A DNA stretch of 50,205 nucleotides, from the NCBI GenBank assembly GCA_024680695.1, contig JAILBW010000071.1, positions 1 to 50,205 of the forward strand, written 5' to 3'. This document shows, piece by piece, positions 1-50,205 of the stretch. The position numbers were made by a program, and so were the translations under genes. This DNA comes from Bacteroidaceae bacterium. Its GTDB lineage: Bacteria; Bacteroidota; Bacteroidia; Bacteroidales; Bacteroidaceae. The notes under the pieces were generated by a model. It was not told where the DNA came from. It ran no database searches and worked only from the letters and a program-made list of their open reading frames with translations. Numbering within the stretch: position 1 is the stretch's first letter; the number at the start of each line of letters is the position of its first letter.

Positions 1-210
1 GTATCGGAACGACAATTGCACCGTCGGCTCGGCCTCGATGACGAAGTAGCCGTTGGAATTGGTGATTGTGCCACGCCCCGCAGCCACATAGATGCTCACG
101 TATGGCAGCGCCTCCCCCGTCTCGGCATCGACCACACGGGCACGATACGTCTGCTGCGCACTAAGTGGCAGGCAGAGCAGGAGGGAGAGGAGAAGTAATA
201 TACGTTTCAT
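1..210 (-). CDS. Carboxypeptidase-regulatory-like domain protein, N-terminal part only
   Basis: The first 70 codons of a protein whose 3' part lies beyond the left edge of the window. It opens with a hydrophobic signal peptide (MKRILLLLSLLLCLPLSAQ) followed by a beta-rich stretch with the signature pattern V-D-A-x-T-G-E-x-L-P-Y-V and then N-S-N-G-Y-F. This is typical of the carboxypeptidase D regulatory-like domain that starts many Bacteroidetes outer-membrane proteins, including TonB-dependent receptors and DUF5686-type proteins. The full function cannot be told from this fragment; it is probably exported and envelope-located. Two TAnnTTTG boxes lie just upstream on the minus strand. Confidence 0.75.
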   Translation of the reverse strand, partial: MKRILLLLSLLLCLPLSAQQTYRARVVDAETGEALPYVSIYVAAGRGTITNSNGYFVIEAEPTVQLSFRY

Positions 211-214
211 GGTA

Positions 215-250
215 CAAAGATACGAGTAAGCGAGCAAAGAACCAAATTTA
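215..250 (-). promoter_or_regulatory. Bacteroidetes-type promoter(s) for the gene ending at the left edge
   Basis: On the minus strand TATCTTTG (215-222) has a TTTG 20 bp upstream (243-246), matching the Bacteroidetes primary sigma consensus. Start of transcription would fall almost on the ATG, giving a leaderless message. A second box, TAAATTTG (243-250), overlaps the -33 element and would give a leader of about 27 nt, closer to other genes in this window. Confidence 0.55.
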
Positions 251-326
251 TTTGAGTTATTTCGAGCGGAAGTATCGAGTGAGTTCAATCGAACGGCATG
301 TCATCTTGGGCGACTATGAATAAAAC

Positions 327-545
327 TCAAGAATGTTGAAAACATCTATCACATCTATCACATCTATCACACGGCCGCTGCTGTAGCGGGATTGGGAAGT
401 GATAGATGGTGTGATAGATGTGATAGATGAACGCGAAAAATGGGGATTGATATGCATTTTCCGACTTATTTCCGTGCAAAAAACGTGTTTTATCGGCCAA
501 TATTTGCCGTTTTTGCATCGCTGTCTCTTAAATTTTATGTCGAAA
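327..545 (+). repeat. Inverted-repeat element, left copy, with 9-bp iteron-like arrays
   Basis: Three contiguous 9-mers CATCTATCA (343, 352, 361) are followed after about 30 bp by three reverse-complement copies TGATAGATG (400, 412, 421). The two arms could pair into a long hairpin or cruciform. A diverged copy in opposite orientation lies at about 830-1060; similarity extends beyond the arrays into the flanking sequence up to roughly position 500-545. No gene is credible here; the open frames are translations of the repeat. Confidence 0.7.
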
Positions 546-829
546 ACGTCTCACAAGAGTAGTTCTGTGTTTAGATTTTACAAAAAAACTGAAAGAACAT
601 CTCTTTAGGCATGAAAAGCCGATGTTTTTTTGGGAGGGATGTTTGTAATAACAAAGATCGAGTACGATTGCCATCGTTACACACTGCCGTAAAACGATTA
701 CATCGTGCTGTAAAACATTTACACCCATGATGTAAATGAATTACACAGCTGATGTAGAAGTGTGTAAAACGGGTTGCATCATTTGTGTGATGCAGTTAGT
801 TTGCACGAAATTGCTTTCAAAATACCATT

Positions 830-1060
830 CATTTTCGCAAAATCGCCTCCGAAATCCCAAATATTTGTTCAAAATAGCGTTTAAAACGCATTTTTTGCGC
901 GAATTCCGACCCGAAAATGCGTGTAAAATCCCCTTTTTGGCAATCATCTATCACATCTATCACACCATCTATCACTCCCGAATCCCTTTACAGCAGCGGG
1001 TTTGTGATAGATGTGATAGATGTGATAGATGTTTTACACATTCCGGAGTTTTATAGGTGG
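830..1060 (-). repeat. Inverted-repeat element, right copy
   Basis: Mirror image of the 327-545 element: CATCTATCA at 945, 954, 966 and TGATAGATG at 1005, 1014, 1023. The single 12-bp step among the 9-bp steps is on the opposite side, exactly as expected for an inverted copy. The central linker (GCTGCTGTA, then GGGATT) is also conserved. The 546-829 interval between the copies is AT-rich and holds scattered GTAAAAC and TTACAC words but no convincing gene. Confidence 0.7.
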
Positions 1061-1206
1061 GTTCTAAAAATTAGCTTTGAACTATACTCAGCCGCTCAAG
1101 ATGACATGCCGTTCTTCTAATGGCGCGCTCGGCCTTCAGGACGCTTCTGCTCGCTTGCGAGTGTTGAAGAACTTACTGCGTCTCGGCATAAAAAGGAATG
1201 AATTCC

Positions 1207-1410
1207 TTTGTTCTGCGCTCGACTTTTCGTAACTCTGGCTTCGCCGAGGTTACTACGTCTCGGAAGTGAAAGTGAAAAGATTTCCTTTTCCCTTTGCATT
1301 TCGCTCGACTTTACGTAACTCTGGCTTCGCCGAGGTTACTACGTCTCGGAAATGAAAGTGAAAAGATTTTCCTTTTCCCTTTGCATTTCGCTCGACTTTA
1401 CGTAACTTTG
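1207..1410 (+). repeat. 86/87-bp tandem repeat, two full units plus a partial third
   Basis: Units begin CGCTCGAC at 1216, 1302 and 1389. Each full unit holds a hairpin-forming segment (GTAACTCTGGC ... GCCGAGGTTAC), a CTCGGAARTGAAAGTG stretch and a pyrimidine-rich end. Every unit carries TTTG, 19 bp, then TAACTCTG or TAACTTTG, so the repeat carries a promoter-like pair. The third, partial unit ends in the perfect box used for murF. Confidence 0.8.
1380..1410 (+). promoter_or_regulatory. murF promoter
   Basis: TTTG (1380-1383), exactly 19 bp, then TAACTTTG (1403-1410): a full match to the Bacteroidetes TTTG-N19-TAnnTTTG consensus. Expected start of transcription is about 1416, leaving a leader of some 54 nt before the murF ATG. 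Confidence 0.75.
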
Positions 1411-1469
1411 TCGTCAGAATGGCGAACATACTTCATCATTGCGTGGAAACCGAATAAAAACTGAGAGTC

Positions 1470-2777
1470 ATGTACTGCAACACGAAAGAACTCTACGACC
1501 TGTATCTCGCGCACCCTTGCGTGACGACCGACAGCCGACGGTGCCCCGAGGGCTCCATCTTTTTTGCACTGAAGGGCGCGTCGTTCGACGGCAATGCCTT
1601 TGCCGCAAAGGCGCTGGAGGCAGGCTGCGCCCTTGCCGTCGTCGATGAGCCGGAATACGCCACCGACGAGCGGTTCCTCCTGGTGCACAACGTATTGGAA
1701 GCCCTGCAGGAGCTGGCCGCCCACCATCGCAGGGAATGGGGCAAGCCTGTCCTGCAGATTACGGGAACCAACGGAAAGACGACCACCAAGGAACTCGTCG
1801 CCGCCGTCCTGAGCAAGCGGCACAACGTACTCTACACAGAGGGCAACCTGAACAACCATATCGGTGTGCCGCTCACGCTGTTGCGCCTGAGGCCGGAACA
1901 CGACATTGCCGTCGTCGAGACGGGCGCCAACCATCCGGGCGAGATTGCGTTTCTGTGCCGGATTGCGCAAGCCGACTGCGGCATTGTGACGAATGTGGGG
2001 CGGGCACATCTTGAGGGATTCGGCTCATTCGAGGGCGTCAAGGCGACGAAGGGGGAATTGTACGACGACCTGCATCGGCGGGGCAAGTTCATCTTCCTGA
2101 ATGCCTTCGACGACGACCTGCGGGAAATGGCCCTGCAGCGAGGCTTCGTGCTGGAGAAGGATGCCCTGCCCTACGTGGAGGCTCGCGTCGAGGACACCGA
2201 CCCATTCCTGCGGCTGCGTTGGAGAGCGGAGTTGGACAGCCCTTGGCACGATGTGCAGACGCACCTTGTGGGAGCCTATAACATTGAGAATGTTCGCGCT
2301 GCTGTCACCGTCGGCCTGCACTTCGGAGTCGGCGAGGCACAAATCGACGAGGCGCTCTCGGCATACCGACCTACCAACGGGCGCAGCGAGTATCGCGAGA
2401 CGCCACGCGGCAACCGACTCATAATCGACGCCTACAACGCCAACCTCACCAGCATGCAGGCGGCACTGACCAACTTCCAGTTCGTCCGCGCCGAGCGCAA
2501 ACTGGCCATTCTGGGCGAGATGCGCGAACTGGGGCAAGACAGCGCGAAGGCTCACGAAGAGATTGTCAGGACGCTCATCGCCGCAGGCATCGAGGCATGG
2601 CTCGTAGGACAGGAGTTTGCCCATGCAGCGCCTGCCGACGGTTCGATGCGCCTCTTCGCCAACGTGGAGGAGGTGAAGGAAGCGCTACGCAAGGAGCCGA
2701 TCGAGGGCTACACCCTGCTCATAAAGGGCAGCAACGGCACCCGTCTCCACGAACTGCCCGCCGCCGACGTTCTGTAG
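1470..2777 (+). CDS. murF: UDP-N-acetylmuramoyl-tripeptide--D-alanyl-D-alanine ligase (MurF)
   Basis: Cytoplasmic ATP-dependent ligase that adds D-Ala-D-Ala to the UDP-MurNAc tripeptide, the last soluble step of peptidoglycan precursor synthesis. The 435 residues show the Mur-ligase order: an N-terminal substrate domain (TTDSRRCPEGSIFFALKG near residue 20), the ATP-binding domain with P-loop GTNGKTTTKE near residue 98, NNHIGVPLTLL and a Mur family VVETGANHPGEI segment, and a C-terminal domain with NGRSE and IIDAYNANLTSM. The NPxS-like DAYNAN motif and the short length fit MurF rather than MurC/D/E. It stands alone on the plus strand and faces htrA; its promoter sits in the last unit of the upstream tandem repeat. 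Confidence 0.95.
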   Translation: MYCNTKELYDLYLAHPCVTTDSRRCPEGSIFFALKGASFDGNAFAAKALEAGCALAVVDEPEYATDERFLLVHNVLEALQELAAHHRREWGKPVLQITGTNGKTTTKELVAAVLSKRHNVLYTEGNLNNHIGVPLTLLRLRPEHDIAVVETGANHPGEIAFLCRIAQADCGIVTNVGRAHLEGFGSFEGVKATKGELYDDLHRRGKFIFLNAFDDDLREMALQRGFVLEKDALPYVEARVEDTDPFLRLRWRAELDSPWHDVQTHLVGAYNIENVRAAVTVGLHFGVGEAQIDEALSAYRPTNGRSEYRETPRGNRLIIDAYNANLTSMQAALTNFQFVRAERKLAILGEMRELGQDSAKAHEEIVRTLIAAGIEAWLVGQEFAHAAPADGSMRLFANVEEVKEALRKEPIEGYTLLIKGSNGTRLHELPAADVL

Positions 2778-2813
2778 AAGGAAGCGCCCGACAGTTTCTT
2801 GCCGGTTCACACT

Positions 2814-2885
2814 GACCAGTAAACCAAACAGTTTCGTCAGGAGAACCGAGTCTCTTCGTCAGGAGAACCTGACTTTTTCGGTCAG
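2814..2885 (+). repeat. 22-bp-phased repeat array (GTCAGGAGAACC type)
   Basis: Units starting at 2836 and 2858 share GTCAGGAGAACC; TTCGTCAG recurs at 2833 and 2855 and a variant TTCGGTCAG at 2877, all 22 bp apart. A degenerate unit with AACC in the same register starts at 2814. The 2858 unit is a dyad, GTCAGG AGAA CCTGAC. It lies between the convergent murF and htrA genes. Confidence 0.6.
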
Positions 2886-2921
2886 TCAGCCAAACCAGCC
2901 CTGCTGCCGACTCAACATAAA

Positions 2922-2951
2922 GGGGGCGCATCCAAATCCGGATGCGCCCCC
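2922..2951. terminator. Bidirectional hairpin terminator between murF and htrA
   Basis: Perfect 12-bp stem GGGGGCGCATCC / GGATGCGCCCCC with a 6-nt loop, 25 nt past the htrA stop on the minus strand and 145 nt past murF on the plus strand. T-tracts on either side are short, so termination is inferred from the stem and its position between convergent genes. Confidence 0.7.
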
Positions 2952-2975
2952 TTGCGGAAACGTCCGCGTGGGTGA

Positions 2976-4466
2976 TTATTCGTTCAGGTCGATGACATAG
3001 CTGGTCTTGCGGCCGGCAGGCGTAATAGCCTTGATCCACAGCGTGCGCTCGCTGCTCTGGTTGGCGTTCTTTACGGCCTCCTCCCAGTCCACGACAGTCT
3101 CCATCTTGCGGTCGTTCACCTGCAGGATGATGGTGCCCTTGCTGGCGCCTGCTTCCTTCATCTTGCCGTTACGGATGGCGGTGATGGAAAGTCCGTAAGT
3201 GATGCCCAGGTTCTTCATGTCCTCCTCGGGAACAGGCTTCAATGCAACGCCCATATCGTCGAGATCCACTTCCTCCATTATCTTGGTGTTGCCCTGCGTA
3301 TTACGCAATGTCACGCTGATGGTCGTCTCCTTCTTGTTGCGGAGATAGGTGACGGACACCTTGTCGCCCGGGCGATGCTGTGCGATGGCCTCCTGCAGTT
3401 CGCTCATCTTGCTGACTTTCTTCCCGTCGAACTTCGTGATGACATCGCCCTTCTCGAACCCAGCATCCTGAGCTGCACTGGCATCGGTCACCTGCATCAC
3501 ATAGACGCCCGACATGGTGCCAAGGTCCACATCGTTGCCCTTTGCCTTCTCGGAATCGACGTAGGTGCCTACGTCTGTGCCCTGCACACCGAGGATGGCG
3601 CGCTGTACGGTGCCATACACCTTGAGGTCTGCCACTACCTTGTTCATGATGGTTGTCGGGATGGCGAATCCGTAGCCGCTGTAGCTGCCCGTCTGGCTGT
3701 AAAGCATTGCATTGATGCCCACCAGCTCGCCGCGCTCATTGACGAGGGCTCCGCCGCTGTTGCCAGGATTGATGGCGGCATCCGTCTGGATGAAGCTCTC
3801 GACACCATTGGCACCCAGGCCGCGCGCCTTGGCACTCACGATGCCGGCCGTCACGGTGCCTGTCAGGTTGAGTGGGTTGCCTACGGCCAGCACCCACTGT
3901 CCCAGCTTCAGGTCGTCGCTGTTGCCGATGGGCAGGGTGGGCAGATCCTTGCCGTCGATCTTTATGAGGGCCAGATCGGTGGTCTCGTCGGTGCCGATGA
4001 TGCGTCCCTTAAACTCGCGGTTGTCGTTCAGCTTCACCTCGATCTCGTCGGCGCCGGCTACTACATGGTTATTGGTCACAATGTATCCGTCCGTGCTGAT
4101 AATCACGCCGCTGCCTGCGCCGTGACTGTCCGGCTCCTTGTATTCGCGCTGCTGTGGCTGCTGTTGTCCGCGGCCCTGTCCGAAGAAGTCGCCGAAGAAG
4201 TCGCTGAAGGGGTCGCGCACGACGTACTGGCGCGTACGGCCGGTCTTCGTCACCTTGATGTAGGCCACTGCGTCGACCGATTTCTCGGCAGCGTAGGTCA
4301 GGTCGACGTATCCGCCTTGGGGAGCCGATACGGGCGCTGTGGCAAATATCGGTTCGGCAGCCTCCTCGCCCGACGATTTTGTGTTACGCACTACAGAAGC
4401 TGTCACCACACTGGTGATGCCAACCAGCGCCACCATTCCAAGCATCATTTTAATTGTCTGTTTCAT
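2976..4466 (-). CDS. htrA: HtrA/DegP-family periplasmic serine protease (Do/DegQ type)
   Basis: Periplasmic chaperone-protease that degrades or refolds damaged envelope proteins. The 496 residues start with an N-terminal hydrophobic export signal (MKQTIKMMLGMVALVGITSV). A trypsin-like domain follows with the catalytic triad visible as His134 (TNNHVVAG), Asp164 (TTDLALIKI) and Ser237 (NPGNSGGAL). A glycine/glutamine-rich loop (DFFGQGRGQQQPQQ) precedes the protease core, as in DegP. Two PDZ modules follow, at about 290-390 and 400-490. Length and domain order are normal for the family. It is monocistronic, convergent with murF and divergent from rnpB. Confidence 0.95.
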   Translation of the reverse strand: MKQTIKMMLGMVALVGITSVVTASVVRNTKSSGEEAAEPIFATAPVSAPQGGYVDLTYAAEKSVDAVAYIKVTKTGRTRQYVVRDPFSDFFGDFFGQGRGQQQPQQREYKEPDSHGAGSGVIISTDGYIVTNNHVVAGADEIEVKLNDNREFKGRIIGTDETTDLALIKIDGKDLPTLPIGNSDDLKLGQWVLAVGNPLNLTGTVTAGIVSAKARGLGANGVESFIQTDAAINPGNSGGALVNERGELVGINAMLYSQTGSYSGYGFAIPTTIMNKVVADLKVYGTVQRAILGVQGTDVGTYVDSEKAKGNDVDLGTMSGVYVMQVTDASAAQDAGFEKGDVITKFDGKKVSKMSELQEAIAQHRPGDKVSVTYLRNKKETTISVTLRNTQGNTKIMEEVDLDDMGVALKPVPEEDMKNLGITYGLSITAIRNGKMKEAGASKGTIILQVNDRKMETVVDWEEAVKNANQSSERTLWIKAITPAGRKTSYVIDLNE

Positions 4467-4524
4467 AACTTATCCTTTCCTTTTTGTTAATCTTCGAATT
4501 TAGTTCCTTTTGCTTTTCCGAGTG

Positions 4525-4532
4525 CAAATATA
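4525..4532 (-). promoter_or_regulatory. htrA promoter -7 box
   Basis: TATATTTG on the minus strand matches TAnnTTTG; predicted leader of about 53 nt. No clear TTTG -33 box was found at the expected distance. Confidence 0.5.
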
Positions 4533-4662
4533 GCTAATATTTACCGAATATCGTATCGTTTGCGCCACATTTTTCCCAACATTTAACACTGCGTCGCAGG
4601 CCTTTAACGGTTGTTAAACGTCGTGAAGCCCGTTTTTTACATTCCTTTACGCACTTCGCCGC

Positions 4663-4806
4663 CTTGCCGAAACGTCGCTTTCTGCTTGCGCAAGCAGGGG
4701 CCGATACTTGCGCAAGCAGGGGCCGATACTTGCGCAAGCGGGAGGCATTACTTGCGCAAGCAGGAGACGTTACTTGCGCAAGCAGGAGACGTTACTTGCG
4801 CAAGCA
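4663..4806 (+). repeat. 22-bp-phased palindrome array (CTTGCGCAAG)
   Basis: Six perfect palindromes CTTGCGCAAG with centres at 4689.5, 4711.5, 4733.5, 4755.5, 4777.5 and 4799.5, exactly 22 bp apart. A degenerate seventh at 4667.5 keeps the left half CTTGC in the same phase. The 12-bp linkers are similar but not identical (CAGGGGCCGATA, CAGGAGACGTTA and similar). The array lies in the 465-bp htrA-rnpB divergent spacer, upstream of the rnpB promoter. Confidence 0.85.
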
Positions 4807-4895
4807 TGGAACGATTCGGCAGGAGGCAGAGCCTCGCGCGTACGCGCACGCATAGTATAATAATGTAGGGAGGAGCCGTTTTTTGAGACGCGGAT

Positions 4896-4926
4896 TTTGT
4901 ACTTTGAAATATTCTGCCTACCTTTG
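4896..4926 (+). promoter_or_regulatory. rnpB promoter
   Basis: TTTG (4896-4899), 19 bp, TACCTTTG (4919-4926): full Bacteroidetes consensus. The predicted start (about 4932) coincides with the first base of the P1 helix of RNase P RNA, which supports both calls. Confidence 0.85.
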
Positions 4927-4931
4927 TCCTC

Positions 4932-5313
4932 GGAAACAGTGAACCGGTCTGCCGCCGGCCTCCTCGGAGGCGGGAGGAAAGTCCGGGCAACACAGGGCAT
5001 TCCGCTTCCTAACGGGAAGGGGCTCGCGAGGGTCGGATCGTGCAGAAGAAAACAACCGCCAAAGCATGCCGCAAGGCTGCCGGCAAGGGTGAGAAGGTGG
5101 GGCAAGAGCCTACCAGGCCCGTGGCGACACGTGGTGCTGTGCACTCCGGAAGTTGAAAGTTCATGTAAACCGGCGAACAAAAGAGAGGGCTGCCCGTCCG
5201 AGCCGGAGGGTGGAACGATAGAGGCCACGCGGCGACGCTGGTCGTAGATAAATGGCAGACACCTGCGCAATGCAGGTACAGAACCCGGCTTACAGGTTCA
5301 CTGTTCCCTTTTT
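4932..5313 (+). ncRNA. rnpB: RNase P RNA (bacterial type A)
   Basis: Catalytic RNA that trims the 5' leader from tRNA precursors. The conserved P4/CR-I segment GAGGAAAGTCCGGGC appears near 4974 and the matching 3' segment ACAGAACCCGGCTTAC near 5278, as in all bacterial RNase P RNAs. The ends pair as P1 (GAAACAGTGAACC with GGTTCACTGTTCC), which fixes the boundaries, and a short T-run follows. Length of about 382 nt is normal. The YihY-type gene starts 38 nt downstream on the same strand. Confidence 0.96.
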
Positions 5314-5350
5314 CAGACGAAGTAAAACGAAGGACTACGCAATACTGCAC

Positions 5351-6631
5351 ATGAAACTGCGCGACATCGACTACATCTGGAGCGTGAACGAACACACGCT
5401 CAACCCGCTGCGACGTTGGTGGCTGCATGTTCTCAAGCGCGTCATCATCACCATCGAGTGCATCCGCAAGAACAACATCATGAGCTACGGCTCGGCGCTG
5501 ACCTACAGCACGATGCTGGCAGCGGTGCCCGTGCTGGCCATCATCTTCGGCATCGGACGCGGCTTCGGCTTTGCCCCGTATATCGAGGAGAGGATTCGCG
5601 AATCGCTACAGGTAAGCCCCGAACTGACGGACAAGGTCATCGAGTTCGTCAACTCGTACCTCGAGCACACCCAGGGCGGCGTGGTGATCGGCGTCGGCTT
5701 GATCGTCCTGATGTACACGCTGGTGTCGCTGACGAGCAATGTCGAGACGGCCTTCAACACGATATGGTACGTTCGCTCGTCCCGCAACCTCTACCGCAGC
5801 ATCATCGACTACATGAGCATCTTCTTCCTGCTCCCCTTCGTCATCGTCATCACGAGCGGCGTGAACCTCTTCCTGCTGACGTTCAAGGGACTGTTCCCAG
5901 ACTATCAGTTCGTCAACGATACCGTGGAGTTTTTCGTCCACTTCACGCCCATCCTGCTGGCTTGCCTGACCTTCGTACTCCTGTACAAGTTCATCCCGAA
6001 CACCGAGGTGAAATGGCGCAGCGCGCTGTGGCCGGGCATCGTGGCGGGCCTCATCTTCATGATTGTCCAGTATCTCTACTTCCACTACCAGATAAAGCTG
6101 AGCAGCTACAACGCCATCTACGGCTCGTTTGCCGCCATACCGTTGTTCATGCTCTGGCTGCACATTTCGTGGTGCATCTGCCTCATCGGCGGACAGCTAT
6201 GCTACGCCAACCAATACATGGAGAGCTATGCCTTCGAGCGCAGCGGCCTCGAACTGAGCCGGCGCTATCGCGATTCGCTGTCACTCCTGCTGATGTGCCG
6301 CATTTGCAAGCGCTTTGCCTCGGGCGCCAAGCCGTTCACCGTGAGGTCGCTGGCCAAAGACACCCATCTGCCCGAGACCATCGTGCACATCCTGCTCGAC
6401 GAGCTGGTGGGAATGCAACTGCTGGCCGAGATACTCGACGAACGCGGAACAACCTCGCACTACCTGCCGGCCATCGACATCAACCGCATCACGGTGAAGA
6501 TGGCAATGAAACGCATCGACTCGCACGGCGTCGAGCGGCTCGACCGGGTGTGGCTGCTGAACACAAAGGAATGGGAAAGGCTGCGCTACCTGCGCAGCCA
6601 CGATGAGGATGCCCTGCTAATCGATGTGTAG
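5351..6631 (+). CDS. YihY/BrkB-family inner-membrane protein
   Basis: An integral membrane protein of 426 residues from the YihY/virulence factor BrkB family (once misnamed ribonuclease BN). The molecular role of the family is not settled. Visible signs: family-typical opening (MSYGSALTYSTMLAAVPVLAIIFG near residue 45), about six hydrophobic segments, the LPNTEV-like FIPNTEVKWRSALWPG segment and YGSFAAIPLFMLWLHISW. A soluble tail of about 120 residues with a winged-helix look (TVRSLAKDTHLPETIVHILL) ends it. The frame is open further upstream, but that stretch is RNase P RNA, so the ATG at 5351 is chosen. No separate promoter was seen; read-through from rnpB is possible. Confidence 0.88.
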   Translation: MKLRDIDYIWSVNEHTLNPLRRWWLHVLKRVIITIECIRKNNIMSYGSALTYSTMLAAVPVLAIIFGIGRGFGFAPYIEERIRESLQVSPELTDKVIEFVNSYLEHTQGGVVIGVGLIVLMYTLVSLTSNVETAFNTIWYVRSSRNLYRSIIDYMSIFFLLPFVIVITSGVNLFLLTFKGLFPDYQFVNDTVEFFVHFTPILLACLTFVLLYKFIPNTEVKWRSALWPGIVAGLIFMIVQYLYFHYQIKLSSYNAIYGSFAAIPLFMLWLHISWCICLIGGQLCYANQYMESYAFERSGLELSRRYRDSLSLLLMCRICKRFASGAKPFTVRSLAKDTHLPETIVHILLDELVGMQLLAEILDERGTTSHYLPAIDINRITVKMAMKRIDSHGVERLDRVWLLNTKEWERLRYLRSHDEDALLIDV

Positions 6632-6661
6632 AGGGCTGGGGAGAGAAGCGGAAGAGGAGAA

Positions 6662-7534
6662 TCAGAAGTTCACCGTCACCTCGTCGTGCCATTCGTTATC
6701 GACCGTGATGCTGGCCGACATGTCGCTCGTCGAGGCGGCAAAGAAGTTGCCTTCGTAGGTGATCAGCCGGTTTATCATCATCGGCACTTTGGGGAAGGTG
6801 CGGCTCCGGATGACCGAGCCATTGGCCGTCAGCGCATCCACCGTGATGTCGATCTCCGTTTCGCCATCAGGCAGGAATACATAGGAATTCAGCTTTATGT
6901 CCGTCCTCCCCAGATAGCTGCTCGGCACGGAGAGGCTGAATGTCCGCCCGCCATTATCCGCCGCAAATCCAGTCCGTCCGTTCAGCTTGGTGCTGCCGCC
7001 ACCAATGGCGAAGCGCATCGTGGCAAGGTTCGAAGGCAGCGCATCGGAGACGATTAGGCGAAAAGCGCCCACCGCACGCTTGAGCACCACACTCTGTGCA
7101 GGCAAGGGTTCGTCGCCCACCGTGAGGGTCATCGAGTGGAGAAACGTCTGCGGCACAGCATCCGACTCGAAGCAAACCACCGAAGAAGACGTCATCTGGC
7201 ATACATAATCCTTATCATAACCGAGGAACACCAGCCGATAGCTGCCCTTCTGAAGCTTGACGGAGAAGGTACCATAGCCCGACGACCCCTCGTCCTGCGT
7301 CTGAATCGAGCCCACCAAAGCATCCGTCTCGGCATCGAATACGCCGAACACCAAGTGGTCCAGCGCATCTGCATCGCTGCGCGTAACCTCGTCGAGGCTA
7401 TACTGCATGTAGTTCATCACGCGGAAAACCACTTCCTGCGAAGCTCCTGCAGGCTCCACTTCACTACTCTGGCATGCTGCGAGCAAGCCCAAAGAGAAAA
7501 CTGCCAGCAGACAGCACCATACATTACATTTCAT
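6662..7534 (-). CDS. Lipoprotein resembling FimB/Mfa2 fimbrial anchor proteins
   Basis: A 290-residue lipoprotein: signal peptide ending in the lipobox LLAAC (Cys21), then a beta-rich protein. The pattern LDHLVFGVFDAETDALV ... GYGTFSVKLQKGSYRLVFLGYDKD resembles the Mfa2/FimB family of fimbrial anchors and shaft-limiting proteins of Bacteroidales. In that family the outer-membrane lipoprotein caps or anchors a donor-strand-assembled fimbria. No fimbrillin (Mfa1/FimA-like) gene is adjacent, so a fimbrial role is inference; it may be a solitary surface lipoprotein of the same fold. It faces the YihY gene (30 bp between stops) and is divergent from the small membrane-protein gene. Confidence 0.6.
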   Translation of the reverse strand: MKCNVWCCLLAVFSLGLLAACQSSEVEPAGASQEVVFRVMNYMQYSLDEVTRSDADALDHLVFGVFDAETDALVGSIQTQDEGSSGYGTFSVKLQKGSYRLVFLGYDKDYVCQMTSSSVVCFESDAVPQTFLHSMTLTVGDEPLPAQSVVLKRAVGAFRLIVSDALPSNLATMRFAIGGGSTKLNGRTGFAADNGGRTFSLSVPSSYLGRTDIKLNSYVFLPDGETEIDITVDALTANGSVIRSRTFPKVPMMINRLITYEGNFFAASTSDMSASITVDNEWHDEVTVNF

Positions 7535-7582
7535 AAGACTGAATATGATTCGATATTATGTGAGTTGATGCGATTTCTGATG

Positions 7583-7613
7583 CAAAACTACGCATTTTTC
7601 TTGATGAAACAAA
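7583..7613 (-). promoter_or_regulatory. Promoter of the fimbrial-anchor-like lipoprotein
   Basis: On the minus strand TTTG (7610-7613), 19 bp, TAGTTTTG (7583-7590). Leader of about 43 nt. It lies back to back with, and close to, the plus-strand promoter at 7601-7631. Confidence 0.65.
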
Positions 7614-7631
7614 GAATTCTTCGTATTTTTG
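7601..7631 (+). promoter_or_regulatory. Promoter of the small membrane protein/lipoprotein pair
   Basis: TTG (7601-7603), 20 bp, TATTTTTG (7624-7631). Predicted leader of about 23 nt before the ATG at 7660. It overlaps the divergent minus-strand promoter, so the two may compete. Confidence 0.6.
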
Positions 7632-7659
7632 CGTGAAGAAACGAATAATCCTGCGAATC

Positions 7660-7800
7660 ATGGCTCTGAAAATACTGTTGGCTTGGCTTCTGTTCGTCGT
7701 GCTTGTCTATCTGCTTATGTGGTTCGACACCATTTACTATAAGTACAACCTGCCGGAAGTCTATCGGAAGATTCTCGACACATTCACGGAGGAGGATTGA
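7660..7800 (+). CDS. Small single-span membrane protein (46 residues), unknown function
   Basis: Too short for most gene finders but well supported: good promoter, about 23-nt leader, and a clear amphipathic plan. A hydrophobic helix (ALKILLAWLLFVVLVYLLMW) is followed by a tail with tyrosines and charge (YYKYNLPEVYRKILDTFTEED). No family is recognised. Its TGA stop overlaps the TTG start of the next lipoprotein gene (TTGA), which suggests translational coupling and a shared role. Confidence 0.7.
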   Translation: MALKILLAWLLFVVLVYLLMWFDTIYYKYNLPEVYRKILDTFTEED

Positions 7801-8375
7801 AGGCCTACCGACTATCATACTTGCTTTGGTTCGCACTGACCCTGACGGCCGGATGCGAAAAGTATGACTTCACCGAAGACGGAACGACGAGGAAAGAGGA
7901 GGAAGACTTTGCGCCGCCCACCGATGCCGGAAAAGGCACCGCAGAGGCGCCCTACACCGTGGAGGACCTGCTGTCGGCCGATCTCACGAAAAGTGGCGGT
8001 GCATGCTGGGTAATCGGCTACGTCGTGGGAGCTACATACCGCACGATGAACAATGCCGAGTTTGCGCCCGACGCAAATTATTCCGCCAATGTCCTGCTGG
8101 CCGGCGACTCGCTCTGCACCAGTTCGCAAAGATGCATCCCAGTGGAACTTTCTTCCACGAGCCTGCAGAAGAAGTTCGCCTTGCCCCACAATCCGCAGGG
8201 CTTCCGCCAGTGCGCCATGTTCTACGGCAAGCCGGCTCGCTATTTCAACGTAAATGGCCTGCGCAATATCAGCGCAGGCCATTGGTTGTGGGGTTTCGAT
8301 ATTCAGCAGATCAATCCCATTCCCGAAGAATGGAACGACACCACTATCTCGACAGCAAGACGGCAATGGAGATAA
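7797..8375 (+). CDS. DUF6359-like lipoprotein
   Basis: A 192-residue lipoprotein reading from a TTG start (7797) that overlaps the stop of the preceding small gene. The signal peptide ends in the lipobox LTAGC. The mature part has the pattern G-T-A-E-A-P-Y-T-V-E-D-L ... CWVIGYVVGA, then NVLLAGDS, characteristic of the DUF6359 OB-like domain found in many Bacteroidetes surface proteins; its function is not known. The 3' end overlaps the convergent Wza-like gene by 32 nt. No ATG near the start would keep the signal peptide, so TTG is strongly favoured. Confidence 0.7.
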   Translation: MKAYRLSYLLWFALTLTAGCEKYDFTEDGTTRKEEEDFAPPTDAGKGTAEAPYTVEDLLSADLTKSGGACWVIGYVVGATYRTMNNAEFAPDANYSANVLLAGDSLCTSSQRCIPVELSSTSLQKKFALPHNPQGFRQCAMFYGKPARYFNVNGLRNISAGHWLWGFDIQQINPIPEEWNDTTISTARRQWR

Positions 8376-9156
8376 TGGTCGAGAGCAAGCCGATGATGCT
8401 GGAGCCAGCACTTAGGAACGTATAGAACGCGCTGCTCTTGACACTGGCACTCTTATTGGGCTCGACGTATATCATGTCGTTCTGCTGCACGTAGAATGCC
8501 GGATTGTTAAAGATGTCAGCCTTCGTGAGATCCAGTTCGTACATCTGACGAATGCCGTTTTCCTCGCGATAGAGCTGTACATGCTGACGCAATCCGCTGT
8601 CGGCCACATCGCCGCATTGTGCCAAGATGTCCAGCACGGTGTTCCGCTCACTGGTAAGGCTCACCACATGCGGACTGTGCACAGCACCCAGCACAGCAAC
8701 GCGCGCATTGAGCAGACGTACAGTCACCTCGGGATCCTTGATGAGTCCCGACTCAATAATCTTCTCCTCAATCTTCTTGGCTGCTTCATCCACAGTACTG
8801 CCGGCCACAGCCACACTACCGATTGCCGGAAGGTCGAGGACACCCTCGTTGGTAATTGTGTATCCGTAGGCATTTGTCAGCGAACCCGATGAATACATAC
8901 TCGACGAATAGCGGTCGGACGAGCCCATCGTGATGTCCTGAGCAAAGACGGAAAGCAGTTCAGGCTCGCCGCACGTCACCTTGATGAGCACCTGATCGGC
9001 AGGTTTCAGTCGCATTTCATACTGCTGCAGAATACGCCGTCCCTCGGCATACACCGAATCGGCACCTTGAAAATATACAATCTTCTTTGTGGAGACACAG
9101 CTGCTCATCGCGAGAATCATCAACGAAAGAGCAGTAAACAAAACAGTTTTTCTCAT
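8344..9156 (-). CDS. Wza-like polysaccharide export lipoprotein
   Basis: A 270-residue outer-membrane lipoprotein of the polysaccharide biosynthesis/export family. Signal peptide with lipobox MSSC; a Poly_export domain (YEMRLKPADQVLIKV to about residue 140, with ITNEGVLDLPAIGSVAVAG); one SLBB domain (VAVLGAVHSPHVVSL onward); and a C-terminal hydrophobic helix (LSAGSSIIGLLSTIISIAVL) that could form the outer-membrane barrel as in Wza. It stands apart from the main polysaccharide operon, so the window holds two Wza-like exporters. Its 3' end overlaps the facing lipoprotein gene. Confidence 0.9.
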   Translation of the reverse strand: MRKTVLFTALSLMILAMSSCVSTKKIVYFQGADSVYAEGRRILQQYEMRLKPADQVLIKVTCGEPELLSVFAQDITMGSSDRYSSSMYSSGSLTNAYGYTITNEGVLDLPAIGSVAVAGSTVDEAAKKIEEKIIESGLIKDPEVTVRLLNARVAVLGAVHSPHVVSLTSERNTVLDILAQCGDVADSGLRQHVQLYREENGIRQMYELDLTKADIFNNPAFYVQQNDMIYVEPNKSASVKSSAFYTFLSAGSSIIGLLSTIISIAVLLSR

Positions 9157-9178
9157 ACCTTAATGTTTATTTCTGCTG

Positions 9179-9186
9179 CAAAGGTA
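9179..9186 (-). promoter_or_regulatory. -7 box of the Wza-like lipoprotein gene
   Basis: TACCTTTG on the minus strand; predicted leader about 17 nt. -33 element not evident. Confidence 0.6.
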
Positions 9187-9272
9187 GTACTTTTATTTGG
9201 TTTACATAAAAGAATTAATAGTTTTTTCCTGCAAGATAGCCACAATATTACATGATATTCGCAAAAAATGAC

Positions 9273-9280
9273 TATCTTTG
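9273..9280 (+). promoter_or_regulatory. -7 box of the small HAD hydrolase gene
   Basis: TATCTTTG; predicted leader about 21 nt to the ATG at 9307. An in-frame ATG at 9268 lies upstream of this box and is therefore unlikely to be the start. Confidence 0.6.
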
Positions 9281-9306
9281 CCGCCGAATCACATCATTTA
9301 CCATAT

Positions 9307-9726
9307 ATGACAATAGCAGTTGACTTTGACGGAACGATTGTAGAACATCGCTATCCGAAGATTGGGCCAGAGATTCCATTTGCCACGCAAACCTTGCGAA
9401 TGCTTATAGAGGATCGCCACAAACTAATCCTGTGGAGCGTGCGCGAAGGGGCCCTGCTGGACGAGGCCGTGGAATGGTGCAGAGCCCGAGGCGTAGAGTT
9501 CTATGCCATCAATAAAGATTTTCCAGAGGAGGACACAAGCAAGAACATCCACTTCAGCAGGAAACTGAAGGCCGACGTGTGGATAGACGACAGGAACGTG
9601 GGCGGACTACCCGACTGGGGCACCATCTACCGCATGATTCACGACAACATGACCTACGAGGAAGTGTTGCAGGAGGAGATGGGCAAGAAGGAGGAAAAGC
9701 CCAAGAAGAAGTGGTGGCAGCTGTGA
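9307..9726 (+). CDS. Small HAD-like phosphohydrolase (BT0820 type)
   Basis: A 139-residue cytoplasmic protein that starts MTIAVDFDGTIVEH: the DxDGT motif I of the haloacid dehalogenase superfamily with nucleophile Asp6 and acid/base Asp8. Motif II is LILWSVREG; motif III/IV is seen in KADVWIDDRNVGG. There is no cap domain, and the lysine-rich tail (KKEEKPKKKWW) is unusual. The size and layout match the minimal HAD hydrolases common in Bacteroides such as BT0820. The substrate is unknown. Monocistronic, ending at a shared terminator with rny. Confidence 0.82.
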   Translation: MTIAVDFDGTIVEHRYPKIGPEIPFATQTLRMLIEDRHKLILWSVREGALLDEAVEWCRARGVEFYAINKDFPEEDTSKNIHFSRKLKADVWIDDRNVGGLPDWGTIYRMIHDNMTYEEVLQEEMGKKEEKPKKKWWQL

Positions 9727-9949
9727 AACAAAAACAGTTTTCAACAGAAGCGTGCTCTTGAACCGACAAGAGCCGCTCGTAACAGAACAAGAACGCACTC
9801 TTCCGTGGAACGTTGCATCCCCCATCAAACGATAGAATCCGTCGGATCGCAAGACATCTTCCGACGAGCAAGTTGTGCGAGAGCACAGGATACGGCACAA
9901 AGGGAAGCATAACATGACGTCACACTTCGTGCGACAACTCACAACAGCC

Positions 9950-9984
9950 AGCAAGCCCCTGACACGAGGTGTCAGGGGCTTGCT
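9950..9984. terminator. Bidirectional terminator between the HAD gene and rny
   Basis: Perfect 16-bp stem (AGCAAGCCCCTGACAC and its complement) with a 3-nt loop, placed between convergent genes. The 223 bp between the HAD stop and this hairpin hold no recognisable gene. Confidence 0.85.
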
Positions 9985-10013
9985 GTTCCTATAGGGAGTT
10001 GTTTGTCAAACGC

Positions 10014-11576
10014 TTACTTGGCAAAGGCCACAGAACGTGTCTCGCGTATCACGGTAATCTTTACCTGTCCCGGATAGGTCATCTCGTTCTGTATCTTGGT
10101 AGCAATCTCAGAACTGAGCAGTTCCGTCTGTTTGTCGTCAATCTTGTCGGCACCCACGATAACACGTAGTTCGCGACCAGCCTGAATGGCATACGTCTTC
10201 ACCACACCGGGGTAGCTCATGGCGATGTTCTCCAAGTCCTTCAATCGCTTAATATATGCCTCAACAATTTCGCGACGGGCACCGGGTCGCGCTCCACTGA
10301 TGGCATCGCACACCTGTACGATGGGTGCTATCAGCGTAGTCATTTCCATTTCTTCGTGATGGGCACCGATGGCGTTGCAGATATCAGGCTTCTCCTTGTA
10401 CTTCTCAGCAAGCTTGGCACCATAAAGTGCGTGCGGCATCTCGGGTTCCTCATCGGGCACCTTACCGATGTCGTGCAGGAGTCCGGCACGCTTTGCCTTC
10501 TTCGGGTTCAGTCCGAGTTCGCTGGCCATCACGGCACAGAGGTTGGCCGTCTCGCGCGCATGCTGTAGGAGGTTCTGTCCGTAGCTGCTGCGATATTTCA
10601 TCTTACCGATAATGCGCACCAGTTCTGGATGAAGTCCGTGCACGCCCAAGTCGATGGTCGTACGCTTGCCCGTCTCCATGATTTCCTCATCCACCTGTTT
10701 CTTCACCTTTGCCACCACTTCTTCAATGCGTGCAGGGTGGATGCGTCCGTCGGCCACAAGCTGATGCAATGCCAATCGGCACACCTCGCGGCGCACTGGG
10801 TCGAAGCCACTGATGACGATTGCCTCGGGAGTGTCATCGACAACGATTTCGACGCCTGCAGCAGCCTCGAGAGCACGGATATTGCGCCCTTCGCGCCCGA
10901 TAATGCGCCCCTTCACTTCGTCGTTGTCGATGTGGAAGATGGTGACGCTGTTCTCCACGGCTGTTTCCGTGGCCACACGCTGAATGGTCTGGATGATAAT
11001 GCGCTTAGCCTCCTTATTGGCTGTCATCTTGGCATCGTCCATTATCTCGTTGATATAGGCGGCGGCGTTGGTCTTAGCCTCATCCTTTAGGGTTTCCACG
11101 AGGCGTTCACGCGCCTCGTCGGCACTCAAGCCAGAGATTTCTTCGAGTTTCGTACGTTCCTGCTCCAGTAGGCTGTTTTGCCGCTGTGTCAGTTCTTCTT
11201 CCTTTTTCTGCAAAACAGCCTGCTGTGTCTCCATGCGCTGGCGTTGTGCGTCCATTTCCTGACGCTTACGCGTCATTTCGTCCTGACGCTGGTTTAGCGT
11301 CATCTCGCGCTGCTTCACGCGGTTCTCGGCCTGCTGAATCTGTTGGTTGCGCTGACGCACTTCCTTTTCCAACTCTGCCTTCTTGCTCAAGAACTTATCT
11401 TTCACCTCGAGCAGCTTCTTCTGTTTGATTACCTCTGCCTCCTTCTCGGCGGCTTCACGTGCAGCTGATTCAAGCGCCTTGCGCTTTTCCGGCACAAATA
11501 CCAAATACCATGCCAACACCAGCAACGCAAATGCGAGGATGCCGATGCCAACAGCTATCAAAATATCAATTGTCAT
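10014..11576 (-). CDS. rny: Ribonuclease Y
   Basis: Membrane-anchored endoribonuclease that starts mRNA decay. The 520 residues show the family order: an N-terminal transmembrane helix ([20 protein letters not shown]), a long coiled coil rich in K/E/Q to about residue 190, a KH RNA-binding domain ([18 protein letters not shown]), and the HD metal-dependent domain with LLHDIGKV and AIGAHHEE. It ends with [12 protein letters not shown] and [16 protein letters not shown] sequence typical of RNase Y. It is the last gene of a zapB-like/zapA/rny operon (45-bp gap), an arrangement usual in Bacteroidales. Confidence 0.96.
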
Positions 11577-11621
11577 GTGTAAAATAGTTAATTGTTCATA
11601 AATTGAAGTCCTTCTTGTCTC

Positions 11622-11930
11622 TCATTCTTTCTTCTTTGGGTCAAGTGCGGACTCCAACTCAGCGAGCAGCGGTCTCAGTCGTTCCACGATAGGCGTGGTG
11701 TCCATCGACGTCTCGTATTGCTTGAGGCGTACTGCCACGTCAAGCAATGTCATCACGAGATACATTTCCGTCGATTGGTTCCTGTAACTGCTCGTATAGT
11801 AGTTATACCTCTCCTTTATCAGTTTCTCAGCCTGACGATATACGTATTCGTCGGCAAGACGAACGGTCATGGGCATAGACCATGTGCCGAAACGGAGAGT
11901 TATTGTTAATGTATCGTTTTGCTTTGCCAT
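11622..11930 (-). CDS. zapA: Cell division protein ZapA
   Basis: A 102-residue cytoplasmic protein of the ZapA family, which cross-links FtsZ filaments at the division ring. It has the short beta-rich N-terminus (DTLTITLRFGTWSMPMTVR), then RLADEYVYRQAEKLIKER and a C-terminal coiled-coil helix (YLVMTLLDVAVRLKQYE). It follows a coiled-coil gene by 3 bp and precedes rny. Confidence 0.88.
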   Translation of the reverse strand: MAKQNDTLTITLRFGTWSMPMTVRLADEYVYRQAEKLIKERYNYYTSSYRNQSTEMYLVMTLLDVAVRLKQYETSMDTTPIVERLRPLLAELESALDPKKKE

Positions 11931-11933
11931 GTG

Positions 11934-12230
11934 TTAATCAGTCTTTAGCATTGCGATACACTTGTCGATGTCTCGCACCATTTTCGTGATACGGCCTCGG
12001 ATCTGCCTTGTATCGTCGTCGGTCATATCCACATACTTTGCTATCTTAAGATGAGCATAATCTTCTCTAAGTTTATCGTTTTCCTCATGGAGCAGCCGGA
12101 TCTGCGCTTCTGCATCGCGAAGTTGCTGCTGCATACGCGCATTCTCTTGCTGCAGTTGTTCGTGCAGTAAGAGCATCTGTCGCACGCGCGTTTCTATGCG
12201 CAACACGATATCGTTCAGCTGTGCATCCAT
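11934..12230 (-). CDS. Coiled-coil protein, possible ZapA partner
   Basis: A 98-residue protein that is almost entirely predicted coiled coil (LLLHEQLQQENARMQQQLRD ... LLHEENDKLREDY), with a short polar tail containing MTDDDTRQIRGRITKMVRDI. No catalytic motif. By size, coiled coil and its position directly before zapA (3-bp gap) it could be a ZapB-like division factor; that role is inferred from context only. It has its own promoter and heads the zapA-rny operon. Confidence 0.75.
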   Translation of the reverse strand: MDAQLNDIVLRIETRVRQMLLLHEQLQQENARMQQQLRDAEAQIRLLHEENDKLREDYAHLKIAKYVDMTDDDTRQIRGRITKMVRDIDKCIAMLKTD

Positions 12231-12244
12231 GAGCCCAGATATAT

Positions 12245-12252
12245 TATCTTTG
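12245..12252 (+). promoter_or_regulatory. Possible plus-strand -7 box facing the zap operon promoter
   Basis: TATCTTTG on the plus strand, 12 bp from the minus-strand box at 12265-12272. Any transcript would run antisense into the 12297-12920 gene. Chance occurrence is quite possible. Confidence 0.25.
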
Positions 12253-12264
12253 CAATTCTGTGTA

Positions 12265-12295
12265 CAAAGGTAGACAGTTTTTCGCGATATACAAA
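12265..12295 (-). promoter_or_regulatory. Promoter of the coiled-coil/zapA/rny operon
   Basis: On the minus strand TTTG (12292-12295), 19 bp, TACCTTTG (12265-12272): full consensus. Leader about 29 nt. Confidence 0.8.
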
Positions 12296-12296
12296 A

Positions 12297-12920
12297 TTAT
12301 TCCTCACTATTTTTGCGAGGTTCTTTCTTTGCCAGCATCACAATCGTATGTACGTATTCCGTCATCCAGGCCTCGCTATAGCCAAGTGCAGCCTGATATT
12401 TTCGCAATGCGACACAGGTGCGACGCACGCCCTCATCCTTCCAGTCGTTCTTGTTCATCACTTCGTGTACCTGCTTCGCCACCATTTCTTTCAGCGCGCT
12501 GCTGAAGAATCGGGGTAGACGGAATTTCCATTGCATGAGGTTACCCATGAGCATCATCAGGTCTTGACTGAAGCCTTGGAACATAGCAAGGTAGCTCTGA
12601 ACGTCCTGCACCTTACGGCAACGCTTCTTCACACTGGCATCCACCTCGTCGAAGAACGACGAACTTACGCCGTAGATGTCCTGAATGAGTTTCTTGCAGC
12701 TTTTCTTCTCGGCCAAGCCCAGTTTGTTGTTAAGCGTGGTCACATGATACGTCTGCTTGAATATACGCAGGTCGGGCAGTGCACCAAGGTTGTTGATGCC
12801 CAATTGCGCAGCTATCACCGACTGATAATACACACGAATGAGCAGCATGAAATCCTCCATGCCACCGACGCGTGCCTCGTCGTTCGATTTTCTCCCGAAT
12901 AGTTTACTCCATATTGACAT
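12297..12920 (-). CDS. Conserved-looking hypothetical protein, 207 residues
   Basis: A mostly helical cytoplasmic-type protein without signal peptide or membrane span, starting MSIWSKLFGRKSNDEARVGG. Cysteine/lysine-rich patches (AEKKSCKKLIQDIY, VKKRCRKVQDVQ) and a FFSSALKEMVAKQVHEVM helix are visible, but I recognise no catalytic motif or family. It sits 51 bp downstream of the degenerate sugar transferase on the same strand and may share its transcript. The gene ends immediately next to the zap operon promoter; that promoter's -33 box lies against its stop. Confidence 0.7.
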   Translation of the reverse strand: MSIWSKLFGRKSNDEARVGGMEDFMLLIRVYYQSVIAAQLGINNLGALPDLRIFKQTYHVTTLNNKLGLAEKKSCKKLIQDIYGVSSSFFDEVDASVKKRCRKVQDVQSYLAMFQGFSQDLMMLMGNLMQWKFRLPRFFSSALKEMVAKQVHEVMNKNDWKDEGVRRTCVALRKYQAALGYSEAWMTEYVHTIVMLAKKEPRKNSEE

Positions 12921-12971
12921 GTTTCCTATACCTTATTTAATTATATATAAGTTCTGTTCCATTTGACGGTT

Positions 12972-13880
12972 TCACGCCCCGCACTTCATCCCAAGATACG
13001 TGCACGCCAGTGTGCGTAGATCGAGTCCTAAGGTCCAATGCTGTACGTACCAGACATCATCGGCCACTGCATTCTCGAGCGGAGAGAGCATGCGCTGCGA
13101 CTTCGGGTGCGCACAGACGCGCGACCATTGCGTGAGTCCGGGTCTTGGCCAGTGACGGATGTGATATTTCTCGGCCTCAGCTACGTATTGTTCAATGTCA
13201 TCACCCGTCAGAAGCGGCATCCCCACAAATGACATTTCGCCAAAGAAGACGTTAAGCAACTGAGGCATTGCATCGAGGCGTGTACCGGCTTGCCCCTCCG
13301 GCCTTCGAAACGTGAGGCAATGGAAGACCTTTCCATCCGGTCCCGAGCTTTTTGTCCGCAAAAGTACGGGTCCCATGCTCTTGCGCTTTATCTGGATGGC
13401 ACGCACTACATATACCGCAGGGAACACGGTAAGAAGTAGCAAAAGACTCCCAAGTAAGTCTGCCAAACGCTTCAGTATTCGCCAGCACAGGCTGTACAAA
13501 CGAGGTCGGCACGGTTCGAGCATCGTCAGTCCGCCACGATGTGTTGTTCGCATCCTGCGATGCAGGGAGGAAAGTCCATGCGGAACAAAGACGAAACGGA
13601 TGTTCCGTTCCTCACAGCAGTAACAGAGGCGAGACATGTCGGCACTCGGCACAATCGACGAGGAACAATACACCTCGCTCACGACTCCACTCGCACAAAG
13701 AAGGTCCTCGACTGCCGCACAATCGTATCGCAGCATCACCAGAGGTGCATCCGAAGGTAGCTCATCATCTACGAAACAAGCATCAACCACAATGCGTGCA
13801 TTGCGGCACAGCCACTCATCATGCATCTCGCGGAGCTCCTCCGCTTCGCCAATGAGTATTACATGTTTCGTCCGACTCAT
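12972..13880 (-). CDS. Degenerate undecaprenyl-phosphate sugar-phosphate transferase (WbaP/PglC superfamily)
   Basis: A 302-residue protein. The first 130 residues look like the CoA-binding/Rossmann part of large sugar transferases but without the usual N-terminal membrane bundle. The rest is a bacterial sugar-transferase domain: a membrane helix (LADLLGSLLLLLTVFPAVYV), then DGKVFHCLTFR, LDAMPQLLNVFFGEMSFVG and RPGLTQWSRV. Compared with the family pattern LDELPQ-WNV-DMS-VGPRP, the catalytic Asp-Glu pair reads Asp-Ala, PRP reads MPL, and about 25 residues are missing between the KFR and LDE motifs. It may be inactive or have another role. The start is taken at 13880 because a -7 box lies inside the longer frame. 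Divergent from the Wzc kinase. Confidence 0.75.
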   Translation of the reverse strand: MSRTKHVILIGEAEELREMHDEWLCRNARIVVDACFVDDELPSDAPLVMLRYDCAAVEDLLCASGVVSEVYCSSSIVPSADMSRLCYCCEERNIRFVFVPHGLSSLHRRMRTTHRGGLTMLEPCRPRLYSLCWRILKRLADLLGSLLLLLTVFPAVYVVRAIQIKRKSMGPVLLRTKSSGPDGKVFHCLTFRRPEGQAGTRLDAMPQLLNVFFGEMSFVGMPLLTGDDIEQYVAEAEKYHIRHWPRPGLTQWSRVCAHPKSQRMLSPLENAVADDVWYVQHWTLGLDLRTLACTYLGMKCGA

Positions 13881-13927
13881 TTCGATATATTCCGCTTTCA
13901 GTGTATAATTCTTGATGCTATTGGCTG

Positions 13928-13935
13928 CAAAGATA
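13928..13935 (-). promoter_or_regulatory. -7 box of the degenerate sugar transferase gene
   Basis: TATCTTTG on the minus strand; leader about 42 nt to the ATG at 13880. Confidence 0.6.
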
Positions 13936-14028
13936 CACATTTTTTTCCAAATAACGTCAGTTTTGGACAAAATCACGCTTTTTTGAATCATTTATAATTG
14001 TTTCCTTCGTGCTATGGATTTTTTTATA

Positions 14029-14036
14029 TACCTTTG
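14029..14036 (+). promoter_or_regulatory. -7 box of the Wzc kinase gene
   Basis: TACCTTTG, with a weak TTCG 19 bp upstream. It lies about 90 bp from the divergent -7 box at 13928, so the two genes share one control region. Confidence 0.6.
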
Positions 14037-14064
14037 CAACCGCATTTGTATGGCCATTACAAAG

Positions 14065-16569
14065 ATGACCAACAATGACACGCAAACAGAAATAACAATA
14101 ACAGATATGGCAGAATACATTGAGAAACAAAACGCGGAAGTCGAAGAAGAAGGTGGCTTCCAATGGAAGGAAATCTGGACAATCGTTGTGCTCAACTGGC
14201 AATGGATTATTGCGTCGGCTTTCATTGCTTTATGTCTGGCCTTCGCATACCTTAGGTACACGCGACCTGTGTACTCATCGTCCATGAAAGTATTGATCAA
14301 GGACGACGACTCAAAGAAGAGATTCTCCAACGGACAGATGTCGCTGGAGAGCATGGGACTTATCTCGAACAGTAACGGATTCGACAATGAGTTGGAGATT
14401 CTGCGAAGCACGAGCATCAGCACCCGCGTAGTGAAGAAACTAAAGCTCTACGTTAGCTACTACATTCAGGGACGCATCCGCAAAGGTGAGCTCTATAAGG
14501 ACTCCCCCATTCTTGTGGACATGCCCGCAGAGGTGCTGGACACTCTGAATTCTGCTCTCGCCCTGAAGATTACCCAGGCTGACAACAAGTTCCACATTGA
14601 GGGTCGCGCCTACGTCCCGATGGCAAAGGAACCAATAGAGTTCGAAAACGATGTGACAAGCATGCCAAGCAGCATCAATACCCCCATCGGCACTGTTACG
14701 CTCGAGCAGAATCCCGAAGTCGAAATGACTAGCCGTGCCCTCTATGCCTACATCGTGTCGCCTACCGTTGCAGGCCGCGGATGCGCCCACAGTCTCAGTG
14801 CATCGGCCACAAGCAAGACGACGACCGTGGCTCAGATTACGTATCTCGATACGAAAAGGCAGCGAGGCATCGACTTCCTGAACGAACTCATGGAAAGCTA
14901 CAACGAGGATGCCAACGAGGACAAGAACGAGGTGGCTACGAAGACAGAGGAGTTCATCAAGGAACGACTCGACGTGATTCGCGGCGAGCTGGACATGACC
15001 GAAGGCGAACTGGAGAACTACAAGAAGAACAACGAGTTGGTGAATCTGGCCAACGATGCCACGAATGCTCTTTCCAACATCGACGAGTATCGTAAGCAGC
15101 AAGTGGAAATCCAGACGCAGATCAACATCGTCAACGGACTTATCGCATGGCTGAACAAGCCCTCAAATACGGGAGAGATTATTCCGGCAAACCTGGGAGT
15201 CAAGGATGCGAACCTCAACAAGATGATTGGCGACTACAACGACTTCGTACTCCAGCGCAACCGTCTGCTCAAGAGTTCGAGCGAGGAGCACACCTACATT
15301 CAGCGCCTGACGGCACAGATCGACGAGATGTGGCCCTCAATCAAGATGAGCGTTGAGGCCATCAAGGAAGACCTCGACCTGCAGAAGAAGAACATTGACA
15401 AGCAGTACAACAAGTTCAGTGGCCGTATCGGCAGCACACCGACTCAGGAACGCGCACTGAACAACTACACCCGACAGCAGGAAATCAAGGCTGGCCTCTA
15501 CCTAATGCTTCTCGAGAAGCGTGAGGAGAACTACATCTCCCTGAACAGTACGGCAGCAAAGGCACGTATCATCGACGAGCCGCAGTACATGGGTAAGGTA
15601 TCCCCCAAGAGCAAGATGATTATGCTTGCAGCTCTCTTGCTCGGCCTCGCCTTCCCCATCGGCATCGTCTTCCTGCGTAATCTGCTGCGCTTCCGCATCG
15701 AGGGACGCGACGACGTGGAGAAACTCACCTCCATTCCCATTCTGGCAGACATTCCCATGGCAGGCAAGGAGATGGACGGCGAACATGCTCTGGCCGTGCA
15801 GGAGAACAGCAACGACATGATGGAAGAAGCCTTCCGCGGATTGCGCACCAACCTGCGCTTCGTACTCGAAGGCGGAAAGAAGGTCATTGTCGGAACCAGC
15901 TGTATTCCCGGCGAAGGAAAGACATTCGTTGTCACAAACTTGGCAATGTCGCTCGCACTGATGGGCAAGCGCGTCATCATCGTCGGTCTGGACATCCGCA
16001 AGCCGCGTCTCGTACGCTTGTTCAATCTGCCCGCCAACAAGAAAGGTGTCACCACCTACATCAGCTCCGATGAGCAAGGCTACGACCTGCTGAAAGAGCA
16101 GATCATCTGCGGCGTGGCCAACAAGAACCTCGACGTGCTGCCGGCTGGAGTAATTCCGCCAAACCCCAGTGAGTTGATTTCCCGCGAGCAACTTGACCGC
16201 GCCATTAATCACCTGCGCGAGCACTACGACTACGTATTGCTCGACACGCCGCCCGTAGGTCTCGTCAGCGATACGCTTTCCATCGGACGTACAGCCGACA
16301 TCACGCTCTTCATCTGCCGTGCCGACTACACACCGCGCAGCAGCTTCGACCTTATCAACAGCCTGAAGCGCGACGAGAAGCTTCCCAACATCAACCTCGT
16401 GCTCAACGGCATGGACCTGAAGAAGAAGAAGTATGGCTACTACTACGGCTACGGCAAGTATGGCAAGTACGGCAAGTACGGCAAATACGGCTACGGCAAG
16501 TATGGCAAGTACGGCATCTATGGTCACTACGGCCGCACCGACGAGGGCAAGACACATACCGAGAAATAA
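14065..16569 (+). CDS. Wzc-type polysaccharide co-polymerase and tyrosine kinase
   Basis: Inner-membrane bacterial tyrosine kinase that controls polysaccharide polymerisation and export by cycles of autophosphorylation. The 834 residues show a Wzz domain with the first membrane span near residue 45 (WIIASAFIALCLAFAYL), a long periplasmic coiled coil, the second span near 520 (MLAALLLGLAFPIGIVFL), and a cytoplasmic BY-kinase domain. Walker A is GTSCIPGEGKT (about 610), Walker A' VIIVGLDIRKPRL (about 636), Walker B DYVLLDTPP (about 722). The end is a tyrosine cluster of repeated GKYGKY units from residue 789, the expected autophosphorylation tail. ATGs at 14050 and 14107 are alternatives; 14065 gives a leader of about 23 nt. 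It precedes the Wzi-like gene. Confidence 0.93.
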   Translation: MTNNDTQTEITITDMAEYIEKQNAEVEEEGGFQWKEIWTIVVLNWQWIIASAFIALCLAFAYLRYTRPVYSSSMKVLIKDDDSKKRFSNGQMSLESMGLISNSNGFDNELEILRSTSISTRVVKKLKLYVSYYIQGRIRKGELYKDSPILVDMPAEVLDTLNSALALKITQADNKFHIEGRAYVPMAKEPIEFENDVTSMPSSINTPIGTVTLEQNPEVEMTSRALYAYIVSPTVAGRGCAHSLSASATSKTTTVAQITYLDTKRQRGIDFLNELMESYNEDANEDKNEVATKTEEFIKERLDVIRGELDMTEGELENYKKNNELVNLANDATNALSNIDEYRKQQVEIQTQINIVNGLIAWLNKPSNTGEIIPANLGVKDANLNKMIGDYNDFVLQRNRLLKSSSEEHTYIQRLTAQIDEMWPSIKMSVEAIKEDLDLQKKNIDKQYNKFSGRIGSTPTQERALNNYTRQQEIKAGLYLMLLEKREENYISLNSTAAKARIIDEPQYMGKVSPKSKMIMLAALLLGLAFPIGIVFLRNLLRFRIEGRDDVEKLTSIPILADIPMAGKEMDGEHALAVQENSNDMMEEAFRGLRTNLRFVLEGGKKVIVGTSCIPGEGKTFVVTNLAMSLALMGKRVIIVGLDIRKPRLVRLFNLPANKKGVTTYISSDEQGYDLLKEQIICGVANKNLDVLPAGVIPPNPSELISREQLDRAINHLREHYDYVLLDTPPVGLVSDTLSIGRTADITLFICRADYTPRSSFDLINSLKRDEKLPNINLVLNGMDLKKKKYGYYYGYGKYGKYGKYGKYGYGKYGKYGIYGHYGRTDEGKTHTEK

Positions 16570-16651
16570 TCAATTCCCCCCTTCCGCACCCTTGCTGTCC
16601 TTCCGTATCCGACCGGAGCAGCGAGGGTGCATCATAAAAACGCTTCGGAAG

Positions 16652-18148
16652 ATGAATAAACACTGGTATCTTCCTCTGCTCATCCTCCCCCTGACGGCAA
16701 ACGCACAGATAAGCCGTTTTGGGGAGGATGTGTCGTATCGTGCCGAACTAGTCGGCACTACGGGCAGCGGTTCTCACGCGCCCTTCTGGTTCACAAACAA
16801 CCGTTATGGCCTAGGGGCGCCCGAGAATGGCTACGGCTATCTGAGGGCATCCGTCCTTCGTGCAACGGAAGCCGATGCTACGCGCAACTGGCGACTGGGC
16901 TACGGTGCGGACGTCGCAGTGGCTGCGGGGATGCAGAGCCACGCAATTCTGCAGCAGCTGTATGCCGACATCGAATGGCAAGCTCTGCGCCTGAGCATCG
17001 GACAGAAAGAACGCCCAATGGAGCTGAAGAGCCAGACGCTGAGCAGCGGAGCCATGACCTCCGGCATCAATGCACGCCCGCTGCCGCAAGTGCGATTGGA
17101 ACTGCCCGAATTCTGGCTCATTCCTGGCACGCGCGACTGGCTAGCCGTCAAGGCACATATTGCCTACGGATGCTACACCGACAACGGCTGGCAGCGCGAC
17201 TTCACGACAGGGACGCAGCATCCCTACACGGCAAACTCGCTATACCATTCGAAAGCCGGATTCTTGCGCGTCGGCAACAAGGACAAGTTTCCGCTCACGC
17301 TGACGGGAGGACTGGAAATGAGCTGCCAGTTCGGCGGAGAGGCATGGAACCTGAAGGACAGGCCAGACCACTCTGGGCCATTCGACCCGCACCAAAAGCT
17401 GAACAGCGGCCTGAAGTCCTTCTGGCATGCACTTGTCCCAGGAGGTAACGACGTGAACGATGGCGACTACAACAATTCGGAAGGGAATCAACTGGGTTCA
17501 TGGCATCTGCGTCTCGACTACGAAGGTGCCGGATGGAGCGTCGGCGCGTATGCCGAACACTTTTTCGACGACCATTCGCAGATGTTCATGCAGTACCCTT
17601 GGCGCGACATGCTTTACGGCATCGAGGGACGTCTGCCGAAAAATCCCGTGCTTTCGGCCATTGTCTATGAACACCTGCGCACCACCCACCAGAGCGGCCC
17701 CATCTACCACGATGCCACAGCCACAATGCCCGAAGACATCTTTGGCATCGACAACTACTACAATCATCAGATCTACGGAGGCTGGCAGCATGCAGGATTC
17801 TCGATGGGCCATGCCCTGCTCCTCTCGCCACTCTACAACACGTCGAAGAAGATTGTGTTCCTCGACACCCGCGTGCTGGCACACCACATCGGGATACAGG
17901 GCGAGCCCACCCGCGAACTGGGCTATCGCGTACTTTATACCCACGCAAAGAGCCTGGGATTCTACGACATGCCACGCACCGAGCCTGCCAAGGGCGACTT
18001 CCTGCTTGCCGAGGTGACGTATCGTCCGCATCAGGTGGAGGGACTGGGCGTAAGTGCAGCCTTTGGCCAAAACTGGGGAACGCTGCTGGGAAAGGCGAGC
18101 GGTGCCATGCTCACGCTCTCCTACTCGGGATGGATAGGGAAGAAATAA
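16652..18148 (+). CDS. Wzi-family capsule assembly protein (outer-membrane barrel)
   Basis: A 498-residue exported protein (signal peptide MNKHWYLPLLILPLTANAQ) with alternating hydrophobic strands typical of a beta-barrel, starting SYRAELVGTTGSGSHAPFWF and ending LTLSYSGWIG. This opening and the GLGA/NRYG pattern match the capsule assembly Wzi family of Bacteroidetes. E. coli Wzi is an outer-membrane lectin that attaches capsule; here the same is inferred. The gene follows the Wzc gene by 82 bp, consistent with an export role. Start chosen at the ATG giving a signal peptide; the frame upstream overlaps wzc. Confidence 0.85.
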   Translation: MNKHWYLPLLILPLTANAQISRFGEDVSYRAELVGTTGSGSHAPFWFTNNRYGLGAPENGYGYLRASVLRATEADATRNWRLGYGADVAVAAGMQSHAILQQLYADIEWQALRLSIGQKERPMELKSQTLSSGAMTSGINARPLPQVRLELPEFWLIPGTRDWLAVKAHIAYGCYTDNGWQRDFTTGTQHPYTANSLYHSKAGFLRVGNKDKFPLTLTGGLEMSCQFGGEAWNLKDRPDHSGPFDPHQKLNSGLKSFWHALVPGGNDVNDGDYNNSEGNQLGSWHLRLDYEGAGWSVGAYAEHFFDDHSQMFMQYPWRDMLYGIEGRLPKNPVLSAIVYEHLRTTHQSGPIYHDATATMPEDIFGIDNYYNHQIYGGWQHAGFSMGHALLLSPLYNTSKKIVFLDTRVLAHHIGIQGEPTRELGYRVLYTHAKSLGFYDMPRTEPAKGDFLLAEVTYRPHQVEGLGVSAAFGQNWGTLLGKASGAMLTLSYSGWIGKK

Positions 18149-18185
18149 ACATTGAAGACAGAAGAGAGAGTAGAAGACAGAAGAT

Positions 18186-18611
18186 ATGAGAAGACTTGCA
18201 TACCTTATATTATATATAGGTGTCGTAACGACGATGTGCACGGCCTGCGAAAGCAAGTGGGACGAGAACGGCGACCTCGACGGCATGTGGCAGTTGACAG
18301 AGTGGCGCGACCGCACGAGCGGCATGGTGCTGAAGACAAACGCCGACAGCGTGTACTATTGCGTGCAGCTGAAGTTGATAAAGTTCCAGAACATGGCGCA
18401 GCAGTTCTACTATCTGTGCTACTTCACTCAAACGCCCGACAGCCTCATCATCGGCAAGGTCACCACATGGCCCACGAACGAGGAAAAGGCATTCACGGAA
18501 CTTGCCCCCTATGGTGTTCCGGCCAACGGACGTTTCCACATCGACGCCCTGTCGCGAAAGCACATGCGGCTGAGCAGCGACGACGCTTTTCTCACGTTCA
18601 GGAAATACTGA
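18186..18611 (+). CDS. Lipocalin-like lipoprotein (141 residues)
   Basis: A short lipoprotein with signal peptide and Cys near residue 21 (MCTACESKWDE). The mature part, starting DGMWQLTEWRDRTSG and continuing through beta strands to LSSDDAFLTFRKY, resembles the lipocalin-like/DUF4847 proteins of Bacteroidetes. Ligand unknown. It follows the Wzi-like gene by 37 bp and is likely in the wzc-wzi transcript. Confidence 0.75.
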   Translation: MRRLAYLILYIGVVTTMCTACESKWDENGDLDGMWQLTEWRDRTSGMVLKTNADSVYYCVQLKLIKFQNMAQQFYYLCYFTQTPDSLIIGKVTTWPTNEEKAFTELAPYGVPANGRFHIDALSRKHMRLSSDDAFLTFRKY

Positions 18612-18663
18612 TTCGAAGGCTTGCTTCGGATAATTCTGCCCCAAGCACGGATAATCACAACGC

Positions 18664-18686
18664 CAAGTGTCGGATTCCGACGCTTG
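18664..18686. terminator. Hairpin between the lipocalin-like gene and the glycosyltransferase gene
   Basis: Stem CAAGTGTCGGA / TCCGACGCTTG (one G-U) with a very tight turn, followed on the plus strand after 12 nt by TTTTTA. It lies between convergent genes. Moderate support only. Confidence 0.45.
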
Positions 18687-18728
18687 ACGGATGGTGGTTT
18701 TTATTCCAAGGAGACGAAGGGAGTGTAA

Positions 18729-19496
18729 TCAGATCAGGCTCTTGCGAAGCCCACGCACGGCATAGAACATGTAGTAGTATATCGAGCGCCAAACGCTGAT
18801 ATGCTCGATTTCGCGATACACTATCCACTGCCAAGGCACGATGCGCAACTTGTTCGAAGTCACGGAATCGCCACGCACCCGGTAGAGTGCCAGCACGGTC
18901 TGCGTGCTGCGGGCGATGTAGCCGCTCTTCAGGACTGAAAGCCAGAAGGCGTAGTCCTCGTGGTGAATGTTCTCGAAGTAGTACTTCCCCACTTTGCGCA
19001 CATCGAACATTCCCGTCAGATTGCCGATGACATTGCCGTAGAGCAGCTGCTGATAGCTGGTCGTGTCGGGAGTGGAAACGACGCGAGCCGAACGGCGCCC
19101 TTTCTCGTCGATCTTCTCGTAGTCGGAGAACACCACTGCCGTGCGGTTGTCATGGAAGAAATAAGGTATCTGCTGCGAGAGTTTCTCGCGGAGCCACATA
19201 TCGTCGCTGTCGAGGAAGGCAATAAATTCGCCCTTCGCACGCTGGATTCCAAAGTTTCGCGGCGCGGAGGGCATACCTACGGGATCGTCATTGATAAGCA
19301 GTTGGATGCGATTGTCCTGTCGGGCATAGGCTCGAACAACGTCGCACGAATGGTCCGTGCTGCCGTCGTCCACGACCAGCAGCTCCCAATGGGGATAGGT
19401 CTGTCCCATGACGGATTCGATGGCCTTGCCCACAAACTTCTCCGAGTTGTGCATGGGCATGATTACCGAAACGAGATGATGGCCGTGCTTTGTCAT
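18729..19496 (-). CDS. Glycosyltransferase family 2 (GT-A fold)
   Basis: A 255-residue cytoplasmic transferase likely adding a sugar to the lipid-linked repeat unit. It begins VSVIMPMHNSEKFVGKAIES, has DDGSTD (residues 43-48), NFGIQRAKGEFIAFLDSDDMW with the DxD-type metal site DSDD (96-99), and ENIHHEDYAFWL, the usual acceptor-side ED motif. Sugar and linkage cannot be told. It is the last gene of the polysaccharide cluster but is separated from the others by the array at 19620-19741, so it may be expressed on its own. Confidence 0.9.
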   Translation of the reverse strand: MTKHGHHLVSVIMPMHNSEKFVGKAIESVMGQTYPHWELLVVDDGSTDHSCDVVRAYARQDNRIQLLINDDPVGMPSAPRNFGIQRAKGEFIAFLDSDDMWLREKLSQQIPYFFHDNRTAVVFSDYEKIDEKGRRSARVVSTPDTTSYQQLLYGNVIGNLTGMFDVRKVGKYYFENIHHEDYAFWLSVLKSGYIARSTQTVLALYRVRGDSVTSNKLRIVPWQWIVYREIEHISVWRSIYYYMFYAVRGLRKSLI

Positions 19497-19619
19497 ACAA
19501 ATGTTTTTGCGTCCCTTTTATCTTAAGAACGGAAAAAGGGGGCACTTTATTATGTCACACAAGGTTTTTTTCCACGATAAACTTTATCACGGAAAAAAAT
19601 AGCGTGTCGCGGGAAGCGG

Positions 19620-19741
19620 TCCCACGCGTGGGAATGGCTCTTCCCACGCGTGGGAAAAGTTCCTGCTTGCTGTAGTTTCTCTCGACACTTGCGCAAGCAA
19701 ACGCTCACACTTGCTGTAGTTTTTCTCTTTACTACAGCAAG
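19620..19741 (+). repeat. Mosaic 22-bp-phased dyad array
   Basis: Six dyads whose centres fall exactly every 22 bp: TCCCACGCGTGGGA at 19626.5 and 19648.5, CTTGC|TGTAG at 19670.5, CTTGC|GCAAG at 19692.5, CTTGC|TGTAG at 19714.5 and CTACA|GCAAG at 19736.5. Core sequences differ but phase is strictly kept. It sits in the 254-bp gap inside the polysaccharide cluster; the rest of that gap (19497-19619) holds no gene. Confidence 0.85.
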
Positions 19742-19750
19742 TATGGGAGA

Positions 19751-20563
19751 CTACTGCCTTCGGTGCAGCATCTGGCGAACGCCACCCATCATCGTTGCCA
19801 GCATATACGTCGCGAAGAAGCGGAACGAATAGCGGCAAGGTCGGGCTGCGTATATCTTTGTCGCCTTGCACAGGCGGAGCAGCATGTTGGTGAAGTGGTA
19901 CCAGACGGACCTATTGGCGTAGTAGGCGCTCGAGGCACGCTGCCGATACTTGTACAGGACGTCGCGAGCCGTGAAACTGACTGTCTTCATACGGTCGGAG
20001 ACAAGCAGCATGAACTGGCTGTCTTCGCCGTTGCGCAGGTCGGGGTCGAACCGGCGGTCGCCAATCACATCCCGATGGATGAGCTTGCCCCAGCAGACGT
20101 AGAAATACTGTCGGACAGCCTGAAACGGGACGTTACGCGCGTTCTCGCGGAAAGCGTTGGCGATGTAGATGGGACGGAGCGTCGTGCTTCCGTCGTCGAA
20201 TGCCGCTACGTAGGGCAAGGCGATGGTCTCGGGCGAGGCCACCGCAAGCAGGGCCTCCAGATAGCGCTCCGAGACGAGGTCGTCGTCGTCGACGAAGCAG
20301 ACATACTCGCCCGCAGCCTCGTCAAGCCCGCGGTTCCGCGCCAGACTCACGCCGTTGGGTTCGTTGTAGATGAGGCGGCACGGGAGGGCGGGATGCTTTG
20401 CCAGGAAACTCTCTACCTGCGACAGATAGGGTTCCCTCGGTCCGTTCAGCACCACGAGCACTTCGTAGAGCGCATGGTCGAGCGTCTGGGCATCGAGCGC
20501 CTCGAGGCACTCCCACAGGAAGTTGCCGGGCTTGTACGTCGGCAGCACCACACTAATCTTCAT
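19751..20563 (-). CDS. Glycosyltransferase family 2
   Basis: A 270-residue GT-A transferase: KISVVLPTYKPGNFLWECL at the start, VSLARNRGLDEAAGEYVCF, and the acidic metal site VDDDD (91-95). Further on come WGKLIHRDVIG and RNGEDSQFML, the catalytic ED motif. The start at 20563 follows a good GGGAGG Shine-Dalgarno-like stretch. The open frame upstream runs into the next glycosyltransferase gene and is not used. It ends 10 bp from the mosaic array. Confidence 0.9.
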   Translation of the reverse strand: MKISVVLPTYKPGNFLWECLEALDAQTLDHALYEVLVVLNGPREPYLSQVESFLAKHPALPCRLIYNEPNGVSLARNRGLDEAAGEYVCFVDDDDLVSERYLEALLAVASPETIALPYVAAFDDGSTTLRPIYIANAFRENARNVPFQAVRQYFYVCWGKLIHRDVIGDRRFDPDLRNGEDSQFMLLVSDRMKTVSFTARDVLYKYRQRASSAYYANRSVWYHFTNMLLRLCKATKIYAARPCRYSFRFFATYMLATMMGGVRQMLHRRQ

Positions 20564-20580
20564 ATCCACTCCCTCCCTTT

Positions 20581-21669
20581 TCATTTTCTTGCGTACTCGG
20601 CCAGATACTTCCCGACCGTCGTGCTGATGTGGTGAGGCTGGAACGAGGCGCGGCATCGCCTTCTCATCCCTTCGGTCTCCTCCCGGTTCATGGCAAGGAA
20701 GCGCCGCATCGTCCGATAGTATTCCTCCTCGCTGCTGTCCTTTGACAGGAGTCCGTTCTCTCCGTCGCGCAGGACATTCACCACTCCCCCCACGGGACTG
20801 CAGACGGGAATGCAGCCCACGGCCAGCGACTCGAGCAGCGTGATGGGCAGCCCCTCCCACAACGAGGGCAGGCACATGGCGTCGGCCTTGGCCATCAGCG
20901 AAGGCACATCGCTGCGCAGGCCGAGGTAGCGGATTCGCTCCGAGAAGTATGGGCGCAGCGCCTGCAGGATGGCGTCGTCCTCCTCCTTTCCCGCGATCAG
21001 CAACACCACATCGTGTCCCTCGTCGATAAGTCGGCGAAACACTCTCACCAGCACCATCTGGTTCTTCTGCTCCGTGATGCGGCCCGGATGCAGAAACACA
21101 CTTGTCTCTGTCGTCAGACGCGCCTCATCGACGGGGTTGAGGGCATCATCGACCTCAGGCATCGGGATGCCGTTCTCGCACAAAGCACTCTTGCAACCAT
21201 ACAGCTCGGTGAAAGATTGCTGGCTGGCCGGCGAGATGGTGATGGCCGGCACTCGACCGAGACGGAATATCATCTTCTTTACGAAGAAGAAACGTGCGTC
21301 CCACTTGAAGTTCTCCTGCTTCGCATCGTTATGAAACGTGTAGAAGAACTTCTGGCGAGGCAGCATCAGCAGGGCGAAGAGGTAGTAATAGAGGAAGCCA
21401 TGCAGTTGCACCACATCGAAGTGGCCTCGCCTGATGTAGCGATATATGGCGACCACCTCCCGAAGCGAGAAACCCGTACTCCCCTTCCCCAGCGTGTCGC
21501 GATGCACACCTTCCGCAAGGCGGAACCAGAAGATGTCGTCGTCCTTCGGCTGATATATGGAGCAGACGGTGACATCGTGCCCTTGCCGGGCCATTTCGTT
21601 GGCCAGAGAGGTGATGACGGCTTCGATGCCGCCGCCCTGCATCGAGGGATGTATGTGCAATATCTTCAT
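20581..21669 (-). CDS. Glycosyltransferase family 4 (GT-B fold)
   Basis: A 362-residue retaining-type transferase starting MKILHIHPSMQGGGIEAVIT, the usual N-terminal acceptor domain with glycine-rich loop. The C-terminal donor domain holds PGRITEQKNQMVL and the PSLWEGLPITLLESLAVG segment with the E-x7-E type motif. Probably extends the repeat unit of the surface polysaccharide. Operon position: 17 bp before the GT2 gene and 20 bp after the EpsG-like gene. Confidence 0.9.
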   Translation of the reverse strand: MKILHIHPSMQGGGIEAVITSLANEMARQGHDVTVCSIYQPKDDDIFWFRLAEGVHRDTLGKGSTGFSLREVVAIYRYIRRGHFDVVQLHGFLYYYLFALLMLPRQKFFYTFHNDAKQENFKWDARFFFVKKMIFRLGRVPAITISPASQQSFTELYGCKSALCENGIPMPEVDDALNPVDEARLTTETSVFLHPGRITEQKNQMVLVRVFRRLIDEGHDVVLLIAGKEEDDAILQALRPYFSERIRYLGLRSDVPSLMAKADAMCLPSLWEGLPITLLESLAVGCIPVCSPVGGVVNVLRDGENGLLSKDSSEEEYYRTMRRFLAMNREETEGMRRRCRASFQPHHISTTVGKYLAEYARK

Positions 21670-21689
21670 CGTCGTTTTCTTTTTGGTGA

Positions 21690-22859
21690 CTATTTCGCGG
21701 CTCCCAGATAGGCCACGTAGAACGAATAGAGCAAGGCATACCAGATGCCGGCAAGCGTAAACAGCAAGGTGAACTTGCGGAAGCGCGGGTACCTGCCACT
21801 CTGCCAAAGCCAGGCCATCACGATGCTGGCCGGGATGAACCCGAAGCGGAGGAAGCGGATGTAGAAGTTGCGGGTGTTCATCTCGAGGCTAAACAGGAAG
21901 ACGGACGCCGACGCAACGATATAAAACAGCAGGCGGCCAAAGAAGCGGATGTCGGCAGGCACCAGGGGCTGCGCCTCGTCGCCCTCTTCGCCGTCGGCCT
22001 CGTCGGTGAGCACACTCATCTTGTATCCGACAAACGCAAGCAGATAGTACGGAATGCACTCCAGCGCAAGCTGAAGTCGATAAGCGAAGCCTATCTCGTC
22101 GCCTTCCTCGATCAGATACGTCATGCCAGCCGTTGCACCGGTGTTGCGAGCGTTGGGATCGACGGCGCTATTCATGAACTGCGCCAGCATTAGCTGCGAG
22201 ATGAGCACCAGGAACGGGTAGGCCATCAGAAGCAGAAGGAAGGTGCGGCGGTTGAGCAGCTTGGGCGAGAGTGCAAGCAGAATGAGCGCGATGCCGAAGG
22301 CCGACGACTTGTGGAAGAAGAACGAGGCAATCAGGAGCAGGAACCCCAGCATCAGCGAGATCAGGACGCGCCCACCCACCGATTTACTGATGAGCGACGC
22401 ACCCAGATACATCATGGCAAAAGCCAGCGAGACACGAGCGTAGCCGAAGTAGATCATCCACGTCATGCAGAAGATGCACAGCACCAGGTCGCCCCGCAGG
22501 GAAATGTGCTTCAGCAAGAGACACAGGAGGTACAGGGCCATGCCCCATACCACCGCCCGGAATACGACGTAATTGGGCGACAGGTAATTGGCAATAAGGT
22601 AGTAAACCTCCTCGAGCGACGTGTTGTAGCCGTCTTCATAGACGAGGTTCATATACATCTCGGCATAGTGGAACCAGTCGGTGTTCCAGAAGGAGAACAG
22701 GCAGAAGACCGCCGCCGTCAGTATAATAAGGTATCTGCGCCAAGGGCTCAGGGCGTATGGCTCCTTCAAGCCTTTCCTGCACAACAGGAGCAGGAATCCA
22801 ACCATCAAGAGGTTGGAGAACACCAGTATCGGTAGTGGCTCGAGGTACGTCAGCTCCAT
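21690..22859 (-). CDS. EpsG-family polysaccharide polymerase (Wzy-like)
   Basis: A 389-residue membrane protein with about ten hydrophobic helices. The motif FWNTDWFHYAEMY and the hydrophobic stretches (YFGYARVSLAFAMMYLGASL, FLLLIASFFFHKSSAFGIAL) match the EpsG family. The F-H-K-S-S/T motif in a helix loop is typical. Such proteins polymerise repeat units on the outer face of the inner membrane. The operon has no other polymerase candidate, which supports the role. Confidence 0.85.
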   Translation of the reverse strand: MELTYLEPLPILVFSNLLMVGFLLLLCRKGLKEPYALSPWRRYLIILTAAVFCLFSFWNTDWFHYAEMYMNLVYEDGYNTSLEEVYYLIANYLSPNYVVFRAVVWGMALYLLCLLLKHISLRGDLVLCIFCMTWMIYFGYARVSLAFAMMYLGASLISKSVGGRVLISLMLGFLLLIASFFFHKSSAFGIALILLALSPKLLNRRTFLLLLMAYPFLVLISQLMLAQFMNSAVDPNARNTGATAGMTYLIEEGDEIGFAYRLQLALECIPYYLLAFVGYKMSVLTDEADGEEGDEAQPLVPADIRFFGRLLFYIVASASVFLFSLEMNTRNFYIRFLRFGFIPASIVMAWLWQSGRYPRFRKFTLLFTLAGIWYALLYSFYVAYLGAAK

Positions 22860-22883
22860 TTGGCGACTTCTTTTCTTTGCGTT

Positions 22884-23606
22884 CTATTCGGCGTAGCCAA
22901 TCTTCAGGAGTCCCTCGCAGGGCTTCTCCTCGTAGGTATAGTACACCATGTTCTTTCGGTCCTTCATGGCGAAGTTCGGGTTCGGTATCATGTAGCTGTC
23001 GCCATACTGAGCCCGCAGATGCGCGTCGGTATTCTCAGGGATGTACACCTTCGCCCCCTTGAACTCGGCCCGCTGCAACTCGCCCGCCGGGAAGTTCACC
23101 CGCACGGTGCGGAACGGCATCGGCTTGTTCAGGTTCCATCGGAAACTCATATTCTGCAGCGGCACAAAGAGGTTGCAGTACATCAGGTCGCCGTCCCTGC
23201 GGAAGTAGAAGACGTCGATGGTCGTCTGCATGTCTCGATGCTTGTAGCATTCCTCGCGGCCGCCATCGTCCTTCACGTCGTAGTATCTCACCAGTTCGAA
23301 TCCCGCAGCCTCGAGCGCACGTCGAATGCGGGGCTGGTCGGTGAGGTTGGCACCTGTATCCAGATCGAAGTCGTGCGCGATGAAGTCATGCTCGCGATAA
23401 TAGCCGAGCAATGTGCCGAACTCCAGCCAGAAGGTGATGCCCTCGGCATTCAGCGCCTCGGAGAAGACCTGCAATACACGCTCGCCTTCCACGCGGAAAG
23501 CTGCGGACAAACGCTTGAACTTGCTCTTCGCCCGCCGTTCTATCATGCTGCGATAGAGGGGGTAAAGGGGTGTCTTCTTGAATATTTTCCAAAATGTATG
23601 TATCAT
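22884..23606 (-). CDS. LicD-family protein (phosphocholine- or phospho-sugar-type transferase)
   Basis: A 240-residue protein with the nucleotidyltransferase-like LicD signature: WLEFGTLLGYYREHDFI (about 60-76) and the metal-binding DFDLDTG (79-85). LicD proteins decorate surface glycans with phosphocholine or similar groups; the actual group is unknown here. An in-frame GTG at 23630 could add eight residues, but the ATG at 23606 starts a cleaner N-terminus. Located between the flippase and polymerase genes. Confidence 0.82.
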   Translation of the reverse strand: MIHTFWKIFKKTPLYPLYRSMIERRAKSKFKRLSAAFRVEGERVLQVFSEALNAEGITFWLEFGTLLGYYREHDFIAHDFDLDTGANLTDQPRIRRALEAAGFELVRYYDVKDDGGREECYKHRDMQTTIDVFYFRRDGDLMYCNLFVPLQNMSFRWNLNKPMPFRTVRVNFPAGELQRAEFKGAKVYIPENTDAHLRAQYGDSYMIPNPNFAMKDRKNMVYYTYEEKPCEGLLKIGYAE

Positions 23607-23676
23607 GTCGTTCCGTTTTATGTGTTTCACAAGAGAATGTCTCGCTCGATAAGGCAGTAGCGTTTCTTCACCCCCG

Positions 23677-25215
23677 TCATTTCCCCGACAATCGTCCCCT
23701 GGCCTTCAGCCACAGTCCATCCACCAGCGCCCGTTCGGAGGCGTTCAGCGCAATGAAGTACACCGACAGGCCTACGCCGACGACACAGACAAAGCCCGTC
23801 AGCAGGAACCGGAGCAGGCCGGGCTGTATGCACAAATGAACGATGTAGGGCATCCAGCAAGTGGCCACGACGACCAACGCGAACGGCCAGAGGATGAGTT
23901 TTAGGTAATCCACGATGGAATAATCCACTATCGTCTTCAGGATTATCAGCGACACCGTATGCGCCAACAGCATCGCCACAAAGGACATCCACAAGGCAAC
24001 CTCGGCGCTGTAGCCCATGCGAAGGACAACGTAGGCAAGTGGGACGGAAAGGAGCACCGCCATTGCTGTGAACACCTGGTAGTTCCGCATCCGGCCGGAG
24101 GCATGCACGACAGCCGAGACACAGGCGTTCAGGCTGTTGAGGAACGAAACCGACATCGTGATGACGAGAAACGTGGCGGTATGCGGCGGCACCTTGTCCG
24201 CCAGCCAGAGCCGGAGGATGAAGTCTGTCTCGTAGAAGATTGGAAGTGTCAGCATGTACAGAAGCAGGCAACTCAACTTGCTCACGCTGTAGGTCAGACT
24301 CAATGTCCGCGCCGTATCCCCAACGGCATAGGACTGCACTACCTGCGGCCGTACGGGCACTGCCACGTTCTGTACAAAGCTGTCCAGCCCCGCATTCACC
24401 TGCGCTGCCACACCTCGCGCGGCATTCACCACCGGACCGAAGAACAAGTTCAGCACCAGGTTGATGCCCTGTTCCTTCATCATGTATGAGAAGGAGCCGA
24501 AGATGTTCCACCCCGAGAAGGCGACCATCCGGCGGAACAGCCCGCCATCGAAGCGGAGGCGCAGACGCACTTCGACGAAGTTGCGCTTCGCATAGACGTA
24601 GAAAAGGAAGAAGTTGAGCACACTTATCATGGCCAGCAATACGCCATAGACCACCAGACGGTCGGCTGTGGCGTAGGGCAGCGCCAGGGCGATAGCCAGC
24701 TTCAGCACGGCATCCAGCACACCGACGATGGCATAATAGTCCATCTTCTCGTGCGCCATGATGGCTGCAGAGTATGGCACCTGCAGGATGAGGAAGACAA
24801 AGGAGAGAATGGAGAACTGGAATATCCAGCCTGCAGCGCCCATCCTGTCGGCCGGGATGACCATCTTGTGGTGCAAGTACCACAGGCCCAGCGTCTCGGT
24901 CAGCGCAACCACCAGTACGACCAGCACCAGCTGAATCAGGAGCGCCATGTTATACACATCCCTTGCACTCCCGACGCCGTTCCGCCCCAGTTCGAAATTG
25001 TAGAACCGCTGTATGCCGTTGGACATGGAGATGTTCAAGAATACGAACATCGACACGAAGCCGCACACCGCGTTATATACGCCGAAGTCCGTCACGCCAA
25101 GCACAGAAAGCGCCACGCGGGTGGTGTACAGCGTTACCAGAAGCACCGCCACCATGCGGATGCTCATGTACAGCGAGTTTCTCGCTATGCGCTTATTGCT
25201 TTCCGTATAGGACAT
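23677..25215 (-). CDS. Polysaccharide flippase (Wzx-like, MOP superfamily)
   Basis: A 512-residue membrane protein with about 12-14 hydrophobic helices, starting MSYTESNKRIARNSLYMSIR, then TLYTTRVALSVLGVTDFG and YNAVCGFVSMF, the classic opening of Wzx/MATE-like flippases. It should turn undecaprenyl-linked repeat units to the periplasmic face. A GTG at 25221 gives only two extra residues; the ATG at 25215 is used. It follows the Wzz gene by 21 bp. Confidence 0.92.
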   Translation of the reverse strand: MSYTESNKRIARNSLYMSIRMVAVLLVTLYTTRVALSVLGVTDFGVYNAVCGFVSMFVFLNISMSNGIQRFYNFELGRNGVGSARDVYNMALLIQLVLVVLVVALTETLGLWYLHHKMVIPADRMGAAGWIFQFSILSFVFLILQVPYSAAIMAHEKMDYYAIVGVLDAVLKLAIALALPYATADRLVVYGVLLAMISVLNFFLFYVYAKRNFVEVRLRLRFDGGLFRRMVAFSGWNIFGSFSYMMKEQGINLVLNLFFGPVVNAARGVAAQVNAGLDSFVQNVAVPVRPQVVQSYAVGDTARTLSLTYSVSKLSCLLLYMLTLPIFYETDFILRLWLADKVPPHTATFLVITMSVSFLNSLNACVSAVVHASGRMRNYQVFTAMAVLLSVPLAYVVLRMGYSAEVALWMSFVAMLLAHTVSLIILKTIVDYSIVDYLKLILWPFALVVVATCWMPYIVHLCIQPGLLRFLLTGFVCVVGVGLSVYFIALNASERALVDGLWLKARGRLSGK

Positions 25216-25236
25216 AGGCACCGGCGAGCCTTCTTG

Positions 25237-26301
25237 TTAGATAAGTTCCGATATGATCAGACGTCTCAGGTACCACATCGTCGCCCCCACCGTTGCCAGG
25301 ACAAGCATGAAGGCAACGAAGATCATCCGTTTGGGGCCGGCAGGCCTGACGGGCACCGTGGGGCTCTTGATTACGGTGAAGGCGGGTGTCTGTTCCTGCA
25401 CCTTGGCCTTGGCGTTCTCCAGCTGTCCGCTCATGGTCTGGTATTTGGTGAGCTTTAGCGACATGTCGTTCTCCAGCTGGTCGCGTTCCGAGATTACGGA
25501 CTGCATGATTACGTTCTGGTGGCGGTCGCAGTATTTGCTGTACGCCTCTGTGGCCAGTCGGTACTCCATCAATGCGCTGTCGCGCAAAGCCTGATAGTAA
25601 TCGACATCCTGCCGGGCCTTGCTTGTTCGGTAGTCGATGATGAAGTCCTGCAGATGCGCCCTGACGCTGTCGGCCATCGTGGCACAGATCAGTGCATCCT
25701 GGTCCTTGACGGTGATGGAGACCACATTGTTCTTCCGGTTCACGACGCAGCCGATCTTGTTCTCTATCTTCTTCATCAGCCCATAGTCCTTCTTGTTCAA
25801 GCGGAAGGGGTTAATCTCTCCTGCGCCTGCCACACCCGCTGCCTCCTTCGGTTCGAGCAGTTTCTTCACAGATCCAAGGGCTTTCGTGAAGGGATATGTG
25901 ATTGGGTTCTTCTTCTGGTGCTTCTTCAGGTATTCATGGTAGGTGGTGTTGATGGTGCCATCGGCTGTGCTCACCTGAATGTCGAAGAGCGGCACCAAGA
26001 ACTCCGGCGACTCGAACAATTCGGGGTACAGCATCGGGTAGATGGCATCGGAACCCTGCATGCTGCTCAAGTCGAAGCCGAACGACGCGGCCAGCGAACC
26101 AAGTCCCTCGGCGGCGCTGCTCGAGCCCCACTCCGGCGCGAGCTTCACCTCGCACGTATAGTATCTGGGCTGCGGAAGAATCATCAGACACGCAAGGACG
26201 AACGTCGCCGCCAATATCTTAATGTATGCACGCTTCTTCTCGCCGAGAATCCGCGCAGCCTCGTTCAGTACGGCCAGGTCTGCATTGTTTTTGTTGCTCA
26301 T
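25237..26301 (-). CDS. Wzz-type chain-length protein without kinase domain
   Basis: A 354-residue inner-membrane protein with two spans: near residue 27 (IKILAATFVLACLMIL) and near the C-terminus (IFVAFMLVLATVGATMWYL). Between them is the long periplasmic coiled-coil domain of polysaccharide co-polymerases (VVSITVKDQDALICATMADS and KSPTVPVRPAGPKR before the second span, with the usual proline-rich segment). It lacks any Walker motifs, so chain-length control here has no built-in kinase; the window's kinase is encoded separately at 14065. Confidence 0.88.
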   Translation of the reverse strand: MSNKNNADLAVLNEAARILGEKKRAYIKILAATFVLACLMILPQPRYYTCEVKLAPEWGSSSAAEGLGSLAASFGFDLSSMQGSDAIYPMLYPELFESPEFLVPLFDIQVSTADGTINTTYHEYLKKHQKKNPITYPFTKALGSVKKLLEPKEAAGVAGAGEINPFRLNKKDYGLMKKIENKIGCVVNRKNNVVSITVKDQDALICATMADSVRAHLQDFIIDYRTSKARQDVDYYQALRDSALMEYRLATEAYSKYCDRHQNVIMQSVISERDQLENDMSLKLTKYQTMSGQLENAKAKVQEQTPAFTVIKSPTVPVRPAGPKRMIFVAFMLVLATVGATMWYLRRLIISELI

Positions 26302-26318
26302 TCTTCTGCCTTTATCGG

Positions 26319-28892
26319 TTATCGGATTATACTGATGAGAGCCACCACCACACTGGCCAGCGAGGCACTGCCGCTTGCGATTGCCATCACCTCGCCGGTG
26401 GACATGCGGTTCGTCTGCTTCTTCGTGGGCACGACGATCTCACAGCCGGGCTGCACAGCCTTCGTACTGTGGCGGTTCAGTTTCTCCACCGAGCCGTTCA
26501 TGTAAATGGCGTACGTTCCGTTCTTCTTGGCGCGGTTGCCATAGCCTCCGGCACGCTTGATGTAGTATTTCAGCGACTCGCCCTTCTTGTAGTTCAGGCT
26601 GATGGGATAGCTGACCTCGCCGCTCACCTTCACCGTGTTGCTGAATTGCGGGATGACCAGCCTGTCGCCCTCGCGCAGCACAATGTCATCGGCGCCGCCG
26701 GGATTGGCGAGTGCAAGGTCGAGATTCACGGCCACCGGGTAGGTGTAGCCCAGGTCCATCTTCATCTGCAGCAGCGAGTCGGCCTGCGCCATGTTGTAGT
26801 CCTTGTCGCTCTGAAGGGCATCCTCGTAGAGCTGGATTTGTGCCGCACGCAGCGAGCTCTCGCGCTGCAGGCGTTCGTCGGGCGTCATCACACGATTCAG
26901 TCGGGCACCCTTCGTGTAGCCGAGGCTCGTCACACCGCCGGCTGCCTTCACGAGGTCGCTCAGGCGGTAGTTCTTGTTTGTCATCGAATAGCTGCCCTCG
27001 AAGTTCACACAGCCCGACACCGTGACGCTCATCTGCTCGCTGTAGGTAGGACTGCGGCGCACAGCCACTACGTCGTACGGACGCAGCGTGAAGGCTGTGT
27101 CGGCCGTCGAGAGCCGATCGTCGAGCGTAAAGGTGAATGTTTCGGCCATCTCGCCGCGATTCTCCACCGAGTTGGCATCGTAGATGCGGCGGAAGACATC
27201 GACCTTGGCCAGCGAGGCTGCGTCGGTCAGGCCGCCGGCCTGCAGGATGAGGTCGCCGATGGTCGTATTCTCGGCATACTGATACACCCCGGGATAGATG
27301 ACTTCGCCGTTGATGGTGAGCGTCTGCTCGCCCTTCATGTCGAGCGAGCTGGGAATGTAGAGTACATCGCCCTTGCGCAGGGGAATGTCGGGCGCAGTAC
27401 CATTCAAGATACCCTCGACATCGACCGAAACCATCTCGAGCGAAAGGTCGTCCTTCTGGCGATGCATCACGGCGCGCTGCCGATAGGCATCCTCGCGCAG
27501 CCCGTCGGCAGCGCGCAGCAGGCTGCGCACACTCTGTATGTCACCGCCCAGCTGGAAGCTGCCTTCGTGCATGACGGCGCCGCGCACCTCCACCATGTTC
27601 GAGAAGCGTGCCACGACGCTGTCCACAAAGACGGAGTCGCCGTCGAGAACCGAGAAGCCCTGCATCTGGAACTCATCAACGGTGTGCACACTATATTCTT
27701 CGCCCGCCTTGCGCGTCAGGCGCACATTCTTCGTATAGGCATCGCCGGCAAAGCCTCCGGCATAGGTGAGCAGCTGCTTGACGCTCTCGCCCGTCTTCAT
27801 CTCGTAGAACATGGGGCGCTTCACCTTGCCGCGGATGTTCACCAGGCAGTCGTAGGGCCCCACGACGATGACATCGTTGTCCTGAAGGCGCACATCGCCC
27901 GCCACATTGCCGTTGAGCAGGTAGTCGTACACATCGATGACGGCCAGCTGACGCCCGCCGCGATAGACCTTGATGTCGCGCAGCGTACCCACCTGGCTGA
28001 TGCCTCCTGCAGCATAGAGGGCGTTGAAGGCGCTCGAGAGACTCGACAGCGTATAAGTGCCGGGCACACTCACCTCGCCCACCACCTGCACCTGGATGCT
28101 GCGGACGTCGGCCACGGAGAGGTTGAAGCTGCAGTCGGCATAGTACTGGCCCAGTTTGCTACGGATGGCCGCCGTGGCCTGCTGCACCGAGAGGCCTGCC
28201 AGCTTTATGGGGCCCACGCCCTCGACCACGATGATGCCGTCGGGCGAGATGGTGTTCGAGACAGTCAGCTGGCTGGCGCCCCAGATGTCGATAATCACAT
28301 TGTCGCCCGCACCGAGGCGGTAGTTGGCCGGAGTGGCCATGTTCTGGCTGGGCTCGAAGGTGAGCGCGGGATTGTTGAAGATATTGCGGCCGAAGACCTC
28401 GCTCTCGTCGCGCAGCAGGTTCTGGTAATAGACCAGCGAGTCGATGTCCAGGAAGGCAATCTCGTCGTTCATCATCGTCTGCCTTTCCTCGGGCGTGAGG
28501 TTGCGGCCGGCATTCTGCGACCGCAGCATGCGGCCGTTGCGCTGCTGCAGTTCCTCCATGGCGCGCTCCTTGTTGGTGCGCTGCCGGTTCACGTTCTGGC
28601 TGTTGCGCTGCGTGGGGTCTCCGGTCAGGCTGATGGCGCCGGGCTGAGCCATTTCGGCCTCATACTTCTTGCGCAGTTTGCGCAGCTGGTCGGGAGTGAC
28701 ACCCTTCTGCAGGAGGCGGGTGACGATGGTCTGCTGGTTCGTTCCGCGCGCCTGCTCCTGCTTTACGAAGTCGATTATCTGGGCCTCCGTCATTGTCTGA
28801 GCCGTCGCAGTGCCGAGCTGCAGGCTGAATGTCGGCAGCTGGACGTTGGCCACACCGACGATGAGCACCAGAGTCAGAAGTATTCTTTTCAT
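26319..28892 (-). CDS. Large Wza-like outer-membrane exporter with multiple SLBB domains
   Basis: An 857-residue exported protein. After a signal peptide comes a helical region (TEAQIIDFVKQEQARG, then LLQKGVTPDQLRKLRKKYE), and a Poly_export domain near residues 200-265 (NYRLGAGDNVIIDIWG, SPDGIIVVEGVGPI). Then at least five SLBB-type repeats follow (for example VVGEVSVPGTYTLS and INGEVIYPGVYQYAE, each followed by L.A.GG.). A C-terminal hydrophobic helix ends it (VMAIASGSASLASVVVALIS). It is much larger than E. coli Wza (about 380 residues) but usual for the Bacteroidetes type. Confidence 0.92.
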   Translation of the reverse strand: MKRILLTLVLIVGVANVQLPTFSLQLGTATAQTMTEAQIIDFVKQEQARGTNQQTIVTRLLQKGVTPDQLRKLRKKYEAEMAQPGAISLTGDPTQRNSQNVNRQRTNKERAMEELQQRNGRMLRSQNAGRNLTPEERQTMMNDEIAFLDIDSLVYYQNLLRDESEVFGRNIFNNPALTFEPSQNMATPANYRLGAGDNVIIDIWGASQLTVSNTISPDGIIVVEGVGPIKLAGLSVQQATAAIRSKLGQYYADCSFNLSVADVRSIQVQVVGEVSVPGTYTLSSLSSAFNALYAAGGISQVGTLRDIKVYRGGRQLAVIDVYDYLLNGNVAGDVRLQDNDVIVVGPYDCLVNIRGKVKRPMFYEMKTGESVKQLLTYAGGFAGDAYTKNVRLTRKAGEEYSVHTVDEFQMQGFSVLDGDSVFVDSVVARFSNMVEVRGAVMHEGSFQLGGDIQSVRSLLRAADGLREDAYRQRAVMHRQKDDLSLEMVSVDVEGILNGTAPDIPLRKGDVLYIPSSLDMKGEQTLTINGEVIYPGVYQYAENTTIGDLILQAGGLTDAASLAKVDVFRRIYDANSVENRGEMAETFTFTLDDRLSTADTAFTLRPYDVVAVRRSPTYSEQMSVTVSGCVNFEGSYSMTNKNYRLSDLVKAAGGVTSLGYTKGARLNRVMTPDERLQRESSLRAAQIQLYEDALQSDKDYNMAQADSLLQMKMDLGYTYPVAVNLDLALANPGGADDIVLREGDRLVIPQFSNTVKVSGEVSYPISLNYKKGESLKYYIKRAGGYGNRAKKNGTYAIYMNGSVEKLNRHSTKAVQPGCEIVVPTKKQTNRMSTGEVMAIASGSASLASVVVALISIIR

Positions 28893-28944
28893 TTTGCTCT
28901 CTTCCTTTATATCCTTTATGGTAGGTTCTGAAAAAACTCCCTGA

Positions 28945-29538
28945 TTAAATTTTCTTTCCGTGCCCGATCAGGTTCACCGTGGTCAGGATGATGCGCAGGT
29001 CGAGCCAGAGATTGCGGCGCTGCAGGTATTCGAGATCCATCTGCAGGCGGATGAGCATCTTCTCCATCGTGTCGGTGTATCCGTTGTAGATGGTAGCCAT
29101 GCTCGTAATGCCGGGGCGCGTCTGGTAGAGGCATTCGTAGTCGGGGTTCACCTTGACGATCTGGTCGATAAAGTATCGGCGCTCGGGACGGTATCCCACG
29201 AACGACATGTCGCCGACGAACACATTCCACAGCTGGGGCAGCTCGTCGAGATGGTGACAGCGCAGGAACTTGCCGACGGGCGTCAGCCGGTCGTCGTTCT
29301 TCTCGGCCAGCTGGGGCACTCCGTCGCTCTCGCTGTCGGCACGCATCGTGCGAAACTTCAGGATGTTGAACGGCCGTCCGCCCAGCCCGATTCGCTCCTG
29401 GCGGTAGATGACGGGACCGTCGGCCTGCCGCCACAGCAGGTAATAGACGTAGGCAAACGCGGGCGAGAAAACTATCAGCCCACAGAGGGACGCTACGATA
29501 TCGAACGCCCGCTTCACGCAGCGCTCCGCCCAGTTCAT
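28945..29538 (-). CDS. Undecaprenyl-phosphate sugar-phosphate transferase, small (PglC-like)
   Basis: A 197-residue monotopic membrane enzyme that puts the first sugar phosphate on undecaprenyl phosphate and so starts repeat-unit assembly. The start at 29538 places the re-entrant helix (KRAFDIVASLCGLIVFSPAF) eight residues in, as in PglC. Motifs are intact: RQERIGLGGRPFNILKFRTM, HLDELPQLWNVFVGDMSFVG with the catalytic Asp-Glu pair, and TRPGITSMATI in place of the usual PGITG-W. The open frame runs about 70 residues further upstream, but that part is AT-rich and unlike the family. It heads the operon; no clear -7 box was found. Confidence 0.88.
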   Translation of the reverse strand: MNWAERCVKRAFDIVASLCGLIVFSPAFAYVYYLLWRQADGPVIYRQERIGLGGRPFNILKFRTMRADSESDGVPQLAEKNDDRLTPVGKFLRCHHLDELPQLWNVFVGDMSFVGYRPERRYFIDQIVKVNPDYECLYQTRPGITSMATIYNGYTDTMEKMLIRLQMDLEYLQRRNLWLDLRIILTTVNLIGHGKKI

Positions 29539-29719
29539 CCCATCGACATACTTATTCTTAATCTTTACTTGTGTCACTCTCTTGTCTGTTTTTGTTTCCG
29601 TTACGTTAATTATTGTATTGCCATATATAATAACTCCCGAAATGTGAAAATATTGTAAAAAAGGCAGGCTATTTTTATCATAAACGTCCGTTTCGCTTGT
29701 GTATTTCGTGAAAAGATAG

Positions 29720-29727
29720 TACATTTG
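29720..29727 (+). promoter_or_regulatory. ssrA promoter -7 box
   Basis: TACATTTG, with TTG 20 bp upstream (29697-29699). It is about 25 bp from the mature tmRNA 5' end, leaving room for a short processed leader. Confidence 0.6.
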
Positions 29728-29752
29728 CAGTCGTAAAACGACAAACAACTAC

Positions 29753-30153
29753 GGGGCTGACATGGATTTGACAGCAGGCCGAGGTGTTGTGTAAGCACGC
29801 AGTGAGTCGGTGGTTGCTCACTATAATCAATAGTCACCGAACATTTATCTGGCGAAAACACTTACGCTCTCGCTGCCTGATCGAAGTACAGTAGATCCTT
29901 GGCTTAATCTCGGCACTAGGTGCTGAGACGGGATGTCACTCTGGAGTTCTGGCTCCGAAATGTCCAGGCAAAGTGGCACAGCAGATTCGGAGATAGTCCG
30001 GCGCGGCTCCGCACGACGGATGAAACCCTTAGGAGATAAGGCATCGATTGGTGGCTCGGGTCTTGTCGATGCACGAAAACATAAACCGAGATAAGCGTGT
30101 AGAAAGCACAGGACGTCCCTGTTTGGACGAGGGTTCAATCCCCTCCAGCTCCA
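29753..30153 (+). ncRNA. ssrA: Transfer-messenger RNA (tmRNA)
   Basis: Rescues stalled ribosomes and adds a degradation tag. The 5' end GGGGCTGA and 3' end CAGCTCC pair as the tRNA-like acceptor stem, and GGTTCAATCCC forms the T arm. The tag reading frame is 29851-29880, giving (A)GENTYALAA then TGA. The 3' CCA is not encoded (A then CAA follows). Length about 401 nt is normal. The tail sequence is duplicated about 100 bp downstream. Confidence 0.96.
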
Positions 30154-30256
30154 CAAATGGAGCCTATGAGGCATTAAACCCTCGCGAGGGTTCTTCAACA
30201 CCCGCTTTGCGGGCAGAAGCGGCAGAGCCGAGCGCAATCCCCTCCAGCTCCACAAA
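30136..30256. repeat. Direct repeat of the tmRNA 3' end (possible attachment-site scar)
   Basis: An exact 22-nt repeat, beginning CAATCCCC and ending CCACAAA, at 30136-30157 (within and just past tmRNA) and again at 30235-30256. The 77 bp between them hold two hairpins but no gene. tmRNA 3' ends are common integration sites, so the pair may be attL/attR-like remains; a local duplication is the alternative. Confidence 0.6.
30177..30192 (+). terminator. Likely tmRNA terminator hairpin
   Basis: Perfect palindrome AACCCTCG/CGAGGGTT followed by CTTC, 24 nt after the tmRNA end. The T-tract is weak. Confidence 0.4.
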
Positions 30257-30276
30257 ACAATAGAGCCTGCATTATA

Positions 30277-30534
30277 CTATTTGCAAAATGCAAAATGCAA
30301 AACATTGCGGGTAGCGGGCAAAAATACGACAGCAAGCAGAGGCTCCCGCGACAGCAAGCACCGGCTCCCGCGACGGCAAGCAGAGGCTCCCGCGACGGCA
30401 AGCAGTAATTTAATCCTCGTCAGGGTTAAGCCAAGCAGCATTCAATCTTCTCATTTTTAAAGTGTAATCCATTCCGTTCGGAAATTTTGCCCAGGGAAAC
30501 ACATTGTTTTTTGCATTTTGCATTTTGCAAATAG
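30277..30534. mobile_element. MITE-like element with 26-bp terminal inverted repeats
   Basis: Perfect 26-bp inverted repeats at 30277-30302 and 30509-30534 (CTATTTGCAAAATGCAAAAT as the outer 20 bases). The inside is about 206 bp, codes for nothing credible, and contains the four-unit 22-bp array. No clear target-site duplication was seen. Together with the tmRNA tail repeat this accounts for most of the gene-free 30154-30731 stretch. Confidence 0.5.
30327..30402 (+). repeat. 22-bp-phased array (CGACA/CGACG|GCAAG)
   Basis: Four dyads with centres at 30331.5, 30353.5, 30375.5 and 30397.5: CGACA|GCAAG twice, then CGACG|GCAAG twice. Linkers CAGAGGCTCCCG are nearly identical. A weak extra site may lie at 30309.5. 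Confidence 0.8.
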
Positions 30535-30731
30535 AATTTTGTACATTGGTTTCCTCTGCCGCACCTTCTGCTGTTTTCCCGAACAGAAGTAAAAAGTATG
30601 CTGTTTCGTCTGTCGGCGAAAAAGACATGGCGAGAAAAGCCCCGCTGCATCCATCGGACGGATGCGGCGGGGCTAAAGGTATCTCGGCATGCTTCAGGAT
30701 AGGAGGTGCCGGATAGGGAGATGCGGGGAGT

Positions 30732-32894
30732 TTACCAGATGTCCTCGGGCCGCTCGGGGCTGTCGTAGACCTCCTTGGGACAGTATTCGAAGTAGTCGAG
30801 ATAGAGTTCCTTTCGGTTGCTGTCGAGCACGGACTTGAAGCGGACGTAGTAGGTCTCGTTGGGGTCGAGCGTCTGGCGCACGATGATCTTGCGGCAGCAG
30901 TTCTCCTTGTCGCGGGAGGTTGTCTGGTTGAGTTCGCTCTCGTGGCGCGAGCCTTTCATCAGCTCGTGGTTTCGCAGTTTGTGGTCGATGTTGATGATTT
31001 CCTCCTCCGTGGTTTGGTTCTGATCCTGCAGTTCGCCCCACGAAGCACTCTCGCCGAACGAGGCTACAACGCCCTCGGTCATGTCGATGGGGATGCCGGC
31101 CACAGCCAGTCGGTTGGGATTGCTGCCGAAATAGACCTGCACGATGCCGCGGGCGGCGGTGGCGAGCAGTTTGTAGCGGAACTCGTAGGTGTTGCGCTTG
31201 GGGACGGGCGGGAGTCGGAACATGATGTCGAAGTGTCCGAAGGCCTTGTCCTCGTCCTGGCAGTAGTTGGCCCACGGCGTGCGGTAGCCGTTGTAGTGGA
31301 TGAAGTGGGTCTCCTCGTTGAGGATGCTCATGTTGTCGAAGTACTTATAGACATTGTCCTGGGGGATGTAGACATGCTGCCAGCGTCCCTCGGGGCTGTC
31401 GGCGCGTCGGATGCCGTTGGTGATGGCTTCGGGGAAGAGCGAGAAGAGGTCGAAGCGGATGCGCTCCTTGCCCATGTTCTCGCGGACGGCATCGGTGTAG
31501 GCCAGCGGTCGGTCGAGGGGGTAGATGCAGGCATTGACGATGTCGTTGACCACGGTGAGAGAGTCGGTGGTCAGTACGCGGCAGCCTTCCTTGTCGGGGT
31601 CGCAGTGGTCTTCGTGTCCGTCCTGCTTGATGCCGTTGCGAAGGACTGGGAAGCGGTTGAGGAAGATGCCTTTACTCTCGGCGCTCTCGTAAATCTTTAT
31701 GAGTCGTCCGCCCTCCATTACAGGGTACCACTCATAGACGGGAATGCTGTAGCGGAAGGGGGTGCTGAGGCTGTAGCCGATTTCGTTGCAGTGATAGACC
31801 AGTTTGTTGGCCGCAATCCTCATGGGCAGGATGTGATACATCACCCACTGGTGGAGCATATTGCTGGGCGAGAGGTAGTCCTCGTTGTCCTGATAGCCTC
31901 CGTCGGAGAGATACATGCCGTGGCTGACGATCCATGCCTGCAGCTGCTTGAGCGCGTCGGGGGCGGTGGGGTCGATGCCTTGCGACTGCCAGTACTCGTC
32001 GGTCTCGCAGAAGAGGGTGAAGCCGTACTTGCGGTGCTCGGGGGCATGGGCATCGGGGTCGCCGGGCGTGGCCGACATGTCGCCGCCGCCCTTCGACTGA
32101 TAGTCGAGCATGTCGGGAATCTGGTCTGTCTGGTAGAGCTGCTCGTAGCGTTCGTCGCGCACGACAGAGAATGTATCGAGGAGTCCGCAGGCCTGTACGG
32201 CCTTGGCAAACATCAGGTAGCCCTCGCGCTTCTGGTCGAGGATGTTCTGGAAGTATCGGCCGCAGGTCTCGTCCTTCGGGGCAATGACTTTGTGAATCTG
32301 GTGGATGATGCCGTTGATGACCTGAATGTCGCGGTTGCGCTCATCGACCTCGCATTCGCCGTTGATGAGGTATTCCTCGTTCCCCTCGGAGGTCCAGCTG
32401 ACGGTGAGCTTGTGGTCGTTGAGGTTCGGAATGGGGAACTCGCCGTTGTTCTCGGTCGGGAAGTAGAAGGTGAGGTAGCGCTGGGATGCCTCGTCCTTGC
32501 CGTCGATGATACTGTTCATGACGATGACGGCGCGGATGGAGTCGAGCTTCGTGCTGTCGGGGAAGGCATCGAATGCCTCCCAGGTAGGCTCGGAGATGAA
32601 GCCCTCGTCGGTGAGGTCCTGCAGGTAGTCGTAGATGGCCTTGTTGGTGGGCACGAAGCAGGTATAGTTGCCTCGCGCCGTCATCAGCTGATAGAGGCTG
32701 GAAGCGCTGCGGGGACTCACTGCGACCTTCTTGAGTATATTCAGGTATTCGGAATAGACGGAATCGTGCGCCTCGAGGTAGCTGGCCACGGTGTGAATCG
32801 TGAAGACATAGCGGGCCGAGGTGTCGATCGTCTCGGAACATCCGGAGAGAAGGACAAAGCAGAAGGTCAGCCAGCCAAATAGGAGTCTCCTCAT
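30732..32894 (-). CDS. Fasciclin-domain surface lipoprotein, 720 residues
   Basis: A lipoprotein (MRRLLFGWLTFCFVLLSGCS, Cys at the lipobox LSGC) with at least two FAS1-like domains. The first has YTCFVPTNKAIYDYLQDL and later VINGIIHQIHKVIAP, the H1/H2-like ends of FAS1 domains; a further one ends around residue 460 (TTDSLTVVNDIVNACIYPLD). FAS1 modules usually mediate adhesion. The C-terminal 230 residues look beta-rich and unassigned. A TTG further upstream is possible, but the ATG at 32894 gives a proper lipoprotein signal. Likely in the transcript of the 1634-residue gene, 94 bp upstream. Confidence 0.75.
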   Translation of the reverse strand: MRRLLFGWLTFCFVLLSGCSETIDTSARYVFTIHTVASYLEAHDSVYSEYLNILKKVAVSPRSASSLYQLMTARGNYTCFVPTNKAIYDYLQDLTDEGFISEPTWEAFDAFPDSTKLDSIRAVIVMNSIIDGKDEASQRYLTFYFPTENNGEFPIPNLNDHKLTVSWTSEGNEEYLINGECEVDERNRDIQVINGIIHQIHKVIAPKDETCGRYFQNILDQKREGYLMFAKAVQACGLLDTFSVVRDERYEQLYQTDQIPDMLDYQSKGGGDMSATPGDPDAHAPEHRKYGFTLFCETDEYWQSQGIDPTAPDALKQLQAWIVSHGMYLSDGGYQDNEDYLSPSNMLHQWVMYHILPMRIAANKLVYHCNEIGYSLSTPFRYSIPVYEWYPVMEGGRLIKIYESAESKGIFLNRFPVLRNGIKQDGHEDHCDPDKEGCRVLTTDSLTVVNDIVNACIYPLDRPLAYTDAVRENMGKERIRFDLFSLFPEAITNGIRRADSPEGRWQHVYIPQDNVYKYFDNMSILNEETHFIHYNGYRTPWANYCQDEDKAFGHFDIMFRLPPVPKRNTYEFRYKLLATAARGIVQVYFGSNPNRLAVAGIPIDMTEGVVASFGESASWGELQDQNQTTEEEIINIDHKLRNHELMKGSRHESELNQTTSRDKENCCRKIIVRQTLDPNETYYVRFKSVLDSNRKELYLDYFEYCPKEVYDSPERPEDIW

Positions 32895-32936
32895 AGTCTT
32901 TAGGTGTGTTTTGTTCAACGTTTAGCGTATAAAGCT

Positions 32937-32974
32937 CAAGGTTCTTGGTCGCGCAGTTGCAACCAAGAACCTTG
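32937..32974. promoter_or_regulatory. 13-bp-stem hairpin between two surface-protein genes
   Basis: CAAGGTTCTTGGT and its exact complement with a 12-nt loop, between the stop of the 1634-residue gene and the start of the fasciclin gene. There is no good T-tract on the minus strand, so it may be an attenuator, a processing site or a weak terminator. Confidence 0.5.
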
Positions 32975-32988
32975 AACAGAGAGATTAC

Positions 32989-35900
32989 TTACTTTACAAG
33001 CACCTTCTTGCCATTGATGATGTAGAGGCCACGAGTGGGCTTCTCGACACGGAGGCCGGTGATGGTGTAGATGCCCATGCGGCCAGTGGCTGCCGAGGCG
33101 ATGCGCTCGATGGCGGTCTCGGTGAAGCTACCGCCCTCGGCTTCCATCTGTGCCTTGGTGATCACCCTGATGTGGCGTGCCTTCATGGTCTGGTCACGGT
33201 TGGTGGTCATGGCCCAGCGGATGGCGCTGGCCTGTGCACCCCAGTTCCAAGTCGTGCGGGCGTCGGTGATGTCGAAGTATGCCTTCTTCCACTCTGCCGA
33301 AGCGGGAAGCGAAGCATAGCTTACACTGTGCGAGGTGTTGTTGTCGAAGTAGAAGAAGCCGTTGACAACGTCAGCCTCAGCCATGTATTCGATCGTCAGG
33401 ACGGTGCGGTCGTCGGCGAGGTCTTCGTACAAGCCATTCATGGCAATGAACGGCATGTTGCCCGTGGTGAGAATGTCGTAGGCGAAGGGTGCAGTCTCGG
33501 TCACAGTGGCATTGGAGCCCTGAGTGTACTCGAGGTAGTCGGGGAACTGCTCGTAGAGGTCGGTCTTGGCCTTGAGAGCTTCTTCCTCCGTGAAGGAACC
33601 GTCCATGATGCCTTCCTCGATGCCATATACAGCCTCCTCGAAGGCATCGGCCTCGGTGGCATCCATCACATTGTAGTGGGCCGACCACTTCTCGTACACC
33701 TTCTGCTCGCCCTCGAAGAGCTTCACATAGGCGGCCTTGGTCGTATAGATGCGCTTGAAGATGTCGGAGAACTGGCATACGAGGGCGTACTTCTCCTCGG
33801 CCGTCGTGGCTGTCTCGACTGCGGCTACGGCATCGGAAAGGGCCTCGCGGTCGGCAGATGCGAAGTAGGGCTTCTGACGATACTCCTCGCCGCTGAGCGA
33901 GCCTTCCGACTCAATCAGCTTGTTGGCGCGAGCCACAGCGCTCTCCAGTGCATTATCGATGCCCTCGATGGACGACTCGCTACCGAGTTCGCCGCGATAG
34001 ATGAGCTTGGTGTTGCCGAAGCCCAGCCACTCGTTGTCCGTGAAGCTGGTGCCCGGATCCTTGATGCCAATGGTCAGCGTACCGTCGGTCACGTTTACGA
34101 CCACAGCGTTCTGGTAGCGGCCGGCCTTGAAGGCGGTAGCCGAACCGGCTACACCCCAGATGACGTAACCAATGGTGTCGGGGTTGATTTCGTCCGTAAT
34201 GGGCTTATCCTCGATACCGCCCGAGAGACGGCAGTTCTCGCCATCGACAGCGTCCTCGATGGGAATCATGTCTTCGATAACGCCCTGTACATAGACCATG
34301 TTGTCGTTGGCATAGAGCTGGGCAGCATAGTTGGTGCTGTAGATGTCGCCGCAGGGACGATAGCCGGCATTCATGCGAAGTTCGTAGATACCGTTCTTCA
34401 GGCCAGTAAGCGTCTGGCTGATGTCGCAGCGCTGGTGGACATTCTCGGCAGCAGCCATCGAGCCGTCGTTGTTAGTGCCGAAGGTGTAGGCCTTGCCATC
34501 CCAGCCCAGGAAGGTGCAGAGAGTATTGCCAGTGGGGTACTCGGCCTTCGAGAAGTCGGGATTCACCACCATCGAAGTAACCTCGGTGCCAGCCACATAT
34601 CCGGCTCGTACGGCGTTGGCCTGCAGTTCGTGCAGGAAGTCGATTTCGGCGTGGATGGTGCTGTCGTTGAGTTCGTGCATCTCGAAGATGAAGTTGAACG
34701 CACCGTTGGGATAAACCTCGTTGGGCTCGTCGTCGCCGTCGATGTAGTTCTGCAGAATGGTGAGTGCCTCGCTATCCTCGAGTTCGTTCTCGCCGAGGAA
34801 TTCGGCCACTGCATCCACTGCGTCCATGTAAAGCATGTAGGTATTCTCGCTGGCCTTGATCTTATCCTGCAGGTCGAGGATGGCCTTGTAGTTGGCAAAG
34901 AGCTCTTCCATCTCGGCCGAGCCTTCGAGGGTCTCGAGTGCGGCTCCGTACTGGTCGGTGAGGTTGACATCGGCAATTACGTCGGTGTCGAAGTTCGAAA
35001 CCGTGTAGGCATACTGGCTGCGAATCTCCTCGAACTCCTCCTTCGAACCAAACGACATCTCGGTCATCTGGATGGAGGAACCGCTGTAGGACTTGGTGAT
35101 TTCGATGCGGAAGTACTTGTAGGGATCGGGCAGACCCTCGGTGAAGCCGAAGTAGGCCGACGCATTGTCGGCTGCGGGCAGACGGTCCTGACCGATCTCC
35201 TCGTGGCTGGACAGGAGCACCCATCCCTCGGCGTCGCGAGTGGCCTCGCCGTTGCTTTCGAAGTTGCCGCCATAGATCTTCCATTCCTTCCAGTTACGGT
35301 CGTAGTAAGCACCGGTGTCGCCACCAGTAACGAGCGTATAGAAGAACGGCTGCTGTGGGGTGAGGAACTTGAAGATGAGGTAGGAACCACCTTCGGGAAT
35401 GCCGCCTCCCCACTTTGTCTTCAGGTCGTCGTCGATGAGCTTGTACCAGTTCTCGTTATCGCCCCATGAGGTGTTGCCGTCGAGGACGATGGGCTTAGCA
35501 TCCTGCAGCGAAACCACGTAGGCGTTCCAGTAGGCAGTCTCCTTGCGCACATCGGCGGGCGAAAGTGGCCTGTTCTTGATGATGTATGCAAAGTTGCCGT
35601 TGGTGAACACGTTGTTCGGCTCGATGGCGTTGTCGGCATCGAAGTAGTTTGCCATGGCGGGGTCGGCCTCGGTGATCTCGTTGATCCAAGTGGCAGCGAT
35701 ATCCTCGATAGCAAGGCGATACTCCTGATAGGCGGCATCGCAGTCGATTACGCTATCGTACAGCGACTTGATGCGGGAGTAGTATGTAGCCAGGTCATTG
35801 ACGTTCGAAGCGGTCTTGAGTTTCTCGAGGGCTTCGGTGTACTGGTCGACAAGGTCGGGCTGAACCAGCATCTCGGAGAAGTCGAGGGCGGAGAACTCTG

Positions 35901-37893
35901 CCACGTAGTCCTCGCGGCTCTTGTAGAAGTTGGCCGTGTTCTGGAAGGCGAACTCGGTCATCTGAATCATGTCGCCGCTGGCTGCTGCCGAGATCTCGAT
36001 CTTGAAGTACTTGTAAGGTGTGTCGGAAGGATTGGACAGATAGAGATAGCATGCTGCGAAGTTGGCATTCGGAATCTGGTTGCCGGCGGCATCCTGCTTG
36101 TCATCCAGCAGCACCCAGCCTTCTGCATCGTAAGTGGCGGCCTCGTCGGTCTCGAAGTTGGCGCCATAGATCTTGAAGTTCTTCCAGTTGCGCGAAGGAT
36201 AGCTTCCGGTGTCGTTACCGGTTACGAGGCGGTAGTAGGTGGGGGCGATTGCGTCGCTGGTCTTGAACACGATGAACCAGCCGCTCGAAGAGGCTGTACA
36301 CCACTTGGTGGTCTCGTTGCCGTCGATCAGCGCACCGAAGTCTTCCTCGGTGTTGTAGCCTGCCGTACCGGTAAGAGGTTCGTAGCTCACGTCGATGGCG
36401 CCCTCGGTGAGGTTCGACATGTACTGTTCGAGCTTGACGCCAAGGAAGGCACCCTCTTCACGAAGTCCTTCGTCGTCCAGCATGCAGTTTTCTATAATAT
36501 AAAGGTAGGTACCGTTGGGATACGTCTCGCTGGGACCGGCGTTCGTCTTGATGTAGCCATCGAAGAATGCCTGGCCCTCGTTGCTCATCTTGGCATAGTT
36601 GAACGTAATGTTGCCCACGGTGCTCTCATAGTTCTTGTAGGCGTTCACCGACTTGGCGATTTGTGCCTCGGCCTCGCGCAGCACCTTCAGTGCATCATTC
36701 ATCTTGCTGGCATCGTTGGCATTGTTCAGGTTGTCAAGTGCAGTGCGGAATGCCTCGATGTAGGGCTTGTAAGCCGTCACGTTGAGATCCACCTTCAAAT
36801 AGTTGCGATAGTAGATCATCTTCTTCAGGTTCAGCGTATAGTCGGTACCCAGTTCGAGTTCGGCCATCTGAACGTATCCGCCGCTACCCTTGGTAATCTG
36901 CACCTTGAAGTAGGTATATTTCTCCTTTACTTCCTCGGAAAGTGTGAAGAAGAACTCTGTGGCGTTCACCGCAGGCAGAATCTCGTGATTATCGTTGTTC
37001 TTGCGGTCAATCAACACCCATCCGGGAGCATCCTTTACGGCTGCGCCATCGCTCTCGAAGTTGCCGCCATAGATTTCCCATCCCCACCAGTTGCGTTCGC
37101 CACCGTAGTTGCCGGTGTCGTTGCCGGTGAAGAGCGTATAGTAGGTAGGAGCAAATGGCTGGGTTGCCTTGAATACGAGCCAAGAGTTGTCGGGAATGTT
37201 CTCGTTGCCGAAGCCCCACTTGCTGCCGGTGAAGCCATCGACCAGTTTCTGCGCACCTTCGTTATCGGTGAGATTACCGTCGCGGTCGCTAGTAAGTAAT
37301 GCATTGAAGGCAATTGCCTCGCCGGGCTTGCCAAAGTTGAACTCGGCCATCTGCATATAGATGCCTTCCTCGAGCGTCTGAATCTGCGTAACGACAATCT
37401 TGAAGTACTTGTAGGTAGTCTGTACGTTCTCCGAGACGGTGAACTCGGCCACAGCGCCGCTCTCGCCGGGAATCATCAGGTCGCCCACATTCTCCTTCGA
37501 GTCGATGAGCGTCCATCCCTCTGCGTCTTCCGTAGCCTCGGCATCACTTGCAAAGTTGCCGGCATAGATGTACCAAGTACGCCAGTTGCGCTCGGGATGC
37601 TCACCGGTGTCAGCACCTGTGATGATGTAATAGTCCTTGGGCACGATGTCCTCGCTGCCCTTCATGACGACGTAGAGCTTGTCCGTCGAGCGCCATGTCT
37701 GGCCCCACTTTGTACCCGTCAGGCCGTCCACCAGCTTGTCGCAGGCTTCACCGCTGCCGTCGAACTTAGAACCGCCAATCACCGTCAGGTAGAAATCGGC
37801 AGACTGTGCCATAGCGCTCGCGCCCAACAGCATCATCGCGCAAGCGAAGAACGCTCTCAGAGCCGTACGCCTGAAAGTAGAAGATTTTTCCAT
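32989..37893 (-). CDS. Giant secreted multi-discoidin protein with T9SS tail, 1634 residues
   Basis: Exported (signal peptide ending SAMAQ). Four copies of a module of about 150 residues, at roughly 35-190, 200-350, 505-665 and 795-955, share DG.TG.KWG, the core G-x-DTG-x-Y-x-x-RNW-x-x-W-IYG, then NFESD, GWVLID and YKYFKI. The pattern fits F5/8 type C (discoidin)-like carbohydrate-binding modules. Helical linkers lie between them, and a later region near 1120-1300 (TLTGLKNGIYELRMNAGYRP) looks like another glycan-binding module. The end, MGIYTITGLRVEKPTRGLYI followed by NGKKVLVK, is a type IX secretion sorting tail, so it is likely surface-bound or released. Ligand unknown. Confidence 0.8.
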   Translation of the reverse strand: MEKSSTFRRTALRAFFACAMMLLGASAMAQSADFYLTVIGGSKFDGSGEACDKLVDGLTGTKWGQTWRSTDKLYVVMKGSEDIVPKDYYIITGADTGEHPERNWRTWYIYAGNFASDAEATEDAEGWTLIDSKENVGDLMIPGESGAVAEFTVSENVQTTYKYFKIVVTQIQTLEEGIYMQMAEFNFGKPGEAIAFNALLTSDRDGNLTDNEGAQKLVDGFTGSKWGFGNENIPDNSWLVFKATQPFAPTYYTLFTGNDTGNYGGERNWWGWEIYGGNFESDGAAVKDAPGWVLIDRKNNDNHEILPAVNATEFFFTLSEEVKEKYTYFKVQITKGSGGYVQMAELELGTDYTLNLKKMIYYRNYLKVDLNVTAYKPYIEAFRTALDNLNNANDASKMNDALKVLREAEAQIAKSVNAYKNYESTVGNITFNYAKMSNEGQAFFDGYIKTNAGPSETYPNGTYLYIIENCMLDDEGLREEGAFLGVKLEQYMSNLTEGAIDVSYEPLTGTAGYNTEEDFGALIDGNETTKWCTASSSGWFIVFKTSDAIAPTYYRLVTGNDTGSYPSRNWKNFKIYGANFETDEAATYDAEGWVLLDDKQDAAGNQIPNANFAACYLYLSNPSDTPYKYFKIEISAAASGDMIQMTEFAFQNTANFYKSREDYVAEFSALDFSEMLVQPDLVDQYTEALEKLKTASNVNDLATYYSRIKSLYDSVIDCDAAYQEYRLAIEDIAATWINEITEADPAMANYFDADNAIEPNNVFTNGNFAYIIKNRPLSPADVRKETAYWNAYVVSLQDAKPIVLDGNTSWGDNENWYKLIDDDLKTKWGGGIPEGGSYLIFKFLTPQQPFFYTLVTGGDTGAYYDRNWKEWKIYGGNFESNGEATRDAEGWVLLSSHEEIGQDRLPAADNASAYFGFTEGLPDPYKYFRIEITKSYSGSSIQMTEMSFGSKEEFEEIRSQYAYTVSNFDTDVIADVNLTDQYGAALETLEGSAEMEELFANYKAILDLQDKIKASENTYMLYMDAVDAVAEFLGENELEDSEALTILQNYIDGDDEPNEVYPNGAFNFIFEMHELNDSTIHAEIDFLHELQANAVRAGYVAGTEVTSMVVNPDFSKAEYPTGNTLCTFLGWDGKAYTFGTNNDGSMAAAENVHQRCDISQTLTGLKNGIYELRMNAGYRPCGDIYSTNYAAQLYANDNMVYVQGVIEDMIPIEDAVDGENCRLSGGIEDKPITDEINPDTIGYVIWGVAGSATAFKAGRYQNAVVVNVTDGTLTIGIKDPGTSFTDNEWLGFGNTKLIYRGELGSESSIEGIDNALESAVARANKLIESEGSLSGEEYRQKPYFASADREALSDAVAAVETATTAEEKYALVCQFSDIFKRIYTTKAAYVKLFEGEQKVYEKWSAHYNVMDATEADAFEEAVYGIEEGIMDGSFTEEEALKAKTDLYEQFPDYLEYTQGSNATVTETAPFAYDILTTGNMPFIAMNGLYEDLADDRTVLTIEYMAEADVVNGFFYFDNNTSHSVSYASLPASAEWKKAYFDITDARTTWNWGAQASAIRWAMTTNRDQTMKARHIRVITKAQMEAEGGSFTETAIERIASAATGRMGIYTITGLRVEKPTRGLYIINGKKVLVK

Positions 37894-37951
37894 AGATAAC
37901 TTAATTAATGTTTATAAAATTTGGTAATTGAATGATATTCCTTTTCGCGTA

Positions 37952-37959
37952 CAAAGTTA
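37952..37959 (-). promoter_or_regulatory. -7 box of the giant multi-discoidin gene
   Basis: TAACTTTG on the minus strand; leader about 53 nt. Confidence 0.55.
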
Positions 37960-38032
37960 TATTAAATTTTCTGTAAAACATCTGTTATCCCGTTAATAAT
38001 TGTTAAATACCATAGAAGAGTATGCCGCACAG

Positions 38033-41000
38033 CTATCTGACGAACCTCTTCGCGCCGTTCACGATGTAAATTCCCTTCGGCAGAGGACGATCGGGGCGCA
38101 GCGTGTCGGCCACCCGACGTCCGCTGAGGTCATAGACGCCTGTTGCCGGCATCGCGGTGTCGATAGTCTTCACGCTGACCTCATCAGGTATCTCTGGCCA
38201 CGAGACAATGAAGTCGTAGGGTGTAAAGTTTGTGGCCTGCATCGTATTGTCGTCCAAGCGCTCATCTATGAGTTCCCAGACCTCGTCGTCCGGATTGTCG
38301 GTATAGGTGTTTGAACCATAGAACTTCCAGGAACGGGGGTTACGTTCGGGGTAATTCCGGGTGTCATTGGCCGTGAACATTCGGTAGCCCTGAATCTGCA
38401 CCTCGCGCTGAGCGTCGAAGAGGAAGTAGGCTCGTCGGGAGAACTGTCCACAATACTTGGTGGCCGTACTGTTGTCGGCCATGTTGGGCCAGTTCTCGTT
38501 TGCGATATTGCTTTCTGTTGCCTGGTAAATCGCAAGCGAGGGAATGTCGTGACTCGATTCATCGAGGAGATCGAATTCGGCAATCTGAATGACGCCGGTG
38601 CCCCATATCTCACTGATGTCAAGCAAATAGTAGCGATAGAGGAAGCCGTTAGGATTGAGGTTCGTATAGAGGTTGTCGCCCTTAAATACCGACCCATGGT
38701 TGGCCCTGAGCACCGGGTGGCGGTCTGGTTCAGCGCCGTTGTCAAGGTTCTGTCGCCAAGGGGCTGGCGACAATCCGCGGTTCAGCGTCCAAGCCAGTTC
38801 GCCAGATACCAGCTGCGACTCAGTGATGGCCGTTGCCTGGGGGAATGTGAGGTCGTAACATTGCTGCACCGTAACGGGCGAGCCTGCCGAGAAGAAGTCA
38901 TCGCCCTTGGCATCAACCAGTCCTGTATTGTAGGAATTCGTCACGTTTACAGCACCGCTGCCCCATCCGACAAAGGCTGCAGCTTCGTTAAACGCCGTGA
39001 TATTTCCCGTATTGTACGAATTGTCGATATTCACCGTAGCGCTGTATCCTCCACCCACGATGCCGCCCACTCGCGAGCCGCTGGCCACGACGTCGGCCTC
39101 GTTGCCGCATCGGCTGATGGTGATGTTTCCGCGCTGCGCCCGTCCGGCGAGGGCACCCACATAGTCGCGTCCCTCGAAAGAGCAAGTGCTGTCGATGGTC
39201 ACATCGCTGACCACCGCACCATCGCCCAGCACACCGAAGAGACCCAGATTGCGCGTCCCGGTCATGTTCAGGTGGCTGATGGTGTGCGAACCACCGTCGA
39301 ACGTCCCCTTGAAGGGGCGTAGCGTATTGCCGATCGGAACGAATCGGCTCTCGTAACCGCGCATGTCAAGGTCGGTGTTCAGCACCACGTTGATGTCGGT
39401 CGTACCGTCGTTGACAATGGCGGCAAAGTTGGTCAGCTCGAAGGGATTGTTTATCTGATAGGCTCCGTTCACGAAGTCCAGTTTGTTGTAGTTGAGTTTG
39501 TTGTCCATCCACTTGACGCGCCCTACAGCGTATTCGCGCATGACATCGACCTCGGCCTCCCATGAGCCCCAGACGGCGGGATTGCAATGCACCTTCTGCA
39601 GGAGATAGGGCCAACGGATGTGATTCAGGCGCGCCGAAGCGCTCACCTTGCGGCGCAGGTTGTCGATGTATTGTCCGATGGCCTCCTCGGTGAAGTCCTT
39701 GCGGTCGCGGGCTTCGGCCCAGATGGTCTGCAGGCGAGCCATTGCCGAGGGGTCGGAAAGGATTCGCGAGATGAATGAATTCCAGCGGCCAGCGGTGCGC
39801 ACCGTGTAGGTCCAGTCCTCACGCTTGTTGCCGGGATAGACACTGCCGTCGTTCTCCAGCGCCAGGTCGTTGTCCCATACGGGCCCTGTGTAGATGTGGT
39901 TGTCGCCGCGCTCTTTATACATGAACACCTGCCATATCATGTCGGTGTTCCCGGAGAACTCGTTCGACAGGAAGTACTTGAGGAACGAATCCAGGTCGAG
40001 CAGCGGACGGTAGCCCTTTTCGGGGTCGGTGTAGTCACTGCCGAAGACTGCATCCTCCATACGGTTGAAGTGGTTGCGGATGTACTGGAACTGCGCCTGC
40101 TGAATGTTGTCATCGTCTGGTTCGTGCACGGTGATGGGGTTGCCGTGATTCGACGTGAAGTTCACCGGATCGCTGCCTGCATATCCGTTCATCTCGATGA
40201 GGTAGCCACCGGTGAGTGTCTCTCCCTCGACATCCTCGGGTTCCATTTCGGTGATGGGGATGCGGTCGATGTTGCTGCTCACATGGTCGGTGAGTTGATA
40301 GCATCCGCGATATTCGCCGTTGAGCAGGAGGTCCACACAGCGGCACCAGGGGGTGAAGGGCATGCCGACGCGTCGGCTCACCTCGAAGGCCACATTGTTG
40401 CGTATCAGCGTCTTGTCGCCAAAGTTATTGATGAGTGTCCACTTCTTGGCCTTGGCCGGCGACTCATCCTCGAGCGAGCCTTTCAGCATGTGGTGCGACT
40501 TTCCGTCATCGAACTTGATGCGGTACGGCTTGTTTTCGTGCGAAGCAGAGAAGTTCCCGCGCACGCGAGTTAATATAGGGTACTCCTGTATGAGTGTTCC
40601 CCCTTCGTAGACGATTGTCAGGTTCGACGAGAAATCCACGCCCTTCGACTGCGGCACCCGATTGTCTTTCACATGGATGCTCACAGTGGGTATTTCCGTC
40701 ACCTGATAAAAGATGGAGTCTGTCCCCTCCCCTTCGTGTCCGTAGAACTCGAGTTCGCTCAGGGTGCTGCGCGAGTTGGCAGGCCCCACATAGCGCACAT
40801 ATCGGAATCCGCGCGTCACGGCGACACTGACCGAGGTCGATGTCCCGCTCTGTGGTGTATCGGCAATGAGGTGGAGAGGCACTCCGTCCATGAAGTCCTC
40901 ACGATTGGCTCCCTCGAAGACGCCCAGCAGCATCTTCTGCGGACCATCTGAGCTGCTGCGGGGACGAAACACAATCCGGCTGATGACATGCGGCGTTCCC

Positions 41001-41239
41001 AGGTCGAGGCCCACCCAACCCATACTCTGCTCCCAGGCGGCAAAATAAGTCGAGTTGTCGCCATCAAAAGCCATTGCCTTCGTATTCTGGGTGCTTGATG
41101 CACTGCCGCTGCTGTAGCTGTATATCGAGCCAATGGGCGTGCCCGTCAGTTTTCCGTCTTCGACAGTATCGTCCGCACGCACATTTGCAACCCACAGGAA
41201 GGCCATACAAAGGAGCGAAATGAGGTATCCTTGTTGCAT
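38033..41239 (-). CDS. CotH-kinase-family secreted protein with discoidin modules and T9SS tail
   Basis: 1068 residues. Signal peptide (MQQGYLISLLCMAFLWVANV); a discoidin-like module at about 20-185; a CotH kinase-like domain at about 200-560 (RIKFDDGKSHHMLKG, LINNFGDKTLIRNN, LLNGEYRGCYQLTDH, GGYLIEMNG and VWDNDLALEND with the DND-type site). A GLUG-like repeat region at about 630-800 follows (GALAGRAQRGNITISRCGNE, VGGIVGGGYSATVNIDNSYN), then a second discoidin-like module at about 880-1035 that resembles those of the neighbouring giant protein. The end YDLSGRRVADTLRPDRPLPK then GIYIVNG is a T9SS sorting tail. CotH is a protein kinase of spore coats; here kinase activity is only inferred. Start at 41239 because the -7 box lies upstream of it. 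Confidence 0.85.
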   Translation of the reverse strand: MQQGYLISLLCMAFLWVANVRADDTVEDGKLTGTPIGSIYSYSSGSASSTQNTKAMAFDGDNSTYFAAWEQSMGWVGLDLGTPHVISRIVFRPRSSSDGPQKMLLGVFEGANREDFMDGVPLHLIADTPQSGTSTSVSVAVTRGFRYVRYVGPANSRSTLSELEFYGHEGEGTDSIFYQVTEIPTVSIHVKDNRVPQSKGVDFSSNLTIVYEGGTLIQEYPILTRVRGNFSASHENKPYRIKFDDGKSHHMLKGSLEDESPAKAKKWTLINNFGDKTLIRNNVAFEVSRRVGMPFTPWCRCVDLLLNGEYRGCYQLTDHVSSNIDRIPITEMEPEDVEGETLTGGYLIEMNGYAGSDPVNFTSNHGNPITVHEPDDDNIQQAQFQYIRNHFNRMEDAVFGSDYTDPEKGYRPLLDLDSFLKYFLSNEFSGNTDMIWQVFMYKERGDNHIYTGPVWDNDLALENDGSVYPGNKREDWTYTVRTAGRWNSFISRILSDPSAMARLQTIWAEARDRKDFTEEAIGQYIDNLRRKVSASARLNHIRWPYLLQKVHCNPAVWGSWEAEVDVMREYAVGRVKWMDNKLNYNKLDFVNGAYQINNPFELTNFAAIVNDGTTDINVVLNTDLDMRGYESRFVPIGNTLRPFKGTFDGGSHTISHLNMTGTRNLGLFGVLGDGAVVSDVTIDSTCSFEGRDYVGALAGRAQRGNITISRCGNEADVVASGSRVGGIVGGGYSATVNIDNSYNTGNITAFNEAAAFVGWGSGAVNVTNSYNTGLVDAKGDDFFSAGSPVTVQQCYDLTFPQATAITESQLVSGELAWTLNRGLSPAPWRQNLDNGAEPDRHPVLRANHGSVFKGDNLYTNLNPNGFLYRYYLLDISEIWGTGVIQIAEFDLLDESSHDIPSLAIYQATESNIANENWPNMADNSTATKYCGQFSRRAYFLFDAQREVQIQGYRMFTANDTRNYPERNPRSWKFYGSNTYTDNPDDEVWELIDERLDDNTMQATNFTPYDFIVSWPEIPDEVSVKTIDTAMPATGVYDLSGRRVADTLRPDRPLPKGIYIVNGAKRFVR

Positions 41240-41269
41240 AAATACTACGCCAATATACAAAATCGCCGG

Positions 41270-41277
41270 CAAAGGTA
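41270..41277 (-). promoter_or_regulatory. -7 box of the CotH-family gene
   Basis: TACCTTTG on the minus strand; leader about 25 nt to the ATG at 41239. An in-frame start at 41272 overlaps the box and is rejected. Confidence 0.65.
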
Positions 41278-41469
41278 CAATAATTTATTGAACTACCAGC
41301 ACTTTTCCGAGATTTTTATCTTCACAAAGAGAAAAGAATCGCATAAAGATGGCTGACGACTCACCGGCAGAGCGGAAAAGTCAATTGATGTAAGAGGAAC
41401 CTTAAACCTCATCCCGTCTTGGAAAAAAAATGGTGCAGAGAGGAACACCGGTGGATAGCATCCTCCGCG

Positions 41470-41611
41470 CGACAGCAAGCAGGAACGGATGCGACAGCAA
41501 GCAGGAGTTCCCGCGACAGCAAGCAGGAACTCCCGCGACAGCAAGCAGGAACGGATGCGACAGCAAGCAGGAACCGATGCGACAGCAAGCAGGAACCGAT
41601 GCGACAGCAGA
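41470..41611 (+). repeat. 22-bp-phased array (CGACA|GCAAG), seven units
   Basis: Dyads with centres at 41474.5, 41496.5, 41518.5, 41540.5, 41562.5, 41584.5 and 41606.5, all 22 bp apart; the last has GCAGA instead of GCAAG. Linkers vary (CAGGAACGGATG, CAGGAGTTCCCG, CAGGAACCGATG). It occupies part of the 487-bp divergent spacer between the CotH-family and fucosidase genes, upstream of the fucosidase promoter. Confidence 0.85.
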
Positions 41612-41696
41612 TGATTATCAGGTGCATTCAAACCTTTTTTTAAACCCACCTATAATTTTTCTCGCTGCATTGCTTCGCAGATTCAATTCTTTTCCT

Positions 41697-41704
41697 TACT
41701 TTTG
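41697..41704 (+). promoter_or_regulatory. -7 box of the alpha-L-fucosidase gene
   Basis: TACTTTTG; leader about 17 nt to the ATG at 41727. Confidence 0.6.
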
Positions 41705-41726
41705 CCGTGCGAAATGCACATTCGGA

Positions 41727-43139
41727 ATGAAACATCGTACGACTCTCCCCCACCGACTCATCGCAGCCCTCGCGGCCGCGGTGTGTTTCCTATTGTCGCT
41801 CAGCGCTCAGCAGAAGTCGCTCCACCAGTTGCAACAAGATTTTGTGGACAAGCGTTTCGGCATGTTCATACACTTCAACATGCCCACGTTCTGCAACCAA
41901 GACTGGCCCGACCCCGAGGAGCCGGCAATGACATTCAATCCCACCCACCTCGACTGCCACCAATGGGCAAAGGCTGCAAAGTCGGCCCGAATGGCCTACG
42001 GCTGCCTGACCACCAAGCACCATAGCGGATTCTGCATCTGGGACACAAAGACGACCGACTACAACGTGATGCACAGTCCATTGCGCCGCGACGTGGTGAG
42101 GGAATACGTCGATGCCTTCCGCCAGGAGGGGCTCGATGTCTATTTCTACTACAGCATTCTGGACACCCACCATGCACTCCGTCCCCACCACATCACGCCC
42201 AAGCACATCGAGATGGTGAAGGCTCAGCTCACCGAGCTGCTGACAGGCTATGGCCCCATAAAGGCGCTGATCATCGACGGATGGGACGCCCCGTGGAGCC
42301 GCATCTCGTATGACGACATTCCCTTCGAGGACATCTATCGCCTCGTCAAGACGCTTCAGCCCGAGTGTCTCGTCATGGACCTCAACGCAGCGAAATATCC
42401 GCGCGAAGCACTCTTCTACACCGACATCAAGTCGTACGAACAGGGTGCCGGACAGAAGATCAGCACCAGCGAGAACCGCCTGCCGGCCTTGGCCTGCCTG
42501 CCGCTGCAGGGCAGTTGGTTCTGGAAGACCAGCTTCCCCACCGACCGACTGAAGTCGCCTGAGACGCTGGTAAAAGAGATGATCGAGCCCTACGGCCCAG
42601 CCCACTGCACCTTCATCCTCAACGTGGCTCCCAACCGTGAAGGACTCATCGACCAGAATGCCCTCGACGCCCTACGCGAGATAGGGCAACGATGGACCAC
42701 GACCGGCCACATCGCCGACGTACCCGAGGCTGACGCACCCATCATCAGCACCAACCTGGCAAAGCATCGTCCTGCAAGCGGCTCGTGGAGCGACGACTAT
42801 GCCATCTACGACTTTGCCAACGACGACGACTTCGGCACTTGCTGGAACGCGAACCGCGAGGTGGAGATTCCCTGGTGGAGCGTTAATCTGGGACGCGAGA
42901 TGCCCCTCAACATGATTGTCATTACCGACCGCGATGCCGACCGCCTGCAATGCTATCGCCTCGAGGTAGAGCACGGCGGCCGGTGGACCACCGTATTCGA
43001 AGGCGAGTCGCCCACTCCGCAGCGAGTGAAGATACACCGCTTCCCTACCCGCTGGGGCGTCCAGGTGCGGCTGACAGTCCTCGAATGCAAGGGCACGGCA
43101 AGCATTGCCGAGGTGGGCGTATATTGCGAAGAGAAATAA
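41727..43139 (+). CDS. Alpha-L-fucosidase, glycoside hydrolase family 29
   Basis: 470-residue exported enzyme (signal peptide ending SLSAQ) that releases L-fucose from glycans. GH29 hallmarks: RFGMFIHFNMPTF near 40-55, YGCLTTKHHSGFCIWDTKTT near 90-112, YFYYSILDTHH, and IIDGWDAPW with Asp184 as the likely nucleophile (retaining mechanism). GPAHCTFILNVAPNREGLID marks the end of the barrel. A discoidin-like C-terminal module (SGSWSDDYAIYDFANDDDFG to the end) may bind glycan. First gene of a likely three-gene operon, 23 bp before the thioredoxin-like gene. The start is the first ATG after the promoter; the open frame further upstream is repeat array. Confidence 0.92.
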   Translation: MKHRTTLPHRLIAALAAAVCFLLSLSAQQKSLHQLQQDFVDKRFGMFIHFNMPTFCNQDWPDPEEPAMTFNPTHLDCHQWAKAAKSARMAYGCLTTKHHSGFCIWDTKTTDYNVMHSPLRRDVVREYVDAFRQEGLDVYFYYSILDTHHALRPHHITPKHIEMVKAQLTELLTGYGPIKALIIDGWDAPWSRISYDDIPFEDIYRLVKTLQPECLVMDLNAAKYPREALFYTDIKSYEQGAGQKISTSENRLPALACLPLQGSWFWKTSFPTDRLKSPETLVKEMIEPYGPAHCTFILNVAPNREGLIDQNALDALREIGQRWTTTGHIADVPEADAPIISTNLAKHRPASGSWSDDYAIYDFANDDDFGTCWNANREVEIPWWSVNLGREMPLNMIVITDRDADRLQCYRLEVEHGGRWTTVFEGESPTPQRVKIHRFPTRWGVQVRLTVLECKGTASIAEVGVYCEEK

Positions 43140-43162
43140 GAACCATTTAATAATTAATTGAA

Positions 43163-44188
43163 ATGACACATTTCGAGAAACTACTCCGACGCGCCAGCCT
43201 GATGCTGCTGGCCATTGCAGCCCTTGCCTCATGCAAGGACAACAAACTCACCGTGAAGGGCGACCTCACGAACACCGGCGACACACTCCTTGTCTTCGGC
43301 ACCGGCACCGACACTCCCGACACCATCCTCGTCAAGGACGGCAAGTTCACCTATCAGATGGAGGTGAACGACGTACACGGCATCTACATCGTCCGTCCCG
43401 AGACAGCCGCCATCAACCTGCTGGCGGTGCCTGGCGAGAAAGCCGAAGTCACGGGCGACATGATGGGCGACTACACCATCAGCGGCACCAAGTTCTTCCG
43501 CGACTACAATGCACAGCAGGAGATGCTGAAGGAGGCCACGCAGGAGAATGTCGTCGACCTCATCATGAACTACACCCGCGAGAACCCCGACAACGAAGCC
43601 GTCTGCTCGATGATTTCCATCATGGGCTACGTAGCTCCCGACAGCCTCGACACCTTCCTCGGCCTCATCTCGGACAAGGTGAAGAACGGACGCATGAAGG
43701 CCTTCGTCGACGAACAACTCGAAAACGCCCGGGCTCAGATGGAGAGCGAGGCACAATCCAAGGCTCTGCAGGCCGAGGGCCGAGAGGCACCCGACTTCAC
43801 CCTCAACGACCTCGGGGGCAAGCCCCTCACACTCTCGTCGCTGCGCGGCAAGCATGTCATCCTCGACTTCTGGGGCTCATGGTGCGGATGGTGCATCAAG
43901 GGATTCCCCGAGATGAAGGAATACTACCAGAAGTACAAGGGCCAGTTCGAGATACTGGGCATCGACTGCAGCGACTCGGACCAGGCCTGGCGCGATGCCG
44001 TCAAGGAGCACGAACTGCCCTGGCTCCACGTCTATAATCCCGAGGGCAGCGAACTGCTCGCCCAGTATGGCATCCAGGGATTCCCCACGAAGATCATCCT
44101 CGACCCCGAGGGCAAAATCGTGAAGACCATCGTAGGCGAGGACCCCGCCTTCTACACCCTGCTCGACGAACTCTTCGGAAAGAAATAA
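43163..44188 (+). CDS. Thioredoxin-like (TlpA/AhpC-TSA) lipoprotein with DUF4369-like domain
   Basis: 341 residues. Lipoprotein signal with Cys near residue 29 (IAALASCKDNK); a beta-rich N-terminal domain at about 30-140 (VKGDLTNTGDTLLVFG, VKDGKFTYQME) like DUF4369; and a thioredoxin fold with the active site W-C-G-W-C at residues 240-244 and the cis-proline segment GIQGFPTKIILDPEG. Likely a periplasm-facing disulfide reductase. Such proteins often sit beside secreted glycosidases in Bacteroidetes; the partner here is unknown. Confidence 0.88.
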   Translation: MTHFEKLLRRASLMLLAIAALASCKDNKLTVKGDLTNTGDTLLVFGTGTDTPDTILVKDGKFTYQMEVNDVHGIYIVRPETAAINLLAVPGEKAEVTGDMMGDYTISGTKFFRDYNAQQEMLKEATQENVVDLIMNYTRENPDNEAVCSMISIMGYVAPDSLDTFLGLISDKVKNGRMKAFVDEQLENARAQMESEAQSKALQAEGREAPDFTLNDLGGKPLTLSSLRGKHVILDFWGSWCGWCIKGFPEMKEYYQKYKGQFEILGIDCSDSDQAWRDAVKEHELPWLHVYNPEGSELLAQYGIQGFPTKIILDPEGKIVKTIVGEDPAFYTLLDELFGKK

Positions 44189-44293
44189 CGCGCTTGTCGC
44201 TACGGGAAAAATGAACACACCTTAACTACCGCCTCAGCCCCCTCCTCCTTTAGGAGAGGATTGGGTCGAGGCTCTAAAAACACACAAAATAAA

Positions 44294-45187
44294 ATGACAA
44301 ACAGAAGAGATTTCCTAAAGAGCGCCGGCCTCATTACGCTGGGCGCTACGATGATGCCCGAAGTGGCAATGGCCAAGAAAGCCAAGAAGGCAAAGCCGGG
44401 CAAGAAACAACTCGGATTCCAGGCCTACTCGCTGGGCCCCGAACTGGCTGGCGACAAGACAGCCGAGGGTCTGAAGCGCCTCGGCCAGATGGGCTACACC
44501 TACGTCGAACTGGCAGGCTTCTGCGGCCATTCAGCCAGCGAGCTCCAGAAGATGGCTGCTGATGCCGGCATCAAGGTGGTGAGCACTCACCTCAACCCGA
44601 ACACCAACGGGCAGAAGTATTCGAAGGAGAACAAGCAGATGATCGTCGATTTCTGGAAAAAGCAGATTGACGAGCACGCTCCCTTCGGCATGAAGTACAT
44701 CGTACAGCCCGGACTGCCCAAGATCGACACCATCGACGATGCAAAGCGCGTAGCCGACGTCTTCAACGCAGCAGGTGAGGCCGCAAAGCAGGCCGGACTC
44801 CTGTGGGGCTACCACAACCACAACCGCGAGTTCAACCGAGTGAAGGGCGAGGGCAGTCCCGACCGCTTCATCGAGGAGATATTCATCACCGAGACCGATC
44901 CCTCGCTCGTGGCCATCGAACTGGATGTCTATTGGACCGTCATGGGCCAGCAGGACCCCGTAGAATGGATCAACAAGTACAAGGACCGCATCCAGCTGCT
45001 CCACATCAAGGATCGCCTCGTGCTGGGTCAGTCGGGCATGATGAACTTCGAGCAAATCTTCAAGAACTTCTATGCCAACGGTCACGACACTTTCTTCGTA
45101 GAGATCGAGGACACTCGCAGCGGAAAGCAGATGCAGCGCATGGAGGAAAGTGCAAACTATCTCCTCACAGCCGACTTCGTGAAGTAG
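44294..45187 (+). CDS. Tat-signal sugar phosphate isomerase/epimerase-like TIM-barrel protein
   Basis: 297 residues. The N-terminus MTNRRDFLKSAGLITLGATM has the twin-arginine (RRDFLK) motif, then a small-residue helix, so export by the Tat system is likely. The mature part is an AP endonuclease 2/xylose isomerase-like barrel: GFQAYSLGPELAG, YTYVELAGFCGHSASEL, LLWGYHNHNREF and LVAIELDVYWTVM, with LLHIKD and FFVEIEDT as the late barrel strands carrying metal ligands. The true substrate is not known. Possibly acts on sugars released by the fucosidase in the same operon; that link is inferred. Followed by a terminator. Confidence 0.85.
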   Translation: MTNRRDFLKSAGLITLGATMMPEVAMAKKAKKAKPGKKQLGFQAYSLGPELAGDKTAEGLKRLGQMGYTYVELAGFCGHSASELQKMAADAGIKVVSTHLNPNTNGQKYSKENKQMIVDFWKKQIDEHAPFGMKYIVQPGLPKIDTIDDAKRVADVFNAAGEAAKQAGLLWGYHNHNREFNRVKGEGSPDRFIEEIFITETDPSLVAIELDVYWTVMGQQDPVEWINKYKDRIQLLHIKDRLVLGQSGMMNFEQIFKNFYANGHDTFFVEIEDTRSGKQMQRMEESANYLLTADFVK

Positions 45188-45216
45188 GCTTCCACATCGC
45201 ACTAACGTAATCAAGA

Positions 45217-45245
45217 AAGGGGGGACATCGTTTGATGCCCCCCTT
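45217..45245 (+). terminator. Terminator after the fucosidase operon
   Basis: Stem AAGGGGGG(A)CATC / GATGCCCCCCTT with one bulged A and a GTTT loop, 30 bp after the stop. The trailing TATT is short. Confidence 0.65.
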
Positions 45246-45275
45246 ATTAGTTCAAAAGATCTTCGCACTAAAGGC

Positions 45276-45297
45276 GAAGCGGCAAAGCCGAGCGCAA
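45276..45297. repeat. Dispersed 22-bp repeat copy
   Basis: The stretch GAAGCGGC..AGCCGAGC here matches 30216-30237 at 21 of 22 positions (A versus G in the middle). Similar GCTCGGC/GCGCTCGAC words are seen near 1127 and 1216. Confidence 0.5.
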
Positions 45298-45353
45298 GAG
45301 TTCAATGGTTCTTGCGTCCCTGCGTTCGACTGAGCTCACGCCGAGGTCGGTAG

Positions 45354-45537
45354 CAAGAACCTTACAACCTTATAACCTTCAACCTCACAACCTTACAACC
45401 TTATAACCTTACAACCTTAAAACCTTACAACCTTATAACCTTACAACCTTATAACCTTACAACCTTATAACCTTACAACCTTATAACCTTACAACCTTAT
45501 AACCTATAACCTTACAACCTTAAAACCTTACAACCTC
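45354..45537. repeat. AACCTTAY octamer repeat tract
   Basis: About 22 copies of an 8-mer alternating AACCTTAC and AACCTTAT with a few variants (AACCTTCA, AACCTCAC, AACCTTAA). It fills the gap between the fucosidase operon terminator and the 3' end of the LRR gene, where its last bases touch the stop codon. No gene lies in 45188-45535. Confidence 0.9.
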
Positions 45538-47089
45538 ACCTCATCAGCTTCTTCCCGTCCCTGATGTAGATGCCCTTCTGGGGGTGAGCCACTCGGATGC
45601 CCTGCAGGTTGTAGCAGGGTGCCGTGGGCTCTGTGGTCTCGGCTTCGGGTGCGAGCACTTCGGTGGCTCCGTCGTCTTCGATGTTTGTGAACCGTCCCCA
45701 TGTGGTCGACTCCCTGTAGGCGTTGCTGCGGCCTGAGGCGACGTGCAGGATCGACGAGCCGAGTGTGCGGTCGTCGAATGCGGAGTAGTCGAGTGTGGGC
45801 GGTGTGGAGGAGAGGATATAGATGTCATAGAGCGGTGTGAGCTGGAAGGCTGCGCTGCTCACGTTGGAGAGTCGCGACGAGAAACCCACGCGGACGAGGT
45901 CTTTGCTGCCGTGGAAGGCGAGTGGTCCGACGGTCCTCATCGTGGTGCTCTCCGTCGTGCTGAAGAGCTCCATGCCGGTGGTGTTGGCAAAGGCTTCTCG
46001 CGGCAGCTGTGTGGTGAGGCGTGGTGCTGAGACCCACCTGTCCATCTCGCATCCTATCAGGGCGCCGGGGGCCAGTGGCTGCGAGGCGTCGGGCAGCTGT
46101 GGGTGTACGCTGTGGCTGAGCTGTGCGGGGTAGGCCACAATCATGTTCTGTGAGCGCATGTAGAGGACGCCCTCCTGGCTCCGGTACCTGGTGTTGGCTG
46201 CATCGACCAGTATGCGCTCGAGTGCGGGGCAGTTGTCGAACATGTACTTATTCTCTACGCCGCTGATCGATGCGGGCAGTGTGACCTCGCGCAGGGCGGT
46301 GCATCCCCAGAAGGGGCTGACGCCGGTGGAGGTGAGCAATGCTGGCAGCTCGATGGTCTCGAGTGCGGTGCAGTTCTTGAATGCCAGGTGTCCGATGGTG
46401 GTGACCTTTTGTGGCAGATTAGGCTCGGTGAGCGATGTGCAGCCTGCGAAGGCGTCGGCGCCGATGGTGGTCAGCGTGGCGGGCAGCTTCAGGGCTGTGA
46501 TGGCTTGGCAGTCGCTGAGTGCGTGCTCGCCGATGGCGGTGAGTGCCAGCGATTCGAGGTTTGGCTCGGTGAGCGACGTACAGCCGGCGAAGGTGCAGTC
46601 GGGCAGTGTCTTGAGGCCGGCGGGCAGATGGGCCTCGGTGAGTGCGGTGCAGTCGGCGAAGAGGCCGTTGCCGTACTTGGTGGGTGTCCATGCCGAGATG
46701 TCGATCTGCGTGATGGCCGTGTTGGCGAAGACGTATGCCTCGAGGTACTTCACGTTGCCGTTGGCCACCACCTCGGTCAGTCGTTCGCAGTCGCGGAAGG
46801 CGCCCATGCCGAGTGTGTCGAGTGTGGCGTCGATGATGAGCTTGGTGAGGTACGTCTGTCCGGTCATTGCGCGTGCGCGTACATTATTTACTCGGTATGT
46901 CTTGGTGCCGCTCTTGATTTCTGCATCGACGGTGCGTTCGCCGATGATGCGTGCGTTGGTGCCTATCAGCGTGGCTGTGCCGTTGTCGTGCAGTTCATAG
47001 ACAAGTCCTCGTTTGGCGAGTGTCTGTGCCTGGATGGCGACGTGGCTCAGTCCGATGGCCAGCAGGGTGAGTAGTAGTTTTCTTTTCAT
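45536..47089 (-). CDS. BspA-like leucine-rich-repeat surface protein with T9SS tail
   Basis: 517 residues. Signal peptide ending AIQAQ, then about ten LRR_5 (Treponema/BspA type) repeats with the pattern L..I....F..CT.L....LP..L..I, for example ALTAIGEHALSDCQAITALK and LTTIGADAFAGCTSLTEPNL. BspA proteins of oral Bacteroidales bind host proteins; binding here is inference. The end YNLQGIRVAHPQKGIYIRDG followed by KKLMR is a T9SS sorting tail. The 3' end abuts the octamer repeat tract. Confidence 0.9.
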   Translation of the reverse strand: MKRKLLLTLLAIGLSHVAIQAQTLAKRGLVYELHDNGTATLIGTNARIIGERTVDAEIKSGTKTYRVNNVRARAMTGQTYLTKLIIDATLDTLGMGAFRDCERLTEVVANGNVKYLEAYVFANTAITQIDISAWTPTKYGNGLFADCTALTEAHLPAGLKTLPDCTFAGCTSLTEPNLESLALTAIGEHALSDCQAITALKLPATLTTIGADAFAGCTSLTEPNLPQKVTTIGHLAFKNCTALETIELPALLTSTGVSPFWGCTALREVTLPASISGVENKYMFDNCPALERILVDAANTRYRSQEGVLYMRSQNMIVAYPAQLSHSVHPQLPDASQPLAPGALIGCEMDRWVSAPRLTTQLPREAFANTTGMELFSTTESTTMRTVGPLAFHGSKDLVRVGFSSRLSNVSSAAFQLTPLYDIYILSSTPPTLDYSAFDDRTLGSSILHVASGRSNAYRESTTWGRFTNIEDDGATEVLAPEAETTEPTAPCYNLQGIRVAHPQKGIYIRDGKKLMR

Positions 47090-47170
47090 TTGTCTTTTTG
47101 GTTTGTCGTAATCAGTTTCTTTCTTGCATCTTTTTGTTCCGTATCGGGCTTTGTGCCCCCTTTTGACCTA

Positions 47171-47178
47171 CAAAGTTA
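47171..47178 (-). promoter_or_regulatory. -7 box of the LRR gene
   Basis: TAACTTTG on the minus strand; leader about 76 nt. Confidence 0.6.
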
Positions 47179-47240
47179 CGCATTTCTTTTGAAACAGCCA
47201 TCGAGTTTCGCGGAAAAGTTTGCGGGAGGATGGGAATTAA

Positions 47241-47303
47241 TAGGAACTACAGTAGCAATAGTAGCTATAGGAATTATAGTAACTATAGGCACTATAGTAA
47301 CTA
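47241..47303. repeat. 9-bp tandem repeat (TAGTAACTA type)
   Basis: Seven consecutive 9-mers (TAGGAACTA, CAGTAGCAA, TAGTAGCTA, TAGGAATTA, TAGTAACTA, TAGGCACTA, TAGTAACTA), each near-palindromic. It lies in the gene-free 47090-47530 stretch between the LRR gene promoter and an orphan -7 box. Not coding. Confidence 0.8.
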
Positions 47304-47426
47304 TGGGAGCCTGCCTTTGAACTTTTTTTTGCTTCACGTTGTCTTGTCTCCGCCTTGGGCTGGCATGGTTGCGCGCTTGCGGTGACGTCTACCGCTCCAT
47401 GCCGCAGCCCTTCGTCTTTGACATTA

Positions 47427-47434
47427 CAAAGATA
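47427..47434 (-). promoter_or_regulatory. Orphan -7 box
   Basis: TATCTTTG on the minus strand with TTG 20 bp upstream (47455-47457). Any transcript would run through the 9-bp repeat toward the LRR gene. It has no gene of its own; only an 11-codon frame follows. Confidence 0.35.
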
Positions 47435-47530
47435 CGACAATTTTCTGAAATACACAAGCTTTTGATGGTTTTTCTTCTCGCTGGAATGCACTTTTTTTGC
47501 CGTTAAGCAACGCTTTTCCTGCCCCCCCTC

Positions 47531-48448
47531 TTACGGAGGCTTCAGGGCCAGGTCGGCGAGGTCGGTGTTGGCCGGATACTGCTCCATGGCGTCGTCGATG
47601 CTGTAGCTTAGTCCGTGTGTCTGCTCCATCGTGCGCGTCCATTTTGTGTAGCATCCGCTGTCGGGGAAGAGGGTGAAGCGATGGCCGCGCAGGCACTCCA
47701 GTTTCGCGGCGTTCAGTCCGCCGCTGCCTGCCGTGGCCAGCCAGAGGTAGTCGGGTTGGCAGGCAGCCATGATGAGGGCCGTCTTCTCGCTCTCGACGAG
47801 GCATACGTGGGCGTCGGGGCGTCGGGGCAACAGGTGCGCGCCGTAGAGGCACTGATGGAGCGTCCAGTCGGCCGGCAATTGTCCGTTCCTCTTCAGTTGG
47901 TCGTGCACCCAGCCCTGATAGCCGTTGTGCCGGCGTCCGTCGATGTCGTAGTGCATGATGTGTCCGGAGTGTACCCGCTGCTGCTCGTCGATCTGCCAGA
48001 AGATGATGTTGCCGTTGGGCGTGGCTCCGACGAGGTAGTCCTCGTAGATGCGCTGCACCAGTGTGGGCGGGATCTTCAGAAACCCTGCGCACTCGCCCGC
48101 GAACCACTTCCAGAACGTGCTCTCGGGCGAATGGCTGCGGCCGACGTAGTCCGAGGGCAGTGGGCTGAAGGGTGGCAGTGGCGGGGGCGAGTAGTGGCCT
48201 GCGTGGCGTGGCGGCGACTCGGAGAGCCACCGATGGTCGCGATAGTAGTCCGACGGCCTGTAGTGATAGCCGCAGGAGTGCTCGTGGTCGCAGCGTCCCA
48301 CCTCGTCGGCCACATAGCGGCAGTTGTTGCGCGTATCGACATAGCGCACGAAGCACTTGGCTCTGCCGCAGTGGGGGCAGGTGGTCTTCTGCTGACGTCG
48401 CCCCGTGACGAGAGGCGAGTCGAGCCTGTAACGATAGTCTTTGTCCAT
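47531..48448 (-). CDS. Toprim/DUF6371-like replication protein
   Basis: 305 residues, cytoplasmic. An N-terminal zinc-finger-like region (CPHCGRAKCF ... CDHEHSCGYH, cysteines near 24, 27, 53 and 59) resembles the DNA-primase zinc ribbon. A central region (FWKWFAGECAGFLKIPPTLV) is followed by a Toprim-like segment HVCLVESEKTALIMAACQPD with the conserved glutamate, then LWLATAGSGGLNAAKLECLR and a FPDSG acidic site. This matches the DUF6371 proteins of Bacteroidetes mobile elements, which probably prime or regulate element replication. The start is the ATG at 48448; the longer frame upstream includes a hairpin. It follows the ATPase gene by 107 bp. Confidence 0.8.
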   Translation of the reverse strand: MDKDYRYRLDSPLVTGRRQQKTTCPHCGRAKCFVRYVDTRNNCRYVADEVGRCDHEHSCGYHYRPSDYYRDHRWLSESPPRHAGHYSPPPLPPFSPLPSDYVGRSHSPESTFWKWFAGECAGFLKIPPTLVQRIYEDYLVGATPNGNIIFWQIDEQQRVHSGHIMHYDIDGRRHNGYQGWVHDQLKRNGQLPADWTLHQCLYGAHLLPRRPDAHVCLVESEKTALIMAACQPDYLWLATAGSGGLNAAKLECLRGHRFTLFPDSGCYTKWTRTMEQTHGLSYSIDDAMEQYPANTDLADLALKPP

Positions 48449-48502
48449 AATGCATTCTTTAATGTGAGTAATGGTGCAAACTAATAATATGCTGTGCGTG
48501 CG

Positions 48503-48532
48503 TGCATCCTTCATATATATGGAAGGATGCAC
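48503..48532. promoter_or_regulatory. Stem-loop between the two replication genes
   Basis: TGCATCCTTC and GAAGGATGCA flank ATATATATG; the stem can be extended outward by GTGCG/CGCAC with a bulge. There is no T-tract. It could be an operator, an RNA processing site or part of a replication origin. Confidence 0.45.
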
Positions 48533-48555
48533 AAACGCACATGCACAAAGAGAGT

Positions 48556-49719
48556 TTAGAGCGCGAGCATCGTCTGGGCCGAGGCTGTGACAACCCTGTT
48601 GTTCTCGAACAGCTGACCGGCCTTGATCATTGCCGTGAGGTAACGTCCGGCTGTGGTACGGTCACGCATCAGGGCCTCAGACATTTTCTTTGCCAGTTCG
48701 CTGCGCAGGATGCTGCCGCCGGCCTCGCGAATGAAATCCATTGCAATGTTGAGGCGCACCCGACGTTCCTGCTCGCGCATGGCTTCGTTGGCCTCCTTGC
48801 GCAGCTGGCGCTGATGTTCCAGCTCCTTGCGGTGCTCAGCATCGGAATCGATGACGTGACCTTCCAGATTGAAGCGGATGCTCCACGTGGGCACTACGCC
48901 ATGGCGCGGGTCGGTACATTTCACGCTGATGTTGCCTTGTACACTCTTTGTACACGACAGCACCGTGCCAGATGCATGCGAAAGTTCCGTACCCAGGTGT
49001 CCGCGCATGTTCTCGTCGTCGGGCGCCTTGTTCTCGTGCAGGACGTTGATCACGCTACACTGGAAGTCCTCGGCCAGCACCATCATGTCGTGGATAAGCT
49101 TGCGCGACGTCACCTCGTCGTTGAACGATTGGACGAACTGCACCACACCATCCAGTATCACCACCTGCGGATGATACTTCTCCACCAGCATGTACGTGTC
49201 GGTGTAGAGCGTCTCGTAGGTCAGTTTGCGTAGCTGAAACACCAGCAAACGCCTGTTCAAGACTTCGTCGGAGAGGCCAGTCAGATGCTGCACTTCGTCG
49301 AAGATCAGCTTCACGTCGGATGGCTTCTGTTCCGTGTCACACCACAGCACCACTGACTCCTGCAGCTCGCTCTTCAGGCGGAACACCTGTCCCGACAGCA
49401 AGGCAGCCACCATCACCTTCAGGACCGACGACTTGCCCTGCTTCTGCTTGCCTTTCAGCGCGTGAATGTCGCTTAAGGCGAAGAAGCCGACGCCGTCCAC
49501 CGAAAGTATTGGCTGCTCGGGCGGAACCTCTGTCTGCGTCGTGATGCGCAGGCTGTCGAGGTACTCCAGCCTTTGGCTCTTCTTCAGTTCCTCGTCAGTC
49601 GGTTTGTTGACAGCCTCGCGCACGATGTCGGCCACCGACAGGGCTTGGCTGTTTACTGGTCCAGTCAGGCACCCGGCCTGCTGAACGTTTCTCTTCTCAT
49701 TGTTCGTTGCTTCAGACAT
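48556..49719 (-). CDS. RecA/RepA-like P-loop ATPase (replicative-helicase type)
   Basis: 387 residues. Walker A GKQKQGKSS at 90-98, Walker B VVILD at 186-190, and the hexameric helicase-like segments LWCDTEQKPSDVKLIF and VINVLHENKAPDDENMRGHLG followed by SHASGTVLSC. This is the AAA_25/RepA family found in plasmids, integrative elements and phages of Bacteroidales. A C-terminal winged-helix-like tail (GGSILRSELAKKMSEALMRD) may bind DNA. ATG at 49719 gives the usual MSEATNNEKR-type start. With the Toprim-like gene it forms a replication module. The long leader (about 180 nt) is unusual here. Confidence 0.85.
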   Translation of the reverse strand: MSEATNNEKRNVQQAGCLTGPVNSQALSVADIVREAVNKPTDEELKKSQRLEYLDSLRITTQTEVPPEQPILSVDGVGFFALSDIHALKGKQKQGKSSVLKVMVAALLSGQVFRLKSELQESVVLWCDTEQKPSDVKLIFDEVQHLTGLSDEVLNRRLLVFQLRKLTYETLYTDTYMLVEKYHPQVVILDGVVQFVQSFNDEVTSRKLIHDMMVLAEDFQCSVINVLHENKAPDDENMRGHLGTELSHASGTVLSCTKSVQGNISVKCTDPRHGVVPTWSIRFNLEGHVIDSDAEHRKELEHQRQLRKEANEAMREQERRVRLNIAMDFIREAGGSILRSELAKKMSEALMRDRTTAGRYLTAMIKAGQLFENNRVVTASAQTMLAL

Positions 49720-49880
49720 AATATTATGTGTCGAAGGTGAACACCTCTGCGCATTGGCCAGTTGTGGCAAGGTGCATACCAGCTGGCCCCGAAGGCTGCG
49801 CTACGCCTTTTGTCTCGGTAGGCTACGTATCCTCGAGAAAGCCGCCCGCCGGTGGTGCTTCGTGCGTAAAACGAAAGCAA

Positions 49881-49912
49881 CCGGGAACGCTCTGTTCTCG
49901 GTTGCAAATTTA
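49881..49912 (-). promoter_or_regulatory. Promoter box and leader hairpin of the RepA-like gene
   Basis: TAAATTTG (minus strand, 49905-49912) would start transcription near 49899. Around that start GCAACCGAGAAC and GTTCCCGGTTGC can pair (one A-C mismatch) with a 5-nt loop, then a leader of about 180 nt precedes the ATG. No gene lies in 49720-50105. Confidence 0.45.
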
Positions 49913-49917
49913 GGTCT

Positions 49918-50062
49918 ATGGGTCAATTTGCAGGATAAATTATCTCAGGATGCCAATATATAAAGGCATTGCGAGAGATTAAGCAGCTTGAGGCAAAAAT
50001 CGACGAATAAAATATGTCAATGGGTCATTTTGCAGGATAAAATCTTCTAAGATGTCGATATA
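49918..50062. repeat. Imperfect 43-bp direct repeats at the insertion-sequence end
   Basis: Copy A 49918-49960 and copy B 50020-50062 both start ATGGGTCA.TTTGCAGGAT and end with ATATA; about 35 of 43 positions agree. Copy B lies immediately before the transposase promoter, so it may be the IS end, with A an older or partial copy. Confidence 0.5.
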
Positions 50063-50065
50063 CAC

Positions 50066-50073
50066 TACCTTTG
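50066..50073 (+). promoter_or_regulatory. -7 box of the transposase gene
   Basis: TACCTTTG; leader about 27 nt to the ATG at 50106. Confidence 0.55.
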
Positions 50074-50105
50074 TGGGCATTCAAGCACCCCATAAACGGT
50101 AGAAG

Positions 50106-50205
50106 ATGTATAAAGTAAAATGCCCTGTGTGCGGTTCGTCGCACACGATGAAGAATGGAAAGCGTAAAGGCGTTCAGCTATACGTATGTAGAGAATGCAG
50201 GTATC
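50106..50205 (+). CDS. Insertion-sequence transposase, N-terminal fragment
   Basis: The first 33 codons before the right edge: MYKVKCPVCGSSHTMKNGKR, then KGVQLYVCRECRY. The two CxxC pairs form a zinc ribbon as found at the start of several IS transposases (for example IS1-, IS1595- or IS1249-like groups). The family cannot be fixed from this fragment. Its own promoter and the repeated end just upstream support an insertion sequence. Confidence 0.75.
   Translation, partial: MYKVKCPVCGSSHTMKNGKRKGVQLYVCRECRY

Follow-up and report, generated by a model that had tools for sequence, protein, structure and literature searches.

Dispersed, mostly extragenic ladders of DNA half-sites with a constant 22-bp pitch and changing cores in part of the Bacteroidaceae

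Plasmid iterons, such as the 22-bp iterons of R6K, place about two helical turns between cooperative binding sites. The dRS3/NIME repeats of Neisseria form extragenic mosaic arrays of short palindromes, the spacing and composition of which appear to be unlike those of the ladders reported here, and few REP/BIME sequences are found between divergent genes. BrickBuilt of Porphyromonas gingivalis is described as a minisatellite within a MITE, with a 23-nt unit and 19 copies in strain ATCC 33277 (PMC4596501). The array that we followed up lies at positions 19620-19741 of a 50,205-nucleotide stretch of Bacteroidaceae DNA, called the window below, which is the entire contig C10 of a 3.16-Mb assembly in 235 contigs (83% complete; genome G000). 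It is not unique, but one of many 22-bp ladders in the genome of this uncultured gut bacterium and in its relatives.

The window array and its setting

The window array has six cores at a centre-to-centre distance of exactly 22 bp (Table 1). An earlier note on this DNA had described them as six dyads within a polysaccharide cluster, and re-reading of the coordinates and sequences bore out the exact 22-bp steps. The dyad description fits only three of the six cores (TCCCACGCGTGGGA twice and CTTGCGCAAG), the other three being pairs of unlike half-sites (CTTGCTGTAG twice and CTACAGCAAG). Because unit 6 is the reverse complement of unit 5, with which it base-pairs in the predicted single-strand fold, the two can also be read as one longer inverted repeat. 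As for the cluster, the array does lie between two family-2 glycosyltransferase genes, just upstream of it, in its own direction, being the gene whose stop codon is nine bases away; nevertheless, this location looks incidental, since arrays of this type occur on many contigs. Three further 22-bp arrays were found on the contig.

Table 1. Coordinates of the 22-bp arrays of the window and of neighbouring features (a slash marks the centre of a core)
Feature	Position	Strand	Description
Unit 1	19620..19633	.	palindrome TCCCACGCGTGGGA
Unit 2	19642..19655	.	palindrome TCCCACGCGTGGGA, 16 bp with flanks
Unit 3	19666..19675	.	half-sites CTTGC/TGTAG, not self-complementary
Unit 4	19688..19697	.	palindrome CTTGC/GCAAG (CTTGCGCAAG)
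Unit 5	19710..19719	.	half-sites CTTGC/TGTAG (CTTGCTGTAG), same as unit 3
Unit 6	19732..19741	.	half-sites CTACA/GCAAG (CTACAGCAAG), in phase
Family-2 glycosyltransferase gene	19751..20563	-	PF00535, E=3.1e-19 on ORF 19751-20875; start codon 20563 chosen from the sequence
Family-2 glycosyltransferase gene, other side of the array	18729..19496	-	PF00535, E=1.5e-31
Intrinsic-terminator-like inverted repeat	19565..19599	.	between T and A runs, beyond the window array; read from the sequence
Second array	4685..4806	+	six cores of CTTGCGCAAG at 22-bp steps; lies upstream of the RNase P RNA gene
Third array	30327..30405	+	four cores of CGAC[AG]GCAAG at 22-bp steps; lies downstream of the tmRNA gene
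Inverted TGCAAAA triplets	30282..30529 (30282-30302 and 30509-30529)	.	around the third array, MITE-like
Fourth array	41469..41609	+	CGACAGCAAG every 22 bp, 6.4 copies

The contig carries repeats of other kinds as well. Nine-base repeats ACATCTATC and TGTGATAGA at 342-371, 410-429, 945-964 and 1003-1032 flank an ORF of 106 aa that has no Pfam match, possibly forming an insertion element with it. At 45358-45536, the 8-bp unit AACCTTAC is repeated about 22 times, with a period unlike that of the 22-bp ladders, and in-frame TACGGCAAG repeats at 16442-16533 read as a tyrosine-rich tail that ends a Wzc-like chain-length protein (Pfam domains Wzz, GNVR and AAA_31). Four copies of the 10-bp palindrome CGACATGTCG lie in the window (6716, 25459, 29203 and 32073), compared with a single one in the other 256 kb that were sampled; the palindrome consists of the half-site CGACA twice, yet stands outside the arrays.

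The 22-bp pitch is kept across species whose cores differ

The earlier note had proposed looking for 22-bp-spaced half-sites in this genome and its relatives. In the window's genome they are abundant, as GCAAG-N17-GCAAG was found 664 times (343+321) against 16 (7+9) for the reversed control, and 22-bp pairs of the unit-1 core (CCCACGCGTGGG-N10-CCCACGCGTGGG, up to three mismatches) at 11 places against none for the control. CGACAGCAAG, the commonest unit of this genome, lacks palindromic symmetry. Elsewhere in the genus (138 other genomes), the GCAAG pattern was mostly near control, with a moderate excess in a few (G020, 41+13 vs 2+3; G090, 36+13 vs 3+4) and raised controls elsewhere, so the GCAAG core is largely specific to the window's species.

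The pitch was followed with one array detector, which was run at lag 22 and, as a control, at eleven other lags. For the genus (nine genomes, 995 kb), it returned 73 arrays at lag 22, 25 of them from G000, whose stretches were partly picked for matches, compared with 2-11 at the control lags. A nearly complete relative of another genus, G206, gave 44 against 0-5 in 500 kb, and G239, from yet another genus of the family, gave 6 against 0-1 in 80 kb. Counts were low in the remaining genomes: 3 against 0-2 in G207, 2 against 0-1 in G229, zero in both G203 and G224, and 2 against 0-5 over 360 kb from ten genomes of other families. The 7-mer autocorrelation points the same way, lag 22 exceeding the median of the lags that are not multiples of 3 in each of the nine genus genomes sampled (22-280 per 100 kb vs medians of 5-8.5), as well as in G206 (100 kb used) and G239. 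Nevertheless, some other lag that is not a multiple of 3 scores higher in G013, G017 and G029, the weakest genome of the genus being G017 with 2 arrays in 83 kb, and the lag-22 signal is weak in G207 and G229, while G203, G224 and four genomes, one from each of four other families, do not rise above background. The window's genus includes Prevotellaceae bacterium UBA4336 (the L059 genome, with the same places as G007). A lag-22 array was also present in 13 of 13 additional stretches filed under Bacteroidaceae, Bacteroidales, Prevotellaceae, Prevotella or Alloprevotella, several of them from deer and goat; they come from a scan giving 26, about half of which, in unrelated phyla, were set aside.

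On this one pitch, different species carry cores of their own (GACCGGTC, TTAGGCCGGCCTAA, AACCAGTSACTGGTT, CCAATCATCG and others). The pitch is therefore conserved across species where the core sequence differs, and the claim that phase is kept more strongly than sequence was supported in the genus as well as in two further genera. This pattern suggests recognition of the spacing instead of a single fixed word.

Self-complementarity of the unit exceeded that of 60 column permutations (p<=0.05) in 16 of 21 arrays of G206 (1.1 expected), 13 of 48 in the genus (2.4 expected) and 1 of 5 in G239 (0.2 expected). Across 500 kb of G206, neighbouring dyads stand 22.0 bp apart 43 times, 22.5 bp three times and 21.5 bp never; an additional peak at 11 bp (48) is produced automatically by tandem palindromes. 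The 43 neighbours have similar cores in 40 cases and strictly dissimilar ones in 2. Beyond the directly repeated part of the 73 arrays, dyads (at least 6/8) were found at the predicted phase in 18 of 432 cases, which may include diverged copies of the same core, at the half-period in 16, and at other offsets in 0-6. Strictly dissimilar dyads at 22 bp were not clearly enriched (11 vs a mean of 6.2, sd 5.1), and junctions between unlike arrays fell within 0.5 bp of phase (mod 11) in 10 of 14, eight of the 14 being paralogous G206 copies and the remaining six giving 2/6.

Individual loci, the window array among them, give examples of unlike cores in one phase. In G011 (L090), GACCGGTC is followed by TCTATAGA at exactly 22 bp. 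Half-sites such as CCCAC, CTTGC, CTACA and CGACA are joined in register at loci other than the window array. Within the set of eight loci L228-L235, several combine the CCCAC, CTTGC and CGACA types in this way: a CTTGC/CTTAG unit follows CCCAC dyads in phase, 22 bp on in L232 and 66 bp past the last full dyad in L231, and hybrids TTTCCCACG/CGCGACAAA or TTTGTCGCG/CGTGG occur in L229, L230, L233 and L234, loci that resemble copies of a single element. In RUG606 and UBA4336, runs of CCACA/GCAAG continue in phase as CCAC[GA]/CGTGG at one locus. The earlier claim that half-sites are swapped and re-oriented at kept spacing thus has counterparts at other loci, although the general statistics of dissimilar dyads are weak. 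The fixed pitch across species is shown, and we regard strict phase between wholly unrelated cores, for which single loci are the main evidence, as likely.

Two repeats in relatives may be recorded here. G013 (L099-L102) has a strong lag-41 signal, 305 per 100 kb, with a period other than 22. Alloprevotella sp. RGIG4970 has long near-homogeneous 22-mer runs with TTTACA/TGTAAA arms at L053:7476-7794, L056:5508-5732 and L058:1-292, all at contig ends.

Dispersal, folding and alternative explanations

The ladders are mostly extragenic, as 12 of the 73 genus arrays and 6 of the 44 in G206 lie inside ORFs of at least 150 aa, and they are dispersed. RGIG1607 and RGIG9105, whose array is kept unit by unit, are a close pair: over about 330 aligned columns, four substitutions and a single gap were counted by eye. 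At orthologous flanks, a lag-22 array was present in only 3 of 20 (tmRNA 3' flanks, 2/15; RNase P 5' flanks, 1/5; 0.7-0.85 kb each, taken from some of the genomes with a tmRNA or RNase P match), so no locus-bound function was seen. The three arrays have cores unlike those of the window's genome, and the tmRNA flank L288 holds a 3-dyad chain without a lag-22 repeat. A conserved array position was rejected on the 17 flanks without a lag-22 array.

These 17 flanks are also what would be expected if the ladders were non-autonomous mobile elements of the MITE or BIME type, or the cores of such elements, with rungs that serve their own spread through a putative transposase recognising the repeated inner sites. 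We consider this explanation unlikely. In its favour, the arrays of G206 are carried by an apparently non-coding, dispersed element (about 540-570 bp, with ends taken from the consensus; for example, L182:3250-3850), which consists of a stem-forming box, a variable middle and the 22-bp ladder, with a short inverted repeat visible by eye in the consensus. At least 40 box copies exist (40 scored of 109 first-look candidates), and most of 30 copies have a nearly constant offset between the 100-bp box and the ladder (297-300; about -260 in reversed copies), the exceptions being L227, L221 and L207. The same backbone carries, in the same slot, exchangeable rungs of either AAACAATATTGTTT or GTACGGACGCGTCCGTAC. 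A DNA search for the box in eight other genomes did not find it. In the window, the third array sits between inverted TGCAAAA repeats, and among 17 CTTGC-type arrays of this genome that were compared, its right-hand flank recurs at L080 and L082 and its left-hand flank at L078. Apart from these three TGCAAAA-rich right flanks, two left flanks and one pair with a common leader, most of the 17 arrays share no long flank and have only 18-22 bp matches, which argues against mobility as a general account, and a transposon core alone leaves one pitch with unrelated cores unexplained. PDDEXK_2, a putative transposase family, has four matches in G206 but none in G000.

Candidate partner proteins were surveyed in this context. 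The REP-associated Y1 transposase (PF01797) was not found in G000 (83% complete), G011, G008 or G206, and matched in 9 of 19 searched genomes, with one or two clear matches in G013, G060, G020 and G239 and weak single ones in G007, G029 and G017; as it was not found in the former four, though it is present in some array-bearing relatives, RAYT/Y1 was rejected as the maker of the arrays. Rpn-type PDDEXK_2 was rejected likewise, as its counts (0 in G000, 4 in G206, 4 in G007, 2 in G060 and 8 in G020) do not follow array density. Histone-like HU-HIG proteins, with 5 matches in G000 and no special expansion, were rejected as the binder.

It is quite unlikely that the arrays act as RNA or single-stranded DNA hairpins at gene ends, stabilising messages or ending transcription in a REP-like manner. 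The window array does fold far better than shuffled sequence on both strands (z -8.8 and -10.7), with unit pairs forming long stems, as any run of palindromes would. With genes from a simple ORF-based caller, arrays were found in 14/73 convergent, 18/157 tandem and 4/58 divergent gaps of the genus (convergent vs divergent, Fisher p 0.07) and in 9/39, 13/88 and 2/30 of those of G206 (p 0.10); within tandem gaps, the array was closer to the end of the upstream gene in 15/18 and 5/13, respectively. Nevertheless, the RNA hairpin ladder put forward in the earlier note left no strand-specific trace, and selection for it was rejected: among 708 dyad-arm cells in 30 G206 copies (555 paired, 94 other), G-U cells (32) were about as frequent as A-C cells (27), and of 32 tandem gaps, 18 had the better fold on the sense strand. 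Folding of the CGACAGCAAG array is weak (z -2.2), and hairpins would not need a 22-bp pitch. Rfam models gave only RNase P and tmRNA at gathering scores in the window, the arrays matching no RNA family, and three tRNAs and one sub-threshold ctRNA match in L182, L191 and L146, none at the arrays.

Plain minisatellites, in which a 22-bp unit is duplicated by slippage, with incidental symmetry and an inherited pitch, are very unlikely to account for the ladders, for although many arrays are direct repeats, most 22.0-bp dyad neighbours in G206 have similar cores and RGIG4970 has near-identical 22-mer runs (L047, L053, L056 and L058), minisatellite unit length should be unconstrained across unrelated families, and instead one pitch with different cores stands out from eleven control lags in three genera, with symmetry beyond column permutation, half-site combinations and a unit turned about its own centre in phase. 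The RGIG4970 runs suggest that slippage also occurs, so its exclusion in the earlier note was too strong.

A possible protein-DNA ladder and its relation to known systems

The reading that we tentatively prefer, at somewhat less than an even chance, is that the ladders are dispersed series of sites with modular half-sites, to which a dimeric protein would bind cooperatively. On this reading, the window array is a member of a set of dispersed, mostly extragenic, phased half-site ladders in the genus and some other genera of the family, each rung consisting of two half-sites of 5-8 bp around a centre. Because 22 bp is about two helical turns, successive rungs lie on nearly the same side of the double helix, and a pitch of this constancy would point to double-stranded DNA that is read from one face. 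We propose that a dimer would sit on each rung and that contact between adjoining dimers would fix the pitch. Half-site words could turn over between species and swap between rungs because the protein, or its paralogs, would change specificity while the dimer contact held the spacing. The effect may be on local chromosome structure, or the ladders may spread as selfish repeats. More broadly, the conserved trait may be the geometry of a cooperative protein-DNA ladder across genera, with a set of fast-evolving DNA-binding paralogs polymerising on the dispersed, 22-bp-phased sites and either shaping the chromosome or spreading along with it; we speculate on this wider form as possible, but somewhat doubtful.

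Dispersed palindromes of bacteria are normally recognised by their sequence, whereas here the sequence varies and the spacing is constant, over hundreds of rungs in a single genome and across several genera of gut bacteria. A protein that reads the ladder would represent a new, chromosome-wide type of DNA-binding system whose specificity changes fast; should there be none, another cause must account for the constant 22-bp pitch. The constant pitch also allows a motif-free search, and searches by motif would probably overlook what connects the species. At the level of titles and abstract openings, with most subscription journals outside the scope, we found no literature on 22-bp phased dyad arrays in Bacteroidota.

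Among known systems, R6K iterons are direct repeats of one site family at one origin, whereas the ladders are scattered over the chromosome and have many cores. REP/BIME sequences, which are linked to RAYTs, resemble the ladders in being high-copy extragenic palindromes that are often arrayed (PMC3733652). The ladders share the extragenic position and the scarcity between divergent genes (convergent vs divergent, p 0.07 and 0.10, with simple ORF-based genes), and differ in that the Y1 transposase was not found in G000, G011, G008 and G206. To our knowledge, no fixed 22-bp ladder with changing cores exists among REP/BIME sequences. As to the terminal GTAG or CGTC tag of REP sequences, one half-site of the window's genome reads CTACA (TGTAG reversed), and inspection by eye showed no such tag in the cores of other species. 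BrickBuilt resembles the ladders in being dispersed and intergenic, in belonging to the same phylum and in placing a short-unit tandem array between a leader and a tail, to which the G206 element is similar (PMC4596501); most of the 17 arrays of the window's genome lack this layout. The part of the BrickBuilt description that we drew on mentions no unrelated cores, half-site exchange or cross-genus pitch, unlike the ladders here (PMC4596501). The ladders are thus real, widespread within part of the family and, as a whole, outside any one described family: as far as both are known, they resemble BIME and BrickBuilt as dispersed extragenic repeats and differ from them in a kept pitch with changing cores.
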